A stretch of 64,000 nucleotides of DNA from Alteromonadaceae bacterium M269 (GTDB lineage Bacteria; Pseudomonadota; Gammaproteobacteria; Enterobacterales; Alteromonadaceae), in assembly GCA_004353515.1 (NCBI GenBank), contig SMNZ01000006.1:1-64000 (forward strand), given 5' to 3'. This document shows positions 1 through 64,000 of this stretch, one piece after another; within the stretch, counting starts at the first letter, position 1; every line of letters begins with the position of its first letter. Made by a program: the position numbers and the translations under genes. The notes beneath the pieces were generated by a model, which was not told the DNA's origin, did no database searches, and saw only the letters and a list, made by a program, of their open reading frames with translations.

Positions 1-80
1 TTCCGAACTCAGCAGTGAAACGTATTAGCGGCGATGGTAGTGTAGGGTTTCCCTATGCGAGAGTAGCACACCGCCAGGCT
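1..80 (+). rRNA. rrf: 5S ribosomal RNA, 3' part (cut by window edge)
   Basis: The first 80 bases read like the second half of a bacterial 5S rRNA: the conserved CCGAACTC near the start, GTGAAAC, GGCGATGGTAGTGTAGGG and the closing GAGAGTAGCACACCGCCAGGC helix strand. The 5' part lies outside the window, so this is the last gene of an rRNA operon read from the left. The 3' end is placed just before the terminator hairpin and could shift by one or two bases. No tRNA follows it. Confidence 0.93.
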
Positions 81-93
81 TTCATTTAGACAG

Positions 94-121
94 GCCCGCT
101 AAACAGCGGGCTTTGTTGTTT
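94..121 (+). terminator. Intrinsic terminator of the rRNA operon
   Basis: GCCCGCT (94-100), loop AAAC, AGCGGGC (105-111), then TTTGTTGTTT. A perfect 7-bp GC-rich stem with a T-rich tail directly behind the 5S gene is a standard Rho-independent terminator. Confidence 0.9.
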
Positions 122-197
122 CTGATACACCAAAAAGACACAGACAAAACGATTCCCCAACACATTGTAGGAGCAAGCTTTAGCTGCGAATAAAACC

Positions 198-1652
198 CTA
201 CTCCGCCTCCCATTTCTTCAGGTTAAGAAACTCCCGACGAGTTTTGGGGCCATAGGTTTGAAAATGGGGGCTAGGATTATTCTGGTAGTTCTCTTTAGCT
301 AATGCCACTTTGTCTGTAGCCATCATAGCTCGAACTTCCGACATCGCAATCTTATAAGGCTTAACTGCATTAAGGCCAAAAATCTTGCTTTTGAGCTCAG
401 GTGTCATATCAGCGTAGCCGAATTTGTCCCGCCATTCTTCTGATATTTGAAAAGCTCTAAATGCTTGGATTTGATCTTGTGGTGATCCGTACCAGATAGA
501 GTCTGTTCCCCATAAAACATTATTAGCGCCTACATACTTAATTAACTTACCCATCAAATGAGCAGCTTGTTCTGGATGACGCATAACGAAGCGCCAAGTG
601 GATCCTAACTCTGCATAAACATTGCTATTAGGCTTTATATCATTCTCGATAAGGGAAGTGACTAGTGAATCTATACCCCCACTTTTGTTACCTGGCCTAT
701 ACGCTGTTTCGGTAATCGCTGGGTCAAATCCACTGTGATATATAATGAAGTTAACATCTGGGTATCGTTTGGCAACAATACCGATATCGGCACAAGTGCT
801 GTGCTCATATGAACGGGGGCCGAAGGGGATGCCCTTGTGGATACAAATATTTTTGATACCTAGTTTGCGGGCTTTTTCTATGAAAGCTGTACCTATGTCA
901 TCATGGAGGAAAAAGCCTTTACCATCTGGACCCCATTGTGTGTAAGTCTTCCAAGCACTGATTTTCCATTTCTCTGCCAATTCGTCCATTCCCTGCAAAT
1001 CGCCATCTTGATTAGGGTTAACTCGTCCATGCAAAAGTAAACGGTGATTACCTTCCAGTTCATCAACGATTCGCCTTGTTGCGTCCGCTTCGTCTATGGT
1101 GAGAGGCTCAGCTTCGCGGCGTGATGGGACAAATGACAGAACCATCATATTGGTGTCACTATCCATAAATACATCTTTAATAAACTGCTCGGGACCCAAG
1201 CATTGTAGGTAACTGCGATCACCTGGTAGTTCTGATAAACCACAGGAAGCATTTGGCAGGCCTGCAAATGGCCTTGCAGAGTCGGGCACTTGATTTAGCC
1301 ATCTCCCATTAGGATCGACAAAATGCCCTTGAATATCAAAAATGAACTCGTTACCGCCGACTATTGAGTCTGCAACTTCTTTTTCGCTAGCCGATTCCTT
1401 ATTGACTGCATAATAGCCTCCAGTTTGTCCTGCTTCTGCATTAACTTGATTAGCCACAAGTAGCGTACTCGCAACAGCGCAGCTGCTTAGTAAGAAGTCT
1501 CGCCTTTTCATGCCCAGATGGCGACTTTGCTTCTCAATAAAGTCTGATGCTGACTGATTTATATGGCATTCACGTTGGCTTAGCGTTGGCGGAACGAATT
1601 CACCGTTTGATGTACTATCAAATTTAATGGGTAAGGGGTGTTTGGTTGTCAT
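198..1652 (-). CDS. Exported amidohydrolase-family TIM-barrel protein
   Basis: The protein is a metal-dependent hydrolase of the amidohydrolase_2 type (TIM barrel), substrate unknown. From the ATG at 1652 it has 484 residues. About 48 residues in, an MKRRDFLLS twin-arginine-like stretch is followed by a hydrophobic segment ending NQVNA, so Tat export is likely. Visible barrel elements include IFDIQGHFVDP near the mature N-terminus, the CIHKG strand, IIYHSGFDP and WGTDSIWYG near the C-terminus, which supplies the usual metal-binding His/Asp residues. A TTG at 1700 would add 16 residues. I prefer the ATG because the segment after it (PLPIKFDSTSNGEF) looks like a family-conserved N-terminal extension. 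The gene stands alone on the minus strand, downstream of the rRNA operon. The reaction (hydrolase or decarboxylase) cannot be decided from sequence. Confidence 0.82.
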   Translation of the reverse strand: MTTKHPLPIKFDSTSNGEFVPPTLSQRECHINQSASDFIEKQSRHLGMKRRDFLLSSCAVASTLLVANQVNAEAGQTGGYYAVNKESASEKEVADSIVGGNEFIFDIQGHFVDPNGRWLNQVPDSARPFAGLPNASCGLSELPGDRSYLQCLGPEQFIKDVFMDSDTNMMVLSFVPSRREAEPLTIDEADATRRIVDELEGNHRLLLHGRVNPNQDGDLQGMDELAEKWKISAWKTYTQWGPDGKGFFLHDDIGTAFIEKARKLGIKNICIHKGIPFGPRSYEHSTCADIGIVAKRYPDVNFIIYHSGFDPAITETAYRPGNKSGGIDSLVTSLIENDIKPNSNVYAELGSTWRFVMRHPEQAAHLMGKLIKYVGANNVLWGTDSIWYGSPQDQIQAFRAFQISEEWRDKFGYADMTPELKSKIFGLNAVKPYKIAMSEVRAMMATDKVALAKENYQNNPSPHFQTYGPKTRREFLNLKKWEAE

Positions 1653-1912
1653 GCTAGCCACACTTTTTATGGTAGGAGTAATCCTCAAAGTAACAGGCAA
1701 CTCTATTTGATCCAGTGGAATGTGTTAATAAAATGTAAACATATTTGTATCATCTGAATATTCGGGTCATGTGGGAAGGGTTTACGTTGGTTTTACGGAG
1801 TAGAGTATGCTGTTCAACGTTGGTATTAGTTCTCCTGACGTTAATTGACCTGAGGTTTGAGTTAAGGGTTTATAGTAGTTTGTAAGAGTAGGTTTGACGA
1901 TGAGGAACAAGC

Positions 1913-3058
1913 ATGCGTATTCATGCCATTGACCAACTGAGAGGATTAGTCATCATATTAATGGCTTTGGACCATGTAAGAGATTTTTTTAGTCCTTATG
2001 CATACAGCCCTGAGGATTTAACTCAAACGTCCCCTGAGCTTTTCTACACGCGTTGGGTTACACACTTCTGTGCACCTATTTTCGTTTTCTTAACAGGTAT
2101 TAGTGCCTACCTATTTGAGAAGAAATCTTCGAATAAGAACGAGTTACGAGACTTCCTGCTATCTCGGGGGCTTTGGCTTGTTTTTATTGAAATTGTTATC
2201 GTCAATGCGTCGTGGAAGTTCGCCATTTTACCTTGGTTCTTCGTTCAGGTTATTTGGGTTCTTGGAATTAGTATGATCATATTGGCTGGCTTAATCTACC
2301 TGCCAAGATCCGTGGTTTTTGTTTTTGGTTTGATCATCGTACTTGGCCACAACACTTTTGACGGTTTTCAATCGAGTGATTTTGAAACGACATCGTGGCT
2401 GTGGAAGTTGTTGCATGAGCCAGGTTGGATACCACTTAATAGCAAAGGCTTTGGGATTTTTGTTCTTTATCCCTTATTGCCTTGGGTAGGGCTGATGGCG
2501 TTGGGGTATGCCGGAGCGCATTGGTTAACCGATGAAAATCGATTTGTATCTCGTTCTATGCTGCTGGGTGTTGTGTTAACAGTTCTATTTATTGGGGTTC
2601 GTTGGCTTAATATCTATGTTGATCCTGTTCCTTGGGATACTCAGGAACGTGGAATGAGCTTTACTGTTATGTCCTTTCTAAATACGCAGAAGTACCCCGC
2701 TTCTCTGGCTTTTCTGTTAATGACCGTAGGCCCTGGAATGCTAATTCTCTCTTTGCTACACAAGACACAATCGATGTTAAATAGGCTTTTAGAGGTTTTT
2801 GGTAGCGTACCCTTTTTCTTTTATGTTCTGCATATACCCGTCATTCATGTCCTCTCTATTGCCTACTTTAAACCCACAATAAATGCATCTGTAGGTTGGC
2901 AGATGCAAACTTTCAATGGCTTTCCTGAAGGGTATGAGCCAAGTATGCTGAGGTTGTATATAGCGTGGATAGTGACCTTAGTTCTGATGTACTTTGCCTG
3001 TCGATGGTTCGCGAAGTATAAGCAAACTCATGATCAGTGGTGGCTGAAGTACCTTTAG
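1913..3058 (+). CDS. DUF1624 / heparan-alpha-glucosaminide N-acetyltransferase-like membrane protein
   Basis: This is a 381-residue polytopic inner-membrane protein with about ten hydrophobic segments. It opens with RIHAIDQLRGLVIILMALDH, the hallmark start of the acyltransferase-like DUF1624/HGSNAT family, followed by HFCAPIFVFLTGISAYL. The D(x)LRG and DH residues in helix 1 match the family. Members are thought to transfer acyl groups across the membrane, but the substrate of the bacterial proteins is generally unknown. It is transcribed alone, divergent from the amidohydrolase gene, with 162 bp before the cytochrome P460 gene. Family assignment is firm; biochemical role is inference. Confidence 0.85.
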   Translation: MRIHAIDQLRGLVIILMALDHVRDFFSPYAYSPEDLTQTSPELFYTRWVTHFCAPIFVFLTGISAYLFEKKSSNKNELRDFLLSRGLWLVFIEIVIVNASWKFAILPWFFVQVIWVLGISMIILAGLIYLPRSVVFVFGLIIVLGHNTFDGFQSSDFETTSWLWKLLHEPGWIPLNSKGFGIFVLYPLLPWVGLMALGYAGAHWLTDENRFVSRSMLLGVVLTVLFIGVRWLNIYVDPVPWDTQERGMSFTVMSFLNTQKYPASLAFLLMTVGPGMLILSLLHKTQSMLNRLLEVFGSVPFFFYVLHIPVIHVLSIAYFKPTINASVGWQMQTFNGFPEGYEPSMLRLYIAWIVTLVLMYFACRWFAKYKQTHDQWWLKYL

Positions 3059-3220
3059 TGGAAGCTACAAAGGTACTCCTATCACCTTAAACTTAGCAGA
3101 TACTCCCAAATCTTTAGCACTCAGTCCCAAACTTATTGTCGCCTCTTGTTAAAGACAATGACTTGTTTAACTTGCTATGACGGCAGATTGCCTGTCTGAG
3201 CAAACGAGAGGAATTAACAC

Positions 3221-3811
3221 ATGAAAAAACTTATTTTGGGTGCAGCTCTAGGATTAACTGCATTAACATCAACAGTACTTGCCCATGATGCATTTTCATC
3301 TTATATAAACTCTAAGGGTGAAATGGTGCTTCCTGAAAATTATCAAACAGAAATGTCACACATGGGAAGCTTCTTAGTTCCAAGTGGCGGAGCTGCGGGG
3401 TTTCACCATGTCTACACTCAGCCTGAGACAATTGAGGCGTTTAAAGCAACTGGTGAGTTCCCAGACGGTGCTGTCATTATAAAAGAAATTAGAGGTACTG
3501 AGAAAGCTGACTATACGACAGGTGCCGGTGTAAGTTCAGCAACTGGAATAGCACAAGTCTTCATGATGATTAAAGATACCAAAGGCCGTTTCAAAGGCAA
3601 CAAGCTTTGGGGTGAAGGCTGGGCTTGGAGTTTACACAAGCCAGGAAGTAATAAGAATGTGGCGACAGACTACAAGGTTGATTGCCTGGGTTGTCACGAG
3701 CCGGTTCGTAGCCAAGACTTTATCTACACCCAAGCTTACCCAATATTAGAAGCTGGAGGTTCAAGTAAAACATCTAATGCACCTGCGGGGTCTATGTCTT
3801 CAGGTAACTAA
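3221..3811 (+). CDS. Cytochrome P460 family protein
   Basis: A 196-residue exported haem protein. A signal peptide (MKKLILGAAL to about residue 21, cut near VLAHD) precedes the P460 fold. The single c-type haem site CLGCH is at residues 155-159, late in the chain as in the family. Known P460 proteins use a Lys-crosslinked haem to oxidise hydroxylamine or bind NO; many homologues in non-nitrifiers have no assigned role. The tail after residue 178 is low-complexity Ser/Gly. AGAGGAATT 5-13 bp ahead of the ATG is a good ribosome site. It is followed by a terminator and faces the sulfite dehydrogenase genes convergently, so it is a neighbour rather than an operon member. Confidence 0.88.
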   Translation: MKKLILGAALGLTALTSTVLAHDAFSSYINSKGEMVLPENYQTEMSHMGSFLVPSGGAAGFHHVYTQPETIEAFKATGEFPDGAVIIKEIRGTEKADYTTGAGVSSATGIAQVFMMIKDTKGRFKGNKLWGEGWAWSLHKPGSNKNVATDYKVDCLGCHEPVRSQDFIYTQAYPILEAGGSSKTSNAPAGSMSSGN

Positions 3812-3820
3812 TGTTTAGTC

Positions 3821-3863
3821 ATATGTGGGCCATTTCCTGTCAAATGTCGGCTCACATATTTTT
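3821..3863 (+). terminator. Terminator after the cytochrome P460 gene
   Basis: ATATGTGGGCC (3821-3831) pairs with GGCTCACATAT (3849-3859) with one G-T wobble, followed by a T run. It sits 10 bases behind the P460 stop codon. Confidence 0.7.
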
Positions 3864-3866
3864 CAA

Positions 3867-4196
3867 TTATTGAGGCAGTAGATGATTAGGTATCGGTCGT
3901 CGTCTGTTTTGTTTAGTAGCTGGATAGCTTTGGGCTAGGTAATTCAAAATTGTGTCTTCCGTTTTCGGGTCAAATTGCCATAATTTCTGTGTTTCCTGCA
4001 TCCACCGGATTGTTGTAAGCCACTCTTCTCTGTTACCACGATTTGATGTCACTAGGTTTAATGAATGACAGGCGCTGCAATTAGCTTTGATAATTTCCCA
4101 TCCTGGGTTTTTAATAAGTCCGGTACTTGGATCAACGTCTTGAGCACTTGAAGATAAGCTCACCAGAAGAAGAGTTATGGCTAACATTACTCTCAT
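3867..4196 (-). CDS. Small c-type cytochrome, probable sulfite dehydrogenase electron acceptor subunit
   Basis: A 109-residue exported monohaem cytochrome c. The signal peptide (MRVMLAITLLLVSLSSSAQ) is followed by the haem motif CSACH at residues 40-44; M66 is a candidate axial ligand. The start at 4196 leaves only 2 bp after the stop of the upstream sulfite dehydrogenase gene; an earlier in-frame start would overlap that gene and lacks a signal-like N-terminus. SorB-type cytochromes of this size take electrons from periplasmic SorA sulfite dehydrogenases, and gene order and coupling here fit that role. The pairing is inferred from context, not from a diagnostic motif. Confidence 0.83.
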   Translation of the reverse strand: MRVMLAITLLLVSLSSSAQDVDPSTGLIKNPGWEIIKANCSACHSLNLVTSNRGNREEWLTTIRWMQETQKLWQFDPKTEDTILNYLAQSYPATKQNRRRPIPNHLLPQ

Positions 4197-4198
4197 AG

Positions 4199-5518
4199 TT
4201 AGACTACCTTCACTGCAATACGATGACATGCATTATTCAAGTAACCTTTGGGATTCCATCCAGGTAGAACCATTGGCTGAGATTTACCTTGTTCATCCAC
4301 AGCTCGAGCCCAAATTTCATAATATCCTGTTTCTGGTAACTCGATAGTTGAATTCCAATGTTGCCAAGCCAATCGGTTTTTGGGTTTTTCTAACGTAGCT
4401 TTTGACCATGTTGCACCAAAATCAATAGACACAAAAACTTCTTTGACCTGAAGATCACCTGCCCATGCGTGACCTCGAACACTGAGTTTTTTGGTTTGTT
4501 CGTGGATGACTCCAGATTTTGGATAAGTGATAAGTGACTTAACAGGCATTGATTCAATAATACACATGTCTTCATCAGCGACAGCTTGTCCTGGCTTTAC
4601 GGGCTTGCAGGGAACTCGATAAGCCGTGCCGGTCATTTTTGCACCATCATGTACTTTGTTTCTAATAACTAGCTTCTTAAGCCATTTGCCGGACGCTGAG
4701 GCTGGCCAACCACTGCATATCAATCTCAAAGGATAGCCATGTAGCTGTGGTATGTCTTCGCCGTTCATTGCCCAGGCAATTAGTGTCTCGTCTTCGTTGG
4801 CTTTATGCATGGGTACGCCACGGGATATAGGATTTTTGCTTGGGTCACCGCTTAAGTGCTTATCTGCGCTGTAGTAGCCGATATAAACCGCATCGTCTTT
4901 GACGCCACAGTGCTTAAGCACATCTCTTAATCGCACTCCTGTCCATTCTGGGCAACCGACAGCCCCTGTTGTCCACTGATTGCCTTTAGCGGGTGGGTTG
5001 TACTCGCTTCTACCGTTACCGCCACACTCAAGTTGCAGTTGATAAGTATAATGCTTGAACTTCGATTTCAGCTCTTCGATCGAAAAGCTTTGTGGACGTT
5101 CACAGGATTCACCACCGATTTCTAATTGCCAATTGGAGGTATCTTTAACCTCGGGAGGAATGCCATTGTTACGCACAAATAAACGGCTTGCGGGCGTTAT
5201 TTTGTCATCTAATAAGTGAGCGGGCGTTTCCGCATTAATAGGATGGTCGTTAAGTATGGTGAGGCCATCTTTGCCTTCCAACTTAAACGGCTGGGTGCTA
5301 TCGGCAAAAGCGGCGGGTATTAAGCCAGCAGGCATAAATCGCGCAAAAGGAATGCTGGCCCCAATGGCTGCAGAAAGAGCCGATAAACCACTGTTTCGTA
5401 GAAAGCCCCTTCTAGTCAATGTATCAGTTTTCCTACCCCATAACTTTAAATCTGCATTGTCTGGATCACTACCATATAACTCATGAATGCCTATGGATTT
5501 TTGCTCTTTCTGTGACAT
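4199..5518 (-). CDS. Tat-exported molybdopterin sulfite dehydrogenase (SorA/sulfite oxidase family)
   Basis: A 439-residue molybdenum enzyme predicted to oxidise sulfite to sulfate in the periplasm. Residues 36-72 form a Tat signal (TRRGFLRNSG, hydrophobic core, cut near PAAFA). The oxidoreductase molybdopterin domain follows, with the Mo-ligating cysteine at C165 in LQLECGGNGR, and the C-terminal Mo-co dimerisation domain carries VRGHAWAG and VSIDFGATW. There is no haem domain in the chain, so an external cytochrome is needed; the next gene supplies one 2 bp downstream. The YeiH-type exporter gene lies 31 bp upstream in the same direction. Sulfite as substrate is well supported by family and context; other sulfoxide-like substrates are possible. 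Confidence 0.88.
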   Translation of the reverse strand: MSQKEQKSIGIHELYGSDPDNADLKLWGRKTDTLTRRGFLRNSGLSALSAAIGASIPFARFMPAGLIPAAFADSTQPFKLEGKDGLTILNDHPINAETPAHLLDDKITPASRLFVRNNGIPPEVKDTSNWQLEIGGESCERPQSFSIEELKSKFKHYTYQLQLECGGNGRSEYNPPAKGNQWTTGAVGCPEWTGVRLRDVLKHCGVKDDAVYIGYYSADKHLSGDPSKNPISRGVPMHKANEDETLIAWAMNGEDIPQLHGYPLRLICSGWPASASGKWLKKLVIRNKVHDGAKMTGTAYRVPCKPVKPGQAVADEDMCIIESMPVKSLITYPKSGVIHEQTKKLSVRGHAWAGDLQVKEVFVSIDFGATWSKATLEKPKNRLAWQHWNSTIELPETGYYEIWARAVDEQGKSQPMVLPGWNPKGYLNNACHRIAVKVV

Positions 5519-5549
5519 GACCCTTTCTCTTGCTTATGCGGCTTAATCT

Positions 5550-6545
5550 CTAGTTAAAGTAGTATATCGCTAAAATAATAAAACTCGCTAAAAATAGTGT
5601 GTTGGCAACAATTAATCCAAAGGGTTTCCATCCAACAGCGGCAACTTCTTTTAGAGATGTCTTAATCCCTAATCCCGATATGGCTATCACCAGCAATATG
5701 CTGGATAAAGACGAAAGTAATTGTTTTATTTCAGTCGGAACAACGCCCGTACTGTTAAGTGTTAAAAAGAAAACGAAACCAATCAGAAAGTAGGGAATGA
5801 AGTCTTTAAGCTTAGTACGGCTGCCTCGACCAGTAACTTTGGGTCTATAGATAAAGGTCGCGATAAAGAACACGATCGGAATCAGTAGCGTGACACGCAA
5901 TAACTTAACAAAGGTTGAAAGCTCACCAACATCCGATGATACGCTGTAACCCGCACCTACAACCTGAGCAACGTCATGAATGGTACCGCCAATAAACAAG
6001 CTGGTTTGTTGCTCATCTAACAAGAGATACCTTGCAATAAGAGGGTAAACCACCATGGCTAGAGTGCTTAACGTTGTCACTGAAATGACGGTTAAGATAG
6101 TCATTCGTCTGTTGTAGTCGTCATTGGGCATCACAGACGAAATAGCAAGTGCGGCAGAAGCACCGCAGATAGCGACTGAGCCACCTGCAAGTAACCCGAA
6201 CCGATTCTCTAAACCAAGAATTCTTGCAGCAAAAAGCCCAAAAAAGATCGTGGCAATAACACCCGTGATAACAACAACAACGGGGATTAGGCCTAACGAC
6301 ATAATATCATCGACGGTTATGCGAATTCCTAGCAGTGCTATCCCTACTCTGAGCAAGGTCGTGGAAGAAAAGCAAATACCTGGCTCGCAAGTTGGGCTTT
6401 CCATTAGAAAGTTGAGTGCCATTCCTAGAAGTAATGCAAATAGCATAGTCGGCACACCATAGCTCAACGATAAAAAGTTAGCGGCAAAAGCGACAATGAC
6501 GCATATAAGGACACCATGAAATAGCCGTTTAACTTGTTCTACCAT
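5550..6545 (-). CDS. YeiH family putative sulfate exporter (UPF0324)
   Basis: A 331-residue inner-membrane protein with about ten transmembrane helices, matching the YeiH/UPF0324 family throughout: LLRVGIALLGIRIT, GGSVAICGASAALAISSVM, and FIGGTIHDVAQVVGAGYSV are its signature segments. Family members are annotated as sulfate or sulfur-oxyanion exporters. Here it is the first gene of a three-gene minus-strand unit with sulfite dehydrogenase and cytochrome c, which supports a role in clearing sulfite or sulfate. Transport direction and substrate are inferred, not shown by sequence. Confidence 0.88.
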   Translation of the reverse strand: MVEQVKRLFHGVLICVIVAFAANFLSLSYGVPTMLFALLLGMALNFLMESPTCEPGICFSSTTLLRVGIALLGIRITVDDIMSLGLIPVVVVITGVIATIFFGLFAARILGLENRFGLLAGGSVAICGASAALAISSVMPNDDYNRRMTILTVISVTTLSTLAMVVYPLIARYLLLDEQQTSLFIGGTIHDVAQVVGAGYSVSSDVGELSTFVKLLRVTLLIPIVFFIATFIYRPKVTGRGSRTKLKDFIPYFLIGFVFFLTLNSTGVVPTEIKQLLSSLSSILLVIAISGLGIKTSLKEVAAVGWKPFGLIVANTLFLASFIILAIYYFN

Positions 6546-6675
6546 AGAGATGTTATGAATCCTTCTAAGAGCTGTCTTTATTGAGATGATAAATACGATT
6601 TAATTTAAGGAAGATTATTGTCATATTTTTGAATAGAATGCCAAGGATTTGTTTGTTTTTTGGACTGATAGAGAT

Positions 6676-7137
6676 ATGGCTTACTGGTTATTTAAGACTG
6701 AACCTCAGGCTTTTAGCATTGATGATTTAGCGAATTGCCCCGACCAAACGGATTGCTGGGATGGCATCCGAAATTATCAAGCACGCAACTTTATGCGCGA
6801 TAGCATTAAACTAGGTGATAAGGTTTTTATTTATCACTCCAGTTGCGACAAGGTCGGGATTGTGGGGTTGGCCGAAGTCGTTAAAGAGGGATACCACGAC
6901 CATACTCAGTTTGATCCTGACGCCAAGTATTACGATCCTAAATCTAAGCCAGAAGCCCCGAGATGGTTCATGGTGGATGTGAAGTTTGTGAAGAAGTTCG
7001 AAAATATGCTGCCACTCACTGATATCAAAGCAATACCTGAAATAACAGAACTCCCATTGGTTAAGAAAGGAGGACGTCTGTCTGTTATGCCTGTTATCGA
7101 AAAAGAGTGGGATATTTTGATGGCTAGACTGTTATAG
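6676..7137 (+). CDS. EVE domain-containing protein
   Basis: A 153-residue cytoplasmic protein made of a single EVE domain, a PUA-like fold that binds modified bases in DNA or RNA. The N-terminal AYWLFKTEPQAFSIDDL, the CWDGIRNYQARNFMRD segment and RWFMVDVKFV are characteristic. I chose the ATG at 6676, the family's usual start; a TTG at 6649 would add nine non-conserved residues. In this family the aromatic cage reads modified nucleobases; the physiological ligand of stand-alone bacterial members is not established. The gene is single, divergent from YeiH and convergent with purD. Confidence 0.9.
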   Translation: MAYWLFKTEPQAFSIDDLANCPDQTDCWDGIRNYQARNFMRDSIKLGDKVFIYHSSCDKVGIVGLAEVVKEGYHDHTQFDPDAKYYDPKSKPEAPRWFMVDVKFVKKFENMLPLTDIKAIPEITELPLVKKGGRLSVMPVIEKEWDILMARLL

Positions 7138-7160
7138 ACTTGTAACAGTGTGCGCGAATG

Positions 7161-7192
7161 ATGAGGGTTTTAGAAGTATCTGAAAACCCTCA
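7161..7192. terminator. Hairpin between the convergent EVE gene and purD
   Basis: ATGAGGGTTTT (7161-7171) pairs perfectly with AAAACCCTCAT (7182-7192), an 11-bp stem in the 63-bp gap between convergent stops. The U-rich stretch is inside the stem rather than behind it, so it may act as a weak two-way terminator. Confidence 0.55.
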
Positions 7193-7200
7193 TTGATGTA

Positions 7201-8487
7201 TTACTTTTGTTCTCTGGCAATAGCGCGATAAGCAATATCATCACGATAGAACATGCCCTGCCAGCTAATTTGGTTAACCAAATCATAAGCACTCGTTTGC
7301 GCATCGGAGACAGTTTCACCTAAAGCGGTTGCGCAAAGTACTCGCCCACCGCTAGTCGTAATCTCGTCATCGACCAACTTGGTTCCAGCATGAAAGACTT
7401 TTTGAGAGCTAGAATTATCGTTTTGCAAACCAGATATCACTAGGCCTTTGTCATAACTGCCAGGGTAGCCTCCTGCAGCTAGAACGACGCCAACGGCAGC
7501 TTGTGAGTCAAACTCGATATTGGCTTTATCGAGTTGCCCTGCGATTGCCTCTAAGCAGAGTTGTGTGAGATCAGACTTCAGTCTCATCATAATGGGCTGT
7601 GTTTCTGGATCGCCGAAGCGACAGTTGTACTCAATGACTTTGGGGGTACCGTCAGCCATAATCATTAGACCGGCATACAAGAAGCCTTTGTAAGGCATCT
7701 CTTCACTTGCCATACCTTGCACAGTTGGGTGAATGACTTCTTCCATAATCCTTTGGTGGATTTCAGGAGTAACAACAGGAGCTGGTGAGTATGCACCCAT
7801 GCCACCCGTGTTAGGTCCTGTATCACCATTACCAACACGTTTATGATCTTGGCTAGTTGCGAAAGCTAATACATTTTTACCGTCAACCATAACGATAAAA
7901 CTAGCTTCTTCGCCATCTAAAAACTCTTCGATAACAACTCTGCTTCCTGCATCACCAAAGCGATTGTCCGCAAGCATATCTTTAATTGCAGCTTCGGCTT
8001 CTTCCAGTGTCATTGCAACAATAACACCTTTACCGGCAGCTAAACCGTCAGCTTTAACAACGATAGGTGCGCCTTTCGTACGAACGTAGTTAATAGCTGG
8101 CTCAATCTCAGTAAAGTTTTGGTACTCTGCAGTAGGGATGTTGTGACGAGCTAAAAAGTCTTTGGTAAAGGCTTTTGAACCTTCCAACTGAGATGCGGCT
8201 TGGCTCGGACCAAAAATCTTTAACCCATTCGTTTCGAAAAGATCAACTACGCCATTAACGAGAGGAGCTTCAGGTCCAACTATGGTTAAGTCAATGCTTT
8301 GCTCAAGTGCAAAAGCAAGTAGGGCGTTGTTATCTTCTGCAGAAATATCAACATTCTCTAATTTACTTTCCGTGGCTGTCCCTGCATTACCTGGCGCCAC
8401 ATAGACAGTGTTTACGTTGGAAGATTGAGCGACTTTCCATGCCAAGGCGTGTTCGCGGCCACCGCCGCCGATTATAAGTACTTTCAT
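7201..8487 (-). CDS. purD: Phosphoribosylamine-glycine ligase (GAR synthetase)
   Basis: A 428-residue ATP-grasp enzyme joining phosphoribosylamine and glycine in step two of purine synthesis. It starts MKVLIIGGGGREHALAW, carries the ATP-grasp core (VVKADGLAAGKGV) and the GDTGPNTGGMGAYSPAPV signature, and ends at normal length. The ATG at 8487 is the canonical start; an in-frame start at 8532 would overlap the preceding gene. It lies 31 bp behind an exported methyltransferase-like gene, which itself is 26 bp behind purH, so the three are probably one transcript. Confidence 0.97.
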   Translation of the reverse strand: MKVLIIGGGGREHALAWKVAQSSNVNTVYVAPGNAGTATESKLENVDISAEDNNALLAFALEQSIDLTIVGPEAPLVNGVVDLFETNGLKIFGPSQAASQLEGSKAFTKDFLARHNIPTAEYQNFTEIEPAINYVRTKGAPIVVKADGLAAGKGVIVAMTLEEAEAAIKDMLADNRFGDAGSRVVIEEFLDGEEASFIVMVDGKNVLAFATSQDHKRVGNGDTGPNTGGMGAYSPAPVVTPEIHQRIMEEVIHPTVQGMASEEMPYKGFLYAGLMIMADGTPKVIEYNCRFGDPETQPIMMRLKSDLTQLCLEAIAGQLDKANIEFDSQAAVGVVLAAGGYPGSYDKGLVISGLQNDNSSSQKVFHAGTKLVDDEITTSGGRVLCATALGETVSDAQTSAYDLVNQISWQGMFYRDDIAYRAIAREQK

Positions 8488-8518
8488 TGATTCAGCTGCT
8501 TTAGGGTTGTTGATTATT

Positions 8519-9334
8519 TTATCGCTTAACAAACTTAAGTGTCATGCGGTCGCTTTCACCGATTGCTTGATACTTAGCTTTGTCCTTATCACCCAATCTG
8601 TAACGTGGTGCTAGTGTCCAAACACCGCTGGGGTGATCTGCTGTATCGTTAGCATTGGCATTAAGCTCACTGGTTGCAACTAACTCAAAACCAGCACGTT
8701 GCGCCATGTCGATAACATAAGATTGCTTAACATAGCCCGAATTTTTCTTTTCACGCATGTCAAAGTTTTCAGGCATACGGTGCTCTATAACACCTAATAC
8801 GCCGCCTTGCTTAAGTGCTTTATGAAAAACAGCAAAAGCATTAGCAACACCTTGGTCGTCACCGCGCATGTACCAGTTATGGACATTTCTAAAGGTGAGT
8901 ACTGCATCCAAAGAACCTTCTGGTGCAACCTCCACGCTGGTATCGTTTTGATTAAAAGACGTCATCTCGACTTTGCTGTAAGGAGCATAGTTTTTGACTT
9001 TATCTTCGAAACCTTTGCGTGAGTTACGGAAGAAGTTACCGGAGTTTTCATCAACATAAAAATGAGCTGCGTAGAGCTTGCCTTCATCGGCAACAAGAGG
9101 AGCTAAGATATTGGTATACCAGCCGCCGCCTGGCCATATTTCGGCAATCTTCATATCAGGCTCAATCCCTAAGAAGCGTAATGTCTGGATAGGGTGTCTG
9201 AATTCATCTCTTAGACGCTCTTGCCCTGTACGGTTCTCGTTACCGACCGCGTCGGCAATCGGATCGGCTGCAACAATAGCTGATGACGTTGTGATGGCTA
9301 AAGTGAAAAATAAACGACTTAGTGTTTTTCTCAT
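8519..9334 (-). CDS. Class I methyltransferase-fold protein with signal peptide, inserted between purH and purD
   Basis: A 271-residue protein with an N-terminal signal (MRKTLSRLFFTLAITTSSAIVAADP) and a Rossmann methyltransferase fold. Motif I is IAEIWPGGGWYTNILAP, followed by LDAVLTFRNVHNWY (motif IV position) and GGVLGVIEHRM. A paralogue with the same motifs occurs at 51935-52696. Proteins of this type are annotated as SAM-dependent methyltransferases, but SAM is not expected in the periplasm, so either the leader is an anchor, the cofactor is different, or the protein has lost catalysis. Spacing to purH (26 bp) and purD (31 bp) suggests cotranscription. Substrate unknown. Confidence 0.85.
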   Translation of the reverse strand: MRKTLSRLFFTLAITTSSAIVAADPIADAVGNENRTGQERLRDEFRHPIQTLRFLGIEPDMKIAEIWPGGGWYTNILAPLVADEGKLYAAHFYVDENSGNFFRNSRKGFEDKVKNYAPYSKVEMTSFNQNDTSVEVAPEGSLDAVLTFRNVHNWYMRGDDQGVANAFAVFHKALKQGGVLGVIEHRMPENFDMREKKNSGYVKQSYVIDMAQRAGFELVATSELNANANDTADHPSGVWTLAPRYRLGDKDKAKYQAIGESDRMTLKFVKR

Positions 9335-9360
9335 GTCTTACTCCTTTGGGTCTGTTGCTA

Positions 9361-10947
9361 TTAATGTCTAAAGTGGCGCATACCAGTGAATACCATAGCG
9401 ATACCATGCTCGTTAGCTGCGTCGATAACTTCTTGATCGCGCATCGAGCCACCAGGTTGAATGACGGCTTTTATCCCGGCAGCTGCGGCTGCATCGATGC
9501 CGTCCCTAAACGGGAAGAAAGCGTCAGATGCCATCACTGAACCAGCGACTTCCAAATTTTCATCGGCAGCTTTGATTCCTGCAATTTTAGCTGAATAAAC
9601 ACGGCTCATTTGTCCGGCACCTATGCCGACGGTCGTCTTGTCTTTCGCATAAACAATCGCGTTGGATTTAACATATTTAGCGACTTTCCAACAGAACAGT
9701 AAATCGTCAAGTTGTTGCTGTGTTGGCTGGACTTTACTGACGACTTTAAGGTCGTCTTTTTCAACCATACCGAAATCTCTATCTTGTACTAGTAGCCCGC
9801 CGTTAACTCTTTTGATATCAAACTCATCAGTTAACTGACCTTGCCATTCGCCACAAACTAACAATCTGACGTTAGCTTTTGCTGAAAGTACTTGTTTCGC
9901 GCCGTCTGAAGCTTTGGGGGCAATAATAACCTCGACAAACTGACGATCGATAATCGCTTGAGCTGTTGCTTCATCCAATGTGCCGTTAAAAGCAATAATG
10001 CCGCCAAAGGCAGATGTTGGATCGGTTTTGTAGGCTTTGTCATAAGCCTCAAGCAATGTCTCGCCTGTTGAAACTCCGCAGGGATTTGCATGTTTAACGA
10101 TAACGCAAGCCGGTTGAGTAAACTCCTTAACACATTCTAAAGCAGCGTCTGTGTCTGCAATATTGTTGTACGAGAGTGCCTTACCTTGAATTTGAGTTGC
10201 TGTTGAAACAGAAGCTTCTTGGATATTCTGTTCAACGTAAAAAGCCGCTGCCTGATGGCTGTTTTCGCCGTAGCGAAGATCTTGCTTTTTAACGAATTGA
10301 TTGTTGAAAGTGCGAGGGAACTGGCTTGCTTCTTCGGAATCTGAAGATTGATTTACCATAGTACCGAAGTGATTAGCAATCATACCGTCATATTGTGCAG
10401 TGTGTTCAAACGCAGCAATAGCGAGATCGAAACGTGTTGCTTGAGTGAGTGAGTCATTATTGTTGTTCATCTCCTCAAGTACACGATTGTAATCACTAGC
10501 GTTAACAACAATAGCGACATCTTTATTGTTTTTAGCCGCCGCTCTAACCATTGTAGGACCACCAATATCGATGTTTTCAATTGCATCTTCAACGGTGCAT
10601 TCAGGGTTAGCAACCGTCTGTGCAAAGGGATACAAGTTAACAACGACAAGATCGATAGGCGCAATGTCTTGTTCTTGCATGATGTCTGCATCGACATCTC
10701 TACGCCCTAGAATGCCACCATGAATTTTGGGATGCAGGGTTTTAACACGCCCTCCCATGATTTCAATTTGGCCTGTATGTTCAGATACATCAGTCACATC
10801 AATACCTTCTTTACGCAGCAGTGCAGCGGTACCGCCTGTGCTGAGTACTTGAATGTTCTTTTGACTGAGAGCTCTTGCGAAATCAACTATACCGGTCTTG
10901 TCAGACACACTGAGTAATGCGCGACGGATGGGTCTTGGCGTATCCAT
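9361..10947 (-). CDS. purH: Bifunctional AICAR transformylase / IMP cyclohydrolase
   Basis: A 528-residue cytoplasmic enzyme for the last two steps of IMP synthesis. The N-terminal cyclohydrolase (MGS-like) domain has [17 protein letters not shown] and [10 protein letters not shown]; the transformylase part has [28 protein letters not shown] and the C-terminal [19 protein letters not shown] and ending MRHFRH, all canonical. ATG at 10947 has GAGG 12 bp ahead; a GTG at 10968 would add seven residues. It is the promoter-proximal gene of the purH/methyltransferase/purD unit. I see no PurR-type operator upstream. Confidence 0.97.
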
Positions 10948-11100
10948 TAACGTGGATCCTCGTATCACTTATCTGTTAGCGCTAGGCGCATCATTGTTAA
11001 GAAATGCCCTTTGTGGGCGTTGGGAGCGCATTATATTGTATACCTATGCTATCTCAAGACGCTAGTTTCAGAGCTATCATTGGTATCAATGCTACAAAGA

Positions 11101-11126
11101 AAAAGAGCACCCATTGGTGCTCTTTT
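11101..11126 (-). terminator. Terminator after fis
   Basis: AAAAGAGCACC (11101-11111), loop CATT, GGTGCTCTTTT (11116-11126). Read on the minus strand the stem is followed by TTTTTCTTT. It lies 16 bases past the fis stop. Confidence 0.85.
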
Positions 11127-11141
11127 AATCTTAATTTGCTT

Positions 11142-11435
11142 TTAGTTCATGCCGTATGTTTTTAGCTTCTTGCGAAGAGTGCCTCGGTTAACACCCATCA
11201 TGATGGCAGCGCGTGTTTGGTTGCCTCGAGTGTAAGTCATGACTTCTTCTAGAAGTGGTGCTTCGACTTCTGCAAGTACGAGGTCATAAAGGTTCTCGAT
11301 ATCGTTATTATCTAGTTGCTTTAGATATTTGTTTACGGCTTGTTTCACTGAGTCACGTAGTGGTTTTTGCGCTTGTGTCTGCGCTGGCGTTGTTACTGTA
11401 GTGGTAAACGGTGAAGTTACATTTTGATCGAACAT
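11142..11435 (-). CDS. fis: DNA-binding protein Fis
   Basis: A 97-residue nucleoid-associated and activator protein. The C-terminal helix-turn-helix [20 protein letters not shown] and the ending KTYGMN are virtually identical to enterobacterial Fis, as is [11 protein letters not shown] in the dimer core. Start at the ATG of MFDQN (11435), as in the family; a TTG six bases upstream is unlikely. It follows dusB by 48 bp, the conserved dusB-fis operon of Gammaproteobacteria, in which fis is controlled from the promoter ahead of dusB. Confidence 0.97.
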
Positions 11436-11483
11436 ATACAACCTGCTCTGTAATTAAAAACCAATTGGCGTCTATATTTCCTG

Positions 11484-12461
11484 TTAGAGATGTTCAGCTG
11501 CCAATACATTAAAATAGCTATCCAATGTGTCGAGCTGCTCTTGAGCATCCTCGATAGCATTAAACTGCTTACGAAATTGACGGTTAGGATCATGATCACT
11601 TAAATACCAACCCACGTGTTTACGGGCGATCCTAGGTCCTAAAAATTCACCATAAAACTGGTGAACATTACGGATATGGCGCAATAAAATGTCGCGCTTT
11701 TCCGCTATTGTTGGTGAACTTAAAAGCTCACCTGTTCGCAAATAATGGTTAATCTCGCGAAATATCCAAGGGCGACCTTGAGCTCCGCGACCAATCATAA
11801 TTCCATCTGCGCCTGTGTAATCCAAAACGTGCTGCGCTTGTTGCACCGTTTCTATATCGCCATTAGCGACCACAGGTATTGATACTGCTTTCTTTATTGC
11901 TCGAATAGTGTCGTATTCAGCTTCACCTCTAAACATGCATGCCTTGGTGCGACCATGAACAGCTAGAGATTGAATACCGCTATCTTCCGCAATTAACGCT
12001 ATTTCAACGCCATTTCTATTTTCGGGCTGCCAACCGGTACGAATCTTTAACGTAACCGGTACATCAACGGCTTTAACTACTGCCTGTAATATATCCTTAA
12101 CCAAGTCCGGATATTGTAGTAGAGCGGATCCTGCCGCTTTTTTATTCACTTTTTTTGCAGGACAACCCATATTAATGTCAATAATTTGCGCGCCATTATC
12201 CACATTAAGTTGTGCTGCTAAAGCCATTTGCTCTGGATCGGAACCCGCAATCTGTACAGATCGAATGCCAGACTCGCCTGTATGATCCATGCGTAGCTTG
12301 GATTTCTGAGTGTTCCATACATCCGGATTACTAGACAACATTTCAGAGACAACAAGTCCAGCTCCCAGCTCTTTGCAAAGCTGGCGAAATGGCCTATCAG
12401 TGACGCCTGCCATCGGCGCTAAAATGACGTTATTTTCAAGCAGGTAAGGTCCAATTTGCAT
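11484..12461 (-). CDS. dusB: tRNA-dihydrouridine synthase B
   Basis: A 325-residue FMN enzyme that reduces uridine to dihydrouridine in tRNA. It begins [26 protein letters not shown], has the catalytic cysteine in [13 protein letters not shown] and the FMN-binding [11 protein letters not shown] segment. Length and the position directly before fis identify it as the B class. It is the first gene of the operon, with a 149-bp gap to prmA upstream that probably holds the promoter. Confidence 0.96.
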
Positions 12462-12610
12462 ATTTACCCTCCCGACTTCAAAAAACGGCGCACAGTCTAG
12501 TGGTTTTTTGCCTCGAATGAAAGCCTAATAATTAAACAAATGTGTATTAAGTTATTTGGCTCAAGTTATTGCGGAGGTTACTGGTCAGACCTAAAAATTG
12601 TCAATAACAG

Positions 12611-13492
12611 CTAGTTATTTCTAATACCCGATACGCGAGACCAGTCACCTTCGATAGCAATTTTATCCATATCAAAATCTCTTTGATATAAATCGCTGAT
12701 CCCTTGAGCTTGGTTCTCCAATATTCCAGACATCGCTAGTAAACCACCAGGCTTGCAATACGCTGTGATAATATCTTGTAGTTCGCGCAAAGGCCCTGAG
12801 AGTATGTTGGCGACAACAATGTCGGCTTCTAAGTTAGGCTGGTCCTGGGGGAGGTAAACTTCGATGGCGTCAGCAACGCCGTTTCTCTCAGCGTTGTCTT
12901 TGCTGGCAAGTAAAGCTTGTGGGTCGATATCAATGCCGATCACACGCTCTGCGCCTAATTTGAGAGCAGCTATCGCCAAAATACCTGAACCGCAGCCGAA
13001 ATCGACAACGGTTTTACCCGTTAAATCTAAACCATCTAACCATCTCAAACACAGTGCTGTTGTTGGGTGAGTTCCTGTCCCAAATGCAAGGCCAGGGTCT
13101 AGCATAACGTTTACCGCACTTGGATCAGGAACGTCTCGCCAACTGGGGCATATCCATAGGCGCTCCCCGAATTGGGTTGGGTGGAAGTTATCCATCCACT
13201 CTCTTTCCCATTCCTTGTCCTCGAGCGGGTCCAACTTATAAACAAAGTTTTCACTCAGTACCTTGGCTTTACCGAGTTTGGCGATAACAGGAGGCATATC
13301 GAATTCAGCATCAAACAAGCCGACTACTCTTGTATCAGGCCAAAGTAATGTTTCACCAGGTTTAGGTTCATACATAGGAGTGTCTTTGGCATCGAGGAAG
13401 GTGACAGCCAATGCGCCGTTTGCCGACAACATATCACCCACTTGTTCTGCATGTTTAGCGGTGACATCGATCTTGAGTTGAATCCAAGGCAT
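12611..13492 (-). CDS. prmA: Ribosomal protein L11 methyltransferase
   Basis: A 293-residue SAM-dependent enzyme that trimethylates L11 lysines. It starts [10 protein letters not shown], has [18 protein letters not shown], motif [20 protein letters not shown], and [10 protein letters not shown], all PrmA hallmarks. Length is standard. It is the next gene upstream of dusB on the same strand, an arrangement frequent in Gammaproteobacteria. Confidence 0.97.
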
Positions 13493-13660
13493 GGAATAAG
13501 GGACCTACAAATTAAAAAGGCATTATATCGTTTTAAGACTAATCTGCGTATCCCCTTCATTCGTTGAAAATAAAGTGAGCAAGAAAAAATAAAAAAACTT
13601 AACCCCTTTTTATTTATTAGCGCGTTAATGGATTAAAACAACCAAGAAAGGTAGGTCACT

Positions 13661-14302
13661 ATGCTAATAACAGAGTCTACAAGCCATATCCATTTGCGTA
13701 CTTTATCCAAAGCACTGAGTTTTAGTTTGATTGCGGCCGGTGTTACCTTCTCGCTTTTTGTGTTGATGCATAAATTGATTGAAAGTGACTTGGAAGGGAT
13801 TGACACTCCAGAGCCTATACAGTTTGAAGGCGTTCTTTTTCAAGACGAGGAAATAAAAACTATTACGAAACAACCCATAAAGCCTATTGAACCAATGAAG
13901 GAACAGCCAAGGATGGAGGTTCCGCCTTTAGAGCCAATAGAGAACGATATAGATGTGTTTATTGAATCAGGGCCCGTTCAATTAATTAGCAAAGCTGAAT
14001 TTAAAGGGTTTGAACCAGCAGCAACTGATCGTGATGTACGACCTATTGTTCGAGTACCGCCTCGCTATCCGCCTGATGCCGCGAGTAGAGGGCTAGAAGG
14101 TTGGGTTAGGTTATCCTTTAGCATTAATGAAGTGGGTGGTGTTGAAGATATTGAAGTGATCGACTCTGAGCCTAAGCGTATCTTCGATAGAGCTGCAAAA
14201 CGTGCATTGGCCAGATGGAAATATCAACCTCAGGTAGAGCAAGGCCAAGCTATTGTGAGAACGGGGTTGAGTGTTATGCTTGAATTTAGCTTAGAGCAAT
14301 AG
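13661..14302 (+). CDS. TonB family energy-transducer protein
   Basis: A 213-residue inner-membrane anchored protein. One transmembrane segment (about residues 24-45) is followed by a charged, proline-containing periplasmic linker (KQPIKPIEPMKEQPRMEV) and a C-terminal TonB domain with PRYPPDAASRGLEGWV, IEVIDSEP and RALARWKYQP. It would pass proton-motive energy from an ExbBD complex to outer-membrane receptors; no exbBD is in this window. The linker is shorter and less proline-rich than in classical TonB. A TonB-dependent receptor is encoded 34 kb away; partnership cannot be inferred. Confidence 0.87.
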   Translation: MLITESTSHIHLRTLSKALSFSLIAAGVTFSLFVLMHKLIESDLEGIDTPEPIQFEGVLFQDEEIKTITKQPIKPIEPMKEQPRMEVPPLEPIENDIDVFIESGPVQLISKAEFKGFEPAATDRDVRPIVRVPPRYPPDAASRGLEGWVRLSFSINEVGGVEDIEVIDSEPKRIFDRAAKRALARWKYQPQVEQGQAIVRTGLSVMLEFSLEQ

Positions 14303-14348
14303 TACCCGTCATCCTTGAAAATGCCTGTTTGTTGGCTGCACGGTCTCG

Positions 14349-14452
14349 CCACAATCACTTAGTTTATCTAAGCTCATGTGGATTATGAAATACGTCCTTG
14401 TATTTCACGAGAGCCATCCGATGGATGTTCAAATACATTCCAGATGTATTTG
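14349..14452. repeat. Cluster of four consecutive hairpins (palindromic element)
   Basis: Four inverted repeats lie in a row in the 295-bp gap between the TonB-like gene and the sigma-factor gene: CCACA..CTTAG/CTAAG..TGTGG (14349-14381), GAAATAC/GTATTTC (14387-14406), CATCC/GGATG (14415-14427) and CAAATACAT/ATGTATTTG (14430-14452). Stems 2 and 4 share the AAATAC/GTATTT core. The arrangement resembles mobile intergenic palindromic repeats (REP/BIME-like); no second copy was seen in this window. The rest of the gap, about 14453-14597, shows only the ribosome site for the next gene. Confidence 0.6.
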
Positions 14453-14597
14453 TCAATCGTTTGCCGCCGCCATGCATTTCCAATGATTTAGGGTAGACAT
14501 ATTAGTTTGAATTGGAGGCACCTGTTGTTTATTAATGCGGTAGAGTAGGCAATAGGTGTGAGTGTTCTGAACACGTAAGTCGTTTAAGGAGGAGTTT

Positions 14598-15158
14598 GTG
14601 AGTATTGCACTGACATTAAAAGGGTTGTTTTCCTCACAACAAACTAACGAGTGGTTGATGCAGAAATATGTTATCAGCTCAGATTCTGATGCCCTTTCTA
14701 AGCTCTACGAGAATTGCCAAAAGGATCTTTACCACTTCCTGCTCGTCAGCGCCAACGCGGAGTTAGCCGCTGAGATTAGCCAACGGACCTGGCTCAGAGT
14801 TATTGAAAAAAAACATTTATATCAAACGGATGGGCGTTTTATCGCATGGCTATTTACGCTTGGGCGTAATCAATTAATCGATGAGTATCGCCGCTCTTCT
14901 AAGTGGTGCGATGCCGATATGGATATTGATACTTTGGTATCTGATAAAGAGCTGGTACCGGAGAGTTCAAGTGACAAGTTGGTGTCGATGTTACAAGAGC
15001 TACCTTTTGCACAAAGAGAAGCTTTTTCCCTGCAACAAGAAGGTTTTGGGTTGCAGGAAATCTCAACTATTACGCATTCCCCGATTGAAACAGTAAAGAG
15101 CCGTCTGCGTTACGCAAGGCAGTCACTGAGAAAAGCATTAGAGAATTCTTATGAGTGA
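14598..15158 (+). CDS. ECF-type RNA polymerase sigma factor
   Basis: A 186-residue sigma-70 family protein with only regions 2 and 4. Region 2 includes LYENCQKDLYHFLL and the promoter-melting stretch RFIAWLFTLGRNQLIDEYRR; region 4 ends in a helix-turn-helix (LQEISTITHSPIETVKSRLRYARQSLRKAL). The start is a GTG preceded at 5 bp by the strong ribosome site AAGGAGGA. It overlaps the next gene by 8 bp, the usual sigma/anti-sigma coupling. Its stimulus and regulon are unknown. Confidence 0.92.
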   Translation: MSIALTLKGLFSSQQTNEWLMQKYVISSDSDALSKLYENCQKDLYHFLLVSANAELAAEISQRTWLRVIEKKHLYQTDGRFIAWLFTLGRNQLIDEYRRSSKWCDADMDIDTLVSDKELVPESSSDKLVSMLQELPFAQREAFSLQQEGFGLQEISTITHSPIETVKSRLRYARQSLRKALENSYE

Positions 15159-15771
15159 AGTAGATAAACCATTAGATGACAAGTTGTCTGAGCTTTATCA
15201 AGAGCATAAGCAAAAGACACATGTGCCGCGTTACCTGAAGCACCAAGTGATGGTGACAGCAAAGCGAGCCAACAAAAAGCAGACCAAAGTATGGCAAAGT
15301 ACGACGTGGCTGTCGGCTTTTGCAACGATTGCTGTGCTGGCTATTTTGGTCAATATGTCTTTTATTCGAAAGGGGACAGTTGATCGCTTTGATGAGTTAG
15401 CCACAAATCCGCCAAAACGGGCATTTGCCATTAATATTGTGCACCGACTAGAGTCAGAAGCTCCAATATTAACGGCGAAAGAGCAAAGAGAACAAAAACT
15501 CGAGAAAATCTACCAAGATTATCAACGTAGGAAGTTAGCGTATACGGTGCACCGTCAAGAGACCGCTGAGTTAGTCGCTGTTTCTGACGGTTGGTCGCTT
15601 AAAACCTGTGACGAGCAAGTTGTTCAAATTTCACCTAAGTTGGTTAGCTTATTTGTGGATTGGGAACGCATAGAGTCAGATATTGCGCTTGGTGATCAAG
15701 TTGATATCGCGTTTGATGAGCAAGGCAGAATAACCAAAATTAGTCGTATCACTGAACTAGCTCATTGCTAG
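15151..15771 (+). CDS. Putative membrane-anchored anti-sigma factor
   Basis: A 206-residue protein beginning 8 bp inside the sigma-factor gene. The cytoplasmic N-terminus (about 45 residues, rich in Lys/Glu/Gln) is followed by one membrane segment (TWLSAFATIAVLAILVNMSF, near residues 46-68) and a periplasmic part with a charged coiled-coil-like stretch (KEQREQKLEKIYQDYQ). No zinc-binding HxxxCxxC motif is present, so it is not a ZAS-type anti-sigma. Its role is inferred from coupling and topology; no family was recognised. Convergent with the DUF72 gene, with 19 bp between stops. Confidence 0.7.
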   Translation: MSEVDKPLDDKLSELYQEHKQKTHVPRYLKHQVMVTAKRANKKQTKVWQSTTWLSAFATIAVLAILVNMSFIRKGTVDRFDELATNPPKRAFAINIVHRLESEAPILTAKEQREQKLEKIYQDYQRRKLAYTVHRQETAELVAVSDGWSLKTCDEQVVQISPKLVSLFVDWERIESDIALGDQVDIAFDEQGRITKISRITELAHC

Positions 15772-15790
15772 TTCGTACTGCCAAAGAAGC

Positions 15791-16624
15791 TCAGAGCAAT
15801 GCAGTTTGTTGGGGTACGGGCCATTTAGGAAGTTGCGGTAACTCGAGATGCTGCATTAATGCTTGGTGAAAGTCCCAAGCAAACTGGGGAACATGCGCTT
15901 TACTTGGGCAATGAAATGTCATGTAGACTTCAATATTATGCTCAAGATATTTGGCTACCATCTTTGCCCACTGGTCAATGTAACCTTGATTAAATGGACT
16001 TTCTGGATGCATTACTAATCTTACGTATGCAAGGCCGCTGTATACTTTAGGTTTTACTGGGACATCGGGCTTCTTCAGTTTGGCGGTAGCAACGGCAGTA
16101 TGTGACTGGTCGCCTTTGTAAAGAGGTCGGCTATCTAACACAACTCGGGCAATACCGTACTGTCGTAACAGAGGCTCTAGCCGCTCAGGCTGGTTAAAGA
16201 AACCCATATTCCTTACTTCAAGCGCGTACCTGTGATGATTGGGTAGGGCATCGAAAAGCTCGTGTATTCTGCCAATCTGGCCTGGGCCCAACGAAGCTGG
16301 TAAGACAATGAGAATAGGGCCCAAAAGTGACTTTAATGGTGCTATTCGACTCAAAAAAGTATCGAGATCTTGCCAATTGGGTTGAGAGATATGAGTGACA
16401 CTTTGCGGTAACTTCAGGCACATTTTAAAATCTTGCCCTTGCAGTGCGTCTTTCCATTCCGCGACTTTCTGTGCATCGGGAATTTGGTAGAAGGTCGTAT
16501 TTCCTTCCACACTGTTAAACACAGATGCATAGCTTGTTAATGCATTCGGTATGTTGTCGAAGTAACGGTTTTTCCAATCAGGAAATGCCCAACCGGGTAA
16601 GGCAAGTCTATAAGGTAAGCTCAT
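15791..16624 (-). CDS. DUF72 domain protein (YecE family)
   Basis: A 277-residue cytoplasmic TIM-barrel-like protein. The start YRLALPGWAFPDWKNRYF, SVEGNTTFYQIP (NxTFY) and KLPQSVTH are the DUF72 signature, as is RYALEVRNMGFF. The family's function is unknown. Its ATG overlaps the stop of the upstream GH5 gene by 4 bp (ATGA-type), so the two are translated together, an unusual partner for DUF72. Confidence 0.9.
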   Translation of the reverse strand: MSLPYRLALPGWAFPDWKNRYFDNIPNALTSYASVFNSVEGNTTFYQIPDAQKVAEWKDALQGQDFKMCLKLPQSVTHISQPNWQDLDTFLSRIAPLKSLLGPILIVLPASLGPGQIGRIHELFDALPNHHRYALEVRNMGFFNQPERLEPLLRQYGIARVVLDSRPLYKGDQSHTAVATAKLKKPDVPVKPKVYSGLAYVRLVMHPESPFNQGYIDQWAKMVAKYLEHNIEVYMTFHCPSKAHVPQFAWDFHQALMQHLELPQLPKWPVPQQTALL

Positions 16625-17670
16625 TGTTTCTCTAACAGTACTTTTTTAAAAAACTTACCTTGTTCTGATGGTTCAAAATCCCAGTTTTTAATCATCACAG
16701 GTGACCATAATGGGTCGAACGCCCAACCTATCCAAGATATTCCTTTATCATCAAGATACTCCATTATAATCGGCCCATATTCGCCGTCATTTAAGACTGG
16801 AATATGTGCACCAAAACCGCCTTCTTTAACCCAACCGATCTCTGTTGTAACCACCGGATATTTTTCTGCAACGTAACCCCAAGACTTTTCCCAACGATCA
16901 AAATAGGTTCGTTTGGGAAGTTGCTTCATACCCGCTTTTTGAGGGTAGGGGTGAGAAACATAGCCGATTCCAGGGCGATTAATGGGCGACTCTTTTATTG
17001 GCGTTAAGTCATACGCCCAATCAAAGCCGGCAACTAACGGAATAACTTGTTTGTCTTGATCGTAAATAATATCAATCAGTTGTTCGTTGAAGTGCTTCCA
17101 CTCATTCCAATTAACCTCAACATCTAATGCTAAATTTGAGGGCTCATTGAATAGCTCATACAGTGCAACAGTTGATACTCCTTTATATCGATGTGCGATA
17201 GTTTTCCAGAAGTCGATAGTTTCTTCTGTATTGGTTTCATAGTCAGGTTTAGGGAATAAACCTTTGGTTAAATATCCAATGGAGTGCCAATCAACAATGA
17301 CGTACATGTTTAGTTCGTTGGCCCAAATAATTGCCTCATCAATTAAAGCCAGATATTGCTCTTTTCCTTGTTTTCGCCATGCAACTGGGTGAATGGGCAA
17401 CCGAACAGTGTTAGCGCCCCATGAGGCTAGTTCTTCAAAAATGCGCTTATTCCAACGCCCTTCGGTAACTAGCTTATCTGGATCAGCTATGCTCATTCCT
17501 CTGAAAGTGAAAGTTTTCCCTTCTTCATTGATGAATTGATTTCCTTTGACGGCAATTATAGGCATCACTCTGGACAGTTTTGTTGCATCGAAACGAGATT
17601 TGTCTGCCAACGCACTAACTGCATAGGAAAAGCTGAAAAATAGAAGTAGAAGCTTTGTGAATAAGGGCAT
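16621..17670 (-). CDS. Exported glycoside hydrolase family 5 protein
   Basis: A 349-residue secreted TIM-barrel glycosidase. A signal peptide (MPLFTKLLLLFFSFSYAVSALA) precedes the catalytic domain. GH5 landmarks are FTFRGMSIADP, GANTVRLPIHP, VIVDWHSIG, the acid/base glutamate in ALYELFNEPS and the nucleophile in VVTTEIGW. The barrel appears complete; there is no carbohydrate-binding module. It probably cleaves beta-1,4 linkages in a glucan or mannan, but substrate cannot be read off. A 3-bp-deep overlap joins it to the DUF72 gene downstream. Confidence 0.9.
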   Translation of the reverse strand: MPLFTKLLLLFFSFSYAVSALADKSRFDATKLSRVMPIIAVKGNQFINEEGKTFTFRGMSIADPDKLVTEGRWNKRIFEELASWGANTVRLPIHPVAWRKQGKEQYLALIDEAIIWANELNMYVIVDWHSIGYLTKGLFPKPDYETNTEETIDFWKTIAHRYKGVSTVALYELFNEPSNLALDVEVNWNEWKHFNEQLIDIIYDQDKQVIPLVAGFDWAYDLTPIKESPINRPGIGYVSHPYPQKAGMKQLPKRTYFDRWEKSWGYVAEKYPVVTTEIGWVKEGGFGAHIPVLNDGEYGPIIMEYLDDKGISWIGWAFDPLWSPVMIKNWDFEPSEQGKFFKKVLLEKQ

Positions 17671-17690
17671 GATTGGCCTGGTTCGTATAA

Positions 17691-17722
17691 AAGTTATCGA
17701 TGAATCGAAGAGCTGATAACTT
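17691..17722. promoter_or_regulatory. Inverted repeat ahead of the GH5 gene
   Basis: AAGTTATC (17691-17698) and GATAACTT (17715-17722) form a perfect 8-bp inverted repeat with a 16-base spacer, about 20 bp upstream of the GH5 start. It could be an operator or a leader hairpin. Confidence 0.4.
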
Positions 17723-17844
17723 ACCCGTTACGTTGAAATATGCAAGTTCGATCGTTGTCCTGTTAACTTGATGGGTTGCTGATTGTGTATTGTGTAGGCA
17801 CTCACCTTTGATTAAGCTGATATTAAAAAAGTGGGAACGGGATT

Positions 17845-18474
17845 ATGTCGGAAACGAAGAAAACGCCAGACAGCAACAAAGTGCGTGATTGGATTATTGA
17901 GTCGGTACTTATTTGCGTCAGTATTTTGCTGGCATTTGCGTTAACCAATTGGGGAGAGCAACGCACACTGGATGAAAGGACACAATCTGTCATGTGTAAT
18001 ATTAGGGACGAAATGGCTTTTAACTATGACTTGTTAAGCAATGATTATCAGACAAGGCATCAAGGACTAATTGCTTATGTTGAAAACACGATTGAACGTG
18101 CGGAGCAAGAGCCAGAAGCAACCCGCTCCCAACCGCTAATTGACCGCCCTATTTTGATCGAGAATCTCAGGAGTACTGCCTGGACTTTAGCACTAGAGAC
18201 TGGCTACCTGTTGCACGTGGACTTTAAGTCGGCGACGACTGTAGCGGCGGTCTACGAATTGCAGGAAAAGAGTTATAAAAAGACATTTGAGCGGGTTGTA
18301 GAAACGCTCTTTGCAAACTTAACATTGGAAGAGCCAATTACTGTTAAACAAAGAAAGGAGATACTCGTTTTATTGAGAGAATGGTATTTACAAGAGAAGT
18401 ACCTGCTTAATAACTACTCTGACTTAATGAAACAACCTTTTATTGAAGGGATGCAATGTAAAAAAGAGGCTTAA
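17845..18474 (+). CDS. Uncharacterised single-pass membrane protein (DUF6090-like)
   Basis: A 209-residue protein with a short cytoplasmic N-terminus, one transmembrane segment at about residues 17-36 (IIESVLICVSILLAFALTNW) and a largely helical periplasmic part. The IESVLI.SILLAF..NW.E pattern resembles a group of membrane proteins annotated DUF6090, but I am not certain. ATG with GGGAACGGG upstream. It is transcribed alone, divergent from GH5 and convergent with the dienoyl-CoA reductase gene. No catalytic motif visible. Confidence 0.7.
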   Translation: MSETKKTPDSNKVRDWIIESVLICVSILLAFALTNWGEQRTLDERTQSVMCNIRDEMAFNYDLLSNDYQTRHQGLIAYVENTIERAEQEPEATRSQPLIDRPILIENLRSTAWTLALETGYLLHVDFKSATTVAAVYELQEKSYKKTFERVVETLFANLTLEEPITVKQRKEILVLLREWYLQEKYLLNNYSDLMKQPFIEGMQCKKEA

Positions 18475-18501
18475 GCTTTGAAGTAAAGGTACTTAAGCCT
18501 C
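18461..18501 (-). terminator. Terminator after the dienoyl-CoA reductase gene
   Basis: GAGGCTTAAG (18466-18475) and CTTAAGCCTC (18492-18501) form a perfect 10-bp stem. Read on the minus strand it ends in TTTTT. It overlaps the stop codon of the convergent membrane-protein gene, so it may work in both directions. Confidence 0.75.
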
Positions 18502-18516
18502 CGATTCTTTGACTAT

Positions 18517-20583
<2,067 letters not shown>

Positions 20584-21444
20584 TCAATTCGAGGTCATGG
20601 AATGAGATTTTGTATGCAGTTCATCAAATTGGGGGAAGCGTTTTTCTTTCTGTGCTTGAATGGCTTCTTGAACATCGGGCATTTGGAACATGCCGCTTTG
20701 CCAGGTTGCCATATAGGTTAGGCTGTCGCTGGTGGTATTCTCGCGACTGTAATTTAACATTTCTTTGCAACCGGTAACGGCCATTGGTGAGTTGGCTGCT
20801 ATCTGTTTAGCGATTGTCATTACGTGGTCAAGCATACTCTCCTGGTCTGGGAAAACTTGATTTACAAAACCACATGCTAACGCTTCTGCACTCGCCATGT
20901 TGCGACCCGTATAAGCCATTTCTTTAACAAGTCCTTGTGGCATTAAACGAGGAAGTCGTTGCAAGGTTCCTACGTCCGCGGTCATGCCAATCTGTGTTTC
21001 TTTAATCGTAAAGAAGGTATCTTCAGTGCAGTATCGACTATCACAGGCGCATATCATATCGACTGCGCCACCGATAACACCACCTTGCATGGCGACTAAT
21101 ACGGGCATGCGAACTTCTTCAAGTGCGTTGAACGAGTCCTGTAGTTTTAACACTAATCGACGCATTCTCTCGGCACTGCGCGCTGGTTCGCCTTGGAAGT
21201 TTGCTGCCATGTTAGTGAATACACTTAAGTCCATTCCGGCGCTAAAGTGTTTACCTTGAGATGAGATAACTATCACGCGTGCTGCAGCATGCTCATCTAT
21301 ATCTCGCACAACTCGCGGCAGTTCTTGCCAAAACTCGGCAATCATACTGTTAAGCTCGTTAGGTCGACTGAGCTCAATATGGGCAATTGAGTTCTCAATG
21401 CTAACCGACAAAGTCGTTAAATTATCAAATGATAAAGCAGTCAC
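20584..21444 (-). CDS. Crotonase family protein, probable delta3,5-delta2,4-dienoyl-CoA isomerase
   Basis: A 286-residue enoyl-CoA hydratase/isomerase fold protein with oxyanion-hole segments GKHFSAGMDLS and MQGGVIGGAVDM. The acidic residues D129 (GGAVDM), E149 (TIKET) and D157 (MTADVGTLQRLPR) have the same 20 and 8 residue spacing as the catalytic Asp176, Glu196 and Asp204 of mammalian ECH1, and the TADVGTLQRLPR stretch is nearly that of ECH1. This points to a dienoyl-CoA isomerase rather than a hydratase. Paired with fadH 18 bp downstream, it would channel odd-position double bonds into beta-oxidation. Divergent from a TetR regulator. Confidence 0.86.
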   Translation of the reverse strand: MTALSFDNLTTLSVSIENSIAHIELSRPNELNSMIAEFWQELPRVVRDIDEHAAARVIVISSQGKHFSAGMDLSVFTNMAANFQGEPARSAERMRRLVLKLQDSFNALEEVRMPVLVAMQGGVIGGAVDMICACDSRYCTEDTFFTIKETQIGMTADVGTLQRLPRLMPQGLVKEMAYTGRNMASAEALACGFVNQVFPDQESMLDHVMTIAKQIAANSPMAVTGCKEMLNYSRENTTSDSLTYMATWQSGMFQMPDVQEAIQAQKEKRFPQFDELHTKSHSMTSN

Positions 21445-21478
21445 ATTTAGCCTATTTTAGTCTGATTAAAAATTTACA

Positions 21479-21513
21479 CTTATTAAAATAAGAGCTTATG
21501 TTGACGGTGTCAA
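21479..21513. promoter_or_regulatory. Two dyads in the crotonase-tetR intergenic region
   Basis: The 85-bp divergent gap holds CTTATTAAAATAAG (21479-21492), a perfect 14-bp palindrome, and TTGACGGTGTCAA (21501-21513), a perfect 5-bp inverted repeat around GGT. Either may be the binding site of the adjacent TetR-type regulator; TTGAC could also serve as a -35 box. Confidence 0.45.
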
Positions 21514-21529
21514 GATTCATGTTAAATTA

Positions 21530-22162
21530 ATGATCAAGACGTTTTTAATTGAGGTAAGAGACATCAAACAGAGTAAATCGAGCTATCATCATGGCGATCT
21601 TCGCGCGAGTTTGCTGGAGTCTGCGGAATTGTTGTTGAGAGAGGATGGAATAGAAGGCCTTTCTTTACGCAAGCTAGCAGATAAAGTGGGTGTTTCTCGG
21701 ACGGCGCCTTACCATCACTTCAAAGATAAAAATGAGTTACTTTGTGCTATTGCAGAGCAGGGGTTTCTGCATTGGCGAGATATTGCTGAAAAGATTTTTG
21801 AGCAACCGGATGTTAGCGTTAAGCAAAAGTATCAACAATTTGTGCAGGAATACATTCAGTATGCTGCAGACAACCCTGAGCTCTATGATTTGATGTTTGG
21901 TCGCACTATATGGAAGCAAAACAGTGCGACAGACTCTCTCAAGGATGTGGCTTATCCGAGTTTTCAGTTTCAGGTTGAATTAACTCGCAGCTGGCAGCAA
22001 CAAGGCTTAATGTCTTCGAGTGAAAATACCTTGCGTCTTGCTCAGGTAGCTTGGGGTACCATGCATGGAATAGCCAGATTACTGATCGATGGGATTTATG
22101 CTGACAATAGCCACATTGAGGAAATGTGTCAGTGTGTCGTGAATATTTTTACTTCTGAATAG
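21530..22162 (+). CDS. TetR/AcrR family transcriptional regulator
   Basis: A 210-residue regulator with an N-terminal TetR helix-turn-helix (about residues 20-66: LRASLLESAELLLREDG, LSLRKLADKVGVSRTAPYHHFKDKNEL) and a helical ligand domain with the TetR_C WHG-type ending. Divergent from the crotonase-fadH operon, it probably represses that operon and responds to an acyl-CoA; this is inference from position. The first ATG has a poor ribosome site, so a leaderless or later start is possible. The RraA-family gene follows after 10 bp. Confidence 0.9.
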   Translation: MIKTFLIEVRDIKQSKSSYHHGDLRASLLESAELLLREDGIEGLSLRKLADKVGVSRTAPYHHFKDKNELLCAIAEQGFLHWRDIAEKIFEQPDVSVKQKYQQFVQEYIQYAADNPELYDLMFGRTIWKQNSATDSLKDVAYPSFQFQVELTRSWQQQGLMSSSENTLRLAQVAWGTMHGIARLLIDGIYADNSHIEEMCQCVVNIFTSE

Positions 22163-22172
22163 GTAATGACTC

Positions 22173-22778
22173 ATGTCGGATTTAGAACAATTTAATAGCC
22201 TTTCTCCTGCTGACTACGCCAATTTTTTGCCAGTAAATCAGGTTTTAGACTTCGGCATTAAGGAGCTATGGCCAGGTATACTAAGAATTGCTGGCCCAGC
22301 TTACACCGTGCAGCTTAGCCCTGGGGACCATCTAATGATGCATGCGGCAATTTACGAAGCACCTGAAGGCTCTATTATAGTTGTGACTGGCTCCGGAAAT
22401 GAGTTTGCGGTTGCTGGTGGTAATGTGTGTGCTATCGCTCAAAAGCGAGGTATTCAAGGCTTCGTGATTGATGGCGTGATAAGAGATGTTGCTGAAATTA
22501 GGGAAAGTCGTTTTCCAGTTTTTGCCCGTGGTGTTGTGCCTATCCCTGGAATGAAGAAAGTCGTAACACCACTCAATCAAAGTATTTGTTGTGCTGGCTG
22601 TACCGTAAATCCAAACGATATCGTTATTGCTGACGAAGAAGGTGTTGTGGTACTACCGCAAGATCAGAAACAGGCGCTCTTTGACAAGGCAAAAGCTAGA
22701 GCTGATAAAGAAGCGAATATGACGTTAGATGAATGGCAGGCACAGCATCAAAAAAAGGTGTATGAATTATTAGGCTAG
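22173..22778 (+). CDS. RraA family protein
   Basis: A 201-residue protein of the RraA/HMG aldolase superfamily. The active-site pattern is clear: GGN at 82-84, then GFVIDGVIRD with D100, G101, R104 and D105, which in aldolase members bind metal and pyruvate. The family includes 4-hydroxy-4-methyl-2-oxoglutarate aldolases, oxaloacetate decarboxylases and the RNase E inhibitor RraA. Retention of the R/D pair fits an enzyme. It follows the TetR gene by 10 bp, so it is likely cotranscribed with the regulator. Confidence 0.87.
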   Translation: MSDLEQFNSLSPADYANFLPVNQVLDFGIKELWPGILRIAGPAYTVQLSPGDHLMMHAAIYEAPEGSIIVVTGSGNEFAVAGGNVCAIAQKRGIQGFVIDGVIRDVAEIRESRFPVFARGVVPIPGMKKVVTPLNQSICCAGCTVNPNDIVIADEEGVVVLPQDQKQALFDKAKARADKEANMTLDEWQAQHQKKVYELLG

Positions 22779-22783
22779 TTATC

Positions 22784-23164
22784 TTATTGAGCAGCTAGCC
22801 ATTCAAGAGCATCCTCTTTTTGCTCAAACAGCCCCATGTTGGTATTCGTTTCAGATTTAAAGTCCAAGAGCATCGCTTTTTGGATGACGTTTGAATAGAC
22901 GGTAGCTATTGCATTGCATCCGTGTGAGAACGACCAAAGGTAAGAATGCCCTATGACTCGCATTACCTTAGGGCTGCCAATAGTTTCATAATTGAGCATA
23001 TCGAGCCGTTGCCAAACTTTCTTGCTATCGGGACGATGTAGAATTTTAGACTGAATGTCCTCTAGCGCGATGACGATACCCTCCTCATTGAATGGACCGA
23101 AGCCTTCAAGTTGTAGAATATTATCTATCCAAGTGAGTTTGATGCGTCCATGAGGAGTTGCCAT
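22784..23164 (-). CDS. Uncharacterised small protein, SpoIIAA/STAS-like
   Basis: A 126-residue soluble protein, MATPHGRIKLTWIDNILQLEG onward, with alternating beta strands and helices (FNEEGIVIALEDIQSKIL, FSHGCNAIATVYSNVIQKAMLL). This resembles SpoIIAA-like/STAS domains found in many Gammaproteobacteria. No catalytic residues. It is read away from accC behind a terminator, with its stop 5 bp from the RraA gene stop. Confidence 0.7.
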   Translation of the reverse strand: MATPHGRIKLTWIDNILQLEGFGPFNEEGIVIALEDIQSKILHRPDSKKVWQRLDMLNYETIGSPKVMRVIGHSYLWSFSHGCNAIATVYSNVIQKAMLLDFKSETNTNMGLFEQKEDALEWLAAQ

Positions 23165-23194
23165 TTGGGTCCGTCTTATCGAGGTTATTTAAAG

Positions 23195-23219
23195 AAAAAG
23201 CGCCTTGTTCGGCGCTTTT
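23195..23219 (-). terminator. Terminator after accC
   Basis: AAAAAGCGCC (23195-23204), loop TTGTTC, GGCGCTTTT (23211-23219). Read on the minus strand the stem runs into TTTTTC. It lies 4 bases past accC. Confidence 0.88.
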
Positions 23220-23223
23220 CAGT

Positions 23224-24567
23224 TTAGTTTAGTCCGAGTTTCTTTTCCAGATAGTGGATATTGGTTCCACCATTGAAGAAGTTTTCGTCGGCCATGATCT
23301 TTTGTTGCAGTGGCACATTCGTTTTAATGCCTTCTACCACAAGTTCATCTAAAGCATGACGCATTCTAGCAATTGCGACATCACGGTTTTCACCGTAAGT
23401 GATGAGCTTACCGATCATTGAATCGTAATGTGGAGGAACTGTGTATCCAGCATAGATATGTGATTCCCAACGCACGCCTAAACCACCAGGAGCATGGAAC
23501 ATATCAACTTTACCTGGTGAAGGTATGAAGGTCTCAGCATCTTCAGCATTGATACGACACTCAATGGCGTGTCCGCGGATCTGAACTTCAGACTGCTCCA
23601 ATGACAAAGGTTGACCGCCAGCAATACGTAGCTGTTCTTTGATCAAATCAACGCCAGTGATTAGCTCAGATACTGGGTGTTCAACCTGAATACGGGTATT
23701 CATTTCGATGAAGTAGAACTCACCGTTTTCGTATAGGAATTCGAAAGTACCCGCACCGCGATACTCTAGCTCTATACAGGCACGTCTGCAGCGCTCACCG
23801 ATTGCTGCGCGCATCTCAGGTGTAATACCTGGCGCTGGTGCCTCTTCGACAACCTTTTGGTGACGACGTTGCATTGAACAATCGCGCTCACCTAGATGAA
23901 TGGCGTTACCTTGACCATCTGCTAAAACTTGGATTTCAACGTGACGAGGGTTCTCAAGGAATTTCTCCATGTAAACAACATCGTTGTTAAACGCTGCACC
24001 AGCTTCAGCTTTAGTCATAGCGATAGCTTCAATAAGCTCGTCTTCACTACGAACAACGCGCATGCCACGACCTCCACCACCGCCAGCTGCTTTAACAATC
24101 ATTGGATAGCCAATTCGCTTGGCGATTGCTTTGTTCTTTTCTGCGTCGTCACCTAGTGGACCATCTGATCCAGGAACACAAGGTACGCCCGCTTTTTTCA
24201 TCGCGTTAATGGCAGAAACTTTATCACCCATTAGGTTGATCGTTTCAGCTTTAGGACCGATGAAGACGAATCCGCTCTTTTCAACTTGCTCTGCAAAATC
24301 TGCATTTTCAGATAAGAAGCCGTAACCTGGGTGTATAGCGATACTATTAGTGACTTCTGCTGCAGCAATAATGGCAGGAACATTTAGATAACTGTCTTTC
24401 GCTGCTGGGCCACCAATACAGATTGACTCATCAGCTAATAAAACGTGCTTTAAGTTACGATCGGCGGTTGAGTGAACAGCAACCGTCTTAATACCTAACT
24501 CTTTACAGGCACGCAAAATACGTAGTGCTATCTCACCACGATTTGCAATAAGGACTTTATCAAGCAT
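23224..24567 (-). CDS. accC: Acetyl-CoA carboxylase, biotin carboxylase subunit
   Basis: A 447-residue ATP-grasp enzyme that carboxylates biotin on BCCP. It starts [20 protein letters not shown], has the ATP-binding glycine loop [34 protein letters not shown] and [16 protein letters not shown]. Length matches E. coli AccC. It lies 9 bp behind accB in the conserved accBC operon for fatty-acid synthesis. Confidence 0.98.
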
Positions 24568-24576
24568 TGTCTTAGC

Positions 24577-25038
24577 CTATTCAATGATAAATAGTGGCTG
24601 GTCAAACTCAACAGGCTCTTGGTTTTCAACCATGATCTGCTTAATAACACCAGAAACATCTGCCTCAATTTGGTTCATCATTTTCATTGCTTCAACGATG
24701 CACAATGTGTCACCGACGTTAACTTTTTGGCCAACTTCTACGAATGACTTAGCACCAGGTGATGAAGAGCGATAGAAAGTACCAACCATTGGAGAACGAA
24801 CAACATTACCTGTAGGTTCGCTAGCTGCTGACTCTGCAGCCGGTGCAGCTGCCGCTGGTTCTGCTGCAGGTGCCGCTTGAGCAATTGGCATAGGCGCTGC
24901 GGCATATTGAACAGGTGTAGTAACGGTTGAACCACCTCTATGGATGCGTACTGACTCTTCACCTTCTGTTATTTCAAGTTCAGAGATGCCGGACTCTTCA
25001 ACGAGTTCGATCAGTTTTTTGATTTTACGTATATCCAT
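24577..25038 (-). CDS. accB: Acetyl-CoA carboxylase biotin carboxyl carrier protein
   Basis: A 153-residue carrier with an N-terminal helical domain ([16 protein letters not shown]), an Ala/Pro-rich mobile linker (about residues 45-80) and a C-terminal biotinyl domain with [15 protein letters not shown] and the biotin-accepting lysine in [10 protein letters not shown]. It is between aroQ (22 bp) and accC (9 bp). Confidence 0.98.
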
Positions 25039-25060
25039 GATGTCTCTCTTTTCAATAAAT

Positions 25061-25537
25061 TTAGGATTTTGTTAGTGCTTTTTTCGCCGCGCGTAGTGCA
25101 AATTCGTATCCTTGGGCGCCGAGCCCACAAATAACGCCTTGGGCAATATCTGATAAATAGGAGTGTTGACGGAATTCTTCTCTTGCGTGGACATTCGATA
25201 GATGGATTTCGATAAATGGAATACTCACACTTAATAGTGCATCGCGAAGTGCAACACTTGTATGTGTGAAAGCTCCAGGATTAATCAAAATGAAATCTAC
25301 TTGGCCGAATGCCTCATGAATGCGATCAATTAATACATGTTCAGCATTACTTTGCAGATGTTCTAACACGATTCCTTCAGATTTAGCGACGTTTGTCAGT
25401 TGTTCAACTATATCTGACAGACTTAGGTCACCATAAATTTCAGGTTCTCTTTTTCCTAACATATTTAAGTTAGGGCCATTTAATAGTAAAAATTTCACAA
25501 ACTTGCTTCTATCTGTCGGTAAATTACGATTTGCCAC
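25061..25537 (-). CDS. aroQ: Type II 3-dehydroquinate dehydratase
   Basis: A dodecameric shikimate-pathway enzyme. Signature elements are [20 protein letters not shown] with catalytic Arg and Tyr, [16 protein letters not shown], and [17 protein letters not shown]. Annotated from a GTG at 25537 (158 residues), which has AAGG at good spacing. A second GTG at 25498 would give a protein beginning [10 protein letters not shown], closer to typical length (about 145), so the start is uncertain. It heads the common aroQ-accB-accC operon. Confidence 0.95.
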
Positions 25538-25746
25538 TATTAGTACCTTAATTTAGCTTAAATTAACATACTATTAACAGGAAAATTGGCCACTTTAGTG
25601 ACTAATAGCAACATTATAATCAAACTATGCTAAATAGCAGCAAAATACTGGTCGAATCAGCGACGTTTGGCGCACTTAGTAAACAATATTTACAAAGTTT
25701 TAGCGTGATGTGTTGTTTGTGACTTCGTCGGAAGTTTCGCGGACAT

Positions 25747-25776
25747 AAAAAAGGCCTGCATAAGCAAGCCTTTCTT
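25747..25776 (-). terminator. Terminator after dsbD
   Basis: AAAGGCCTGC pairs with GCAAGCCTTT with one mismatch around an ATAA loop; minus-strand reading ends in TTTTTT. It lies 16 bases past the dsbD stop. Confidence 0.75.
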
Positions 25777-25791
25777 TGACGTTCAAATTAT

Positions 25792-27600
25792 TTACTGAAC
25801 GTTTGCGTTCACATGTGCTGCAAAGCGTTCTGCATTCAAGAAACCTGTAACGCGCGCATTTGATTGTTCTTGACCGTCAGTACCAAAGAACATAATAGTT
25901 GGAAGCCCTAGCACGGAGTATGCTTCCTGAAATTCAAAGTTGCTGTCTGACGTATCAGTCAAATCAATCTGCATCCAAACAAAGTTATCTAGCGCTTCAA
26001 TAACTTCAGGATCTGGGAAAGTGAACTTCTCAAATTCTTTACAAGCAACACACCAATCAGCATAAAGGTCAATCATGACTTTCTTACCCTGGTTATTAGC
26101 TTTCGCAAGTTGCTTCTCGAAATCTGCTAAATCTTTCACTTTAAGGAACTCAGGATGTGCCGCTACAGAACCGGCACTGCCGTGATCTCCAGCAATCACT
26201 TGTTTCGGTGCAAATGGGCTATAACCATAGGTAAAAGACAGAATCAAACCGAGGAAAATAACGAACATACGTACGCCTTTCCACATGTTGACTGCTGTGT
26301 TTTGGTTCATGACATAGAAGTAAGTAAAAGTCGCAAAGCCTAATAACCCCCAGCCGATTTGGGTGTAAGCGTTATCGATCATACGTTCTACGAACATCAT
26401 GGCAACGGCTAACATACCGAAACCGAAAACAGTCTTAACAATATTCATCCAGTTACCCGCTTTAGGTAGCAGCTTACCGCCAGTTACTGCGAATAAGATA
26501 AGAGGTATACCCATACCTAAGCTAAGAACATAAAGTGTTGTAAAACCGAGAACCATGTCACCGCTTTGGGCGATATAGAGCAAAATAGCTGTCAACGGTG
26601 CTGTTGTACAAGGTGATGCAACCAAGCCCGAAATAACACCCATTAAGAAAACACCACCAATGCTGCCGCCCTTTTGGTTATTACTGACAGAGTTAAGTTT
26701 CTCCTGCCATTTTGACGGCAGTTGTAACTCGTAGGCGCCAAACATAACGAAGGCCAGCACGATAAACAGCACAATCATGGTGATCAGCACCCCAGGGTGT
26801 TGCAGTGCCGCTTGGAATTGAACACCAGCAGAAGCAACGACTAATCCAAGTATTGAATAGGTAATCGCCATCCCTTGTACATAAACAAAAGATAAGCTGA
26901 GAGCTTTAGTGGTGCTTAGCGATTTACCTTGACCAAGAACAATACTCGATAAAATGGGATACATTGGGAATACGCAAGGTGTGAAAGCCAAGCCAACGCC
27001 TAACGCTAAGAAAGCTAATAACGTAATGAAAAGGCTATCACCACTGGTTAAACGGTCGACTAAATCAAATTGTTGAGATTGCCCAACTGCTTCATTGCTG
27101 TCACTCGATGTTTGAACCGCTGCGTTTGAGCTTTCACTTCCGCTACCAATAACTTCCGATAAATAAATCGTTTTTGTAGTTGGTGGATAACACAGTCCTG
27201 CTGATGCACAACCCTGGTAACGAATCTTTAACGTGCTGTCTGGTTGTGCAGAGAAGATGTCATAAACCATTTCGAGCTCTTGGTAGAATACGTCTGAAAT
27301 ACCAAAATACTCATCTTCGATCTGTTTCGCTGGTGGAAAGCTAGGCTCAGATACAGAAGAGCCTTCGGTTACTGTCTTCATTTGCTTCTTATAAAGATAG
27401 TAACCATCAGCAATTTGCCAGCTGATAACTAATTTGTCTTGTTGCTGTTGAAAATCAAAAATAAAAGCTTCTTCAACGGGCAAAAAATCAGGTTCGTCCG
27501 AAAAGAAATCCGGTAGCTGATTATCTACCTGTGCTTGAGTGACCGTCGAAAACATAAAGAGTGAGGTCAATAACAATATAATGGTGTTTTTAAACTTCAT
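25792..27600 (-). CDS. dsbD: Protein-disulfide reductase DsbD
   Basis: A 602-residue inner-membrane reductase moving electrons from cytoplasmic thioredoxin to periplasmic DsbC/DsbG. A signal peptide (cut near VTQAQ) is followed by the alpha domain with GCASAGLCYPP cysteines, an eight-helix membrane domain with the paired cysteines in AFTPCVFPMYP and ASPCTTAPLTA, and a C-terminal thioredoxin domain with DWCVACKEFEKF. All six redox cysteines are present. Own promoter likely in the long gap upstream; terminator behind. Confidence 0.96.
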   Translation of the reverse strand: MKFKNTIILLLTSLFMFSTVTQAQVDNQLPDFFSDEPDFLPVEEAFIFDFQQQQDKLVISWQIADGYYLYKKQMKTVTEGSSVSEPSFPPAKQIEDEYFGISDVFYQELEMVYDIFSAQPDSTLKIRYQGCASAGLCYPPTTKTIYLSEVIGSGSESSNAAVQTSSDSNEAVGQSQQFDLVDRLTSGDSLFITLLAFLALGVGLAFTPCVFPMYPILSSIVLGQGKSLSTTKALSLSFVYVQGMAITYSILGLVVASAGVQFQAALQHPGVLITMIVLFIVLAFVMFGAYELQLPSKWQEKLNSVSNNQKGGSIGGVFLMGVISGLVASPCTTAPLTAILLYIAQSGDMVLGFTTLYVLSLGMGIPLILFAVTGGKLLPKAGNWMNIVKTVFGFGMLAVAMMFVERMIDNAYTQIGWGLLGFATFTYFYVMNQNTAVNMWKGVRMFVIFLGLILSFTYGYSPFAPKQVIAGDHGSAGSVAAHPEFLKVKDLADFEKQLAKANNQGKKVMIDLYADWCVACKEFEKFTFPDPEVIEALDNFVWMQIDLTDTSDSNFEFQEAYSVLGLPTIMFFGTDGQEQSNARVTGFLNAERFAAHVNANVQ

Positions 27601-28021
27601 TTCTGACTACTTAATTCAACCTAAACATTAATAGTAAGTGCACATAATCTGTGTTCTGTGCTTGCAGTAACCGGGTTGTCGAACTCAAACAATGTATGCT
27701 TGTACTCGCTTTTTTCATCCCTATTGATACTGGTATCCGCAATGGACCGTGCCAAAGGATAGCAAATTTCATTCTGGTGATAGCTAATTAAATACCTATA
27801 TACCGTATTATATTACCGACGTTGGAATGAATAATGTTAACTGTGGTTTACAAAGGGTTTGTGTGGGTAGGTTTTTTGTCCGCAGTTGGTTTTGATACAT
27901 GGCCAGAAACAAGAGGAGTTTTCTTCTTGCAATGATTTGTATCAAATGAAACCTGCTCCCAGCTTGCAATTTAGAAGTTCGCCATCATATTTTTAACACT
28001 ATGCAGTAACCAGATTGAGAA
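27601..28021. other. 421-bp intergenic region between divergent dsbD and fxsA
   Basis: No open reading frame of note, tRNA or recognised RNA was found on either strand. It must hold the promoters of dsbD (minus) and fxsA (plus). I saw no strong dyad or repeat. Confidence 0.5.
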
Positions 28022-28519
28022 TTGCTCTTGGGAAAACTCTTTTTACTTTTTGTCGCGCTACCTATCATCGAGATTGCAGTATTGGTGAATGTAGGTGAAA
28101 TGATTGGTGGCTGGAACACCATCGCCATCGTTATTTTTACTGCGTTTGCTGGTGCCTATTTGGTTCGTCAACAAGGGTTATCGACCCTCACTCAAGCGCA
28201 GCAAAAGATGCAAACTGGGCAAATGCCCGGCCAAGAGTTAGCAGAAGGCCTTCTTCTTGTTATTGCAGGTGTGTTATTGGTAACACCTGGATTTGTAACT
28301 GATGGATTAGGTTTCCTATTTTGCCTTCCAATGACAAGACCTGTTATTGCCAAACTGTTAATTAAGAATTTCCCAATGAATGTTGTGACAAATCACCAGC
28401 AACCTTTTCAACAGTCTCAACCTTTTGAGCAGGCGCGCAGAAACCAAGGTAATGTGTTCGAAGGTGAGTTTGAAACCAAGGATGATGCACGAGACAATGA
28501 CAAAATTGAGAGGCACTAA
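28022..28519 (+). CDS. fxsA: FxsA family cytoplasmic-membrane protein
   Basis: A 165-residue membrane protein of the FxsA family, known in E. coli for easing phage T7 exclusion by F plasmid. Visible features are PIIEIAVLVNVGEMIG, VRQQGLSTLTQAQQKMQTGQMPGQEL and the LVTPGFVTDGLGFLFCLP hairpin. The C-terminal 50 residues are polar. The start is a TTG (28022) or a second TTG six bases later; no ATG precedes the first helix. fxsA often sits near groESL; here 7 kb of accessory genes separates them. Confidence 0.88.
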   Translation: MLLGKLFLLFVALPIIEIAVLVNVGEMIGGWNTIAIVIFTAFAGAYLVRQQGLSTLTQAQQKMQTGQMPGQELAEGLLLVIAGVLLVTPGFVTDGLGFLFCLPMTRPVIAKLLIKNFPMNVVTNHQQPFQQSQPFEQARRNQGNVFEGEFETKDDARDNDKIERH

Positions 28520-28634
28520 TCAACCTGAACTAGGGATAATCAATGAGTGCCAATCGGTATAACGGGTACATAAACTGACAATAGGCCGTTTACCTATTGC
28601 CAAGTTTGCCCAAGTTATCATTCTCTTTTAAGTT

Positions 28635-31106
28635 TTATCGCTGTTTCACCTGGTCAAGATCTAATAGCTGACTCTCTTTCTGGCTTTTTTGCTGTACCGC
28701 CTGCGTAAAGTCTGTGTTGTTAAATACCTCTGGGTAGATACTTAAATCCACGACAGTAAAGCTGTTTAGTCTTGGGGGGAGAATGAAAAGAACAGGATCA
28801 TCGGTTAAATCCCCATTATCATTTTCATCATTAATCCTCCTTAAGATTGTTTCTATCACCAGAGCTCTACCGGTTTCATCGACTGAAATCACTTCCCAAT
28901 CTCTACCCATTATGGTGGAAACGGGAGAGCTTCTTCTGATCCGAACTTTATTGTCTACTAGAGTCCAAAAGTCAGAGTCGAAGGAAAAATGAAAATCCCC
29001 GTCACTTACTATACCCTCACTAGCATTAATCGCTCGCCTCATAGTCCCATCATCGTTAAATTGATGACCAAAAACACTGCTTACACGAAGGGTGTCTCCT
29101 AACCAATCTTCTGGGTTAGTGTTACCGATGTGAGCAACATAAACTTCGGGTATGCTGGTCACGAGGTTGTCGGTAAATTGTGACGCTGTATCGTTAAACT
29201 GCGCCATCACGGCTAACTGTTGATCAATTACTTCATCATCAACAAAGCGGGTCATAATACCTTGATACTCATCGCCATTTAATCGAAAGGGAAGGTATTC
29301 ATAACGCTCATTTTCATTTTCGAGACGAATAACACCATCACTAAAGGACCAATTATAGGTTATTCCAGAAAATGGCCCAGTACTGCTACCGCTTTCGTCT
29401 AAAGTAAGCACCTCAATAACACGTTGCTCGAATTCACCTTCAATTTGTTCAAGGTCGGTAATAATTGGTATGGCCCAGGTACCTAAAATTTCACTTTGTT
29501 CAACATCAGCTAAAACACTGGCAAATTGAGTAGGAATATTAAATGAATTAACAGATTGAGTGGTTACTAAAGGGTTGGGTCCAAAATCCAGTTCCTCCGG
29601 AATAATCAACTCTCTCTCAGAGCGAGTTTCTATAATGACTTGCAGGTTATCACCATTATTTTTCAACAGAGAAATGCTTTGGCCAGTCGTTCTATTTATT
29701 TGTTCAACTTGCCCGGCAGGAAGCATAAAAGACTGTTCAATAAGAAAATTAGCGACTTCCTGACCAAAGTCTTGAGCGATAACAAAATTGCTAGCAGAAA
29801 CAAAGCTTGAAGTCTCAACACTATAGGATAGAACTAGCTGTCCCTCTATTATTTCCCAAGTTAAGGGCGCGCTGGGTACCGCTAAACTACCAAAATCAAA
29901 GCCAGTGAAAATCCTACCTGTACCCGACTCATTAAGAGTAAAAAAATTACCAAAGCTGGTGACAAACCCTGGCTGTTGCGCTGGTATAGTGATATTAGGC
30001 TGGTTAAATAGCAATGTCACCAAAGACGCAAAATCACTGTTTAGTGAGTCAGTGCTGATCAGCTGAAAAATAGCCTCATCACGTGCGGTCAAGTAATCTG
30101 CTATAGGATCGCCCAACTCATCAACTAAATCATTATCAACCAGGTATTGCTGAATTGCCTCCTGGGTTGTTTGAAAGCTATCATCGTCCAATATTGCGAG
30201 CACACTGGCGCTCTGGCTGGCTTTTGTGGCTTGAACATTTGACGCGATAAGAGCAGAGGTGCTGTCTGCGTCTGGTGTAAACTCAGAGTTGGTGGTTAGT
30301 ACCTGTATAAAGGCTGCTACATCAACTATACTTGCAGCATTTAAATTGGTACTTATCTCCGTCAGGGTTTCTGCACTTTCAATTGGCTGATTGCCGTTAG
30401 CATCTTCAGATAATAAGAAAAATGCAGTAGAAAACAAATTCAGATCAACCGCTGTATTTTCATCTGCGCTGAGCACTCTGTCTTCACCACTGGCTTCGAC
30501 TAACACCTCTGCACCACCGAGCAAGCCAACCAGTACGGGCTGTTGTTCTTCGTCCATCGCATTGAGTTGCACGATTTGGTCTGAATCGGTTAGCGTTATA
30601 GCAACCTCATAGGCATCCTCGCCATCCGTTTCAAAAGAGATCACTTCATCACCAACCTGAACATTAAAGGTGGCTGTTGTTTCACCTAAACCATCAACCT
30701 CACCAGACAAGGTTAAGGATTGAGTTAAAGATAAGCTTAATTCTGCATCTGCGGTTAATTCACCATCGCTGACTCTGTATATCAGCGTGTCAGCACCTGC
30801 AAAATTCTGTTGAGGAGTAAACTCTATTTCGTTATTAACAATGGTAGCAGTACCGAAGTTCGGTGGTGTGACAATCTCAGTAATGGTAAGGCTGTCTTCA
30901 TCTGCGTCTGTATCATTTTCTAGCACATCGATCGATGTTACTGTGTTATCGACTATCACAGCAGAATCTGCCGATGCTACAGGTACAGCATTCGCTTCTG
31001 CTTGAGGTGATGTCGTAGCAGGGTCAGAATTCGAGTTCCCCCCACAACCGGCTAAAAGGTATCCTACTAGTGCAAGATTAATATATTTATAATATTTTTT
31101 ATTCAC
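28635..31106 (-). CDS. Large lipoprotein with a cadherin-like repeat domain
   Basis: An 823-residue exported lipoprotein, lipobox LLAGC near residue 21, followed by an Asn/Ser linker. Residues about 40-110 form one bacterial cadherin/Big-type repeat (VLENDTDADEDSLTITEI, FTPQQNFAGADTLIYRVSDG), then a carboxypeptidase-regulatory-like strand region and a long C-terminal part (about 370-800) with repeated WEI..G.L.LS-type beta segments that I do not recognise. Probably surface or periplasmic, binding rather than catalytic. Single gene, 266 bp downstream of the kinase fusion gene; that gap contains an 8-G run (31219-31226). Confidence 0.72.
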   Translation of the reverse strand: MNKKYYKYINLALVGYLLAGCGGNSNSDPATTSPQAEANAVPVASADSAVIVDNTVTSIDVLENDTDADEDSLTITEIVTPPNFGTATIVNNEIEFTPQQNFAGADTLIYRVSDGELTADAELSLSLTQSLTLSGEVDGLGETTATFNVQVGDEVISFETDGEDAYEVAITLTDSDQIVQLNAMDEEQQPVLVGLLGGAEVLVEASGEDRVLSADENTAVDLNLFSTAFFLLSEDANGNQPIESAETLTEISTNLNAASIVDVAAFIQVLTTNSEFTPDADSTSALIASNVQATKASQSASVLAILDDDSFQTTQEAIQQYLVDNDLVDELGDPIADYLTARDEAIFQLISTDSLNSDFASLVTLLFNQPNITIPAQQPGFVTSFGNFFTLNESGTGRIFTGFDFGSLAVPSAPLTWEIIEGQLVLSYSVETSSFVSASNFVIAQDFGQEVANFLIEQSFMLPAGQVEQINRTTGQSISLLKNNGDNLQVIIETRSERELIIPEELDFGPNPLVTTQSVNSFNIPTQFASVLADVEQSEILGTWAIPIITDLEQIEGEFEQRVIEVLTLDESGSSTGPFSGITYNWSFSDGVIRLENENERYEYLPFRLNGDEYQGIMTRFVDDEVIDQQLAVMAQFNDTASQFTDNLVTSIPEVYVAHIGNTNPEDWLGDTLRVSSVFGHQFNDDGTMRRAINASEGIVSDGDFHFSFDSDFWTLVDNKVRIRRSSPVSTIMGRDWEVISVDETGRALVIETILRRINDENDNGDLTDDPVLFILPPRLNSFTVVDLSIYPEVFNNTDFTQAVQQKSQKESQLLDLDQVKQR

Positions 31107-31372
31107 TTTATCCTTTCCTTCTTGGATTTAAATAAACTAGTAAAGCTCTATGCTTTATCTACTTCGCTAGCAATTTAAGCATATCGGCGAAAAAAATCGA
31201 TAGGTATCCCATAAATTCGGGGGGGGCTTAAGTTATTTGTTGATGCAAGAACGATGCAGGCATCGCCAGCTTTAATCAATGCGTTGTGATTTGGTGTAAC
31301 GCGAGGGTACTCGGCTTAAAACTGCAAATAAAACATCAAAACTTATTCTTCTTATTTAAGGTAAATATATAA

Positions 31373-34087
31373 CTACTTGGGTTTAATTAAAGAACGTTTC
31401 ATCCTGTCAATAGTAATTTGCGTTGTGCTTTGACTCATTTCAAGATCTTGTATTAGTGTTTGAAGGTTCCTTGCTAACTCTTCGTCATACCTTTGTGCGA
31501 GCATATACCTTAAACGTATGATCGGTAGCATAAGATCCCACTCAGTGTTTGACTCTGCTTGGCTAAGTATGTTTTCATCTAAACCCTCGATTAATTGTCC
31601 AACTTCCTCAAGCTCGCCCACCTCAAGCAAAGCGGCACCTAAAAGAAAATTAGTTCCTTGATAAAAAGGCGAATCTCTTTCGGGAAACTGTTTTTGAAGA
31701 ACCTTCCTTCCATATCTTATATTTTTGACTGCCATACGGTAATGCCCAAGTTCTAGTTGACTCGAACCTTCGTTAACCGCATATAGTCCACACCGAACAT
31801 CTTCATTTCCAAATTTCTTGCAAGCGATTGCCTTTAGTGTCGCAAAAGTGTTGGCTGACTCTGAGTAACGGTGTGTTGACAAGTACACGTTTCCTAGGTA
31901 GCTACGTAGTTCTATTGTGTTTAAATGGGTTTCTCCGTAAAAGTTTATATATTTAGGTAAAGCGGCTAAAAGGACACTTTCTGCTTTATCGTATTCAGAA
32001 TTATAAGCTAGAATAAACCCATACATGCCCTCTGCTCTTAGAAAATGATATGGTTGTATTCCAGTTTTGTCATAGTCAGGAGAGAGCAGTTGAGCCATTG
32101 TGTCTACTGCTAGTTGCTGTTTTCCTTCTATTCTTGAGTATGCTTGTGACAGATCAAACAAAGCGATGAAACGTATTCGTCTCTCTATATCAGATGTTGG
32201 TTTTTTTATTAGCGATAAGAGTTTTTTGTTATAGCTAGCTGCATCGGTCATATTAGACTGCAATAGGTTTAGCAAAGCTTTTGACCGCAAACGCGCAATA
32301 TTAATGTCTTTCCTATCAGAGTCTGGCCAGTTGTCTAGCTCTTTAATAACGTCAATTGCTTCTTGGATTTTACTTTGTGGTATTAATTCAAGCGCTAATT
32401 CATATCTAGCTAGGCGATATTCATCAGAAGCTTCGCCATACGTTTCGGCAATGAGTTGTGCGTTTTTTTCTAAAAAGTTTATTGCTTGAGGCATATGTAA
32501 ACCAGAATAAACACTAGCAAGCATCTTATAAACGCGACTTTGCTGTAAAGGCTTGTCTGCAAATCTTTCATCTGCAAGTGCGCTCGCTCTTGATAAGGCT
32601 TCGGCTATACTTGCATCAGGCCCTGTTGCCGAATCTCTTGGATCGGCGCCGTTGATCACATCGACCAAAAAGTTGTTCGCCGCTTCTTCTCGAGCTGCGC
32701 TTAATTCAGCTTGTTCCAATGATTGTTGCGTGAAGTAACCCAATACAAGGCTAACGCAAAGGCCTACAAACAAAATAAAGCCTGATGCAATAATCCAAGG
32801 TCTTCGCACTTTGGCTTTACGCGCATTTTCCTCAGCGACTAATAACCGCGTTTTTAACTGCTCTGCTTCGCTTTGTTGTTGGCGCCTTGATTCAAGTTCC
32901 CTGAAGTTCTTTGCTAAATCAGCGGCTGAGACGAAGCGCTCGGTTGGGTTGCTGTTGGTCGCTTGATAGATATCGTCTTGGACTAGCGGATCATCGATGT
33001 TTTTTGGCCAGTCGCTACCCATAGGTATACCGAGCTGCCCCGTGATTAACTGATATATCACTACCCCTAAGCTGTAGATGTCAGACCGAATACTGCTGCT
33101 GAGATTCTGGTTTTCAATTAACTCAGGTGCTAGGTACATAGGTGTTGTGTGGTGTTGACTGCCTGTTTGGTCTGTCATACCCAAAGGTGAGATGTCGAGT
33201 CGTTCGAGGTTCATGCGATTGAGCAAAAAACCGCTGCCAAAATCGATTAGCTTTACGCTAAATCCGAACTCGCTGCGCTGAACAATGATATTCGAGGGTT
33301 TAATATCGCAATGCAAAATACCTAACTCGTGGACCTGATTAACGGCATCGCAAATGTGAATGGCTAAATCAATGCGCTCTTCAAGGCTCAAATGGGTAAG
33401 GTTATCGACTTTTGATGCCCAGCGTTTAAGATCATCCCCTGCATCTTCACACTCGACGAAAAATGGCTCAGTGTCAAAATTCCAGTCTAACACTTTGCCT
33501 ATGGGTAATGGTTGCTCTTGGCCACTAGAGAGTACGCGGAATAAGGTGATTTCGCGTTTTATCGACTGAAGTCCTGCACCGTCTGATACAAATTTAAAGA
33601 TGCGTGTTTCACCCGTTTTGTGATGTTTAGCGCGCCAAACCTCACGAGAAGTTGCACTGGATAACGCTTTAACAAGCCTAAAGTTAGGCCTTTGGGGTAC
33701 AGGCTGATCAATATTGAGTGAGAGTTCACTGACCAAGCGCTGACCAATAACCGTGCGCTCGACCTCACCACTAAAACGGTAACCAATCCTTTGGTGCGTA
33801 ATCAACCGTTGTGCTTCCTTGCCTAGTGCTTTGCGCAGCTTTGCTATGGCATTGGCTAATACGTTTTCAACGGTATAAGTACTTGGCCAAACAGCGTCTA
33901 GCAGCTCTTCTTTAGAGAGTACCTGATTCAGGTTTTCCAACAATACGGCGAGTACTTCTAACGGTTTTCGCTCAACGGTAATAGGGGTTCCACCGGCGTT
34001 GCTTAACGTAAACAATGACGTATCAAAAACATAGTCACCAATAACGTAGCGATAAAAATGTTGCTTATTTTCGATGGAGCTAGACAT
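31373..34087 (-). CDS. Winged-helix DNA-binding / serine-threonine kinase / TPR fusion, membrane-anchored
   Basis: A 904-residue signalling protein. Residues 17-107 are an OmpR/CadC-type winged helix (KPLEVLAVLLEN, VLANAIAKLRKALGK, QRIGYRF). Residues 137-395 are an Hanks-type kinase: K165 in RIFKF, E179, the catalytic loop HCDIKPSN (H259, C260, D261, K263, N266), DFG at 282-284, and APE at 320-322. The RD arginine is replaced by Cys. A Lys-rich stretch and one membrane segment (431-451) follow, then about 450 residues of TPR-like helices outside the cytoplasm. ATG at 34087 has AAGGGAT at good spacing; an ATG 18 bases earlier does not. Divergent from a lipoprotein gene. Confidence 0.88.
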   Translation of the reverse strand: MSSSIENKQHFYRYVIGDYVFDTSLFTLSNAGGTPITVERKPLEVLAVLLENLNQVLSKEELLDAVWPSTYTVENVLANAIAKLRKALGKEAQRLITHQRIGYRFSGEVERTVIGQRLVSELSLNIDQPVPQRPNFRLVKALSSATSREVWRAKHHKTGETRIFKFVSDGAGLQSIKREITLFRVLSSGQEQPLPIGKVLDWNFDTEPFFVECEDAGDDLKRWASKVDNLTHLSLEERIDLAIHICDAVNQVHELGILHCDIKPSNIIVQRSEFGFSVKLIDFGSGFLLNRMNLERLDISPLGMTDQTGSQHHTTPMYLAPELIENQNLSSSIRSDIYSLGVVIYQLITGQLGIPMGSDWPKNIDDPLVQDDIYQATNSNPTERFVSAADLAKNFRELESRRQQQSEAEQLKTRLLVAEENARKAKVRRPWIIASGFILFVGLCVSLVLGYFTQQSLEQAELSAAREEAANNFLVDVINGADPRDSATGPDASIAEALSRASALADERFADKPLQQSRVYKMLASVYSGLHMPQAINFLEKNAQLIAETYGEASDEYRLARYELALELIPQSKIQEAIDVIKELDNWPDSDRKDINIARLRSKALLNLLQSNMTDAASYNKKLLSLIKKPTSDIERRIRFIALFDLSQAYSRIEGKQQLAVDTMAQLLSPDYDKTGIQPYHFLRAEGMYGFILAYNSEYDKAESVLLAALPKYINFYGETHLNTIELRSYLGNVYLSTHRYSESANTFATLKAIACKKFGNEDVRCGLYAVNEGSSQLELGHYRMAVKNIRYGRKVLQKQFPERDSPFYQGTNFLLGAALLEVGELEEVGQLIEGLDENILSQAESNTEWDLMLPIIRLRYMLAQRYDEELARNLQTLIQDLEMSQSTTQITIDRMKRSLIKPK

Positions 34088-34319
34088 AAAGATCCCTTTG
34101 TTCATTAGCGATGGAAATTAATTTATATGAATCAAAAGGGTATAGAACATTAGCATTGAGTCAACCGTCAATAAATCACGAAAATACGTTATGTGATTGT
34201 ACAAAAAACGCGCATATATTGCTGAGACTTTGTTCAATTCAGGCGCTAGCGATAGGGCAACGACTCCCGATGCTAGCCGTCGATGATACAAAGATTGTGT
34301 CTATAACCAGGAGAAACCA

Positions 34320-35390
34320 ATGAAAGTAACTAACGCCATATATGCCTTTGTATTTTTGCTTGCGCTCACGGGGTGCGGTGAGACAACAATTGATACGAAA
34401 AACTCAGAAACCATGTACGAGACATTATCGAAAATCATGAAAGATAATTCTGAGGTCGAAAAGAAAGCCATCGCTCAAAATATCATGCTGATTTTGAGAC
34501 TTCACAAGCAAGGGCTTGAGGAGATTTACCCCGACGTTCTATACGACAACAGTGAGGCGGGTGTGTTTATTCCTGGGTATTTGGGCAAAGAAGATCAGTT
34601 GGGTATTTACCGTGACATATTGTTAGAAGCGCCTGAGTTGCTGTCTGACAAGTCGCCATCCGACTTAAAAAAAGAAGCGGATGATGTTAGACGAAGCTAC
34701 TGGTCTAGAATATTGCAACGTGATATCGATAGAGCAGCAGAACTTACGCGAAAAAGAGGAGAAGTAATGGCTAAATTAGCCGAACATAAGGCGCAGTTTG
34801 ATTCGATGAATGCACAAATTGCAGAGCTTGAGAATTTGAAAAACAGTTTTCCTATTGCGCTGAGGATCACAGAAATTAAAGCCCAACCTGCACCATTTTT
34901 TAAGACCAGTGGCTCGGTACAGGCAACGATCACTAATGTATTAGACAAGCCCATTAGCAAGGTGTCGACGGAAGTTAATTTATGGATGAGAAATGATCCC
35001 GACAAGAAAAAACGCTTCTTGCTTAACTTTAAACCCAACTCGACACTTGCTAAAGATCAAGAATCGTTAACTCAGCCGATTGGTCTAAATATGGGGCGTA
35101 TGCGCAATGCAACCAATAATATTAATGATTGGGAGAGTTCAGTAGAGGTTAGAGAGGTATTCTTTGCCGGAGAAAGCAAAGGTTACGACTTCGAACCTGA
35201 AGGGTTTGATAAAACGGATATATGGCGCAGTGAACGATCTGTAGATACCTGCGAAAAACTGTTAGCCAACTTAGATGATTACCTAGATAAATCGCCGCAG
35301 TATATTACTGAATTAGAAGCCATGATTAAGCAGCCCAAAGATGCCAAGGTGAGCAAGCTACCCTGGGTACGATTGGACAGCTGCGAGTAA
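34320..35390 (+). CDS. Uncharacterised lipoprotein with central coiled coil
   Basis: A 356-residue exported lipoprotein (MKVTNAIYAFVFLLALTGC, lipobox LTGC with C19). A helical region follows with a probable coiled coil near residues 135-175 (DRAAELTRKRGEVMAKLAEH, MNAQIAELENLK), then a beta-rich domain. The early segment resembles DUF6694-type lipoproteins; the rest is unassigned. GGAGAAACC precedes the ATG. Divergent from the kinase fusion gene across 232 bp. Confidence 0.75.
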   Translation: MKVTNAIYAFVFLLALTGCGETTIDTKNSETMYETLSKIMKDNSEVEKKAIAQNIMLILRLHKQGLEEIYPDVLYDNSEAGVFIPGYLGKEDQLGIYRDILLEAPELLSDKSPSDLKKEADDVRRSYWSRILQRDIDRAAELTRKRGEVMAKLAEHKAQFDSMNAQIAELENLKNSFPIALRITEIKAQPAPFFKTSGSVQATITNVLDKPISKVSTEVNLWMRNDPDKKKRFLLNFKPNSTLAKDQESLTQPIGLNMGRMRNATNNINDWESSVEVREVFFAGESKGYDFEPEGFDKTDIWRSERSVDTCEKLLANLDDYLDKSPQYITELEAMIKQPKDAKVSKLPWVRLDSCE

Positions 35391-35484
35391 ATCACATCCG
35401 TTATAAGTCCGTTATAACGACGTGAATACCATTATTTTATAAGCACTTAGGATTAACGCACCATAATATGCAGTTGTCGTTAAT

Positions 35485-35715
35485 ATGGATGCAAACTACA
35501 CAAAAATAGCCTTAACCCCAAAAGAAACAGAGGTACTTAAATGGGTGATGCTGGGCAAAACAGACGGTGAAATAGCGGTAATTCTCGGTATTACTAAATA
35601 CACAGTGGACTCACATATTAGGAATATCTATAAAAAGTACAATGTGTATAACCGAGTTACCGCCGTTGTTGCTGCACTGAGACACGGCACTTTGGAGCTG
35701 TTTGGTCAGTATTAG
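35485..35715 (+). CDS. Stand-alone LuxR-type helix-turn-helix protein
   Basis: A 76-residue protein that is almost only a GerE/LuxR DNA-binding domain: LTPKETEVLKWVMLGKTDGEIAVILG, TKYTVDSHIRNIYKKYNVYNRV. There is no sensor or receiver domain. Such single-domain regulators may act constitutively or with a partner. An 8-bp hairpin, CGTTATAA/TTATAACG (35399-35419), lies between it and the lipoprotein gene. Confidence 0.85.
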   Translation: MDANYTKIALTPKETEVLKWVMLGKTDGEIAVILGITKYTVDSHIRNIYKKYNVYNRVTAVVAALRHGTLELFGQY

Positions 35716-35776
35716 GCACCACTTCGTGTCCACTGCACTAAAAACAATCAAAAAATCACGATTTTTTTGCTTCTAA

Positions 35777-35807
35777 GCCTTGAGATCATTCAGGCAAACC
35801 CCATCTA
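35777..35807 (+). promoter_or_regulatory. Sigma32 heat-shock promoter of groESL
   Basis: GCCTTGAGA (-35) and CCCCATCTA (-10, 35799-35807) with 14 bases between CTTGAG and CCCCAT. This matches the sigma32 consensus CTTGAA-N13-15-CCCCATNT closely and lies 111 bp ahead of groES. Confidence 0.88.
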
Positions 35808-35917
35808 TGCTCGCAGTACTTAATTCAGAGTTGTCGAAATAGCGATAACTCTACCCTTCTTGAATTATCGAGAAGCGTTTTATAACCATCATATTGGAAT
35901 TTTCAGGAGAATTGAAA

Positions 35918-36211
35918 ATGGCAATCCGTCCTTTACACGATCGCGTTATCGTTAAGCGCCACGAGCAAGAAACTAAGTCTGCTGGCGGCATCGTTCTAAC
36001 TGGCTCTGCTGCTGAGAAGTCAACTCGCGGTGAAATCATTGCTGTTGGTAACGGTCGCGTTCTTGATAACGGCAGTGTTCAAGCGCTAGACGTTAAAGTT
36101 GGCGATATCGTGGTATTTAACGATGGCTACGGCGTTAAAACAGAAAAATTAGACGGTGAAGAAGTGCTTATCATGAGTGAGAGCGACATTCTTGCTGTAG
36201 TTGAAGCTTAA
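35918..36211 (+). CDS. groES: Co-chaperonin GroES
   Basis: A 97-residue lid of the GroEL chamber. [18 protein letters not shown], the mobile loop [19 protein letters not shown] and the C-terminal [14 protein letters not shown] are canonical. TCAGGAGA precedes the ATG at 35918; an in-frame upstream start adds eight non-conserved residues. It lies 47 bp ahead of groEL and is driven by the sigma32 promoter. Confidence 0.98.
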
Positions 36212-36246
36212 TCGCTTTATTAAAACGAGATTAATTGAATATTTAG

Positions 36247-37911
<1,665 letters not shown>

Positions 37912-37957
37912 GCCAATTGGCTTATCCGCTCAAAGCTCAGGCTTTGAAATATTGAAG

Positions 37958-37982
37958 AACCCGCCTAAATGGCGGGTTTTTT
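37958..37982 (+). terminator. Terminator of groESL
   Basis: AACCCGCC (37958-37965), loop TAAAT, GGCGGGTT then TTTT. A strong 8-bp stem with T run, 46 bases past groEL. Confidence 0.92.
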
Positions 37983-38039
37983 GTAAAAGTTGCTCAGACG
38001 TTGCTTTTATATTTCGCAACTATCCTCGAATGGAAGTGT

Positions 38040-39197
38040 TTAGTTCTCAACACTGTCCAATACGAGCTTCATCATTTGCCCCATTTTATTAGGTTCTAGC
38101 CAGCGTGTGACGACCATGAGATCGTTCTTTCTGTCGATTACGACAAAGTTTCCACCAAAGCCTGCAGCGTAATAGATTGATTCATCATCCACTTCTTGCC
38201 ACTTTCTAGGCCCTTGGTTTAGCCACCACATATAGCCATAGCTTTGGTTCGGTTTTGATGGCGTTATCGCTTGTTGTATCCAGTCTTTGGAGATTACTTG
38301 TTTATCTTTCCATTTGCCGTCATTCAGAAAGAGTAGACCGAATCTGGCTTGGTCGTATGTAGAGACAAAGACGCCTGCACCTGAGTGGCCACCACCGGTA
38401 ACCGATTTCATTTGCTGTCCGTCGATGGTTGTCCAAGCATGATCATAACCGAACCAACGCCAGGTCGTAGAGGCGTCAATTGGGTCCATAATTTTGTGTT
38501 TGAGTACTTCAGGTAGTGGCCTTCTCCATACCTGCAACAAGGAATAGGCCAGTACATTCACCCGCACGTCATTGTACTCCATGACAGTTCCGGGTTTATT
38601 CAATGTGCGATATTTCCACTCATCGATGCCCCCCTCTCTAGGTGGCCTGTCTGCCCAGTCTTTAATACCAAACAATTCACCAGACCAGTCTGATGATTGA
38701 TTCAGTAAATGACGCCAGGTTATCTGACTGTTGTGTGCGCCTTCGAAGGTGCCATCCCAAACATACTGCCCAACTTTATCATCGGCACTACTGATTAATC
38801 CTTTGTCTATTGCTACGCCTGCCACGGTAGATAAGTAGCTTTTGGTGACGCTAAACGTCATCTCTACGTTATCTAAGTCGCCCCATTGTGCCGCGATATA
38901 GCCGTTTTTCACTACCATACCCGCAGGGCCTTTACGCTTTTTCGTCGGCCCTAAAATTTGATGGTAAGGCTCGCGAGCAAAGCCTTCAATAATGGCTAAG
39001 CGTAGATCGCGAGAACCAGAATATTCGTTGTCCTGTGCAAATTTAACAGCTTTATCGAGCTTCCTCTGATCTAAACCTAAATCTTGAGGTGGTTTACTTT
39101 GCCACTCTCCACGTTCTGGAAAATACTCTTGGGCGTTTGCAGCGTAGTTGATGAAGCCAAACAAGAGCAAACTGGTGACTAGCTTGGGTTTGAACAT
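38040..39197 (-). CDS. Exported serine hydrolase (beta-lactamase/class C fold)
   Basis: A 385-residue periplasmic protein with signal peptide (cut near NYAANAQE). The class C/esterase active site is visible: SVTK at 116-119 (SxxK), YND as the YxN motif, and HSGAGVF in place of the KTG box. These proteins range from esterases to D-aminopeptidases; the substrate is unknown. It is a single gene, convergent with groEL and behind a small membrane-protein unit. Confidence 0.86.
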   Translation of the reverse strand: MFKPKLVTSLLLFGFINYAANAQEYFPERGEWQSKPPQDLGLDQRKLDKAVKFAQDNEYSGSRDLRLAIIEGFAREPYHQILGPTKKRKGPAGMVVKNGYIAAQWGDLDNVEMTFSVTKSYLSTVAGVAIDKGLISSADDKVGQYVWDGTFEGAHNSQITWRHLLNQSSDWSGELFGIKDWADRPPREGGIDEWKYRTLNKPGTVMEYNDVRVNVLAYSLLQVWRRPLPEVLKHKIMDPIDASTTWRWFGYDHAWTTIDGQQMKSVTGGGHSGAGVFVSTYDQARFGLLFLNDGKWKDKQVISKDWIQQAITPSKPNQSYGYMWWLNQGPRKWQEVDDESIYYAAGFGGNFVVIDRKNDLMVVTRWLEPNKMGQMMKLVLDSVEN

Positions 39198-39346
39198 TTA
39201 GGATCTCCAGGTGGTGATGAGTCAAGGAATTATGCAGTGCCAAAAAGGTAAAGCCTAGAGACAGGCAAAACTTTTAGCTGAGGTGAGAGGCCATCGATCT
39301 TTACTGTATAGTGTTGCAACAAGGGCTAACACGCATTAGATACAAG

Positions 39347-39370
39347 AAACCCGTCAAGAAAGACGGGTTT
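39347..39370 (-). terminator. Terminator after the PadR-linked membrane protein gene
   Basis: AAACCCGTC (39347-39355), loop AAGAAA, GACGGGTTT (39362-39370). On the minus strand it is followed by CTTGTATCT, a poor U tract. Confidence 0.65.
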
Positions 39371-39399
39371 TACTCGCTGGCGTTGTAGTTAACGTTATT

Positions 39400-40104
39400 T
39401 TAGATAATCGTACTTTTCGCTTGTGCAACTTTTATAACTTTATGTGTCATGGGCAAAATTAAATAAAACGCACTGATGACACCAAAAGCAATAATTGGCC
39501 CTATTTGTGTTGCTTTTAATTCATGAGTTGCGATATACGCCAGGCTCCATAAGTATGGCAATGTAACAGCAGCTACCGCCAAAGAAGTGAATGTCAGTTG
39601 TGACACAAGTTGTTTCTTTTGAATGCACGAAAGCCCAAAGAAACATAATCCGGCCCAAGCTAACGAGGGAATATGGATATACATACCGAAATCCATGTTA
39701 TTAGCTGTCTCAAACATACTTGTCCATATTCCAGGTTCGGCTAGCAGACTATGTACCTTACCTGCAAGCAATGTTTGCCATAAGTTGGAGGCTATGTCGT
39801 CGGCATTGGAGAGCCAACTAATAAATAGTGTTAAACTGGTAAATAGGCCTATTGCAATCAGATACAATGCATAACATAGCGTTTGCTCAGAACGTATTGT
39901 GCTGTTGATTGCTGATAGGCAAGCGATAATGGTTTGCCTAGCTATCCATTTGTTGGCTGTGTTGGGGCTGTTCGATGCTTTTGCGGAATACTCTTCAAAA
40001 AGATCGCCAACTTGCTCGTCACTCATTTTATTCTTAAGCAGCTTTGTTAAAACCCAGTTAGCTGGCTGAGGGATAGTACTGGTATTGGTTGTATTAAATT
40101 TCAT
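39400..40104 (-). CDS. Membrane protein with permease-prefix-like N-terminus, PadR-linked
   Basis: A 234-residue protein. The cytoplasmic N-terminus (PANWVLTKLLKNKMSDEQV, DLFEEYSAKA) resembles the permease prefix domain 2 that precedes ABC-type macrolide permeases in many PadR-linked loci. Here it is followed by four hydrophobic segments and no permease. ATG at 40104 has GAGG ahead; a TTG at 40122 would add six residues. It lies 25 bp behind the PadR gene and is likely its main target. Function unknown. Confidence 0.75.
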   Translation of the reverse strand: MKFNTTNTSTIPQPANWVLTKLLKNKMSDEQVGDLFEEYSAKASNSPNTANKWIARQTIIACLSAINSTIRSEQTLCYALYLIAIGLFTSLTLFISWLSNADDIASNLWQTLLAGKVHSLLAEPGIWTSMFETANNMDFGMYIHIPSLAWAGLCFFGLSCIQKKQLVSQLTFTSLAVAAVTLPYLWSLAYIATHELKATQIGPIIAFGVISAFYLILPMTHKVIKVAQAKSTII

Positions 40105-40129
40105 CGTCAATAACCTCTTCAAATAACCG

Positions 40130-40474
40130 TTAAGCGTTGGCGACTAGTAGCGACACGCCTTGCCACATATTGTTCATCATATCTCTGGAGCGTTTTAAGC
40201 CCTGCTCTCCACTCGCGGTGATGGCGAAGTAACGCTTAGGGCGCCCACCCCGTTCGGCGGTTGGTTCTCCTAAATAAGAACTAACCATGCCTTTTTTCTC
40301 CAATCTTTCTAGCGTGGAATAAAGTGCACCAATGGCGACGTCGCGATCGACTTGGTTATGGATTAACTGCCTGATATTGGCACCGTAGGCTTCGTCGCCT
40401 AAACGTATCAATGCGAGCAAAGCAACCTGCTCGAACTCGCCCAAGAACTTCTCTTTTTCAGCCATCTTTGTCAT
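40130..40474 (-). CDS. PadR family transcriptional regulator
   Basis: A 114-residue winged-helix regulator. FEQVALLALIRLGDEAYGANIR, GALYSTLERLEKKGMVSSYLGE and the RGGRPKRYFAIT wing are PadR hallmarks. It lacks a long C-terminal dimer domain (PadR-s1 type). It is the first gene of a two-gene unit with the membrane protein. Two matching palindromes at 40490 and 40527 overlap its promoter region, indicating autorepression. Confidence 0.92.
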   Translation of the reverse strand: MTKMAEKEKFLGEFEQVALLALIRLGDEAYGANIRQLIHNQVDRDVAIGALYSTLERLEKKGMVSSYLGEPTAERGGRPKRYFAITASGEQGLKRSRDMMNNMWQGVSLLVANA

Positions 40475-40489
40475 GTCCCGAATTAATTA

Positions 40490-40541
40490 ACTGCAATGTA
40501 GTAAATATATCAGGCAATTTTTTATTTACTACAATGTAGTA
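40490..40541. promoter_or_regulatory. Pair of PadR-type operators
   Basis: ACTGCAATGTAGT (40490-40502) and TACTACAATGTAGTA (40527-40541), the second a perfect 7-bp dyad around A. Both share ACTRCAATGTAGT and lie 16 and 53 bp ahead of the padR start. Each carries a TACA/TGTA-type core as known for PadR sites. Confidence 0.75.
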
Positions 40542-40690
40542 TTTTGGGTGTTGATACGTGCGTATGCTATTTAATACCTGTTTCTGAGGGTCAAAACCTC
40601 CTCATTATTCCTTGGATCTTTACAGTAGAGTTTCTATTCCTAAATACCTAGATTGCAAAAAAGAAAGCTATTGGCATAATTCGCATTATG

Positions 40691-40704
40691 TGAAAGCGCT
40701 TTCA
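40691..40704. promoter_or_regulatory. LacI/GalR-type operator-like palindrome
   Basis: TGAAAGCGCTTTCA is a perfect 14-bp palindrome with the central CG pair and TGAAA/TTTCA arms typical of LacI-family operators. It lies 48 bp ahead of the solute-binding protein gene at 40753. No LacI-family gene is in this window. Confidence 0.65.
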
Positions 40705-40752
40705 TTTGTGTTGGTGCTTCCCTTTGTTGATAATTGACGGAAGGTTTGAGAC

Positions 40753-41652
40753 GTGAATAGACTTAGAGTTCTGCTGATTGCTCTTTGTTCATTGTATTCT
40801 TGTTATTCGAGTGCCAACGCACTCACCGATAGAGTGACGTTGTTTTATGCCTATAGAGCATTTAGTGAAAACGTCAGGCTCGACAAAGGACAAGATACAA
40901 ACTCTACAGTCGCTTTGGCACTTAAACGAAAACTAGAGCCTTCCGTTTACTTTGAATATTTGCCACTGTCCAGAATGACTGCTGCATTGCAAAATTCGAT
41001 GCGTGAACCGGATTCTCTCGTTTGCGCGATATTTAAAGCAAAAACTGCAGAAAGAGAAGCGGACTACGCTTTCTCCTACCCTCTCATATTCAGAGCAACT
41101 CAACGTTTGTTTATGCAAAAAAGTTTGCCGCCCATGCCTAAGAAGTTATTGACTCGAAATGGCGGCGTTGTCTCATTAGCGGCGGTTATGAACCACTACA
41201 AAACTTCGCAGCTTATTCTAACGGAAGGTGTCTCCTATGGAGACTTCTTAGATAAAGAAATAGGACAAGTAAACGAACGGCAGGTTGTCTTGGTTAGCGC
41301 CCACTCTACAGAAGAACTGAATGCGAGGCTTTTTGCTAATAAACGTGCTGATTTTAGCATTTTCTACCCTGAGGAAGTGCGACAGATCAGCAATATTCAT
41401 CAAATGCCAAGTTATAGCACTTTTACTATTGGTCATCAGCCTGCAAAGCTGACTTCTCATATTATGTGTAATAAGTCGAATGAGAGCCGTGTGTTTCTGC
41501 GAAAAGTAAATGCTGAATTGGTTGCACTTTATCAGACACAAGAGTTCTTAGATGCTCATTTTGATTTTTTGCCCGAAGATGAGCATGTGATTGTAGAGCA
41601 GTTAATAGAAAAAGAGGTTAATGCAATTCTTAAGGTTCGAGTAGAGCGGTAA
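40753..41652 (+). CDS. Periplasmic solute-binding protein, family 3-like
   Basis: A 299-residue exported protein with signal peptide (cut near YSSANA). It has the two-lobed amino-acid-binding-like fold: FYAYRAFSENV, VYFEYLPLSRMTAALQNS, FSYPLIF, and the second-lobe segment FANKRADFSIFYPEE. No ABC permease or ATPase gene is next to it, so it is an orphan binding protein. GTG start with GGAAGG ahead. The LacI-type palindrome upstream suggests sugar-linked control. Confidence 0.8.
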   Translation: MNRLRVLLIALCSLYSCYSSANALTDRVTLFYAYRAFSENVRLDKGQDTNSTVALALKRKLEPSVYFEYLPLSRMTAALQNSMREPDSLVCAIFKAKTAEREADYAFSYPLIFRATQRLFMQKSLPPMPKKLLTRNGGVVSLAAVMNHYKTSQLILTEGVSYGDFLDKEIGQVNERQVVLVSAHSTEELNARLFANKRADFSIFYPEEVRQISNIHQMPSYSTFTIGHQPAKLTSHIMCNKSNESRVFLRKVNAELVALYQTQEFLDAHFDFLPEDEHVIVEQLIEKEVNAILKVRVER

Positions 41653-41680
41653 AAGCCCGTTAAAAACGGGCTTTTCGTTT
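41651..41680 (+). terminator. Terminator between the binding-protein gene and DUF4252 operon
   Basis: AAAAGCCCGT (41651-41660), loop TAAA, ACGGGCTTTT (to 41674) then CGTTT. It overlaps the last base of the stop codon and is symmetrical, so it can serve both convergent genes. Confidence 0.88.
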
Positions 41681-41697
41681 CGAACTATGAGTGTGAA

Positions 41698-42243
41698 CTA
41701 TTCTCTAAAATTAACTTGTGCCATTAAAGGTTCGAAAGATTCTGGACGGATATTACCAATAATATTGATAAATACTGCTTCGTCATGAGATAGCGTTAAA
41801 ACGACCAATCCATCGATAACGTCACCACTCGATTTCATAAACATTAGGGTCGATTCGTCTGAATCCTTTTCGTTAACCCGAACAACAGGATGCCAGCCAT
41901 CGGCACTTAAATTGGCCTGAGTTTCTTCAATATTTTCTTTAAATATTTCACTATTATCTTTGACCTCGTAGATACTGATTCGTATACCATCAACATCCCT
42001 TAATAAGGCTTTAATTTGTGGGTCTTCATCCACAGAAGTAAACCAACGTGCTGCACGTATGGTCATTGGGCCCAAAGACAGGTTGAGCTCGCTGTCTGCT
42101 TGCCACCAATAAGGTGACTCAATGTCGGCGTAACCAGCATGGTTATGTAATCGTTTAGCAGTAATACCACAACCTGTGAGCAGCATTGTTGCCGTTATCA
42201 AGAGTAGTGCGCCTTTTTTCATTAAATGCCTGGTTGTTTTCAT
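41698..42243 (-). CDS. DUF4252 family lipoprotein
   Basis: A 181-residue exported lipoprotein (lipobox LLTGC) of the DUF4252 family. The family core is visible: IRISIYEVKDNS, W.PVVRVNEKD, IDGLVVLTLSHDEAVFINIIGNI. ATG at 42243 has AGGAG seven bases ahead. It is the last gene of a sigma/anti-sigma/DUF4252/DUF4252 unit, 10 bp behind its paralogue. DUF4252 proteins have no known function. Confidence 0.87.
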   Translation of the reverse strand: MKTTRHLMKKGALLLITATMLLTGCGITAKRLHNHAGYADIESPYWWQADSELNLSLGPMTIRAARWFTSVDEDPQIKALLRDVDGIRISIYEVKDNSEIFKENIEETQANLSADGWHPVVRVNEKDSDESTLMFMKSSGDVIDGLVVLTLSHDEAVFINIIGNIRPESFEPLMAQVNFRE

Positions 42244-42253
42244 GGCTTTGCTC

Positions 42254-42790
42254 CTACCTAAGATCAACATCTATGTTCAATGAGTCGGTGACTGCATTGA
42301 GTTGTTCTGGGTCGATTTCACCAACAATATTGATGAAAACTGCTTCTCCATCATGGCTATTCTCAACCACCATAACGACTAGGCCATCCATAATATCGTC
42401 TGTGACTTTGGTGAATATGCGTACCTTTTCGTCGTCTTCATTGACCGAAATAATAGGCATCCAGTTTTTTGCTTGAATTTCTTTACTGACCTTGGCAATT
42501 AGGTCTAATGCAGGTCTATCATTGCCTGCGATGTCGTAAATATTGACTCTAACTGCTTTTAATTTACTGATGATTTCGCTGGTTTGCGGATCAGATGTAT
42601 TGAGTTTGCTAACGAAGCCAAGCATGGTTTTATTTAAGTTCACCATGACCTTAGGCTCTCCGTACTCAGCGTCAAGGTTGGTGAATTCCACATAGCCACG
42701 CTCTTTAGTAATGTCCTGAGCGTAGGCGGAACAAGCCAGAAAGAAAGATAAACTTATAAAAGCAAAGGTTGATAAAAATAGCTTTTTCAT
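42254..42790 (-). CDS. DUF4252 family exported protein
   Basis: A 178-residue paralogue of the downstream lipoprotein, with a signal peptide (LACSAYAQD) in which the mature end may be cut after AYA. The family segments are VRVNIYDIAGND, W.PIISVNEDDEKVR and MDGLVVMVVENSHDGEAVFINIVGEIDP. It overlaps the anti-sigma gene by 4 bp and precedes the second DUF4252 gene. Probably a target or sensor of the linked sigma system; inference. Confidence 0.87.
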   Translation of the reverse strand: MKKLFLSTFAFISLSFFLACSAYAQDITKERGYVEFTNLDAEYGEPKVMVNLNKTMLGFVSKLNTSDPQTSEIISKLKAVRVNIYDIAGNDRPALDLIAKVSKEIQAKNWMPIISVNEDDEKVRIFTKVTDDIMDGLVVMVVENSHDGEAVFINIVGEIDPEQLNAVTDSLNIDVDLR

Positions 42791-43335
42791 AATGATTCCT
42801 TAACGTGATTAAGCGGCTTGATTAAGCTCTGATTGAGTGTAAGTCGAACGTTTTGGTCAAGGGCTTGTGTGACTTTATTCGCGGACTTAGTTTTTGCGAT
42901 GGATACGTATTGCAAAGCAAGTAACAGTTCTTGCTCTGCCTGTTTGACTTCGGCCAATGTTGGTTGTTGATTGACCGGAGTTACCGAGTTCATGCTACCG
43001 ATTACCACCGCAATAGTGATTGTTGCAGCAATAGCACTGAGTTGTTTCCAGCTCTTTGAGAATCGACCCCAAATCACCTTATTACTTTGTTCTGTTTGGT
43101 TGATTTGCTGTAGCTTGTTCTCAAGGTCTTGAGGTAGCGGTTGCAAACCTATAGCGTCAAGGTTCTGCTCAATGTGTATAGCTCGTTCTAACGCTTCAAT
43201 AGATGCGTTATCGACAATTTCATCTTGAGACTCATTGCTTGCCAAAGCTCTGGCGAGCACTCTGGTATCGGTTGACGCGGGGTTTTCCGCTAAAAAATTA
43301 TCGAGTGTGTTTTGCCATGATTCGTTTTTACTCAT
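42787..43335 (-). CDS. Putative membrane anti-sigma factor
   Basis: A 182-residue protein starting 8 bp inside the sigma-factor gene. A cytoplasmic N-terminal region of about 90 residues (acidic and Gln-rich helices) is followed by one membrane helix (QLSAIAATITIAVVIGSM, about 98-116) and a short periplasmic helix. No zinc motif. Topology and coupling indicate an anti-sigma; no family recognised. Its stop overlaps the DUF4252 start by 4 bp. Confidence 0.75.
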   Translation of the reverse strand: MSKNESWQNTLDNFLAENPASTDTRVLARALASNESQDEIVDNASIEALERAIHIEQNLDAIGLQPLPQDLENKLQQINQTEQSNKVIWGRFSKSWKQLSAIAATITIAVVIGSMNSVTPVNQQPTLAEVKQAEQELLLALQYVSIAKTKSANKVTQALDQNVRLTLNQSLIKPLNHVKESL

Positions 43336-43825
43336 GGGTAAACTCCTTTAATAAACTTCTTAGTTGGTGCCGGGCTCTGTGCAGATAAACCTTAACCTGA
43401 GTTGTTGTAAGGTTGAGTGATTGCGCAACTGCACTTTGACTATTCTGTTGAACATCACAAAGCATAATGAGTGAACTATAGGGTTCCTTAAGGCATGAAA
43501 TTGCCTGACTTAACCAAGCACTGAGTTGCTGCTGCTGAAGATTACCTGCCGGTTCCTCATGGTTTAAAGTGACTTGGTGATCATCTTCGACTGGATGAAA
43601 GTCTTTGCGTTTGCGTATTTTATCGATACACGCATTACGTGTGACAGCAGAAAGCCAGCTCGATACCTTGTCGAATTCTATATCTTCAACGTTATTCCAT
43701 AGACGCGTAAAAACATCTTGAGTGATGTCTTCTGCTTCATGTTTGTCTCGCAAAATATAGAGAGCTAGCGAATAAATTCGCTGCTGATGCTCTGCAAGTG
43801 CTTTGTTAAATTTATGTCCTTTCAT
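43328..43825 (-). CDS. ECF-type RNA polymerase sigma factor
   Basis: A 165-residue ECF sigma. Region 2: IYSLALYILRDKHEAEDITQDVF, RLWNNVEDIEFDKVSSWLSAVTRNACIDKIRKRK. Region 4: SLIMLCDVQQNSQSAVAQSLN followed by TTQVKVYLHRARHQLRSLL. It heads the operon with an overlapping anti-sigma gene. It differs from the sigma at 14598 in length and region 2 sequence, so the two are not recent duplicates. Confidence 0.93.
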   Translation of the reverse strand: MKGHKFNKALAEHQQRIYSLALYILRDKHEAEDITQDVFTRLWNNVEDIEFDKVSSWLSAVTRNACIDKIRKRKDFHPVEDDHQVTLNHEEPAGNLQQQQLSAWLSQAISCLKEPYSSLIMLCDVQQNSQSAVAQSLNLTTTQVKVYLHRARHQLRSLLKEFTHE

Positions 43826-43950
43826 ACTAATAGTTACGAACCGCTTTATGGAAGGTTACAAATAAATAGAGATATTTTGAATAAAGGTATTTTTCGTGTT
43901 TAAGAATCTGGGAACCAAAGAATCGTTGATGAGATTTCTAGGCTTATTGG

Positions 43951-44400
43951 TTACTGGTTTAGATTGGCTGGTATGGATTGAAGTATTTCAGGATGTTTGG
44001 TCATCCCGTCTGCTTTCTCTACATGAAAGAAGAAGGTTAAATCTGCAATGTGACTTGTATCAATTCCGCGCTCAATGACTTTCATTGATATTGTTTGTTC
44101 CGGCTCACCTGATACTTCGATCTCACCTGTCGTTGTCGCTAAGTCAGATGCCCTGTCGACTTCAACCGCTGTAATGACAGCACTCACTTTATCGCTTGTA
44201 TTTTCAATAGAGGCATAGCCACCAAGTTGATAGCTGAGAGGGTTATCACCATACTTTATGGATTCTTTAATACGAATAGGCGCAATATCTGTATTGGGGA
44301 AACAGAGTATTATTTGCCAGTCTGTACCTATTTTGTCACCACCATAGTGCAAATTACTAAGCTGAATATGAGAAAAGCGTTTGGCTTTGTTCTCAGTCAT
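43951..44400 (-). CDS. Uncharacterised protein
   Basis: A 149-residue soluble protein without signal peptide or membrane helix. It appears beta-rich (GTDWQIILCFPNTDIAPIRI, YQLGGYASIEN, EQTISMKVIERG, IADLTFFFHVEKADG). No family recognised and no conserved catalytic motif seen. Single gene behind the sigma operon promoter, with 245 bp upstream to the GST gene. Confidence 0.6.
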   Translation of the reverse strand: MTENKAKRFSHIQLSNLHYGGDKIGTDWQIILCFPNTDIAPIRIKESIKYGDNPLSYQLGGYASIENTSDKVSAVITAVEVDRASDLATTTGEIEVSGEPEQTISMKVIERGIDTSHIADLTFFFHVEKADGMTKHPEILQSIPANLNQ

Positions 44401-44646
44401 ATAGTCGTCCCTCTGGGGAGTTAATCAAATGAGTGTTTTAGTCCCCTATTTAATGGGCCGCTAGAGTATATTATTACCCTTATTAGGATACTAGTTGATC
44501 TTTAGCGTTATGCCAGTTAATAAGTGCAGTATGTTCTTTATCTTTCCACTTAGAAAAAATTTTTAGTGGTTGGTCCTCTAGCCTAATTTATACAAGATCG
44601 TATGATGTGGTATGTGATTTAATCATTTAATAAAGAGGATATTTCC

Positions 44647-45267
44647 ATGGCCATATTGCACGGCGTACCCGTTTCTCCCTATGTACGCAAAGTCCAAGCT
44701 GTACTTGAAATGAAAGGTGTTGAGTACACGATTAATCCAATTATTCCCTTTGGTGACAAAAGTGAATTACTCGCACTTAATCCGATAGGTAAAATTCCGG
44801 CATTCCAAGATGACGATATTACACTTGCTGACTCGTCAGTCATCAGTGCTTACCTTGAAAAGCGTTACCCAGAGGTTTCTCTATATCCTGAAGATGCTGC
44901 TGATTACGCCCGAGCTTTGTGGTTTGAAGAATATGCTGACTCACACATGGTAGGAACTTTAGGTTCGATATTCTTCCACCGTGTACTCAATCCAAAATTC
45001 TTTGATACGCCTTCAGATGAAGAAGTTGTGACTAAAGCCATTGAAGAAGACGTTCCTGTAATATTCGATTATCTCGAAGGGCAGCTAGGAGATAATGAAT
45101 ACTTTGTTGGTAATGCATTGAGCATTGCAGATATTTCAATTGCAGGGCCTTTCGTAAATGCCGAAGTAGCTGGATTGACAGTCGATGCAACGCGTTGGCC
45201 CAAGCTAGCTGCTTTTGTTCAACGTATTTTCGATATGCCTTGGTTCAACAATAAGATTGAACTATAA
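44647..45267 (+). CDS. Glutathione S-transferase family protein
   Basis: A 206-residue GST. The thioredoxin-like N-terminus (LHGVPVSPYVRKVQAVLEMKG, NPIGKIPAFQDD, LADSSVISAYLEKRYP) binds glutathione with a Ser/Tyr near residues 10-12 as candidate catalytic residue; the C-terminal helical domain ends with NEYFVGNALSIADISIAG. Substrate unknown. AGAGGATAT precedes the ATG. A perfect 11-bp hairpin follows the gene. Confidence 0.9.
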   Translation: MAILHGVPVSPYVRKVQAVLEMKGVEYTINPIIPFGDKSELLALNPIGKIPAFQDDDITLADSSVISAYLEKRYPEVSLYPEDAADYARALWFEEYADSHMVGTLGSIFFHRVLNPKFFDTPSDEEVVTKAIEEDVPVIFDYLEGQLGDNEYFVGNALSIADISIAGPFVNAEVAGLTVDATRWPKLAAFVQRIFDMPWFNNKIEL

Positions 45268-45275
45268 GCTTTTTA

Positions 45276-45303
45276 TTATGATGCACTTTAATGTGCATCA
45301 TAA
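45276..45303. terminator. Hairpin after the GST gene
   Basis: TTATGATGCAC (45276-45286) and GTGCATCATAA (45293-45303), a perfect 11-bp stem. There is no T run behind it, so termination is possible but not certain. Confidence 0.5.
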
Positions 45304-45430
45304 TGCCTCCCTAATAGACACTTCTTCTTTCCTGTTCGTAAAAACCAATTAATAAAACCAGTTAATTCAATTTTATTAATTCAAACATCTATCTCATGAT
45401 TGCTCCATTACAACGCAATGATGTTTTTTG

Positions 45431-45952
45431 ATGATGAAATACAGATCTATCGTTCTCACCTTACTTTTATTTTCTTTTCATGTTGTTGGTATGTCGGAAT
45501 CAGTTCAGCTCGTTGATTTGGGTTCAGGGAAGGCCGTCGGCCATATTTCCTTTGAGCAGACTCCCTACGGTGTTGTTTTCAAACCGTTTTTACATGAGCT
45601 GCCACCTGGTGTTCATGGCTTTCACGTACATGAAAACCCCTCTTGTGCAAGCAGCCAAAAGAATGGACATTTGGTTTTGGGAGGTAAAGCTGGAAGCCAT
45701 TACGATCCTTTGATGACGAGAAAGCATGGCAATCCTTGGGATAACAATAGTCATCTCGGTGATCTTCCTGCGCTCTATGTCGATAAAAATGGGCGAGCGC
45801 TGCAGCCTGTTTTAGCGCCAAGACTTAAGCTTTCTGATTTATTTGACCGATCTCTTATGGTACATGCTGGTGGAGATAATCATTCTGACCACCCTGCTAA
45901 GTTAGGAGGTGGTGGCGCTCGTATCGCCTGTGGTGTGATTACCGAGCGGTAA
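45431..45952 (+). CDS. sodC: Periplasmic copper-zinc superoxide dismutase
   Basis: A 173-residue exported Cu,Zn-SOD. The signal peptide ends near VVGMSES. Metal ligands are intact: HGFHVHE (two Cu His), GSHYDP, GHLGDLP with Zn ligands, and [13 protein letters not shown]. The structural cysteines are in NPSC and RIACGVI. It converts superoxide to peroxide and oxygen in the periplasm. Start at ATG 45431; a TTG three bases earlier is in frame. Single gene. Confidence 0.95.
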
Positions 45953-46078
45953 TGCCCAACTGAACGTTGGAATTGGGTAAGGGATTATCTAATCATTGGC
46001 CTCATGAGCCTTTACACCAAGTTTTGCGTATTAACCTTCTATGCTGTTCAATAGTATGCGTTTACTATAATTGGTGAT

Positions 46079-47335
46079 ATGCGGAATTTGATAAACAAAA
46101 AACTTGGGCTTTTCATTGTCTTGATTTTCGGAATTGCTGTTCAAAGCGGTAGTATTATTGCGGACGAAAGTAAAACGACATTAAAAGTATCAATGCTTAT
46201 TTTTAGTGTTGAGCAGCGCAATGTTTTTGAAGAGATCGCTATCGCGTTCAATAAGCGATACCCCAATGTCGATATTCAATACATTTCTCACACCGATGCC
46301 AACTACAAGAAAAATTCAGCGCTTTGGTTAGAGAACCCGGAAGGAATAGATGTTATCAACTGGCTTTGGTCACGCCGGATAGGTGAGTATGTCGATGTTG
46401 GTTGGATTGAGCCTATTTCCGATCTTTGGTCTTCTGCTTATATGGAGTCTAACTACAGCCAGGAGATGAAGCAGTTAGTCACTTTCTCTGGCGAACAGTA
46501 TGCTATGCCGTATTCGGTCGGTGTTTGGGGTTTCTATTATCGAGAGTCATTGTTCGAGCATTTAAAACTTGAAGTACCTTCTGATTGGCAACAGCTCCTC
46601 GAAGTCTGTGAGACGCTCAAGGAAAAACAAGTCACGCCTATTATCATTGGAGCTGAGCAACCGTGGCCAACAGCTGCTTGGTTCGACTTGTTGAATTTGA
46701 GGATTAACGGTTTGGGGTTTCATCGCCAAGTAGTCAGTGGCTCAGTGCCGTTTACGTCCCCAAAGATACGTAACGTTTTTTCTCACTGGAAAGCATTGAT
46801 GACTCAAGGGTGCTTCAATCGCCATGCGACTAAGGTTGGCTTTAAGGAAGTGACGCCGCTCATCTTTAGAAATAATGCAGGAATGATATTAGCAGGCAGC
46901 TTTCTGGTTACTCAAGTTCCAACGCAAATCAGAGATGACTTCAAGTTTTTCTCCTTCCCCGTTATTAATACCTCAGTAGAAATCTCGGAAGAAGCACCTA
47001 TTGATATGTTTCTCATTCCTCAGAGTAGTAAAAACAAAGTTATTGCAAAGCAGTTTATTAAGTTTATCTCTGAAGCTGAAAGCCAAGCATTGATCAACAA
47101 TACCATTCATTTTATGCCTGCTAATAGCTCATCTTTGATAGGAGAAAGTTACTTCAGTCAGGTAGGAAAAGAAGCACTAGAAGCTGCGAAAGGACGGTCA
47201 CAATATTTGGATAGAGACGCCCCCTTTGATTTTGCTAAAAAGTCTCTACGGGTTTTTGCTCGATTTTTGGAAGATGGTGATATCGAAAGAGCTCAAAGTG
47301 AGCTCGAATCGTTACGCCTGATACACTTTAAATGA
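46079..47335 (+). CDS. Orphan extracellular solute-binding protein (family 1, sugar type)
   Basis: A 418-residue exported binding protein (signal cut near IIADES). The SBP_bac_1 fold is clear: LKVSMLIFSVEQRNVFEEIAIAFNKRYPNVDIQYI, QYAMPYSVGVWGFYYRESLF, NNAGMILAGSFLV. Such proteins deliver oligosaccharides to ABC importers or sense them. No permease or ATPase lies beside it. Its stop is 3 bp from the stop of the convergent FKBP gene. Confidence 0.86.
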   Translation: MRNLINKKLGLFIVLIFGIAVQSGSIIADESKTTLKVSMLIFSVEQRNVFEEIAIAFNKRYPNVDIQYISHTDANYKKNSALWLENPEGIDVINWLWSRRIGEYVDVGWIEPISDLWSSAYMESNYSQEMKQLVTFSGEQYAMPYSVGVWGFYYRESLFEHLKLEVPSDWQQLLEVCETLKEKQVTPIIIGAEQPWPTAAWFDLLNLRINGLGFHRQVVSGSVPFTSPKIRNVFSHWKALMTQGCFNRHATKVGFKEVTPLIFRNNAGMILAGSFLVTQVPTQIRDDFKFFSFPVINTSVEISEEAPIDMFLIPQSSKNKVIAKQFIKFISEAESQALINNTIHFMPANSSSLIGESYFSQVGKEALEAAKGRSQYLDRDAPFDFAKKSLRVFARFLEDGDIERAQSELESLRLIHFK

Positions 47336-47338
47336 TCA

Positions 47339-47677
47339 TCAGTCTCTGGTTAGAACTTCTATTAATTCGATTTCAAAAGTGAGATCGGAGTTCGGCGGTA
47401 TCATGTTACCAATTTGACGTTCGCCGTAGGCTAGCTCAGCGGGAACCCATAAACGTCTTTTACCGCCCTCTTTCATGTCTTTAAGGCCTAAAACCCACCC
47501 TTGAATAACGCGTTTATTGCTCAATACCGTTTGAAAAGGCGTATTCTTTTTGTACGAAGAATCAAATTCAGTGCCGTCAGCTAACCAACCTCTGTAATGT
47601 GCAGTGATAAGTGCTCCACGTTCGGCTTTTTTACCTGTTCCTTCTACTAAATCTTCTATTTTTACTTCTATACTCAT
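47339..47677 (-). CDS. FKBP-type peptidyl-prolyl cis-trans isomerase
   Basis: A 112-residue single-domain FKBP without signal peptide, so cytoplasmic. Motifs are GALITAHYRGWLADGTEFDSSY, VIQGWVLGLKDMKEGGKRRLWVP, LAYGERQIGNMIPPNSDL and FEIELIEV, with the active-site aromatic residues in place. It speeds proline isomerisation in folding. Confidence 0.95.
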   Translation of the reverse strand: MSIEVKIEDLVEGTGKKAERGALITAHYRGWLADGTEFDSSYKKNTPFQTVLSNKRVIQGWVLGLKDMKEGGKRRLWVPAELAYGERQIGNMIPPNSDLTFEIELIEVLTRD

Positions 47678-47904
47678 TGAGGTTATGCCGAGTCATTCTA
47701 TCGATGAGAATTATAATAACATTTTGTGTAGATATATTTGAGCAGAGGCTACGCTTTAACCGTTAGTGAAAATGTTGACTAATTGGTCAGCTTCTGTGAA
47801 TATGATGTTAATTTGCGTGAGATTTGCCATAATAGATACTGTGACTGGTACTACCTCCCATAGTGACAACCAACAATCATTTGAACCCTAACTGGTAAAA
47901 CAAC

Positions 47905-50220
47905 ATGAAAACACTAAATAAAACTGCGTTGGCATTGTGTGTACAAGCCGTGCTGCTTTCGGCTGCGACTAATGCACAAGAATCGGATTCTCAGGAAGAA
48001 ACAGAAGCAGGTAAGCTGGAGGTTATCTCCGTTACTGCGCAAAAGCGCACACAAAGTATTCAGGATGTACCTATCTCTATTTCAACGCTGAATGGTGAGC
48101 GTTTTGATAGCTTATTTTCAGGTGGTGGAGACATTCTAGAGCTTGCAACACGAGTTCCAGGTCTTTACGCAGAAACTTCTAACGGCCGTGTAGCTCCCCG
48201 TTTTTATATTCGCGGCTTGGGTAACACCGACTTTGATTTGGCAGCATCTCAGCCCGTTTCAATTATTATGGATGAAGTTGTTAAAGAAAACGTTATCCTA
48301 AAAAGTTTCCCATTATTTGATATTGGCCAAGTAGAGGTACTTCGCGGTCCTCAAGGGACTTTATTTGGACGTAACACGACTGCTGGTATCGTTAAATTTG
48401 ATACAAACAAGCCTACCGAAGATTTTGAGGCGTACTACAAAGTTGCGCTAGGAAACCTAGGTACTAGAAACTTTGAAGGCGCAGTTGGTGGCGGCTTAGG
48501 TGGTGATTTCTCAGGGCGTTTCTCATTCCTTTCTCAGAACCGTGGTGATTTTATTGATAACGGATTTACCGGTGAGGAAGATGCGTTAGGTGGTTTCCAA
48601 GAGCTTGCTTGGCGTGCTCAGTTAGCCTATAACCCTTCAGATGATTTTAGTGCCCTTTTAAGTGTTCAGAATAGAAACTTAGATGGCACTTCTAGTGTAT
48701 TCCGTGCCAACGTCTTAAGTACTGGACAGCAAGGCCTTAACTCGAACTTTAATCGCGACCGTGTTTTCTTCGATCAAGGTGATAATAATCCACAGCAGTA
48801 CATCAATACAGGTGTTAACTTAAAGCTCGAATACACGCTACCCAATGGTTCGACTCTAACCTCAATTACCGCTAATGAGAGTGTTTCTGGTCGAAGCTTA
48901 GGTGATATTGATGGTGGTGCCATCGTCAATACACCTAATATTGATATAAACGGTGATGGAATATCGGATCCAAGTATAGATACTAACGGTGATGATATAC
49001 CTGATCAGACTAGCTTTCCTGGCGTTATACTTTTCGGGGCTGTGACGGAAGACCAGTTGGATAATTTCAATCAATTTACGCAAGAAATCCGCTTAGCAAG
49101 TTCCGATGATCTTGATTTAACCTGGCAAGTTGGTGCGTTCTATTTTGACTCTGAGTTCGATGTCACTTCCATCGATGGTTTCTTTGGTGCAACTACGGTT
49201 TTCCACGAAAATACAACTTGGGCTGTATTTGGTCAAACATCTTACGATCTGAACGAGAAGGTTAATATTACAGCAGGCTTGCGTTATACCGACGATGAAA
49301 AGTCTTTAGTTGTTGGTGATCAAAATGTGGATGGTTTTGCATTGGTTATAGGTTTAGCTTCAATACAGGATATTGCTCCCATCGAAGTTGATGACGGCCA
49401 GGTTAGTGGTGAGTTAAGTGTAAACTATAAGCTGAACGATAAGACTAGCCTCTATGCGCGCTATGCAAATGGTTTTAGAGCTCAGACTATTCAAGGTCGT
49501 GATGTTGCATTTGAGGGATTACCTTCTGTTGCTGAATCAGAAACTATCAACTCAATTGAAGCTGGTTTTAAAGCGGATTTATTTGACGATACTTTACGTT
49601 TAAACGGTGCTATCTATGCGTATCAAATTGATGATATCCAATTCTCGGCTATCGGTGGTGACGGTAATAACACAGCACTAATTAACGCTGATAAAGGTAC
49701 TGGACGTGGCTTTGAGATTGACGCGCAATGGTTGGTATCTGAATATCTAACGTTAACAGCTGGCTTCAGCTATAACGATACTGAAATTGATGATCCGAAC
49801 CTACGTGTGGCGACTTGTGGATCTGGACAATGTACCCCTACAGACCCTCTTGATGCTAATGATCGTGCAATAGTTGATGGTAACCCATTCCCTCAAGCAC
49901 CCGAGACTATTCTCAATTTTACTGCGCGTTACAGTATTCCGACTGACAGTGGTGAATTCTACGCGTTTACCGATTGGGGATATCAAGGTGAAACTAATAT
50001 CTTCTTATATGATGCGGTTGAGTTCACAACTGAGGATAACTTCGAAGGTGGCTTGCGTATAGGTTATAAGAACTTTGATAACGACTATGAGATCGCTGTT
50101 TTTGCACGTAATATTACAGACGAAGAGAATCTCAGAGCTGCTATCGATTTCAATAACCTAACAGGTATTGTGAATCAACCACGTATCTTTGGTATCGAAT
50201 TTAGAAAAGACTTTTTCTAA
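47905..50220 (+). CDS. TonB-dependent outer-membrane receptor
   Basis: A 771-residue outer-membrane transporter. Signal peptide to about residue 24, TonB box near EVISVTA (39-45), plug domain (QDVPISISTLNGERF, GQVEVLRGPQGTLFGRNTTAGIV) and a 22-strand barrel ending EFRKDFF with the terminal Phe. Two 12-residue calcium-type repeats (D347-D355 and D359-D367, DxNGDxxxD) sit in an extracellular-loop position. It resembles the catecholate/oligosaccharide-type receptors of Sphingomonad style; ligand unknown. A terminator follows. Confidence 0.94.
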   Translation: MKTLNKTALALCVQAVLLSAATNAQESDSQEETEAGKLEVISVTAQKRTQSIQDVPISISTLNGERFDSLFSGGGDILELATRVPGLYAETSNGRVAPRFYIRGLGNTDFDLAASQPVSIIMDEVVKENVILKSFPLFDIGQVEVLRGPQGTLFGRNTTAGIVKFDTNKPTEDFEAYYKVALGNLGTRNFEGAVGGGLGGDFSGRFSFLSQNRGDFIDNGFTGEEDALGGFQELAWRAQLAYNPSDDFSALLSVQNRNLDGTSSVFRANVLSTGQQGLNSNFNRDRVFFDQGDNNPQQYINTGVNLKLEYTLPNGSTLTSITANESVSGRSLGDIDGGAIVNTPNIDINGDGISDPSIDTNGDDIPDQTSFPGVILFGAVTEDQLDNFNQFTQEIRLASSDDLDLTWQVGAFYFDSEFDVTSIDGFFGATTVFHENTTWAVFGQTSYDLNEKVNITAGLRYTDDEKSLVVGDQNVDGFALVIGLASIQDIAPIEVDDGQVSGELSVNYKLNDKTSLYARYANGFRAQTIQGRDVAFEGLPSVAESETINSIEAGFKADLFDDTLRLNGAIYAYQIDDIQFSAIGGDGNNTALINADKGTGRGFEIDAQWLVSEYLTLTAGFSYNDTEIDDPNLRVATCGSGQCTPTDPLDANDRAIVDGNPFPQAPETILNFTARYSIPTDSGEFYAFTDWGYQGETNIFLYDAVEFTTEDNFEGGLRIGYKNFDNDYEIAVFARNITDEENLRAAIDFNNLTGIVNQPRIFGIEFRKDFF

Positions 50221-50245
50221 TATTTAGACACAAAGTACAAGCTAG

Positions 50246-50274
50246 GCCCCAACTTAAACCTTGGGGCTTTTTTA
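50246..50274 (+). terminator. Terminator after the TonB-dependent receptor
   Basis: GCCCCAA (50246-50252), loop CTTAAACC, TTGGGGC (50261-50267), then TTTTTT. Confidence 0.9.
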
Positions 50275-50441
50275 TAAGCTTGTTTAGCATTTCAACCTAC
50301 CTGTAACAGGCATTCGTCTGTCTTTTAACTTTCTTTTAATTGACATAATACTGCAACGATTAGCGCGTACTTTTCAGCCCTACATTTCGGCAATAAAGCA
50401 TCATCAAGACTTTTTTCGGCTGAATGTGAGAAGGATGAGTT

Positions 50442-50786
50442 ATGCAACTTGAATTTAAACACATCTTAATAATGGCTGTTCTACTACTGATTTCGATAGC
50501 GTTTATCGTTCTTAGCCCAGATAGTTCAGCTGTCTCTAAAGGTGAAGGTATATCAACTGAAATGGAATTTGTAACAAGTCATGGAGCTCAATCCGGTAGC
50601 AAAGTGCAATTGGAAAGTAACCGCCTTATCGCTGTTGGCGTTATTTTGGCTAAAGGTCTATCGGCAATCATTATCGGTATTTTTGTTTTATTCTGCATTT
50701 GTTCCAGAGTTGGGAAGTGCTTTTCCAAACGAACTGGTGTGATATCAAGGTCCGCTGAACAGAGTATTGCAGATGCAAAGGTATAA
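50442..50786 (+). CDS. Small two-helix membrane protein, unknown
   Basis: A 114-residue protein with two hydrophobic segments (about 7-25 and 63-87) separated by a polar loop of about 38 residues with many Ser/Gly. The second helix is followed by CICSRVGKCFSKR. AGAAGGATG precedes the ATG and a terminator follows, so it is a true single-gene unit. No family recognised. Confidence 0.7.
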   Translation: MQLEFKHILIMAVLLLISIAFIVLSPDSSAVSKGEGISTEMEFVTSHGAQSGSKVQLESNRLIAVGVILAKGLSAIIIGIFVLFCICSRVGKCFSKRTGVISRSAEQSIADAKV

Positions 50787-50821
50787 GTTTCTGAGTGGTA
50801 TTATCCGCTATTCCTTAAGGT

Positions 50822-50847
50822 AGGCCACATCATGTGGCCTTTTTTTA
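50822..50847 (+). terminator. Terminator after the small membrane protein
   Basis: AGGCCACA, loop TCA, TGTGGCCT, followed by TTTTTTT. Strong Rho-independent signal. Confidence 0.92.
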
Positions 50848-50904
50848 TTTACCCAATCAATATGCTATAAGTGTCACTACGATAATTCTCAGGTATGCAT
50901 CGTC

Positions 50905-51774
50905 ATGTCTAAAGAGAGAAAGAAGCTATTAAACGATTGGTATCAATCTGGTCAAAAGCTATCAGTTGAAGGAGCGTACTCAAGAGTATGGCGCCAAGGG
51001 CAAGGGGAACCTGTTGTGTGCTTGCATGGTGTTCCTGCGTCAGCGTTTCTATATAGAAAGGTTCTGCCAGAGCTAGCGCAGAGAGGCCTTGAAGGAATCG
51101 CTTTTGACTTTCCTGGGCTAGGTTACGCTGAACGTCCTGAGGCATTTGACTATTCTTGGAGCGGCTTAGCAGCATGGGCAGAGAAGGCTGTTGATGCATT
51201 AGGTCTCTCAAAATTTCACCTTGTGGTCCATGATATTGGTGGTCCTATTGGGTTTGAGCTTATCCGGCGAATACCTGATCGCATTGCCTCGCTAACGGTA
51301 CTCAATACGCTTGTGCATGTTGAGCGATTTAAACGCCCTTGGGTTATGGAGCCATTCACCTACCCACTGATTGACCAGCTGTGGGTTTCATCGTTAAAAA
51401 CACCCATGATAGTTGCTCTTATGCGTATGCAAGGCATGCACGATGGGCCTACGAATCGGGAAATCCGCGCTTATGGTGATTTGCTAACCATGAAAGATGA
51501 TGGGCGCGCGTTTAGAAAAATTATGCGTGGCTTTGAGCGTACCCAAGCATATGAAGAAGGCATCATCAACGCGCTTAAAAATAGAGAGTTTCCAGCTCAG
51601 GTGATTTGGGGCGCACAAGATCCGGCTTTGAAAATGGAAAAATACGCCCCTGAATTGTGTGACGTTTTGGGGTTAGATGATTGGCACAGAGTTCGAGGGA
51701 AGCACTTTCTGCAGGAGGACTCGCCTGCCGAAATCGCGCAATATATCGCTGATTTGGTCATATACCCAAAATAA
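50905..51774 (+). CDS. Alpha/beta hydrolase, haloalkane-dehalogenase-like (Asp nucleophile)
   Basis: A 289-residue cytoplasmic alpha/beta hydrolase. HGVPASAFLYRKVLPEL holds the oxyanion loop; the nucleophile elbow is VHDIGGPIGF with D110 rather than Ser, as in haloalkane dehalogenases and epoxide hydrolases. The catalytic acid is in WGAQDPALK and the His in GKHFLQED (H267). Dehalogenase versus epoxide hydrolase cannot be decided. Single gene convergent with the methyltransferase gene. Confidence 0.88.
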   Translation: MSKERKKLLNDWYQSGQKLSVEGAYSRVWRQGQGEPVVCLHGVPASAFLYRKVLPELAQRGLEGIAFDFPGLGYAERPEAFDYSWSGLAAWAEKAVDALGLSKFHLVVHDIGGPIGFELIRRIPDRIASLTVLNTLVHVERFKRPWVMEPFTYPLIDQLWVSSLKTPMIVALMRMQGMHDGPTNREIRAYGDLLTMKDDGRAFRKIMRGFERTQAYEEGIINALKNREFPAQVIWGAQDPALKMEKYAPELCDVLGLDDWHRVRGKHFLQEDSPAEIAQYIADLVIYPK

Positions 51775-51888
51775 TTGGAAATGCATGGAAGCGGCAAGCG
51801 ATTGAACCCTCATGAGCTTAGATAGACTAGGTGATTGTGGTGAAAACCTGTTGCCAACAAACAGGCATTTTCTAGGATAACGGGTATA

Positions 51889-51913
51889 AAAAAGGCTTCC
51901 TGATGGAAGCCTT
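51889..51913 (-). terminator. Terminator after the second methyltransferase gene
   Basis: AAGGCTTCC (51892-51900), loop TGAT, GGAAGCCTT (51905-51913). On the minus strand it is followed by TTTTTAT. Confidence 0.88.
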
Positions 51914-51934
51914 ATAGCACTTAAACTTATTACC

Positions 51935-52696
51935 TTATTCAGGTTTGCGGAACTTGAATGTCCAGCGGTCAGTGTTGCCTGTAACTGTTTTAACACCAAC
52001 TTCATAACGTAGCTCGTCATCTTGGCGGCGGTGTAGGTCAGAGTAATCAACGAACTCGAAACCTGCTTCTAGGATTTCTTTAATCGCTAAAACCGGATCT
52101 ACACGACGACGGTTGTCGCGAGTTAGAGGTTCCATGTGACGCTTAGTGTGATCAACAACCGCATAGATACCGCCAGGCTTAAGCGCATCAAATGCAACTT
52201 TATTCATCGCTTTACGGCCAGCTTCACTGAAGTTGTGGTAGTTACGGAAAGTGAAAACGATATCGACATCTTTAACGCCTAGGCTGTCGATTTTCATGTC
52301 TGTTAATAACGCGCCTTCTTCACGAGAAAACTCAGCATCTTCAGCAATAATGCTAACTTTGTCGAAACCAGGCTTACCTTCAAGCGTTGTTCTTAATCTG
52401 CCTGCACCGATACCTGCGTAGTATTCGCCTTTATCTCTTAAAACAGGCGCTAAAATTTTTGAGTACCAGCCGCCACCAGGAACAAGCTCTACAACACGCA
52501 TATCGTCGCGTAAACCAAAGAATTCTAGAGTTTGTAGTGGGCGTCTATTTCTGTCGCGGTCAGTTTCTGCTTCAGTACGGATATCAGATGCCATTGCCGC
52601 TTTAATTTTATCGGCGGTTGCATCAAAGTCGCTTTGTGCAAATACTGATGCACTAGCGGTGAGTGCCATCAGTAATGCAGGGATGAGTTTTTTCAT
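51935..52696 (-). CDS. Class I methyltransferase-fold protein with signal peptide (second copy)
   Basis: A 253-residue protein with signal peptide (MKKLIPALLMALTASASVFAQ) and a methyltransferase fold. Motif I is VVELVPGGGWYSKILAPVL, and VDIVFTFRNYHNF and LKPGGIYAVVDH align with the copy at 8519-9334, sharing PGGGWY and TFRN.HN. It lies 19 bp behind the amidohydrolase gene, so the two are probably cotranscribed. Substrate and cofactor use outside the cytoplasm are unresolved. Confidence 0.86.
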   Translation of the reverse strand: MKKLIPALLMALTASASVFAQSDFDATADKIKAAMASDIRTEAETDRDRNRRPLQTLEFFGLRDDMRVVELVPGGGWYSKILAPVLRDKGEYYAGIGAGRLRTTLEGKPGFDKVSIIAEDAEFSREEGALLTDMKIDSLGVKDVDIVFTFRNYHNFSEAGRKAMNKVAFDALKPGGIYAVVDHTKRHMEPLTRDNRRRVDPVLAIKEILEAGFEFVDYSDLHRRQDDELRYEVGVKTVTGNTDRWTFKFRKPE

Positions 52697-52715
52697 GGGT
52701 TACTCCAGTGTCTCT

Positions 52716-54005
52716 TTAAAGTTGTTGTTTATATACTTTTCCGTCTTTCATAACGAAATGTATGGATCTGATGTGATTAATATCGTCTGTTGGGTCGCCT
52801 TTTACCGCAATGAAGTCAGCAAATTTGCCGGCTTCAATGGTTCCTAAGGTATCCGACTCACCCAGTAATTCAGCCGCGTGGTAAGTTGCACTGCGTATGA
52901 CATCAATAGGCTTCATTCCAGCTTCGGCCATGTAAACGAACTCTTTGCCGTTATCGCCATGTGCAGATACGCCAGAATCTGTTCCAAACGCAATTTTTAC
53001 ACCGGCATTGTATGCACGGCTCAGCGTGTTTTGGATAAGAGGGCCAATTGCTGCTGCTTTTGGTCTGACTAGGTCTGGGAAGAAACCATCGATCTCCGCT
53101 TTCTCTGCAACCCATTTACCAGCGAGTACTGTTGGGACGTAATAGGTTCCGTGTTTTTTCATGAGCTCAAAGGTTTCGTCATCCATATAGGTGCCGTGTT
53201 CTATGGAATCAACACCTGCTTTTATAGCTCTTTCCATTCCCAATTTTCCGTGCGCATGCACTGCAACTTTGAATCCGTAATCCTTAGCTGTTGCAACTAT
53301 GGCATCGAGCTCTTCGTCTGTGAATTGTGGGTTTTGGCCGCTCTTCGCGACGCTTAAAACCCCACCTGTTGAGGCAATTTTGATTAAATCAGCGCCGTCT
53401 TTATATCTTTGTCTAATGGCTTGTCTCGCGTCATCAGCACTATTAACAACGCCTTCTTTGGGGCCAGGGTTACCCATAAGCTCACTATTAAAACCATTGG
53501 TTGGGTCGATATGACCGCCTGTCGAAGAAAGCGCTTTAGCGGCAGTAAAGATGCGTGGTCCATCAACGACACCACGGTTAATGGCATTGCGCAAGGCTAC
53601 ACTGGAGTTGTACTCGTCGTTAAGGTTACGGATTGTCGTAAAACCAGCTTGTAATGTTAGCTCCGCATACTTAACACCATTTAGGGCGTAATCTGCTGCA
53701 TTTAACGTGAATCGTTCTACATTGGCTCTTGGGCCATACTGCGATGTGATATGGGTGTGCATATCGATAAGACCAGGCAGAACGGTTGAGTCAGAGAGAT
53801 CAATAAGTTCATCTCCCTGCCCTGGTTTTTTGTAGCCTTTCTCAATGCTTTTAATTTTGTTGCCATCAATGACAATCGTCATTTTTTTGAAGACTTTGTC
53901 ACTGTCAGCGGGAATCATTTTCCCTGCGTGTATATAGGTATCTGCAAACGCTGCCTGAGCACTAAGAAATAGTGACGTCGCGATGAGTGTTTTTATTATT
54001 TTCAT
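52716..54005 (-). CDS. Exported amidohydrolase / prolidase-like metal hydrolase
   Basis: A 429-residue exported enzyme (signal cut near AAFADT). It belongs to the amidohydrolase superfamily with HTHIT (metal), DLIKIASTGG (bridging Lys position), VAVHAHGKLG, SIEHGTY and FGTDSGVSAHG. Related exported enzymes hydrolyse Xaa-Pro or Xaa-Arg dipeptides and similar cyclic amides. It is the first gene of a two-gene unit with the methyltransferase-fold protein. Confidence 0.88.
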   Translation of the reverse strand: MKIIKTLIATSLFLSAQAAFADTYIHAGKMIPADSDKVFKKMTIVIDGNKIKSIEKGYKKPGQGDELIDLSDSTVLPGLIDMHTHITSQYGPRANVERFTLNAADYALNGVKYAELTLQAGFTTIRNLNDEYNSSVALRNAINRGVVDGPRIFTAAKALSSTGGHIDPTNGFNSELMGNPGPKEGVVNSADDARQAIRQRYKDGADLIKIASTGGVLSVAKSGQNPQFTDEELDAIVATAKDYGFKVAVHAHGKLGMERAIKAGVDSIEHGTYMDDETFELMKKHGTYYVPTVLAGKWVAEKAEIDGFFPDLVRPKAAAIGPLIQNTLSRAYNAGVKIAFGTDSGVSAHGDNGKEFVYMAEAGMKPIDVIRSATYHAAELLGESDTLGTIEAGKFADFIAVKGDPTDDINHIRSIHFVMKDGKVYKQQL

Positions 54006-54162
54006 ACAAACCTAAATATGTTGCTAATGGGCGTTGAGTAATAAGTTCGCCTACACTAGTTTAAATTACGCCCGTCAGCAAAACTTGGACTTTGCTTTTC
54101 GATCATTAATCTTTATAAGCTGGCAGTGCTTGTTTACATCGGTGCAGTATGCACGAAATGTA

Positions 54163-54699
54163 TTACAAATGGCCTAAACTGAACGCATAATTTCGGCTCT
54201 TTATCACTAATTGCTGCTGGCCGTCTAATTCTTGAGGGATGCCAATGTTGGCAAGTTGATAGAAAACGTTTTGATGCAACCTTGCCCATAGGTTTCTGCG
54301 AACATTCACATAAGGTAATTCTGCGCCTGTGGTTTGGTCTTGCATGAGTTTAACGGGGTGATTTTCACTGACTAAAAACGTATCTTCCGTCAGTGTGGTA
54401 AAGGCTATCCCATCATCGGTTTGTTGCCACTGAGTCACAATAAAAGGAACATCTTCAACCTGAATACCCACTTTTTCGACAGGAGTTACTAGAAAGTAGG
54501 TATCGTCTTCTTTTTTGATGACCGTAGAGAACAATCGAACGAGTGCTTTACGACCAATGGGAGTACCCATATACCACCAGGTTCCATCATGCTTTATCCG
54601 CATGTCGATATCACCACAGAACGAGGGATTCCACTTGTCTACAGGTGGCAGCTTATCGCTTTGGTCACCTATTTGTTGCTGTAATTGGTTTAAGTCCAT
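54163..54699 (-). CDS. DUF1285 domain protein
   Basis: A 178-residue soluble protein of the DUF1285 family, with CGDIDMRIKHDGTWWYMGTPIGRKALVRLF and the VTPVEKVGIQVEDVPF segment. Structures in this family show two beta domains; function is unknown. It lies 28 bp behind the DUF3014 gene, a common pairing. Confidence 0.9.
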   Translation of the reverse strand: MDLNQLQQQIGDQSDKLPPVDKWNPSFCGDIDMRIKHDGTWWYMGTPIGRKALVRLFSTVIKKEDDTYFLVTPVEKVGIQVEDVPFIVTQWQQTDDGIAFTTLTEDTFLVSENHPVKLMQDQTTGAELPYVNVRRNLWARLHQNVFYQLANIGIPQELDGQQQLVIKSRNYAFSLGHL

Positions 54700-54727
54700 A
54701 ACGGGCTAGCGTTTAGCTCTACGCACC

Positions 54728-55585
54728 TTACAAACGTTCGTCTATAACGTCTCTGATTTCTCGAAGCGTTGCCTTGATAACACGCATATTTTCAGGGCCT
54801 GTTCTCAACAGCTGCTTTTGAGCATTTGATAGATTTTCTATGCGCTCATCGCGGAACTTATAGACAACACTTTCTGTATAAACTTCTATAGGTATAGGCA
54901 CTTCTGGCGTATCAAGCAAGTGTTCAATGGCGTTGATCAAAGTACCGTCAAAGTTGTCGTCAGGGTAACCAATCTCAGCGTAGTTCTCCTGAATTGCCGG
55001 TTTGTAGTAATCATAAAGCTCGATAAGTTTGTCGACGTCTGCGTTGTCTAAGACTTCTACATAAGGCGTGTATCGTTTGAAACTCGCAGCGTCAATCCAT
55101 TCTTTACCAGCTTGCTGGTAAGTTCTGAAAGGTTTTTCAGGCTTTTGGAGAACATGGAAGTTGCTAGCAAGCTCTTCATTATTGAGGTTGTCTACAAAGA
55201 CGACAAAGCGCCGGATAATCTCGTCATTAACTAAAATACGTGTCAGCTCTGGGTGTTCAATCAGGGCAGATAATGCCGTTTTAACCGCAAGGTCACTACT
55301 ATCCAGAGGTTCTGGCTCAGGTTCAGGCTCTGGGGGAGGCGTTGTTTCTATTTCAGGCTCATCTTCGAACACTTCGAGGTCAGGCTCTGGAATTGGGTCT
55401 TCTTCAATAGGTTCGGGAATTACAGGCTCAGCCACGACAGGTTCTGGTTGTTTGACCGGAACTTTAACAACAGTAGGTTCTTCTTCTGATGGCCAAAACC
55501 AAACAGTTAATAAAATGAGAACGAGAACTGCCGCCACAGAAATATGTGGTATTAAAGACGTTTTGCTGTTTGTACCTTCTGCCAT
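54728..55585 (-). CDS. DUF3014 domain membrane-anchored protein
   Basis: A 285-residue protein with one N-terminal membrane helix (about residues 15-31), a proline/glutamate-rich periplasmic spacer of roughly 65 residues ending in a PEPEPEPEP run, and the C-terminal DUF3014 domain (ILVNDEIIRRFVVFVDNL, TPYVEVLDNADVDKLIELYDYYKP). The DNA over the spacer is a degenerate 6-bp repeat. Function unknown. Confidence 0.88.
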   Translation of the reverse strand: MAEGTNSKTSLIPHISVAAVLVLILLTVWFWPSEEEPTVVKVPVKQPEPVVAEPVIPEPIEEDPIPEPDLEVFEDEPEIETTPPPEPEPEPEPLDSSDLAVKTALSALIEHPELTRILVNDEIIRRFVVFVDNLNNEELASNFHVLQKPEKPFRTYQQAGKEWIDAASFKRYTPYVEVLDNADVDKLIELYDYYKPAIQENYAEIGYPDDNFDGTLINAIEHLLDTPEVPIPIEVYTESVVYKFRDERIENLSNAQKQLLRTGPENMRVIKATLREIRDVIDERL

Positions 55586-55851
55586 GGGGCTCCCAAACGA
55601 GTTAGTCTATTAACGGAAACGCTGAATGGTAACGTTAACGAATTAGGGGGTTAATTGCATCTGCTAATTTAAAGTGATTGTAACGGGATGATAATCTAGT
55701 TAAAAATTGTCACATAAACGGGCTTTGTGCATTGATCTCCTAATACTGTTAATATCGATTAAATGAGAATATTCAAGGTCTAGCCTACACTGTATTTACG
55801 GTGAGCCCAGAACAACGCACTTGAGTATAAAACAACATTGAGCGGGTGATT

Positions 55852-57063
55852 ATGAATTTTGTGTTATACGCCATACCTTTTTTCTTCTTGCTGATTGGCT
55901 TGGAGTTGCTGCTAGAAAAGTGGCGTAAAACTGAGTTCTATCGTGTCAATGATGCGATTAACAGCTTAAGTGCTGGTGTATTAAGCCAAATGACCGGTCT
56001 CGCTAAGAATTTATTACCGTTCACAGTCTACATATTCGTTTATGAAAATATGGCGTTGTTCTCTTGGGAGAAATCAACCGCCTTCTGGATTTTTGCCTTT
56101 CTATTCTACGATTTCCTTTATTACTGGAAACATCGCATGGGACATGAAATGAGCCTGCTATGGGCTGCTCATGTTGTGCATCATTCCAGTGAAGAATACA
56201 ATCTGACAACAGCGCTACGTCAAACGAGCGGTAATATTGTTGGCTGGATTTTCTATGTACCTATGGCGCTGATCGGCGTAGAGCCTTATGTATTAATTAG
56301 TGTTGGATCATTGAACCTTGTGTATCAATTCTGGGTACATACCCGCCATGTACCTAAGCTAGGTTGGTTTGAGTGGTTCTTTGTTAGCCCTTCTAACCAC
56401 AGAGTGCACCACGCGCAAAACCAGATATATCTAGATCGTAACTACGGTGGTGTTTTTATACTCTGGGACCGTCTGTTTGGAACTTTTCAGGAAGAACTCG
56501 AAGAAGAGAAGCCTATTTATGGTGTGCGCAAAGCGTTGCGCAGTTGGAACCCATTGTGGGCAAACGTGCAGGTTTATACACAACTCGTTAAAGACAGCGT
56601 AAGAACAAAGCGTTGGAGTGATAAATTCAGGGTTTGGTTTGGACGTACGGGCTGGCGTCCAGAAGATATGGAACGAGATTTCCCGTTAGCCCGGGTAGAT
56701 CTGGCTCGTTTTCAAAAATACGATGTGCCACTAACAACGTCGTCTAAGTGGTATGCCGTTTTGCAATATGGCCTTATGACCTTCGTAGGCCTTATGTTGT
56801 TATTGAATGTCCAAATGCTGGACATTAAAGAGCAACTTTCTCTTATTATTTTTGTTGGTTTTTGTAGTTACTCTCTGGGAGCTTTTTTGGAAGGAAAAGC
56901 TTTCGCAGTTGGCTTGGAAGTCATAAAAAATGTGATAGTACTCGCTGTTTGTTGGCTGGTAAGTATCAATATGGCGGTGATGACTACCCTAGTCGTCCTC
57001 GCTTTGCTAAGTTTGGCTGTATTGTGCTTGACCTTTTTGCCGCAAAGACGACTTGCCTCTTGA
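55852..57063 (+). CDS. Sterol desaturase / fatty-acid hydroxylase family membrane protein
   Basis: A 403-residue polytopic membrane di-iron protein. The histidine clusters KHRMGHE, HVVHHSSEE and SNHRVHHAQN are those of the family. Four to five helices before and after fit. Known members hydroxylate or desaturate sterols, fatty acids and alkylglycerols; in bacteria the substrate is often unknown. ATG at 55852; a GTG six bases earlier is in frame. It precedes the YnjB-like gene by 100 bp. Confidence 0.92.
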   Translation: MNFVLYAIPFFFLLIGLELLLEKWRKTEFYRVNDAINSLSAGVLSQMTGLAKNLLPFTVYIFVYENMALFSWEKSTAFWIFAFLFYDFLYYWKHRMGHEMSLLWAAHVVHHSSEEYNLTTALRQTSGNIVGWIFYVPMALIGVEPYVLISVGSLNLVYQFWVHTRHVPKLGWFEWFFVSPSNHRVHHAQNQIYLDRNYGGVFILWDRLFGTFQEELEEEKPIYGVRKALRSWNPLWANVQVYTQLVKDSVRTKRWSDKFRVWFGRTGWRPEDMERDFPLARVDLARFQKYDVPLTTSSKWYAVLQYGLMTFVGLMLLLNVQMLDIKEQLSLIIFVGFCSYSLGAFLEGKAFAVGLEVIKNVIVLAVCWLVSINMAVMTTLVVLALLSLAVLCLTFLPQRRLAS

Positions 57064-57163
57064 ACAAAAATGTATCGTGTAAGTTGGTGTTGATATTTCC
57101 GGTCACACCTTCTTATGACAACTGTAGCTAAGAACGACAAAATTGAATGCTGAGAAATATTGT

Positions 57164-58405
57164 ATGTGTGTAAAGCCCCGCTCATTTTACACATGGATTT
57201 TTCTGGTTGTTTTTGGTTTATCGGGGCTTGTTGCTTGCACGCCTCCTTCAAAGAATGAAACGCCGCTTAATTTATCCGAAATCACTTGGCCTCAGATAGA
57301 AGAAAGAGCTCGTGGGCAAACCGTATATTGGAATGCCTGGGGTGGAGACCAAAGGATTAATGCTTATATTCGATGGGTAGGAGCCGAGGTAAAGGAAAAA
57401 TACGATCTTACTTTGGTTCATGTGAAGCTTAATGACACATCTGAAGCTGTTGCGCGCATATTGGCCGAAAAGGCTGCTGGCAGAACGGATGATGGGACAG
57501 TTGATTTAATATGGATTAACGGCGAGAACTTCTCAGATTTAAAAGCGAATAATATGCTGTTTGGACCTGTATCAGGCGTGCTTCCCAATTATCAGTGGGT
57601 CGATCAGGAACAGCCTGCATTTATTGAAGATTTTACTATCGCTGTTGATGGGTTGCAGGTTCCTTGGGGATTATCAATTCTGGTTTGGTTGTATGACAGT
57701 CAATCTGTTACTAAGCCACCTCAAAGTCCAGATGAGCTGCTGTTATGGGCATCTGAAAACCCTGGACGTTTTACTTATCCTGCGCCGCCAGATTTTGTTG
57801 GAACTAGCTTTTTGAAGCAGCTTCTTATTGCATTCACAGAACAAGATAGCCTTTTAACTTTACCTGTTTCTGAGACTTCTAAGCATCTAGCAGATCCCGT
57901 CTTTGAATTTCTCGACCAGTTAAAGCCTTTGTTATGGCGGGAAGGCCGAACATTACCGACCAACAGCTTGGCATTAAAACAGCTGCTAGCGGATGGCGAA
58001 GTTGATTTTAGTTTGAGCTTTAATCCGGCTGATGGCATCAGCGGTGTTTTATCTGGGCAGTTAGCCGAATCAGTGAAGACCTACACCATGAAAACCGGTG
58101 CTTTGAGTAATGGACATTTTGTTGCGATTCCACAAAATGCTAGTGCAAAAGAAGGAGCTATGGTTATTGCTAACTTCCTACTTTCGCCTGCAGCTCAAGC
58201 AAAAAAAGCTGATATTGAGGTTTGGGGAGATATGAGTGCCTTGGATATCGATAATTTGGAGCCTGAAGCTCAGGCGTTATTTGAGAAGCTACAACAAGAA
58301 AAGCGTCTTATTCTTCCAAATCAGTTTGAACGTTCGTTGGCAGAACCACACCCGAGTTGGACCAAGTACTTAGAGCGAGTTTGGTTGGAGCGATATGCTC
58401 AATGA
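57164..58405 (+). CDS. ynjB: YnjB-type ABC transporter solute-binding lipoprotein
   Basis: A 413-residue exported binding protein with lipobox LVAC (about residue 25 from the ATG at 57164; a TTG at 57143 would add seven residues). Sequence segments TVYWNAWGGDQRINAYIRWV, DLIWINGENFSDLKANNMLFGP and QVPWGLSILVWLYDS match the YnjB family, whose substrate in E. coli is unknown. Its stop overlaps the permease start (ATGA). Confidence 0.91.
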   Translation: MCVKPRSFYTWIFLVVFGLSGLVACTPPSKNETPLNLSEITWPQIEERARGQTVYWNAWGGDQRINAYIRWVGAEVKEKYDLTLVHVKLNDTSEAVARILAEKAAGRTDDGTVDLIWINGENFSDLKANNMLFGPVSGVLPNYQWVDQEQPAFIEDFTIAVDGLQVPWGLSILVWLYDSQSVTKPPQSPDELLLWASENPGRFTYPAPPDFVGTSFLKQLLIAFTEQDSLLTLPVSETSKHLADPVFEFLDQLKPLLWREGRTLPTNSLALKQLLADGEVDFSLSFNPADGISGVLSGQLAESVKTYTMKTGALSNGHFVAIPQNASAKEGAMVIANFLLSPAAQAKKADIEVWGDMSALDIDNLEPEAQALFEKLQQEKRLILPNQFERSLAEPHPSWTKYLERVWLERYAQ

Positions 58406-60102
58406 ATAAAACAGCGACACAGCTGATTTTTATTAGTGTATTTGTTTTGCCCATGTTAGCTGCGGCAGGTGGAATGCTAATTCCTGCGTTTGGAATAATT
58501 ACCTTAGGTCAATGGCAAGCACCGAGCCTGTCAGCTTGGATTAATCTCACAGATACTCCTGGATTAGGCCAGTCATCGCTGCTGTCTATAAGTAGTGGTT
58601 TGGTTGCTACGATTATTTCAGTGGTTTTATCTCAAGCTTTTGTTGCTAGGCGTTATTCCAAAGGCAGTAGCAAAGGTTTTGATAGCTTGAGTCGATTTTT
58701 GTTAGCCGCTCCTCATGTTTCTGTAGCTGTGGCGACGGCTTTCTTGCTTGCGCCTTCGGGATGGTTAGTTCGTCTACTGTCTCCATGGATGACAGGGTGG
58801 GAAAGGCCGGCAGATTACTTATTACCAAATGACCCTTGGGCAGGAGCACTGATCTTAGGCATTGTTATGAAAGAGTTGCCTTTTATGCTGGTTGTGAGTG
58901 TTGCGGCAATTAATCAAATAAAACCTAAACCACTTTTAGATACCTGCCAGAGCTTAGGTTATAGCTTCGCACAGAGTTGGCTTTTCATCATTGTTCCCGG
59001 AATATACAAACGTATTCGCTTACCTATTTTTATTGTGCTGGCCTTCTCTGTGGGAGCTGTTGAGCAAGCGTTAGTCTTAGGACCAACACAACCTCCAACT
59101 TTTAGTATCAAATTAATGCAGTGGTTTTCAGACGCCAACTTATCAAGCCAAGGAACTTTGGCTGCTGGAAGTCTCTCGCTGATTCTTCTGACGTTTTTGT
59201 CATTTATCGTGTGGCGTTTATTAGAAATTGTCATAACTTGGCTTTATAAAATGAGGGTAAGCAGAGGTCAGAGGCAGCTCTTTTGGGCTCCGGTACTTTG
59301 GTCAATATCTTATATCGCTGGCTTGTTGATAATTATCGCGGTAGTAAGCGTGGCAATGTTGTCTGTTCTGTCCTTTACACAGGGGTGGCGTTTTCCTACT
59401 TTTCTTCCAGAACATTGGTCTTTCGCCGTTTGGGATAGCAATATTGTGTTGCTTTTACCCGCACTATCTCAAACCTTGTTGTTAGGTGTTACAGCGGCAA
59501 TATTATCGGTCAGCTTGGCCTTAGTTTGCCTGGAAATGGGACAATCTGATCGCTTCTTTGAGGTGTATGGGAAATGGTGGTTGTTTATCCCTCTTTTTAC
59601 ACCACAAGTTTCCTTGTTGTTTGGATTGAGTTTAGGTTGGACACTCATGCGTATGGATGGCATGTGGTTAACTGTCTTGTGGTCTCATCTTATTTTTTGC
59701 TTACCTTATGCTTGGTTGATGTTGGGGGACAGCTTCAACGCTATTGATTCTCGACTGATCGCATCTGCACGGACTCTAGGCGCTAGCCAGATGAAAACTT
59801 TTTTTGTTATCAAAGTCCCTTTATTAAAGCAACAAATTGCCAATGCATTAGCTTTGTCTTTTCTGGTGTCTGCTTCTTTATACTTACCAACCTTATTTGC
59901 TGGTGGAGGCCGATTTTCGACATTGACTATCGAAACTATGGCACTTGCAGGTAGTGGAGATAGACGTGTGTTAGGCGCGTTAACTCTCGTTCAGCTCATG
60001 TTGCCCTTCATAGCATTACTATTAGCGAAGTGGCTACCTCGTATTCGTTTGAGCCACTTAAGAGCAAATGAATCGGCCGATACCGCGGGAGCAATGAACT
60101 AG
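58402..60102 (+). CDS. ynjC: YnjC-type ABC transporter permease
   Basis: A 566-residue inner-membrane permease with about 12 helices, two BPD_transp-type modules in one chain (first EAA-like loop near SLGYSFAQSWLFIIVPG, second near ARTLGASQMKTFFVIKVPLL). ATG at 58402 overlaps the YnjB stop by 4 bp; the next gene's GTG overlaps its own stop by 1 bp. It would form the membrane channel with YnjD. Confidence 0.92.
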   Translation: MNKTATQLIFISVFVLPMLAAAGGMLIPAFGIITLGQWQAPSLSAWINLTDTPGLGQSSLLSISSGLVATIISVVLSQAFVARRYSKGSSKGFDSLSRFLLAAPHVSVAVATAFLLAPSGWLVRLLSPWMTGWERPADYLLPNDPWAGALILGIVMKELPFMLVVSVAAINQIKPKPLLDTCQSLGYSFAQSWLFIIVPGIYKRIRLPIFIVLAFSVGAVEQALVLGPTQPPTFSIKLMQWFSDANLSSQGTLAAGSLSLILLTFLSFIVWRLLEIVITWLYKMRVSRGQRQLFWAPVLWSISYIAGLLIIIAVVSVAMLSVLSFTQGWRFPTFLPEHWSFAVWDSNIVLLLPALSQTLLLGVTAAILSVSLALVCLEMGQSDRFFEVYGKWWLFIPLFTPQVSLLFGLSLGWTLMRMDGMWLTVLWSHLIFCLPYAWLMLGDSFNAIDSRLIASARTLGASQMKTFFVIKVPLLKQQIANALALSFLVSASLYLPTLFAGGGRFSTLTIETMALAGSGDRRVLGALTLVQLMLPFIALLLAKWLPRIRLSHLRANESADTAGAMN

Positions 60103-60806
60103 TGTCAATGAAGTTGGAGCAAATATCCTTGTCAGTGGGTTCACAAACGCTTATCGAAAATGTTGAGTTGTTTATAGAGGCGGGGAAAGTAACCTCATTG
60201 ATGGGAGCGAGTGGCAGCGGTAAATCAACACTACTCTCTTATATTAGTGGAACATTGAATCATAAAATAGCTGGCTCAGGCCGTATTTTGGTCAATGGTC
60301 AAGAAGTGCAAGATTTGCCTGCGGAGCGGCGCAAGATAGGCTTATTATTTCAAGATGCATTACTCTTTCCTCATTTAAATGTTGGGGAAAATTTGGGTTT
60401 TGGATTATCTAGCGCTGTTGAAAAACCACATAGACGAAAGAAGATTCAGGAAGCCCTTGAGCGAGCACAACTCACAGGGATTTATGACAAGAATCCTGTA
60501 ACGCTATCTGGTGGAGAAAGAAGTCGCGTGGCTTTGATGAGAACGCTATTGGCTGAGCCTGATGCTTTGCTCCTAGATGAACCATTTTCGAGACTCGATG
60601 AACAAATAAAGCAAAGCTTTCGTGAATTCGTATTTGAAACTGCGATGGAGAAAAATATCCCAGTGCTAATGGTGACGCATGATATCCAAGATACACAAGT
60701 TGCTCAATCAATGAGCGGCGGTCCTGTTTTTATGCTTGAACAGCAGCAAATTAAACCTCTAGGAAATGATGATATGACTCAGACAAATACTCGAAGGGTG
60801 CAATAA
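60102..60806 (+). CDS. ynjD: YnjD-type ABC transporter ATP-binding protein
   Basis: A 234-residue ATPase with Walker A GASGSGKST, Q-loop LLFQDALLFPHL, signature LSGGERSR, Walker B ALLLDEP and the H-loop VTHD. The GTG at 60102 overlaps the permease stop; an ATG six bases on is an alternative. The radical SAM gene begins 2 bp after its stop. Confidence 0.94.
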   Translation: MSMKLEQISLSVGSQTLIENVELFIEAGKVTSLMGASGSGKSTLLSYISGTLNHKIAGSGRILVNGQEVQDLPAERRKIGLLFQDALLFPHLNVGENLGFGLSSAVEKPHRRKKIQEALERAQLTGIYDKNPVTLSGGERSRVALMRTLLAEPDALLLDEPFSRLDEQIKQSFREFVFETAMEKNIPVLMVTHDIQDTQVAQSMSGGPVFMLEQQQIKPLGNDDMTQTNTRRVQ

Positions 60807-60808
60807 CG

Positions 60809-61897
60809 ATGGAGAGCATGTATTGGGTTATCAGTTGGGCATGCCATCGCCGTTGTGAGCACTGTTACGATGATCGTTTCAGGCCCTATAAAAAAGATGA
60901 GTTAAAACAAATTGTGGGTGAAGGGCAGCAAGCCTATAAAAAGATTGTCGAGAATTTGCCTGATGACTTTAGCTACCTTGACCCCAATATGCTGGATGAA
61001 AATGGTCAGCCAACTAAGCGGCGAGGTCGTATAGTGATTGCAGGGGGTGAAGTCCTAATTGATAGTGTTCGAGAGCCGCTGTTCTACCCTATTTTAGATG
61101 CATTAAACGATAAATATGGAAAAAATGGCCCGAGGTTAGCGGTACAAACGACAGGTGACATACTGACGGAAAAGTTTCTGGAAGAGATGCTCGAGAGGAA
61201 CGTTTGGTCGATCGCGATATCCAGTATTGATGATTATCACAAAGGGCTCGAAGGCGATAAAAAGTTTCGTTTGATGGATAAAGTCCGCAATATGATGGCG
61301 AAATACGGTGTCGAAGAAACCAGTCTCGGTGGTGCTCAAGATCCAAGGATTCAATCTCCGGAAGAGCGAGATTATTTAGATGAAGATGGCCCTTTCTTTG
61401 TGTTTTTCGGTGCGCAACCAGAACTATGGATTGGTGAGCTTTGGCCAAGAGGTCGTAGCTGGACTAACGGCCTGTCTAAAGCCAATTATGATACGAACTT
61501 CTGCGCGCGATGGGCTGGTGGTAAAAACTTCTTGAATTATGGTTATGCTGGGTCTGAAGTAGCGATTGAACCAGACGGCGCGGTTTACCCCTGCTGTATG
61601 AAAACTAAAGCTGCTTTGGGTTACCTGACTGAAGAGCCACTAACAGATATTCTAGACAGTTTAAAAGGGCATCCTGCGATAGAAGCCATTAATCGTGGTG
61701 ACCCGGAAGGCATGGGGTTAGATAATGGTTGGAGTCGGGAAATCTTTCGTCAGCGCTCGCATTTGATAGACCCTAAAGGGCATGACTATGGAAATATGTG
61801 TTTAGGATGTGATGCCTATTTCGCTAAACATCTGGGTGATAGTCTAAAAGATATCCGTCGACAGCGATTATCCAAGAAAGGAATTCTAATCTCCTAA
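60809..61897 (+). CDS. Radical SAM/SPASM-like enzyme coupled to the YnjBCD importer
   Basis: A 362-residue radical SAM enzyme. The 4Fe-4S motif CHRRCEHC gives C12, C16 and C19; the GGE motif (IAGGEVL) is at 79-81. A C-terminal auxiliary cluster region holds C232, C262, C263, C331 and C334, in a SPASM-like arrangement. It begins 2 bp after ynjD, so it is in the importer operon. Such enzymes modify peptides, sugars or cofactors; nothing here identifies the substrate. Candidates are maturation of the imported ligand or of the transporter; both are guesses. Confidence 0.88.
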   Translation: MESMYWVISWACHRRCEHCYDDRFRPYKKDELKQIVGEGQQAYKKIVENLPDDFSYLDPNMLDENGQPTKRRGRIVIAGGEVLIDSVREPLFYPILDALNDKYGKNGPRLAVQTTGDILTEKFLEEMLERNVWSIAISSIDDYHKGLEGDKKFRLMDKVRNMMAKYGVEETSLGGAQDPRIQSPEERDYLDEDGPFFVFFGAQPELWIGELWPRGRSWTNGLSKANYDTNFCARWAGGKNFLNYGYAGSEVAIEPDGAVYPCCMKTKAALGYLTEEPLTDILDSLKGHPAIEAINRGDPEGMGLDNGWSREIFRQRSHLIDPKGHDYGNMCLGCDAYFAKHLGDSLKDIRRQRLSKKGILIS

Positions 61898-61961
61898 GAT
61901 CCTTAAACGCAGCTTTTAGCGTATAAGATGACGTGGTTGTTGATGCAATACGGGGAGTTAC

Positions 61962-62255
61962 ATGAAATTCACTCTGGATGGTTTAAAAAGGCGTAAGGTG
62001 TTATTGGATGACGTAACAATTCATTCCTATGATATGAGTCTTTATCTGGTTGAGTTGTCTGTTGGGCAACACACTGGAATGCTCTGTAGCGAAGATGGTC
62101 GTCCGCTCCACTTTAGGAGTGTTGAACAAGTGAAAAATAGCTTGTCAGAATTTGTTGTTAATCAGGTTCTGCTAAGACATGAATCTCCTTTCGATGAAAT
62201 GATTGGTAACCCTGAAAGTGCAAAACAACCGTTAATTGTCCCTCTTTCTTGGTAA
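61962..62255 (+). CDS. DUF6482 family protein
   Basis: A 97-residue soluble protein with SYDMSLYLVELSVG, RSVEQVKNSL and the conserved HESPFDEMIGNP ending, typical of DUF6482, a family without known function. It follows the radical SAM gene by 64 bp across an imperfect hairpin (61902-61927), so cotranscription is possible. ACGGGGAG precedes the ATG. Confidence 0.8.
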   Translation: MKFTLDGLKRRKVLLDDVTIHSYDMSLYLVELSVGQHTGMLCSEDGRPLHFRSVEQVKNSLSEFVVNQVLLRHESPFDEMIGNPESAKQPLIVPLSW

Positions 62256-62326
62256 AGGTATTTGATCCTCTCATTATCATTTTGGGTATACACCGATTAT
62301 TAAACGTTGTAATCGGATAACCCCAA

Positions 62327-62851
62327 ATGAGATATCTAATCCTCATATTAATTCTGTTTCTAACTGGATGTACCGTTTCTGTTGATGGTGATTCTTATCG
62401 GAACATTGAACCTAAATTCGACCTCGAAAAGTTCTTCGAGGGTAATGTAAAAGCCTGGGGTATTGTCCAGAATCGAAGAGGGAAACTAGTCCAACGTTTC
62501 GAAGTCGATATCATTGGTGAGGTTAATGAAGGTGAACTAACATTGGATGAGACTTTCACCTATCAGGTCGGTGAGGGTGTTGAAAAAAGAATATGGAAGA
62601 TATTGCCTGAAGCCGGTGGTGCTTACGGTGGTACCGCGAGTGACATTGAAGGTAATGCCGAAGGACAAGTGTTTGGTAACGCTATGTTCTGGGGGTACGA
62701 AATGGACTTACCGGTAGATGACACAACTTACCGTGTGCAATTTGATGATTGGATTTGGGCGTTCGATGATAAAACCATCGTTAACCGTTCTTACATTAAG
62801 AAGTTCGGTATAACGATGGCTGAAGTGACTATCTTTATGCAAAAGCAGTAG
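62327..62851 (+). CDS. DUF3833 family lipoprotein
   Basis: A 174-residue exported lipoprotein, lipobox FLTGC, of the DUF3833 family. FDLEKFFEGNVKAWGIVQNRRG, the GTASDIEGNAEGQVFGNAMFW segment and IVNRSYIKKFGITMAEVTIF are diagnostic. Function unknown; often near cfa/lipid-modifying genes. It converges on the DUF6702 gene with 11 bp between stops. Confidence 0.92.
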   Translation: MRYLILILILFLTGCTVSVDGDSYRNIEPKFDLEKFFEGNVKAWGIVQNRRGKLVQRFEVDIIGEVNEGELTLDETFTYQVGEGVEKRIWKILPEAGGAYGGTASDIEGNAEGQVFGNAMFWGYEMDLPVDDTTYRVQFDDWIWAFDDKTIVNRSYIKKFGITMAEVTIFMQKQ

Positions 62852-62862
62852 CTTTAATTTCT

Positions 62863-63378
62863 TTAGTGATGGTCAAACTCAACTTTGAGCAGTTCGACAG
62901 ATTGAGCAAACGTTAGTGTTTGCAAATCACCTTTGCCTTCGACATTGATTGTATTGACTTGCTCTGGCCAAATGTCTCTTAACGCATGGTGGGCAATTGT
63001 CAGTCCTTTAAGCTCTGGCGGCTGAGCAGTTTCTTGATAAACCCAAAAGAACTTACCTTCTTGCTCAAAACCAACAGTTGATAACTCAACTTGCTTCTCT
63101 TCGTTGTTGTACATCGCGAATCGTTCAATGACGTAGTTTGCGAATTTTTGCTGTGTATCTGCTGATTGATAAATATCAGCATCGCCACCGAATATTTTCT
63201 TCACAGCATGTTCTGCATCATGCAAATAAAAGCGATGACTGACTTCAATGTTCTTTGTTCTTGGGTTGAATAATACCGAGCTAATTGCTGCTTTTTGCTG
63301 GTGAGCATAGCTTATAGGTGCTAATAGCGTGGTCGCTAGGATAATGAATAATAAAGTGAGACTCTTCGGTGTCTTCAT
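62863..63378 (-). CDS. DUF6702 family exported protein
   Basis: A 171-residue exported protein (signal cut near ISYAHQ). NPRTKNIEVSHRFYLHDAEHAV and the C-terminal VEGKGDLQTLTFAQ match the DUF6702 family, which has unknown function and commonly lies next to M1 peptidase genes, as here. It lies behind the peptidase terminator, so it has its own promoter. Confidence 0.85.
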   Translation of the reverse strand: MKTPKSLTLLFIILATTLLAPISYAHQQKAAISSVLFNPRTKNIEVSHRFYLHDAEHAVKKIFGGDADIYQSADTQQKFANYVIERFAMYNNEEKQVELSTVGFEQEGKFFWVYQETAQPPELKGLTIAHHALRDIWPEQVNTINVEGKGDLQTLTFAQSVELLKVEFDHH

Positions 63379-63430
63379 TTTTACCTCGATTAATAAACCT
63401 GAGTGTTTGAGAGCTTGTTTCAGGCTAAAA

Positions 63431-63456
63431 AGAAAAATGCGCCTAGTTGGCGCATT
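63431..63456 (-). terminator. Terminator after the M1 peptidase gene
   Basis: AATGCGCC (63436-63443), loop TAGTT, GGCGCATT (63449-63456). On the minus strand it ends in TTTTTCTTTTT. Confidence 0.9.
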
Positions 63457-63511
63457 CTAATCTAAGACATCCTCAATTTTCATCAAAGATGTCGTATTGA
63501 GTGACTAACTC

Positions 63512-64000
63512 TTAATCGTCTTTTTTGTCTTTCAGCTTAGTCTTGATATCTTGCATGATATCGCGCTGAACTAGACCAGAACCACCTTTCTGCTTGTACG
63601 CTTCGATACGAGAAGGAATGATTTGACGAGGGTAGTGGTTATTGTCCACATTGGTGTCAGCTGTTTCCCAACGTGGGTCAACAACAACACTTTGTAGCTC
63701 TTTACCCTTGTCTGTCACGATAAGCTTTTGTACCGCTTTGTGAGTACGGCGCCAGATTTCTGCTGGAATGCGCATTTCTTCTTTTGTGCCATCAGTGAAG
63801 GTCAACTCAAGAATGATAGGCATAACCAAACCACCTTTGTTAGAGAACTCTAACACGTAGTAGTTTTTGTCTTCTCTTACTGCGCGTTCGAATGTCTCAC
63901 GCTCCCAGCCTTCTAGGCCATCTAAGAACTTGTTGTACTTGTTACGTTCTTTGTTTGTAACAGTGAAACGGTCATTTTCATCGTAGAAGTCGCTGATGTC
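63512..64000 (-). CDS. M1 family metallopeptidase, C-terminal part (cut by window edge)
   Basis: An open frame runs without a stop from the right edge of the window to the stop at 63512, giving at least 162 residues. The C-terminus YYVLEFSNKGGLVMPIILE, IPAEIWRRTHKAVQKLIV and VVDPRWETADTNVDNNHYP matches the last domain of M1 aminopeptidase-like proteins of Gammaproteobacteria. The catalytic HEXXH part is outside the window, so activity cannot be judged. Confidence 0.72.
   Translation of the reverse strand, partial: DISDFYDENDRFTVTNKERNKYNKFLDGLEGWERETFERAVREDKNYYVLEFSNKGGLVMPIILELTFTDGTKEEMRIPAEIWRRTHKAVQKLIVTDKGKELQSVVVDPRWETADTNVDNNHYPRQIIPSRIEAYKQKGGSGLVQRDIMQDIKTKLKDKKDD

Follow-up and report, generated by a model that had tools for sequence, protein, structure and literature searches.

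A radical SAM gene adjoining ynjBCD in Alteromonadaceae bacterium M269 and the recurrent linkage of its family with ynjB in distant bacteria

Among the described systems, YnjBCD from Escherichia coli, encoded in the ydjXYZ-ynjABCDE region (b1750–b1757), consists of a binding protein, a fused permease and an ATPase. The ydjXYZ-ynjABCD genes have been tabulated as directly FNR-activated (PMC3688515). Literature searches limited to open-licence papers revealed no substrate for YnjBCD. The window—the whole stretch of 64,000 nucleotides analysed here, i.e. positions 1 to 64,000 of contig SMNZ01000006.1 of Alteromonadaceae bacterium M269—carries the same set in the same gene order and, directly behind it, a gene for a radical SAM (rSAM) protein. 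In the E. coli region, by contrast, no radical SAM gene is annotated within the 10 kb examined, the DedA-family ydjX/ydjZ and the sulfurtransferase gene ynjE being present in place of it.

Anatomy of the operon and identity of the transporter

The four-gene set and its spacing (Table 1), as first described in the initial annotation, are confirmed by the coordinates, and the spacing suggests that the genes are translationally coupled. For ynjD, there is an alternative in-frame ATG start at 60108. The start of the rSAM gene is supported by its relatives: in an alignment of 11 rows (the window plus 10 relatives), E2 and S3 do not vary and M1 hardly does.

Table 1. Genes of the ynjBCD–rSAM locus and its upstream neighbour
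Gene	Position	Strand	Description
fatty-acid-hydroxylase-like gene	55846..57063	+	ends 100 bp upstream of ynjB, same strand
ynjB	57164..58405	+	periplasmic binding protein, 413 aa; ATG start
ynjC	58402..60102	+	fused permease, 566 aa; 4-bp ATGA overlap with ynjB
ynjD	60102..60806	+	ATPase, 234 aa; GTG start; 1-bp overlap with ynjC stop
rSAM gene	60809..61897	+	twitch/SPASM-like radical SAM enzyme, 362 aa; ATG start; 2 bp past ynjD stop

Whether the fatty-acid-hydroxylase-like gene is part of the unit is uncertain; it shares a blastp cluster, whose representative in locus L116 is a PF04116 FA_hydroxylase, with a gene that lies close to ynjBCD-ynjF in 12 of the 14 host-family loci. Neither promoter-like sites (15 against 13.2, sd 3.4, in shuffles) nor terminator-like sites (9 against 6.1, sd 2.6) yielded anything firm. 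The GC content of the operon (0.43–0.45) equals that of its surroundings, so that any claim of transfer has to come from the trees.

Concerning the transporter, YnjB scores 498.7 bits with NF008633/PRK11622 (curated cut-off 203), also matches the Pfam family SBP_bac_8 and has a lipobox-like VAC, as judged by eye. YnjC exhibits 34–38% identity to the permease ORFs of six rSAM–ynjB loci (L006–L011), its NCBIfam matches all being under their cut-offs and its Pfam BPD_transp_1 score (17.3 bits) being under that of 26.4, while YnjD scores 114.3 bits with ABC_tran and shares 46–52% identity with the ATPases of these six loci. One fused permease and one short ATPase in the B-C-D order, as in E. coli b1754–b1756, complete the picture and, judged by these sequence features, the transporter is a genuine YnjBCD. 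Structure comparison gives YnjB a binding-protein fold, with the top match to 4r6y (Z 25.6); its best 50 matches, however, fall within a narrow range of Z (25.6 to 23.4), with binders of sugars, glycerophosphocholine, iron, hexose-phosphate-type ligands and polyamines among them, so the structure does not identify the ligand.

The YnjBCD layout resembles that of a thiamine-type importer. In L087 and L088 the rSAM gene does have a TPP riboswitch beside it, but this lies on the minus strand, that of a divergent thiC, and at the gathering score none was detected in the window, L006–L012, L052, L085, L086, L089 and L090; thiamine was thus rejected as the theme of YnjBCD.

Cysteines and predicted fold of the radical SAM protein

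The rSAM protein is a member of a compact family that has no named NCBIfam model. Eight cysteines—C12, C16, C19, C232, C262, C263, C331 and C334—are conserved in all 22 rows of the family alignment, the first three forming the CxxxCxxC motif of the radical SAM superfamily. The window protein scores 22.7 bits with Pfam PF04055, under the gathering score of 29.5; its predicted fold, nevertheless, still supports membership in the superfamily. With the Pfam SPASM family PF13186 it reaches 27.4 bits (threshold 21.5). A full SPASM domain has a seven-cysteine set and two auxiliary clusters. Here, only five conserved cysteines remain beyond the first three, so that the set would suit one auxiliary cluster, i.e. 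a twitch domain, better than a full SPASM. The radical SAM/SPASM assignment made earlier stands for C12/C16/C19 and the C-terminal cysteine set, with a full SPASM domain being less likely. A half-SPASM/twitch protein of the BtrN type is compatible, on predicted fold and sequence, with both the cysteine count and the fold match to BtrN. The nearest folds, EpeE (Z 13.2) and BtrN (Z 13.0), are tied. The family profile retrieved only spurious matches among PDB sequences, e.g. troponin C; the viperin family NF038283 gave 21.7 bits against 180, and the ArsS model was absent among the 10 NCBIfam matches of the window protein at E up to 0.1.

The likeness to EpeE, together with weak generic peptide-maturase matches (10 of 11 members match the DynA model, with E 6e-7 at best), might indicate a RiPP maturase, with the transporter importing or handling a peptide. 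This is disfavoured as improbable: the window protein is far under the cut-off of every maturase model, the architecture of YnjBCD is that of an importer, and the 890 small ORFs (20–110 aa) located within 2 kb of the rSAM gene in 24 loci match each other at E 1e-3 only between near-kin loci, no conserved precursor gene being common to distant ones.

Distribution, linkage and evolutionary trees

Within the host family, the rSAM family was found in one of 147 genomes, that of the window itself. For the class Gammaproteobacteria, three of 369 pass E 0.001, the window's own being the only one beyond a short marginal match; the conserved ynjBCD–rSAM order that the initial annotation suggested looking for in gammaproteobacterial genomes was thus not borne out. 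The family is also present in Alphaproteobacteria and Acidobacteria, whereas tblastn at E 1e-5 found no relatives in plasmids and phages, and one scan of viral contigs found none either.

Among the 31 genomes with the rSAM gene, ynjB lies within 2.5 kb in 13 and elsewhere in 6, while 12 have no YnjB over the cut-off; the co-occurrence of 19/31 includes one contig-end fragment of G664. In 11 of the 13 linked loci the rSAM gene directly adjoins ynjB or, in the window, ynjD. The linkage within 2.5 kb in 13 of 31 genomes exceeds chance. In 289 Alphaproteobacteria, rSAM and YnjB occur together in 7 genomes against 2.4 expected (p = 0.004) or, counting only YnjB over the cut-off, in 6 (p = 0.018), although 43 of the 49 genomes with over-cut-off YnjB in this sample lack the rSAM. 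The 12 genomes without YnjB and the 6 unlinked ones imply that the rSAM can work without YnjB and, with 18 of 31 genomes having it away from ynjB, that it is not strictly a YnjBCD accessory. This majority speaks against the initial annotation, while the fact that other genomes share the linkage speaks for it.

In the rSAM tree, the window protein pairs with L005 (100/99), from one alphaproteobacterial genome; in the YnjB tree, the window pairs, not with the YnjBs of the host family, but with L052 (99/95) from that same genome, where L005 and L052 are located on different contigs. The linked rSAMs do not form one clade and require four changes, at least three of them forced by starred branches. 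Together with the gene order—in the window the rSAM gene comes last, whereas it leads each of the 12 other linked loci—this points to rSAM and ynjB having joined or separated repeatedly. Plain co-transfer, in which a single fragment brought in the genes and their adjacency in the window is functionally meaningless, would agree with both proteins siding with one alphaproteobacterial genome and with the lack of the rSAM in the 146 other host-family genomes searched. It is, however, very improbable, as the adjacency recurs, in a different order, in 12 other genomes, and the 2-bp gap between ynjD and the rSAM gene suggests selection for a single transcript.

It is also unlikely that the rSAM matures the transporter through a radical modification on YnjB or another subunit, like anSME-type enzymes do on exported proteins. 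The position of the rSAM gene after ynjD and the presence of anSME among the structural matches (Z 11.3) would fit this, as would a few columns of YnjB that differ between proteins from genomes with and without the rSAM, such as R64, which is Arg in 14/14 proteins from rSAM genomes against 7/16 from other Alphaproteobacteria and 0/14 from the host family, and column 318, S or N in 12/14 against 2/16, the window itself having His. The p-values of these two columns (0.0009 and 0.0004), however, carry no correction for the roughly 400 columns compared, and for R64, the sole column placed on the tree, significance is lost there. Moreover, most YnjBs manage without the rSAM, and the 12 of 31 rSAM genomes without YnjB over the cut-off disfavour maturation; import and modification remains the better reading. 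Of the import-and-modify or maturation system suggested initially, the association of a radical enzyme with YnjBCD is retained, backed by the recurrent linkage outside Gammaproteobacteria and the matching trees; maturation of the transporter is disfavoured.

Neighbouring genes and the proposed pathway

A TIGR04283 transferase over the cut-off is present in 29 of the 31 rSAM genomes, compared with 17 of 49 without the rSAM, the latter being a hand-picked rather than random background. The window genome is one of the two exceptions, with no TIGR04283 over the cut-off (best E 2.5e-8). The linked loci L006, L090 and L095 contain, or lie next to, genes for TIGR04283 and TIGR04282/DUF2064, a choline-kinase-like gene (by blastp cluster) lies between rSAM and ynjB in L090, and an acidobacterial operon (L179) has the order rSAM–VTT–FAD oxidoreductase–TIGR04283 fusion. 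A VTT–FAD-oxidoreductase fusion adjoins ynjBCD in all 14 host-family loci examined. The neighbours nevertheless vary greatly between loci, which counts against a common unit: of the 122 ORFs surrounding 17 loci, at most three matched any one Pfam family (DUF2064, response regulators, histidine-kinase ATPases, TetR).

It should also be mentioned that a Sulf_transp pair and TauD adjoin the rSAM gene in L091 (near kin L094), TauE lies between ynjB and ynjC in L090, SelR is directly upstream of the rSAM gene in L012, and TIGR03169 (N-terminal to SelD) accompanies ynjBCD in L133 as well as, judged by blastp cluster, in L124 and L125. None of these is found in more than two lineages, and this sulphur/selenium theme is a lead rather than a claim; the same applies to a chromate transporter (L092) and to YHS and Rieske/ferric-reductase genes (L093) near the rSAM gene.

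The higher co-occurrence with TIGR04283 (29/31) than with YnjB (19/31) could mean that the rSAM belongs to the TIGR04283 pathway, the ynjBCD adjacency being secondary within a loosely associated gene pool that has no common substrate. This is rather doubtful in view of the direct neighbourhood in 11 cases, the paired trees and the window genome, which has rSAM and YnjBCD yet no TIGR04283 over the cut-off.

Based on the above results, YnjBCD and the rSAM are proposed, with a probability of about 0.5, to form one uptake-and-modify unit for a small polar molecule. The coupling of the two is well supported; a common substrate, its small-molecule nature and the type of reaction are inferred. In the periplasm, YnjB would capture the solute, which would be small and polar and probably resemble a sugar or a head group. 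YnjC and YnjD would import this solute with ATP, and the cytoplasmic twitch-type rSAM would abstract hydrogen from it, leading to dehydrogenation, epimerisation or cleavage. The modified solute would thereby be committed to a pathway for which most carriers also employ the TIGR04283 and TIGR04282 transferases and some the VTT membrane protein and the FAD oxidoreductase. Since the window genome has no TIGR04283 over the cut-off, import may, speculatively, replace a synthetic step there. Against the unit counts that EpeE, an equally good fold match, acts on a peptide.

More tentatively, the rSAM family might carry out the radical reaction in a modular pathway that has gone unrecognised and that handles an exogenous molecule resembling a sugar or a lipid head group. 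YnjBCD would be its dedicated importer in some lineages, and the two transferases, the VTT membrane protein and the FAD oxidoreductase would be further modules. If true, this would be the first functional assignment for YnjBCD, which is found in E. coli and many other bacteria. The pairing in distant bacteria offers a first handle on the purpose of the importer, and a recurring radical enzyme with a transferase in 29 of 31 genomes turns the question of YnjBCD into testable biochemistry.

With regard to known systems, TIGR04282 and TIGR04283, strongly associated with the rSAM family at the genome level and partly locally, bear NCBIfam names that refer to arsenosugar biosynthesis, a pathway with ArsS as its radical SAM enzyme; the window protein, in contrast, lacks a match to the ArsS model at E up to 0.1. 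EpeE, a SPASM peptide epimerase of the YydG family, is the top fold match (rmsd 4.1 over 259 residues), but shares 15% identity with the window protein, which scores 12.4 bits with the NCBIfam YydG model (cut-off 300), and no common precursor-like ORF accompanies the rSAM loci. The twitch dehydrogenases BtrN (rmsd 3.6 over 218 residues) and SpeY (Z about 9) are about 20% identical or less, and the rSAM protein is longer and linked to an importer; its cysteine set, however, would suit one auxiliary cluster, as in these twitch enzymes.

The four-gene unit and its radical SAM enzyme

The initial annotation had described a YnjBCD importer coupled to a radical SAM/SPASM enzyme, and the coordinates and spacing of the four genes are as claimed, all on the plus strand. 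The importer is likewise YnjBCD, its YnjB scoring 498.7 bits against a curated-model cut-off of 203 and its ATPase being an ABC_tran protein. A DUF6482 gene downstream of the radical SAM gene (rSAM) lies outside the pattern.

Features of the window and of loci from other genomes (L-numbers)
Feature	Position	Strand	Description
ynjB	57164-58405	+	binding protein
ynjC	58402-60102	+	permease, one 566-aa chain
ynjD	60102-60806	+	ATPase, ABC_tran (Pfam)
rSAM	60809-61897	+	radical SAM enzyme
FA_hydroxylase relative	55846-57063		upstream of the unit; blastp cluster
5S rRNA	1-79		truncated by window start
Solute-binding-protein-like ORF	46079-47335		second such ORF; no evident adjoining permease gene (by eye)
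Methyltransferase-like ORFs	8519-9334 and 51935-52696		two similar secreted proteins, widely separated (by eye)
TIGR04283 fusion	L179:9846-11756		glycosyltransferase joined to second radical SAM domain
Choline-kinase/APH-like genes	L139:3095-4237 and L090:7854-8975		directly ahead of ynjB

The window rSAM matches named NCBIfam families weakly (top 21.7 bits versus a cut-off of 180) and, in Pfam, passes SPASM and misses the Radical_SAM cut-off. A pattern scan of 84,980 genomes, using exact short peptides from one protein and thus reaching close relatives only, gave 11 relatives with 46-59% identity, forming a compact family in the alignment. Eight cysteines are invariant in all 22 aligned rows: C232, C262, C263, C331 and C334, besides the three that serve the SAM cluster. 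The full SPASM criterion is seven cysteines. The five, as judged from the alignment, would be one auxiliary cluster and one spare, so that, although the Pfam SPASM match stands, the label 'twitch' is preferable to the SPASM label used before. The AlphaFold2 model has a mean pLDDT of 80.3, falling below 50 at residues 11-23 (with the cluster motif inside) and 175-187. Its predicted fold is closest to EpeE (Z 13.2, rmsd 4.1, 259 aligned), tied with BtrN (Z 13.0, rmsd 3.6, 218 aligned); since EpeE acts on a peptide and BtrN on an aminocyclitol, the fold leaves the substrate class undecided.

Distribution of rSAM and its linkage to ynjB

Within the host family, rSAM occurs in one of 147 genomes, namely the window's own, and three of 369 genomes of the class pass E 0.001, two of these matches being short, near the limit and left out of the count. 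The family profile found it in 14 of 289 Alphaproteobacteria (one copy broken) and matched 8/151 genomes of one acidobacterial class (one weak match left out of the count). At the phylum level, 21 of 299 genomes pass, full length being seen in three alone: the window's own, G1230 (taken as G645, contig number and coordinates being identical) and G1208. The pooled searches, repeats removed, comprise 31 rSAM genomes: the window's own, 11 from the pattern scan, 12 more from the alphaproteobacterial sample, six more from the acidobacterial class and one more from the phylum. The broken copy (L096, G572:C15) belongs to an alphaproteobacterium with TIGR04283, an NCBIfam transferase model, and without YnjB over cut-off.

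YnjB was searched in all 31 genomes, and in 13 its gene lies within 2.5 kb of rSAM (window, L006 to L012, L015, L085, L089, L090 and L095), the L089 ynjB being truncated at a contig end and hence scoring below cut-off. At 11 of these loci rSAM directly adjoins ynjB, or ynjD in the window's case; a choline-kinase-like gene intervenes in L090 and an opposite-strand TIGR04283 gene in L095. The rSAM gene leads in all 12 linked loci other than the window. L012 (VHDE01000025.1), with no adjoining ynjCD and a SelR gene immediately upstream of rSAM, comes from a Verrucomicrobia-labelled MAG, and its rSAM-ynjB pair groups with alphaproteobacterial ones, reflecting either mis-binning or transfer.

YnjB is encoded away from rSAM in six genomes (G528, G645, G536, G954, G922 and G894), reaching the cut-off in G922 and G894 solely as a sum of pieces; the G536 locus, having split permeases and a longer ATPase, is therefore no standard YnjBCD. 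That 12 of the 31 rSAM genomes have no YnjB over cut-off makes maturation of YnjB by rSAM a disfavoured explanation. Among the 289 evenly sampled Alphaproteobacteria, with rSAM in 14 and YnjB over cut-off in 49 (50 with the contig-end case), both occur together in 7 versus 2.4 expected (p = 0.004), or in 6 on a strict count (p = 0.018). The presence of the two is thus moderately associated, and their proximity where both occur is striking. Homologues lying mostly away from ynjBCD had been named beforehand as the outcome against coupling; formally this is the case in 18 of the 31 genomes, the other 13 being linked, and the linkage claim is limited to that extent.

Companion genes

Fourteen of the 24 host-family YnjB loci besides the window were inspected, with genes grouped by blastp clusters and named via representatives in L116. 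All 14 have a VTT-FAD-oxidoreductase fusion upstream and a CDP-alcohol phosphatidyltransferase downstream; DUF547 and FA_hydroxylase genes are each present in 12. In the acidobacterial L179, rSAM is first in an operon, followed by members including VTT, an FAD oxidoreductase (737.8 bits versus a cut-off of 620) and a TIGR04283-radical-SAM fusion; the YnjB search of this genome gave no match.

TIGR04283 and TIGR04282/DUF2064 genes lie within or adjoining the linked loci L006, L090 and L095, such genes also occur at the ynjB locus L139, and G907 carries TIGR04283 about 7 kb from rSAM on one contig. L090 has rSAM ahead of its choline-kinase/APH-like gene; L139 has no rSAM. TIGR04283 is over cut-off in 29/31 rSAM genomes (exceptions: the window's own and G664) and in 17 of 49 hand-picked rSAM-less Alphaproteobacteria (7/27 with YnjB, 10/22 without), an enrichment with Fisher p = 7e-8; for Alphaproteobacteria alone (19 of 20 rSAM genomes) p = 2.5e-6, both values treating genomes as independent. 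The NCBIfam names of TIGR04282/TIGR04283 give arsenosugar biosynthesis as the process. The open-licence literature searched gave no mention of 'selenodomain' or TIGR04283; the title of a paper cited by PMC3836016 ties DedA to selenite resistance.

History, proposed function and known systems

In the rSAM tree (22 rows) the window pairs with L005 (100/99), from a MAG labelled Hyphomonadaceae, and in the YnjB tree (46 rows) with L052 (99/95) of the same MAG, where rSAM and ynjB occupy separate contigs. A 100/100 clade unites 12 of the 14 YnjBs from the host family and leaves out the window; the remaining two pair separately. About a quarter of host-family genomes carry YnjB (25/98, own counted), so from these trees the window YnjBCD is best read as having arrived together with rSAM or alongside it, rather than as the resident copy. 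The linked rSAMs need four changes on the rSAM tree, at least three being forced by starred branches; the deeper YnjB history is limited by two long branches and many open forks.

Most likely, YnjBCD would bring in a small polar molecule, which rSAM would alter through hydrogen abstraction. A small molecule is suggested by the neighbours, which include transferases, the choline-kinase-like protein and a protein in L180 that resembles sugar-acid kinases and has SBD_N/NBD_C domains; by the small ORFs near rSAM, of which none of the 890 compared is shared between distant loci; and by the YnjB fold, common to sugar, glycerophosphocholine, iron and polyamine binders, no one ligand being prominent among the structural matches. 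YnjB position 64 is Arg in all 14 proteins from rSAM genomes, in 7/16 from other Alphaproteobacteria and in 0/14 host-family proteins. This may hint at distinct ligand use, but the association fails the tree test.

No paper treating ynjB, radical SAM and an ABC transporter together was found in the open-licence literature searched. A passage in PMC9207381 calls ynjBCD an uncharacterised transport system, and a table in PMC3688515 lists ydjXYZ-ynjABCD with direct FNR activation. The gene order of E. coli ynjBCD is the same as the window's; however, the E. coli record, over the 10 kb inspected, has no radical SAM gene, whereas the window has one.
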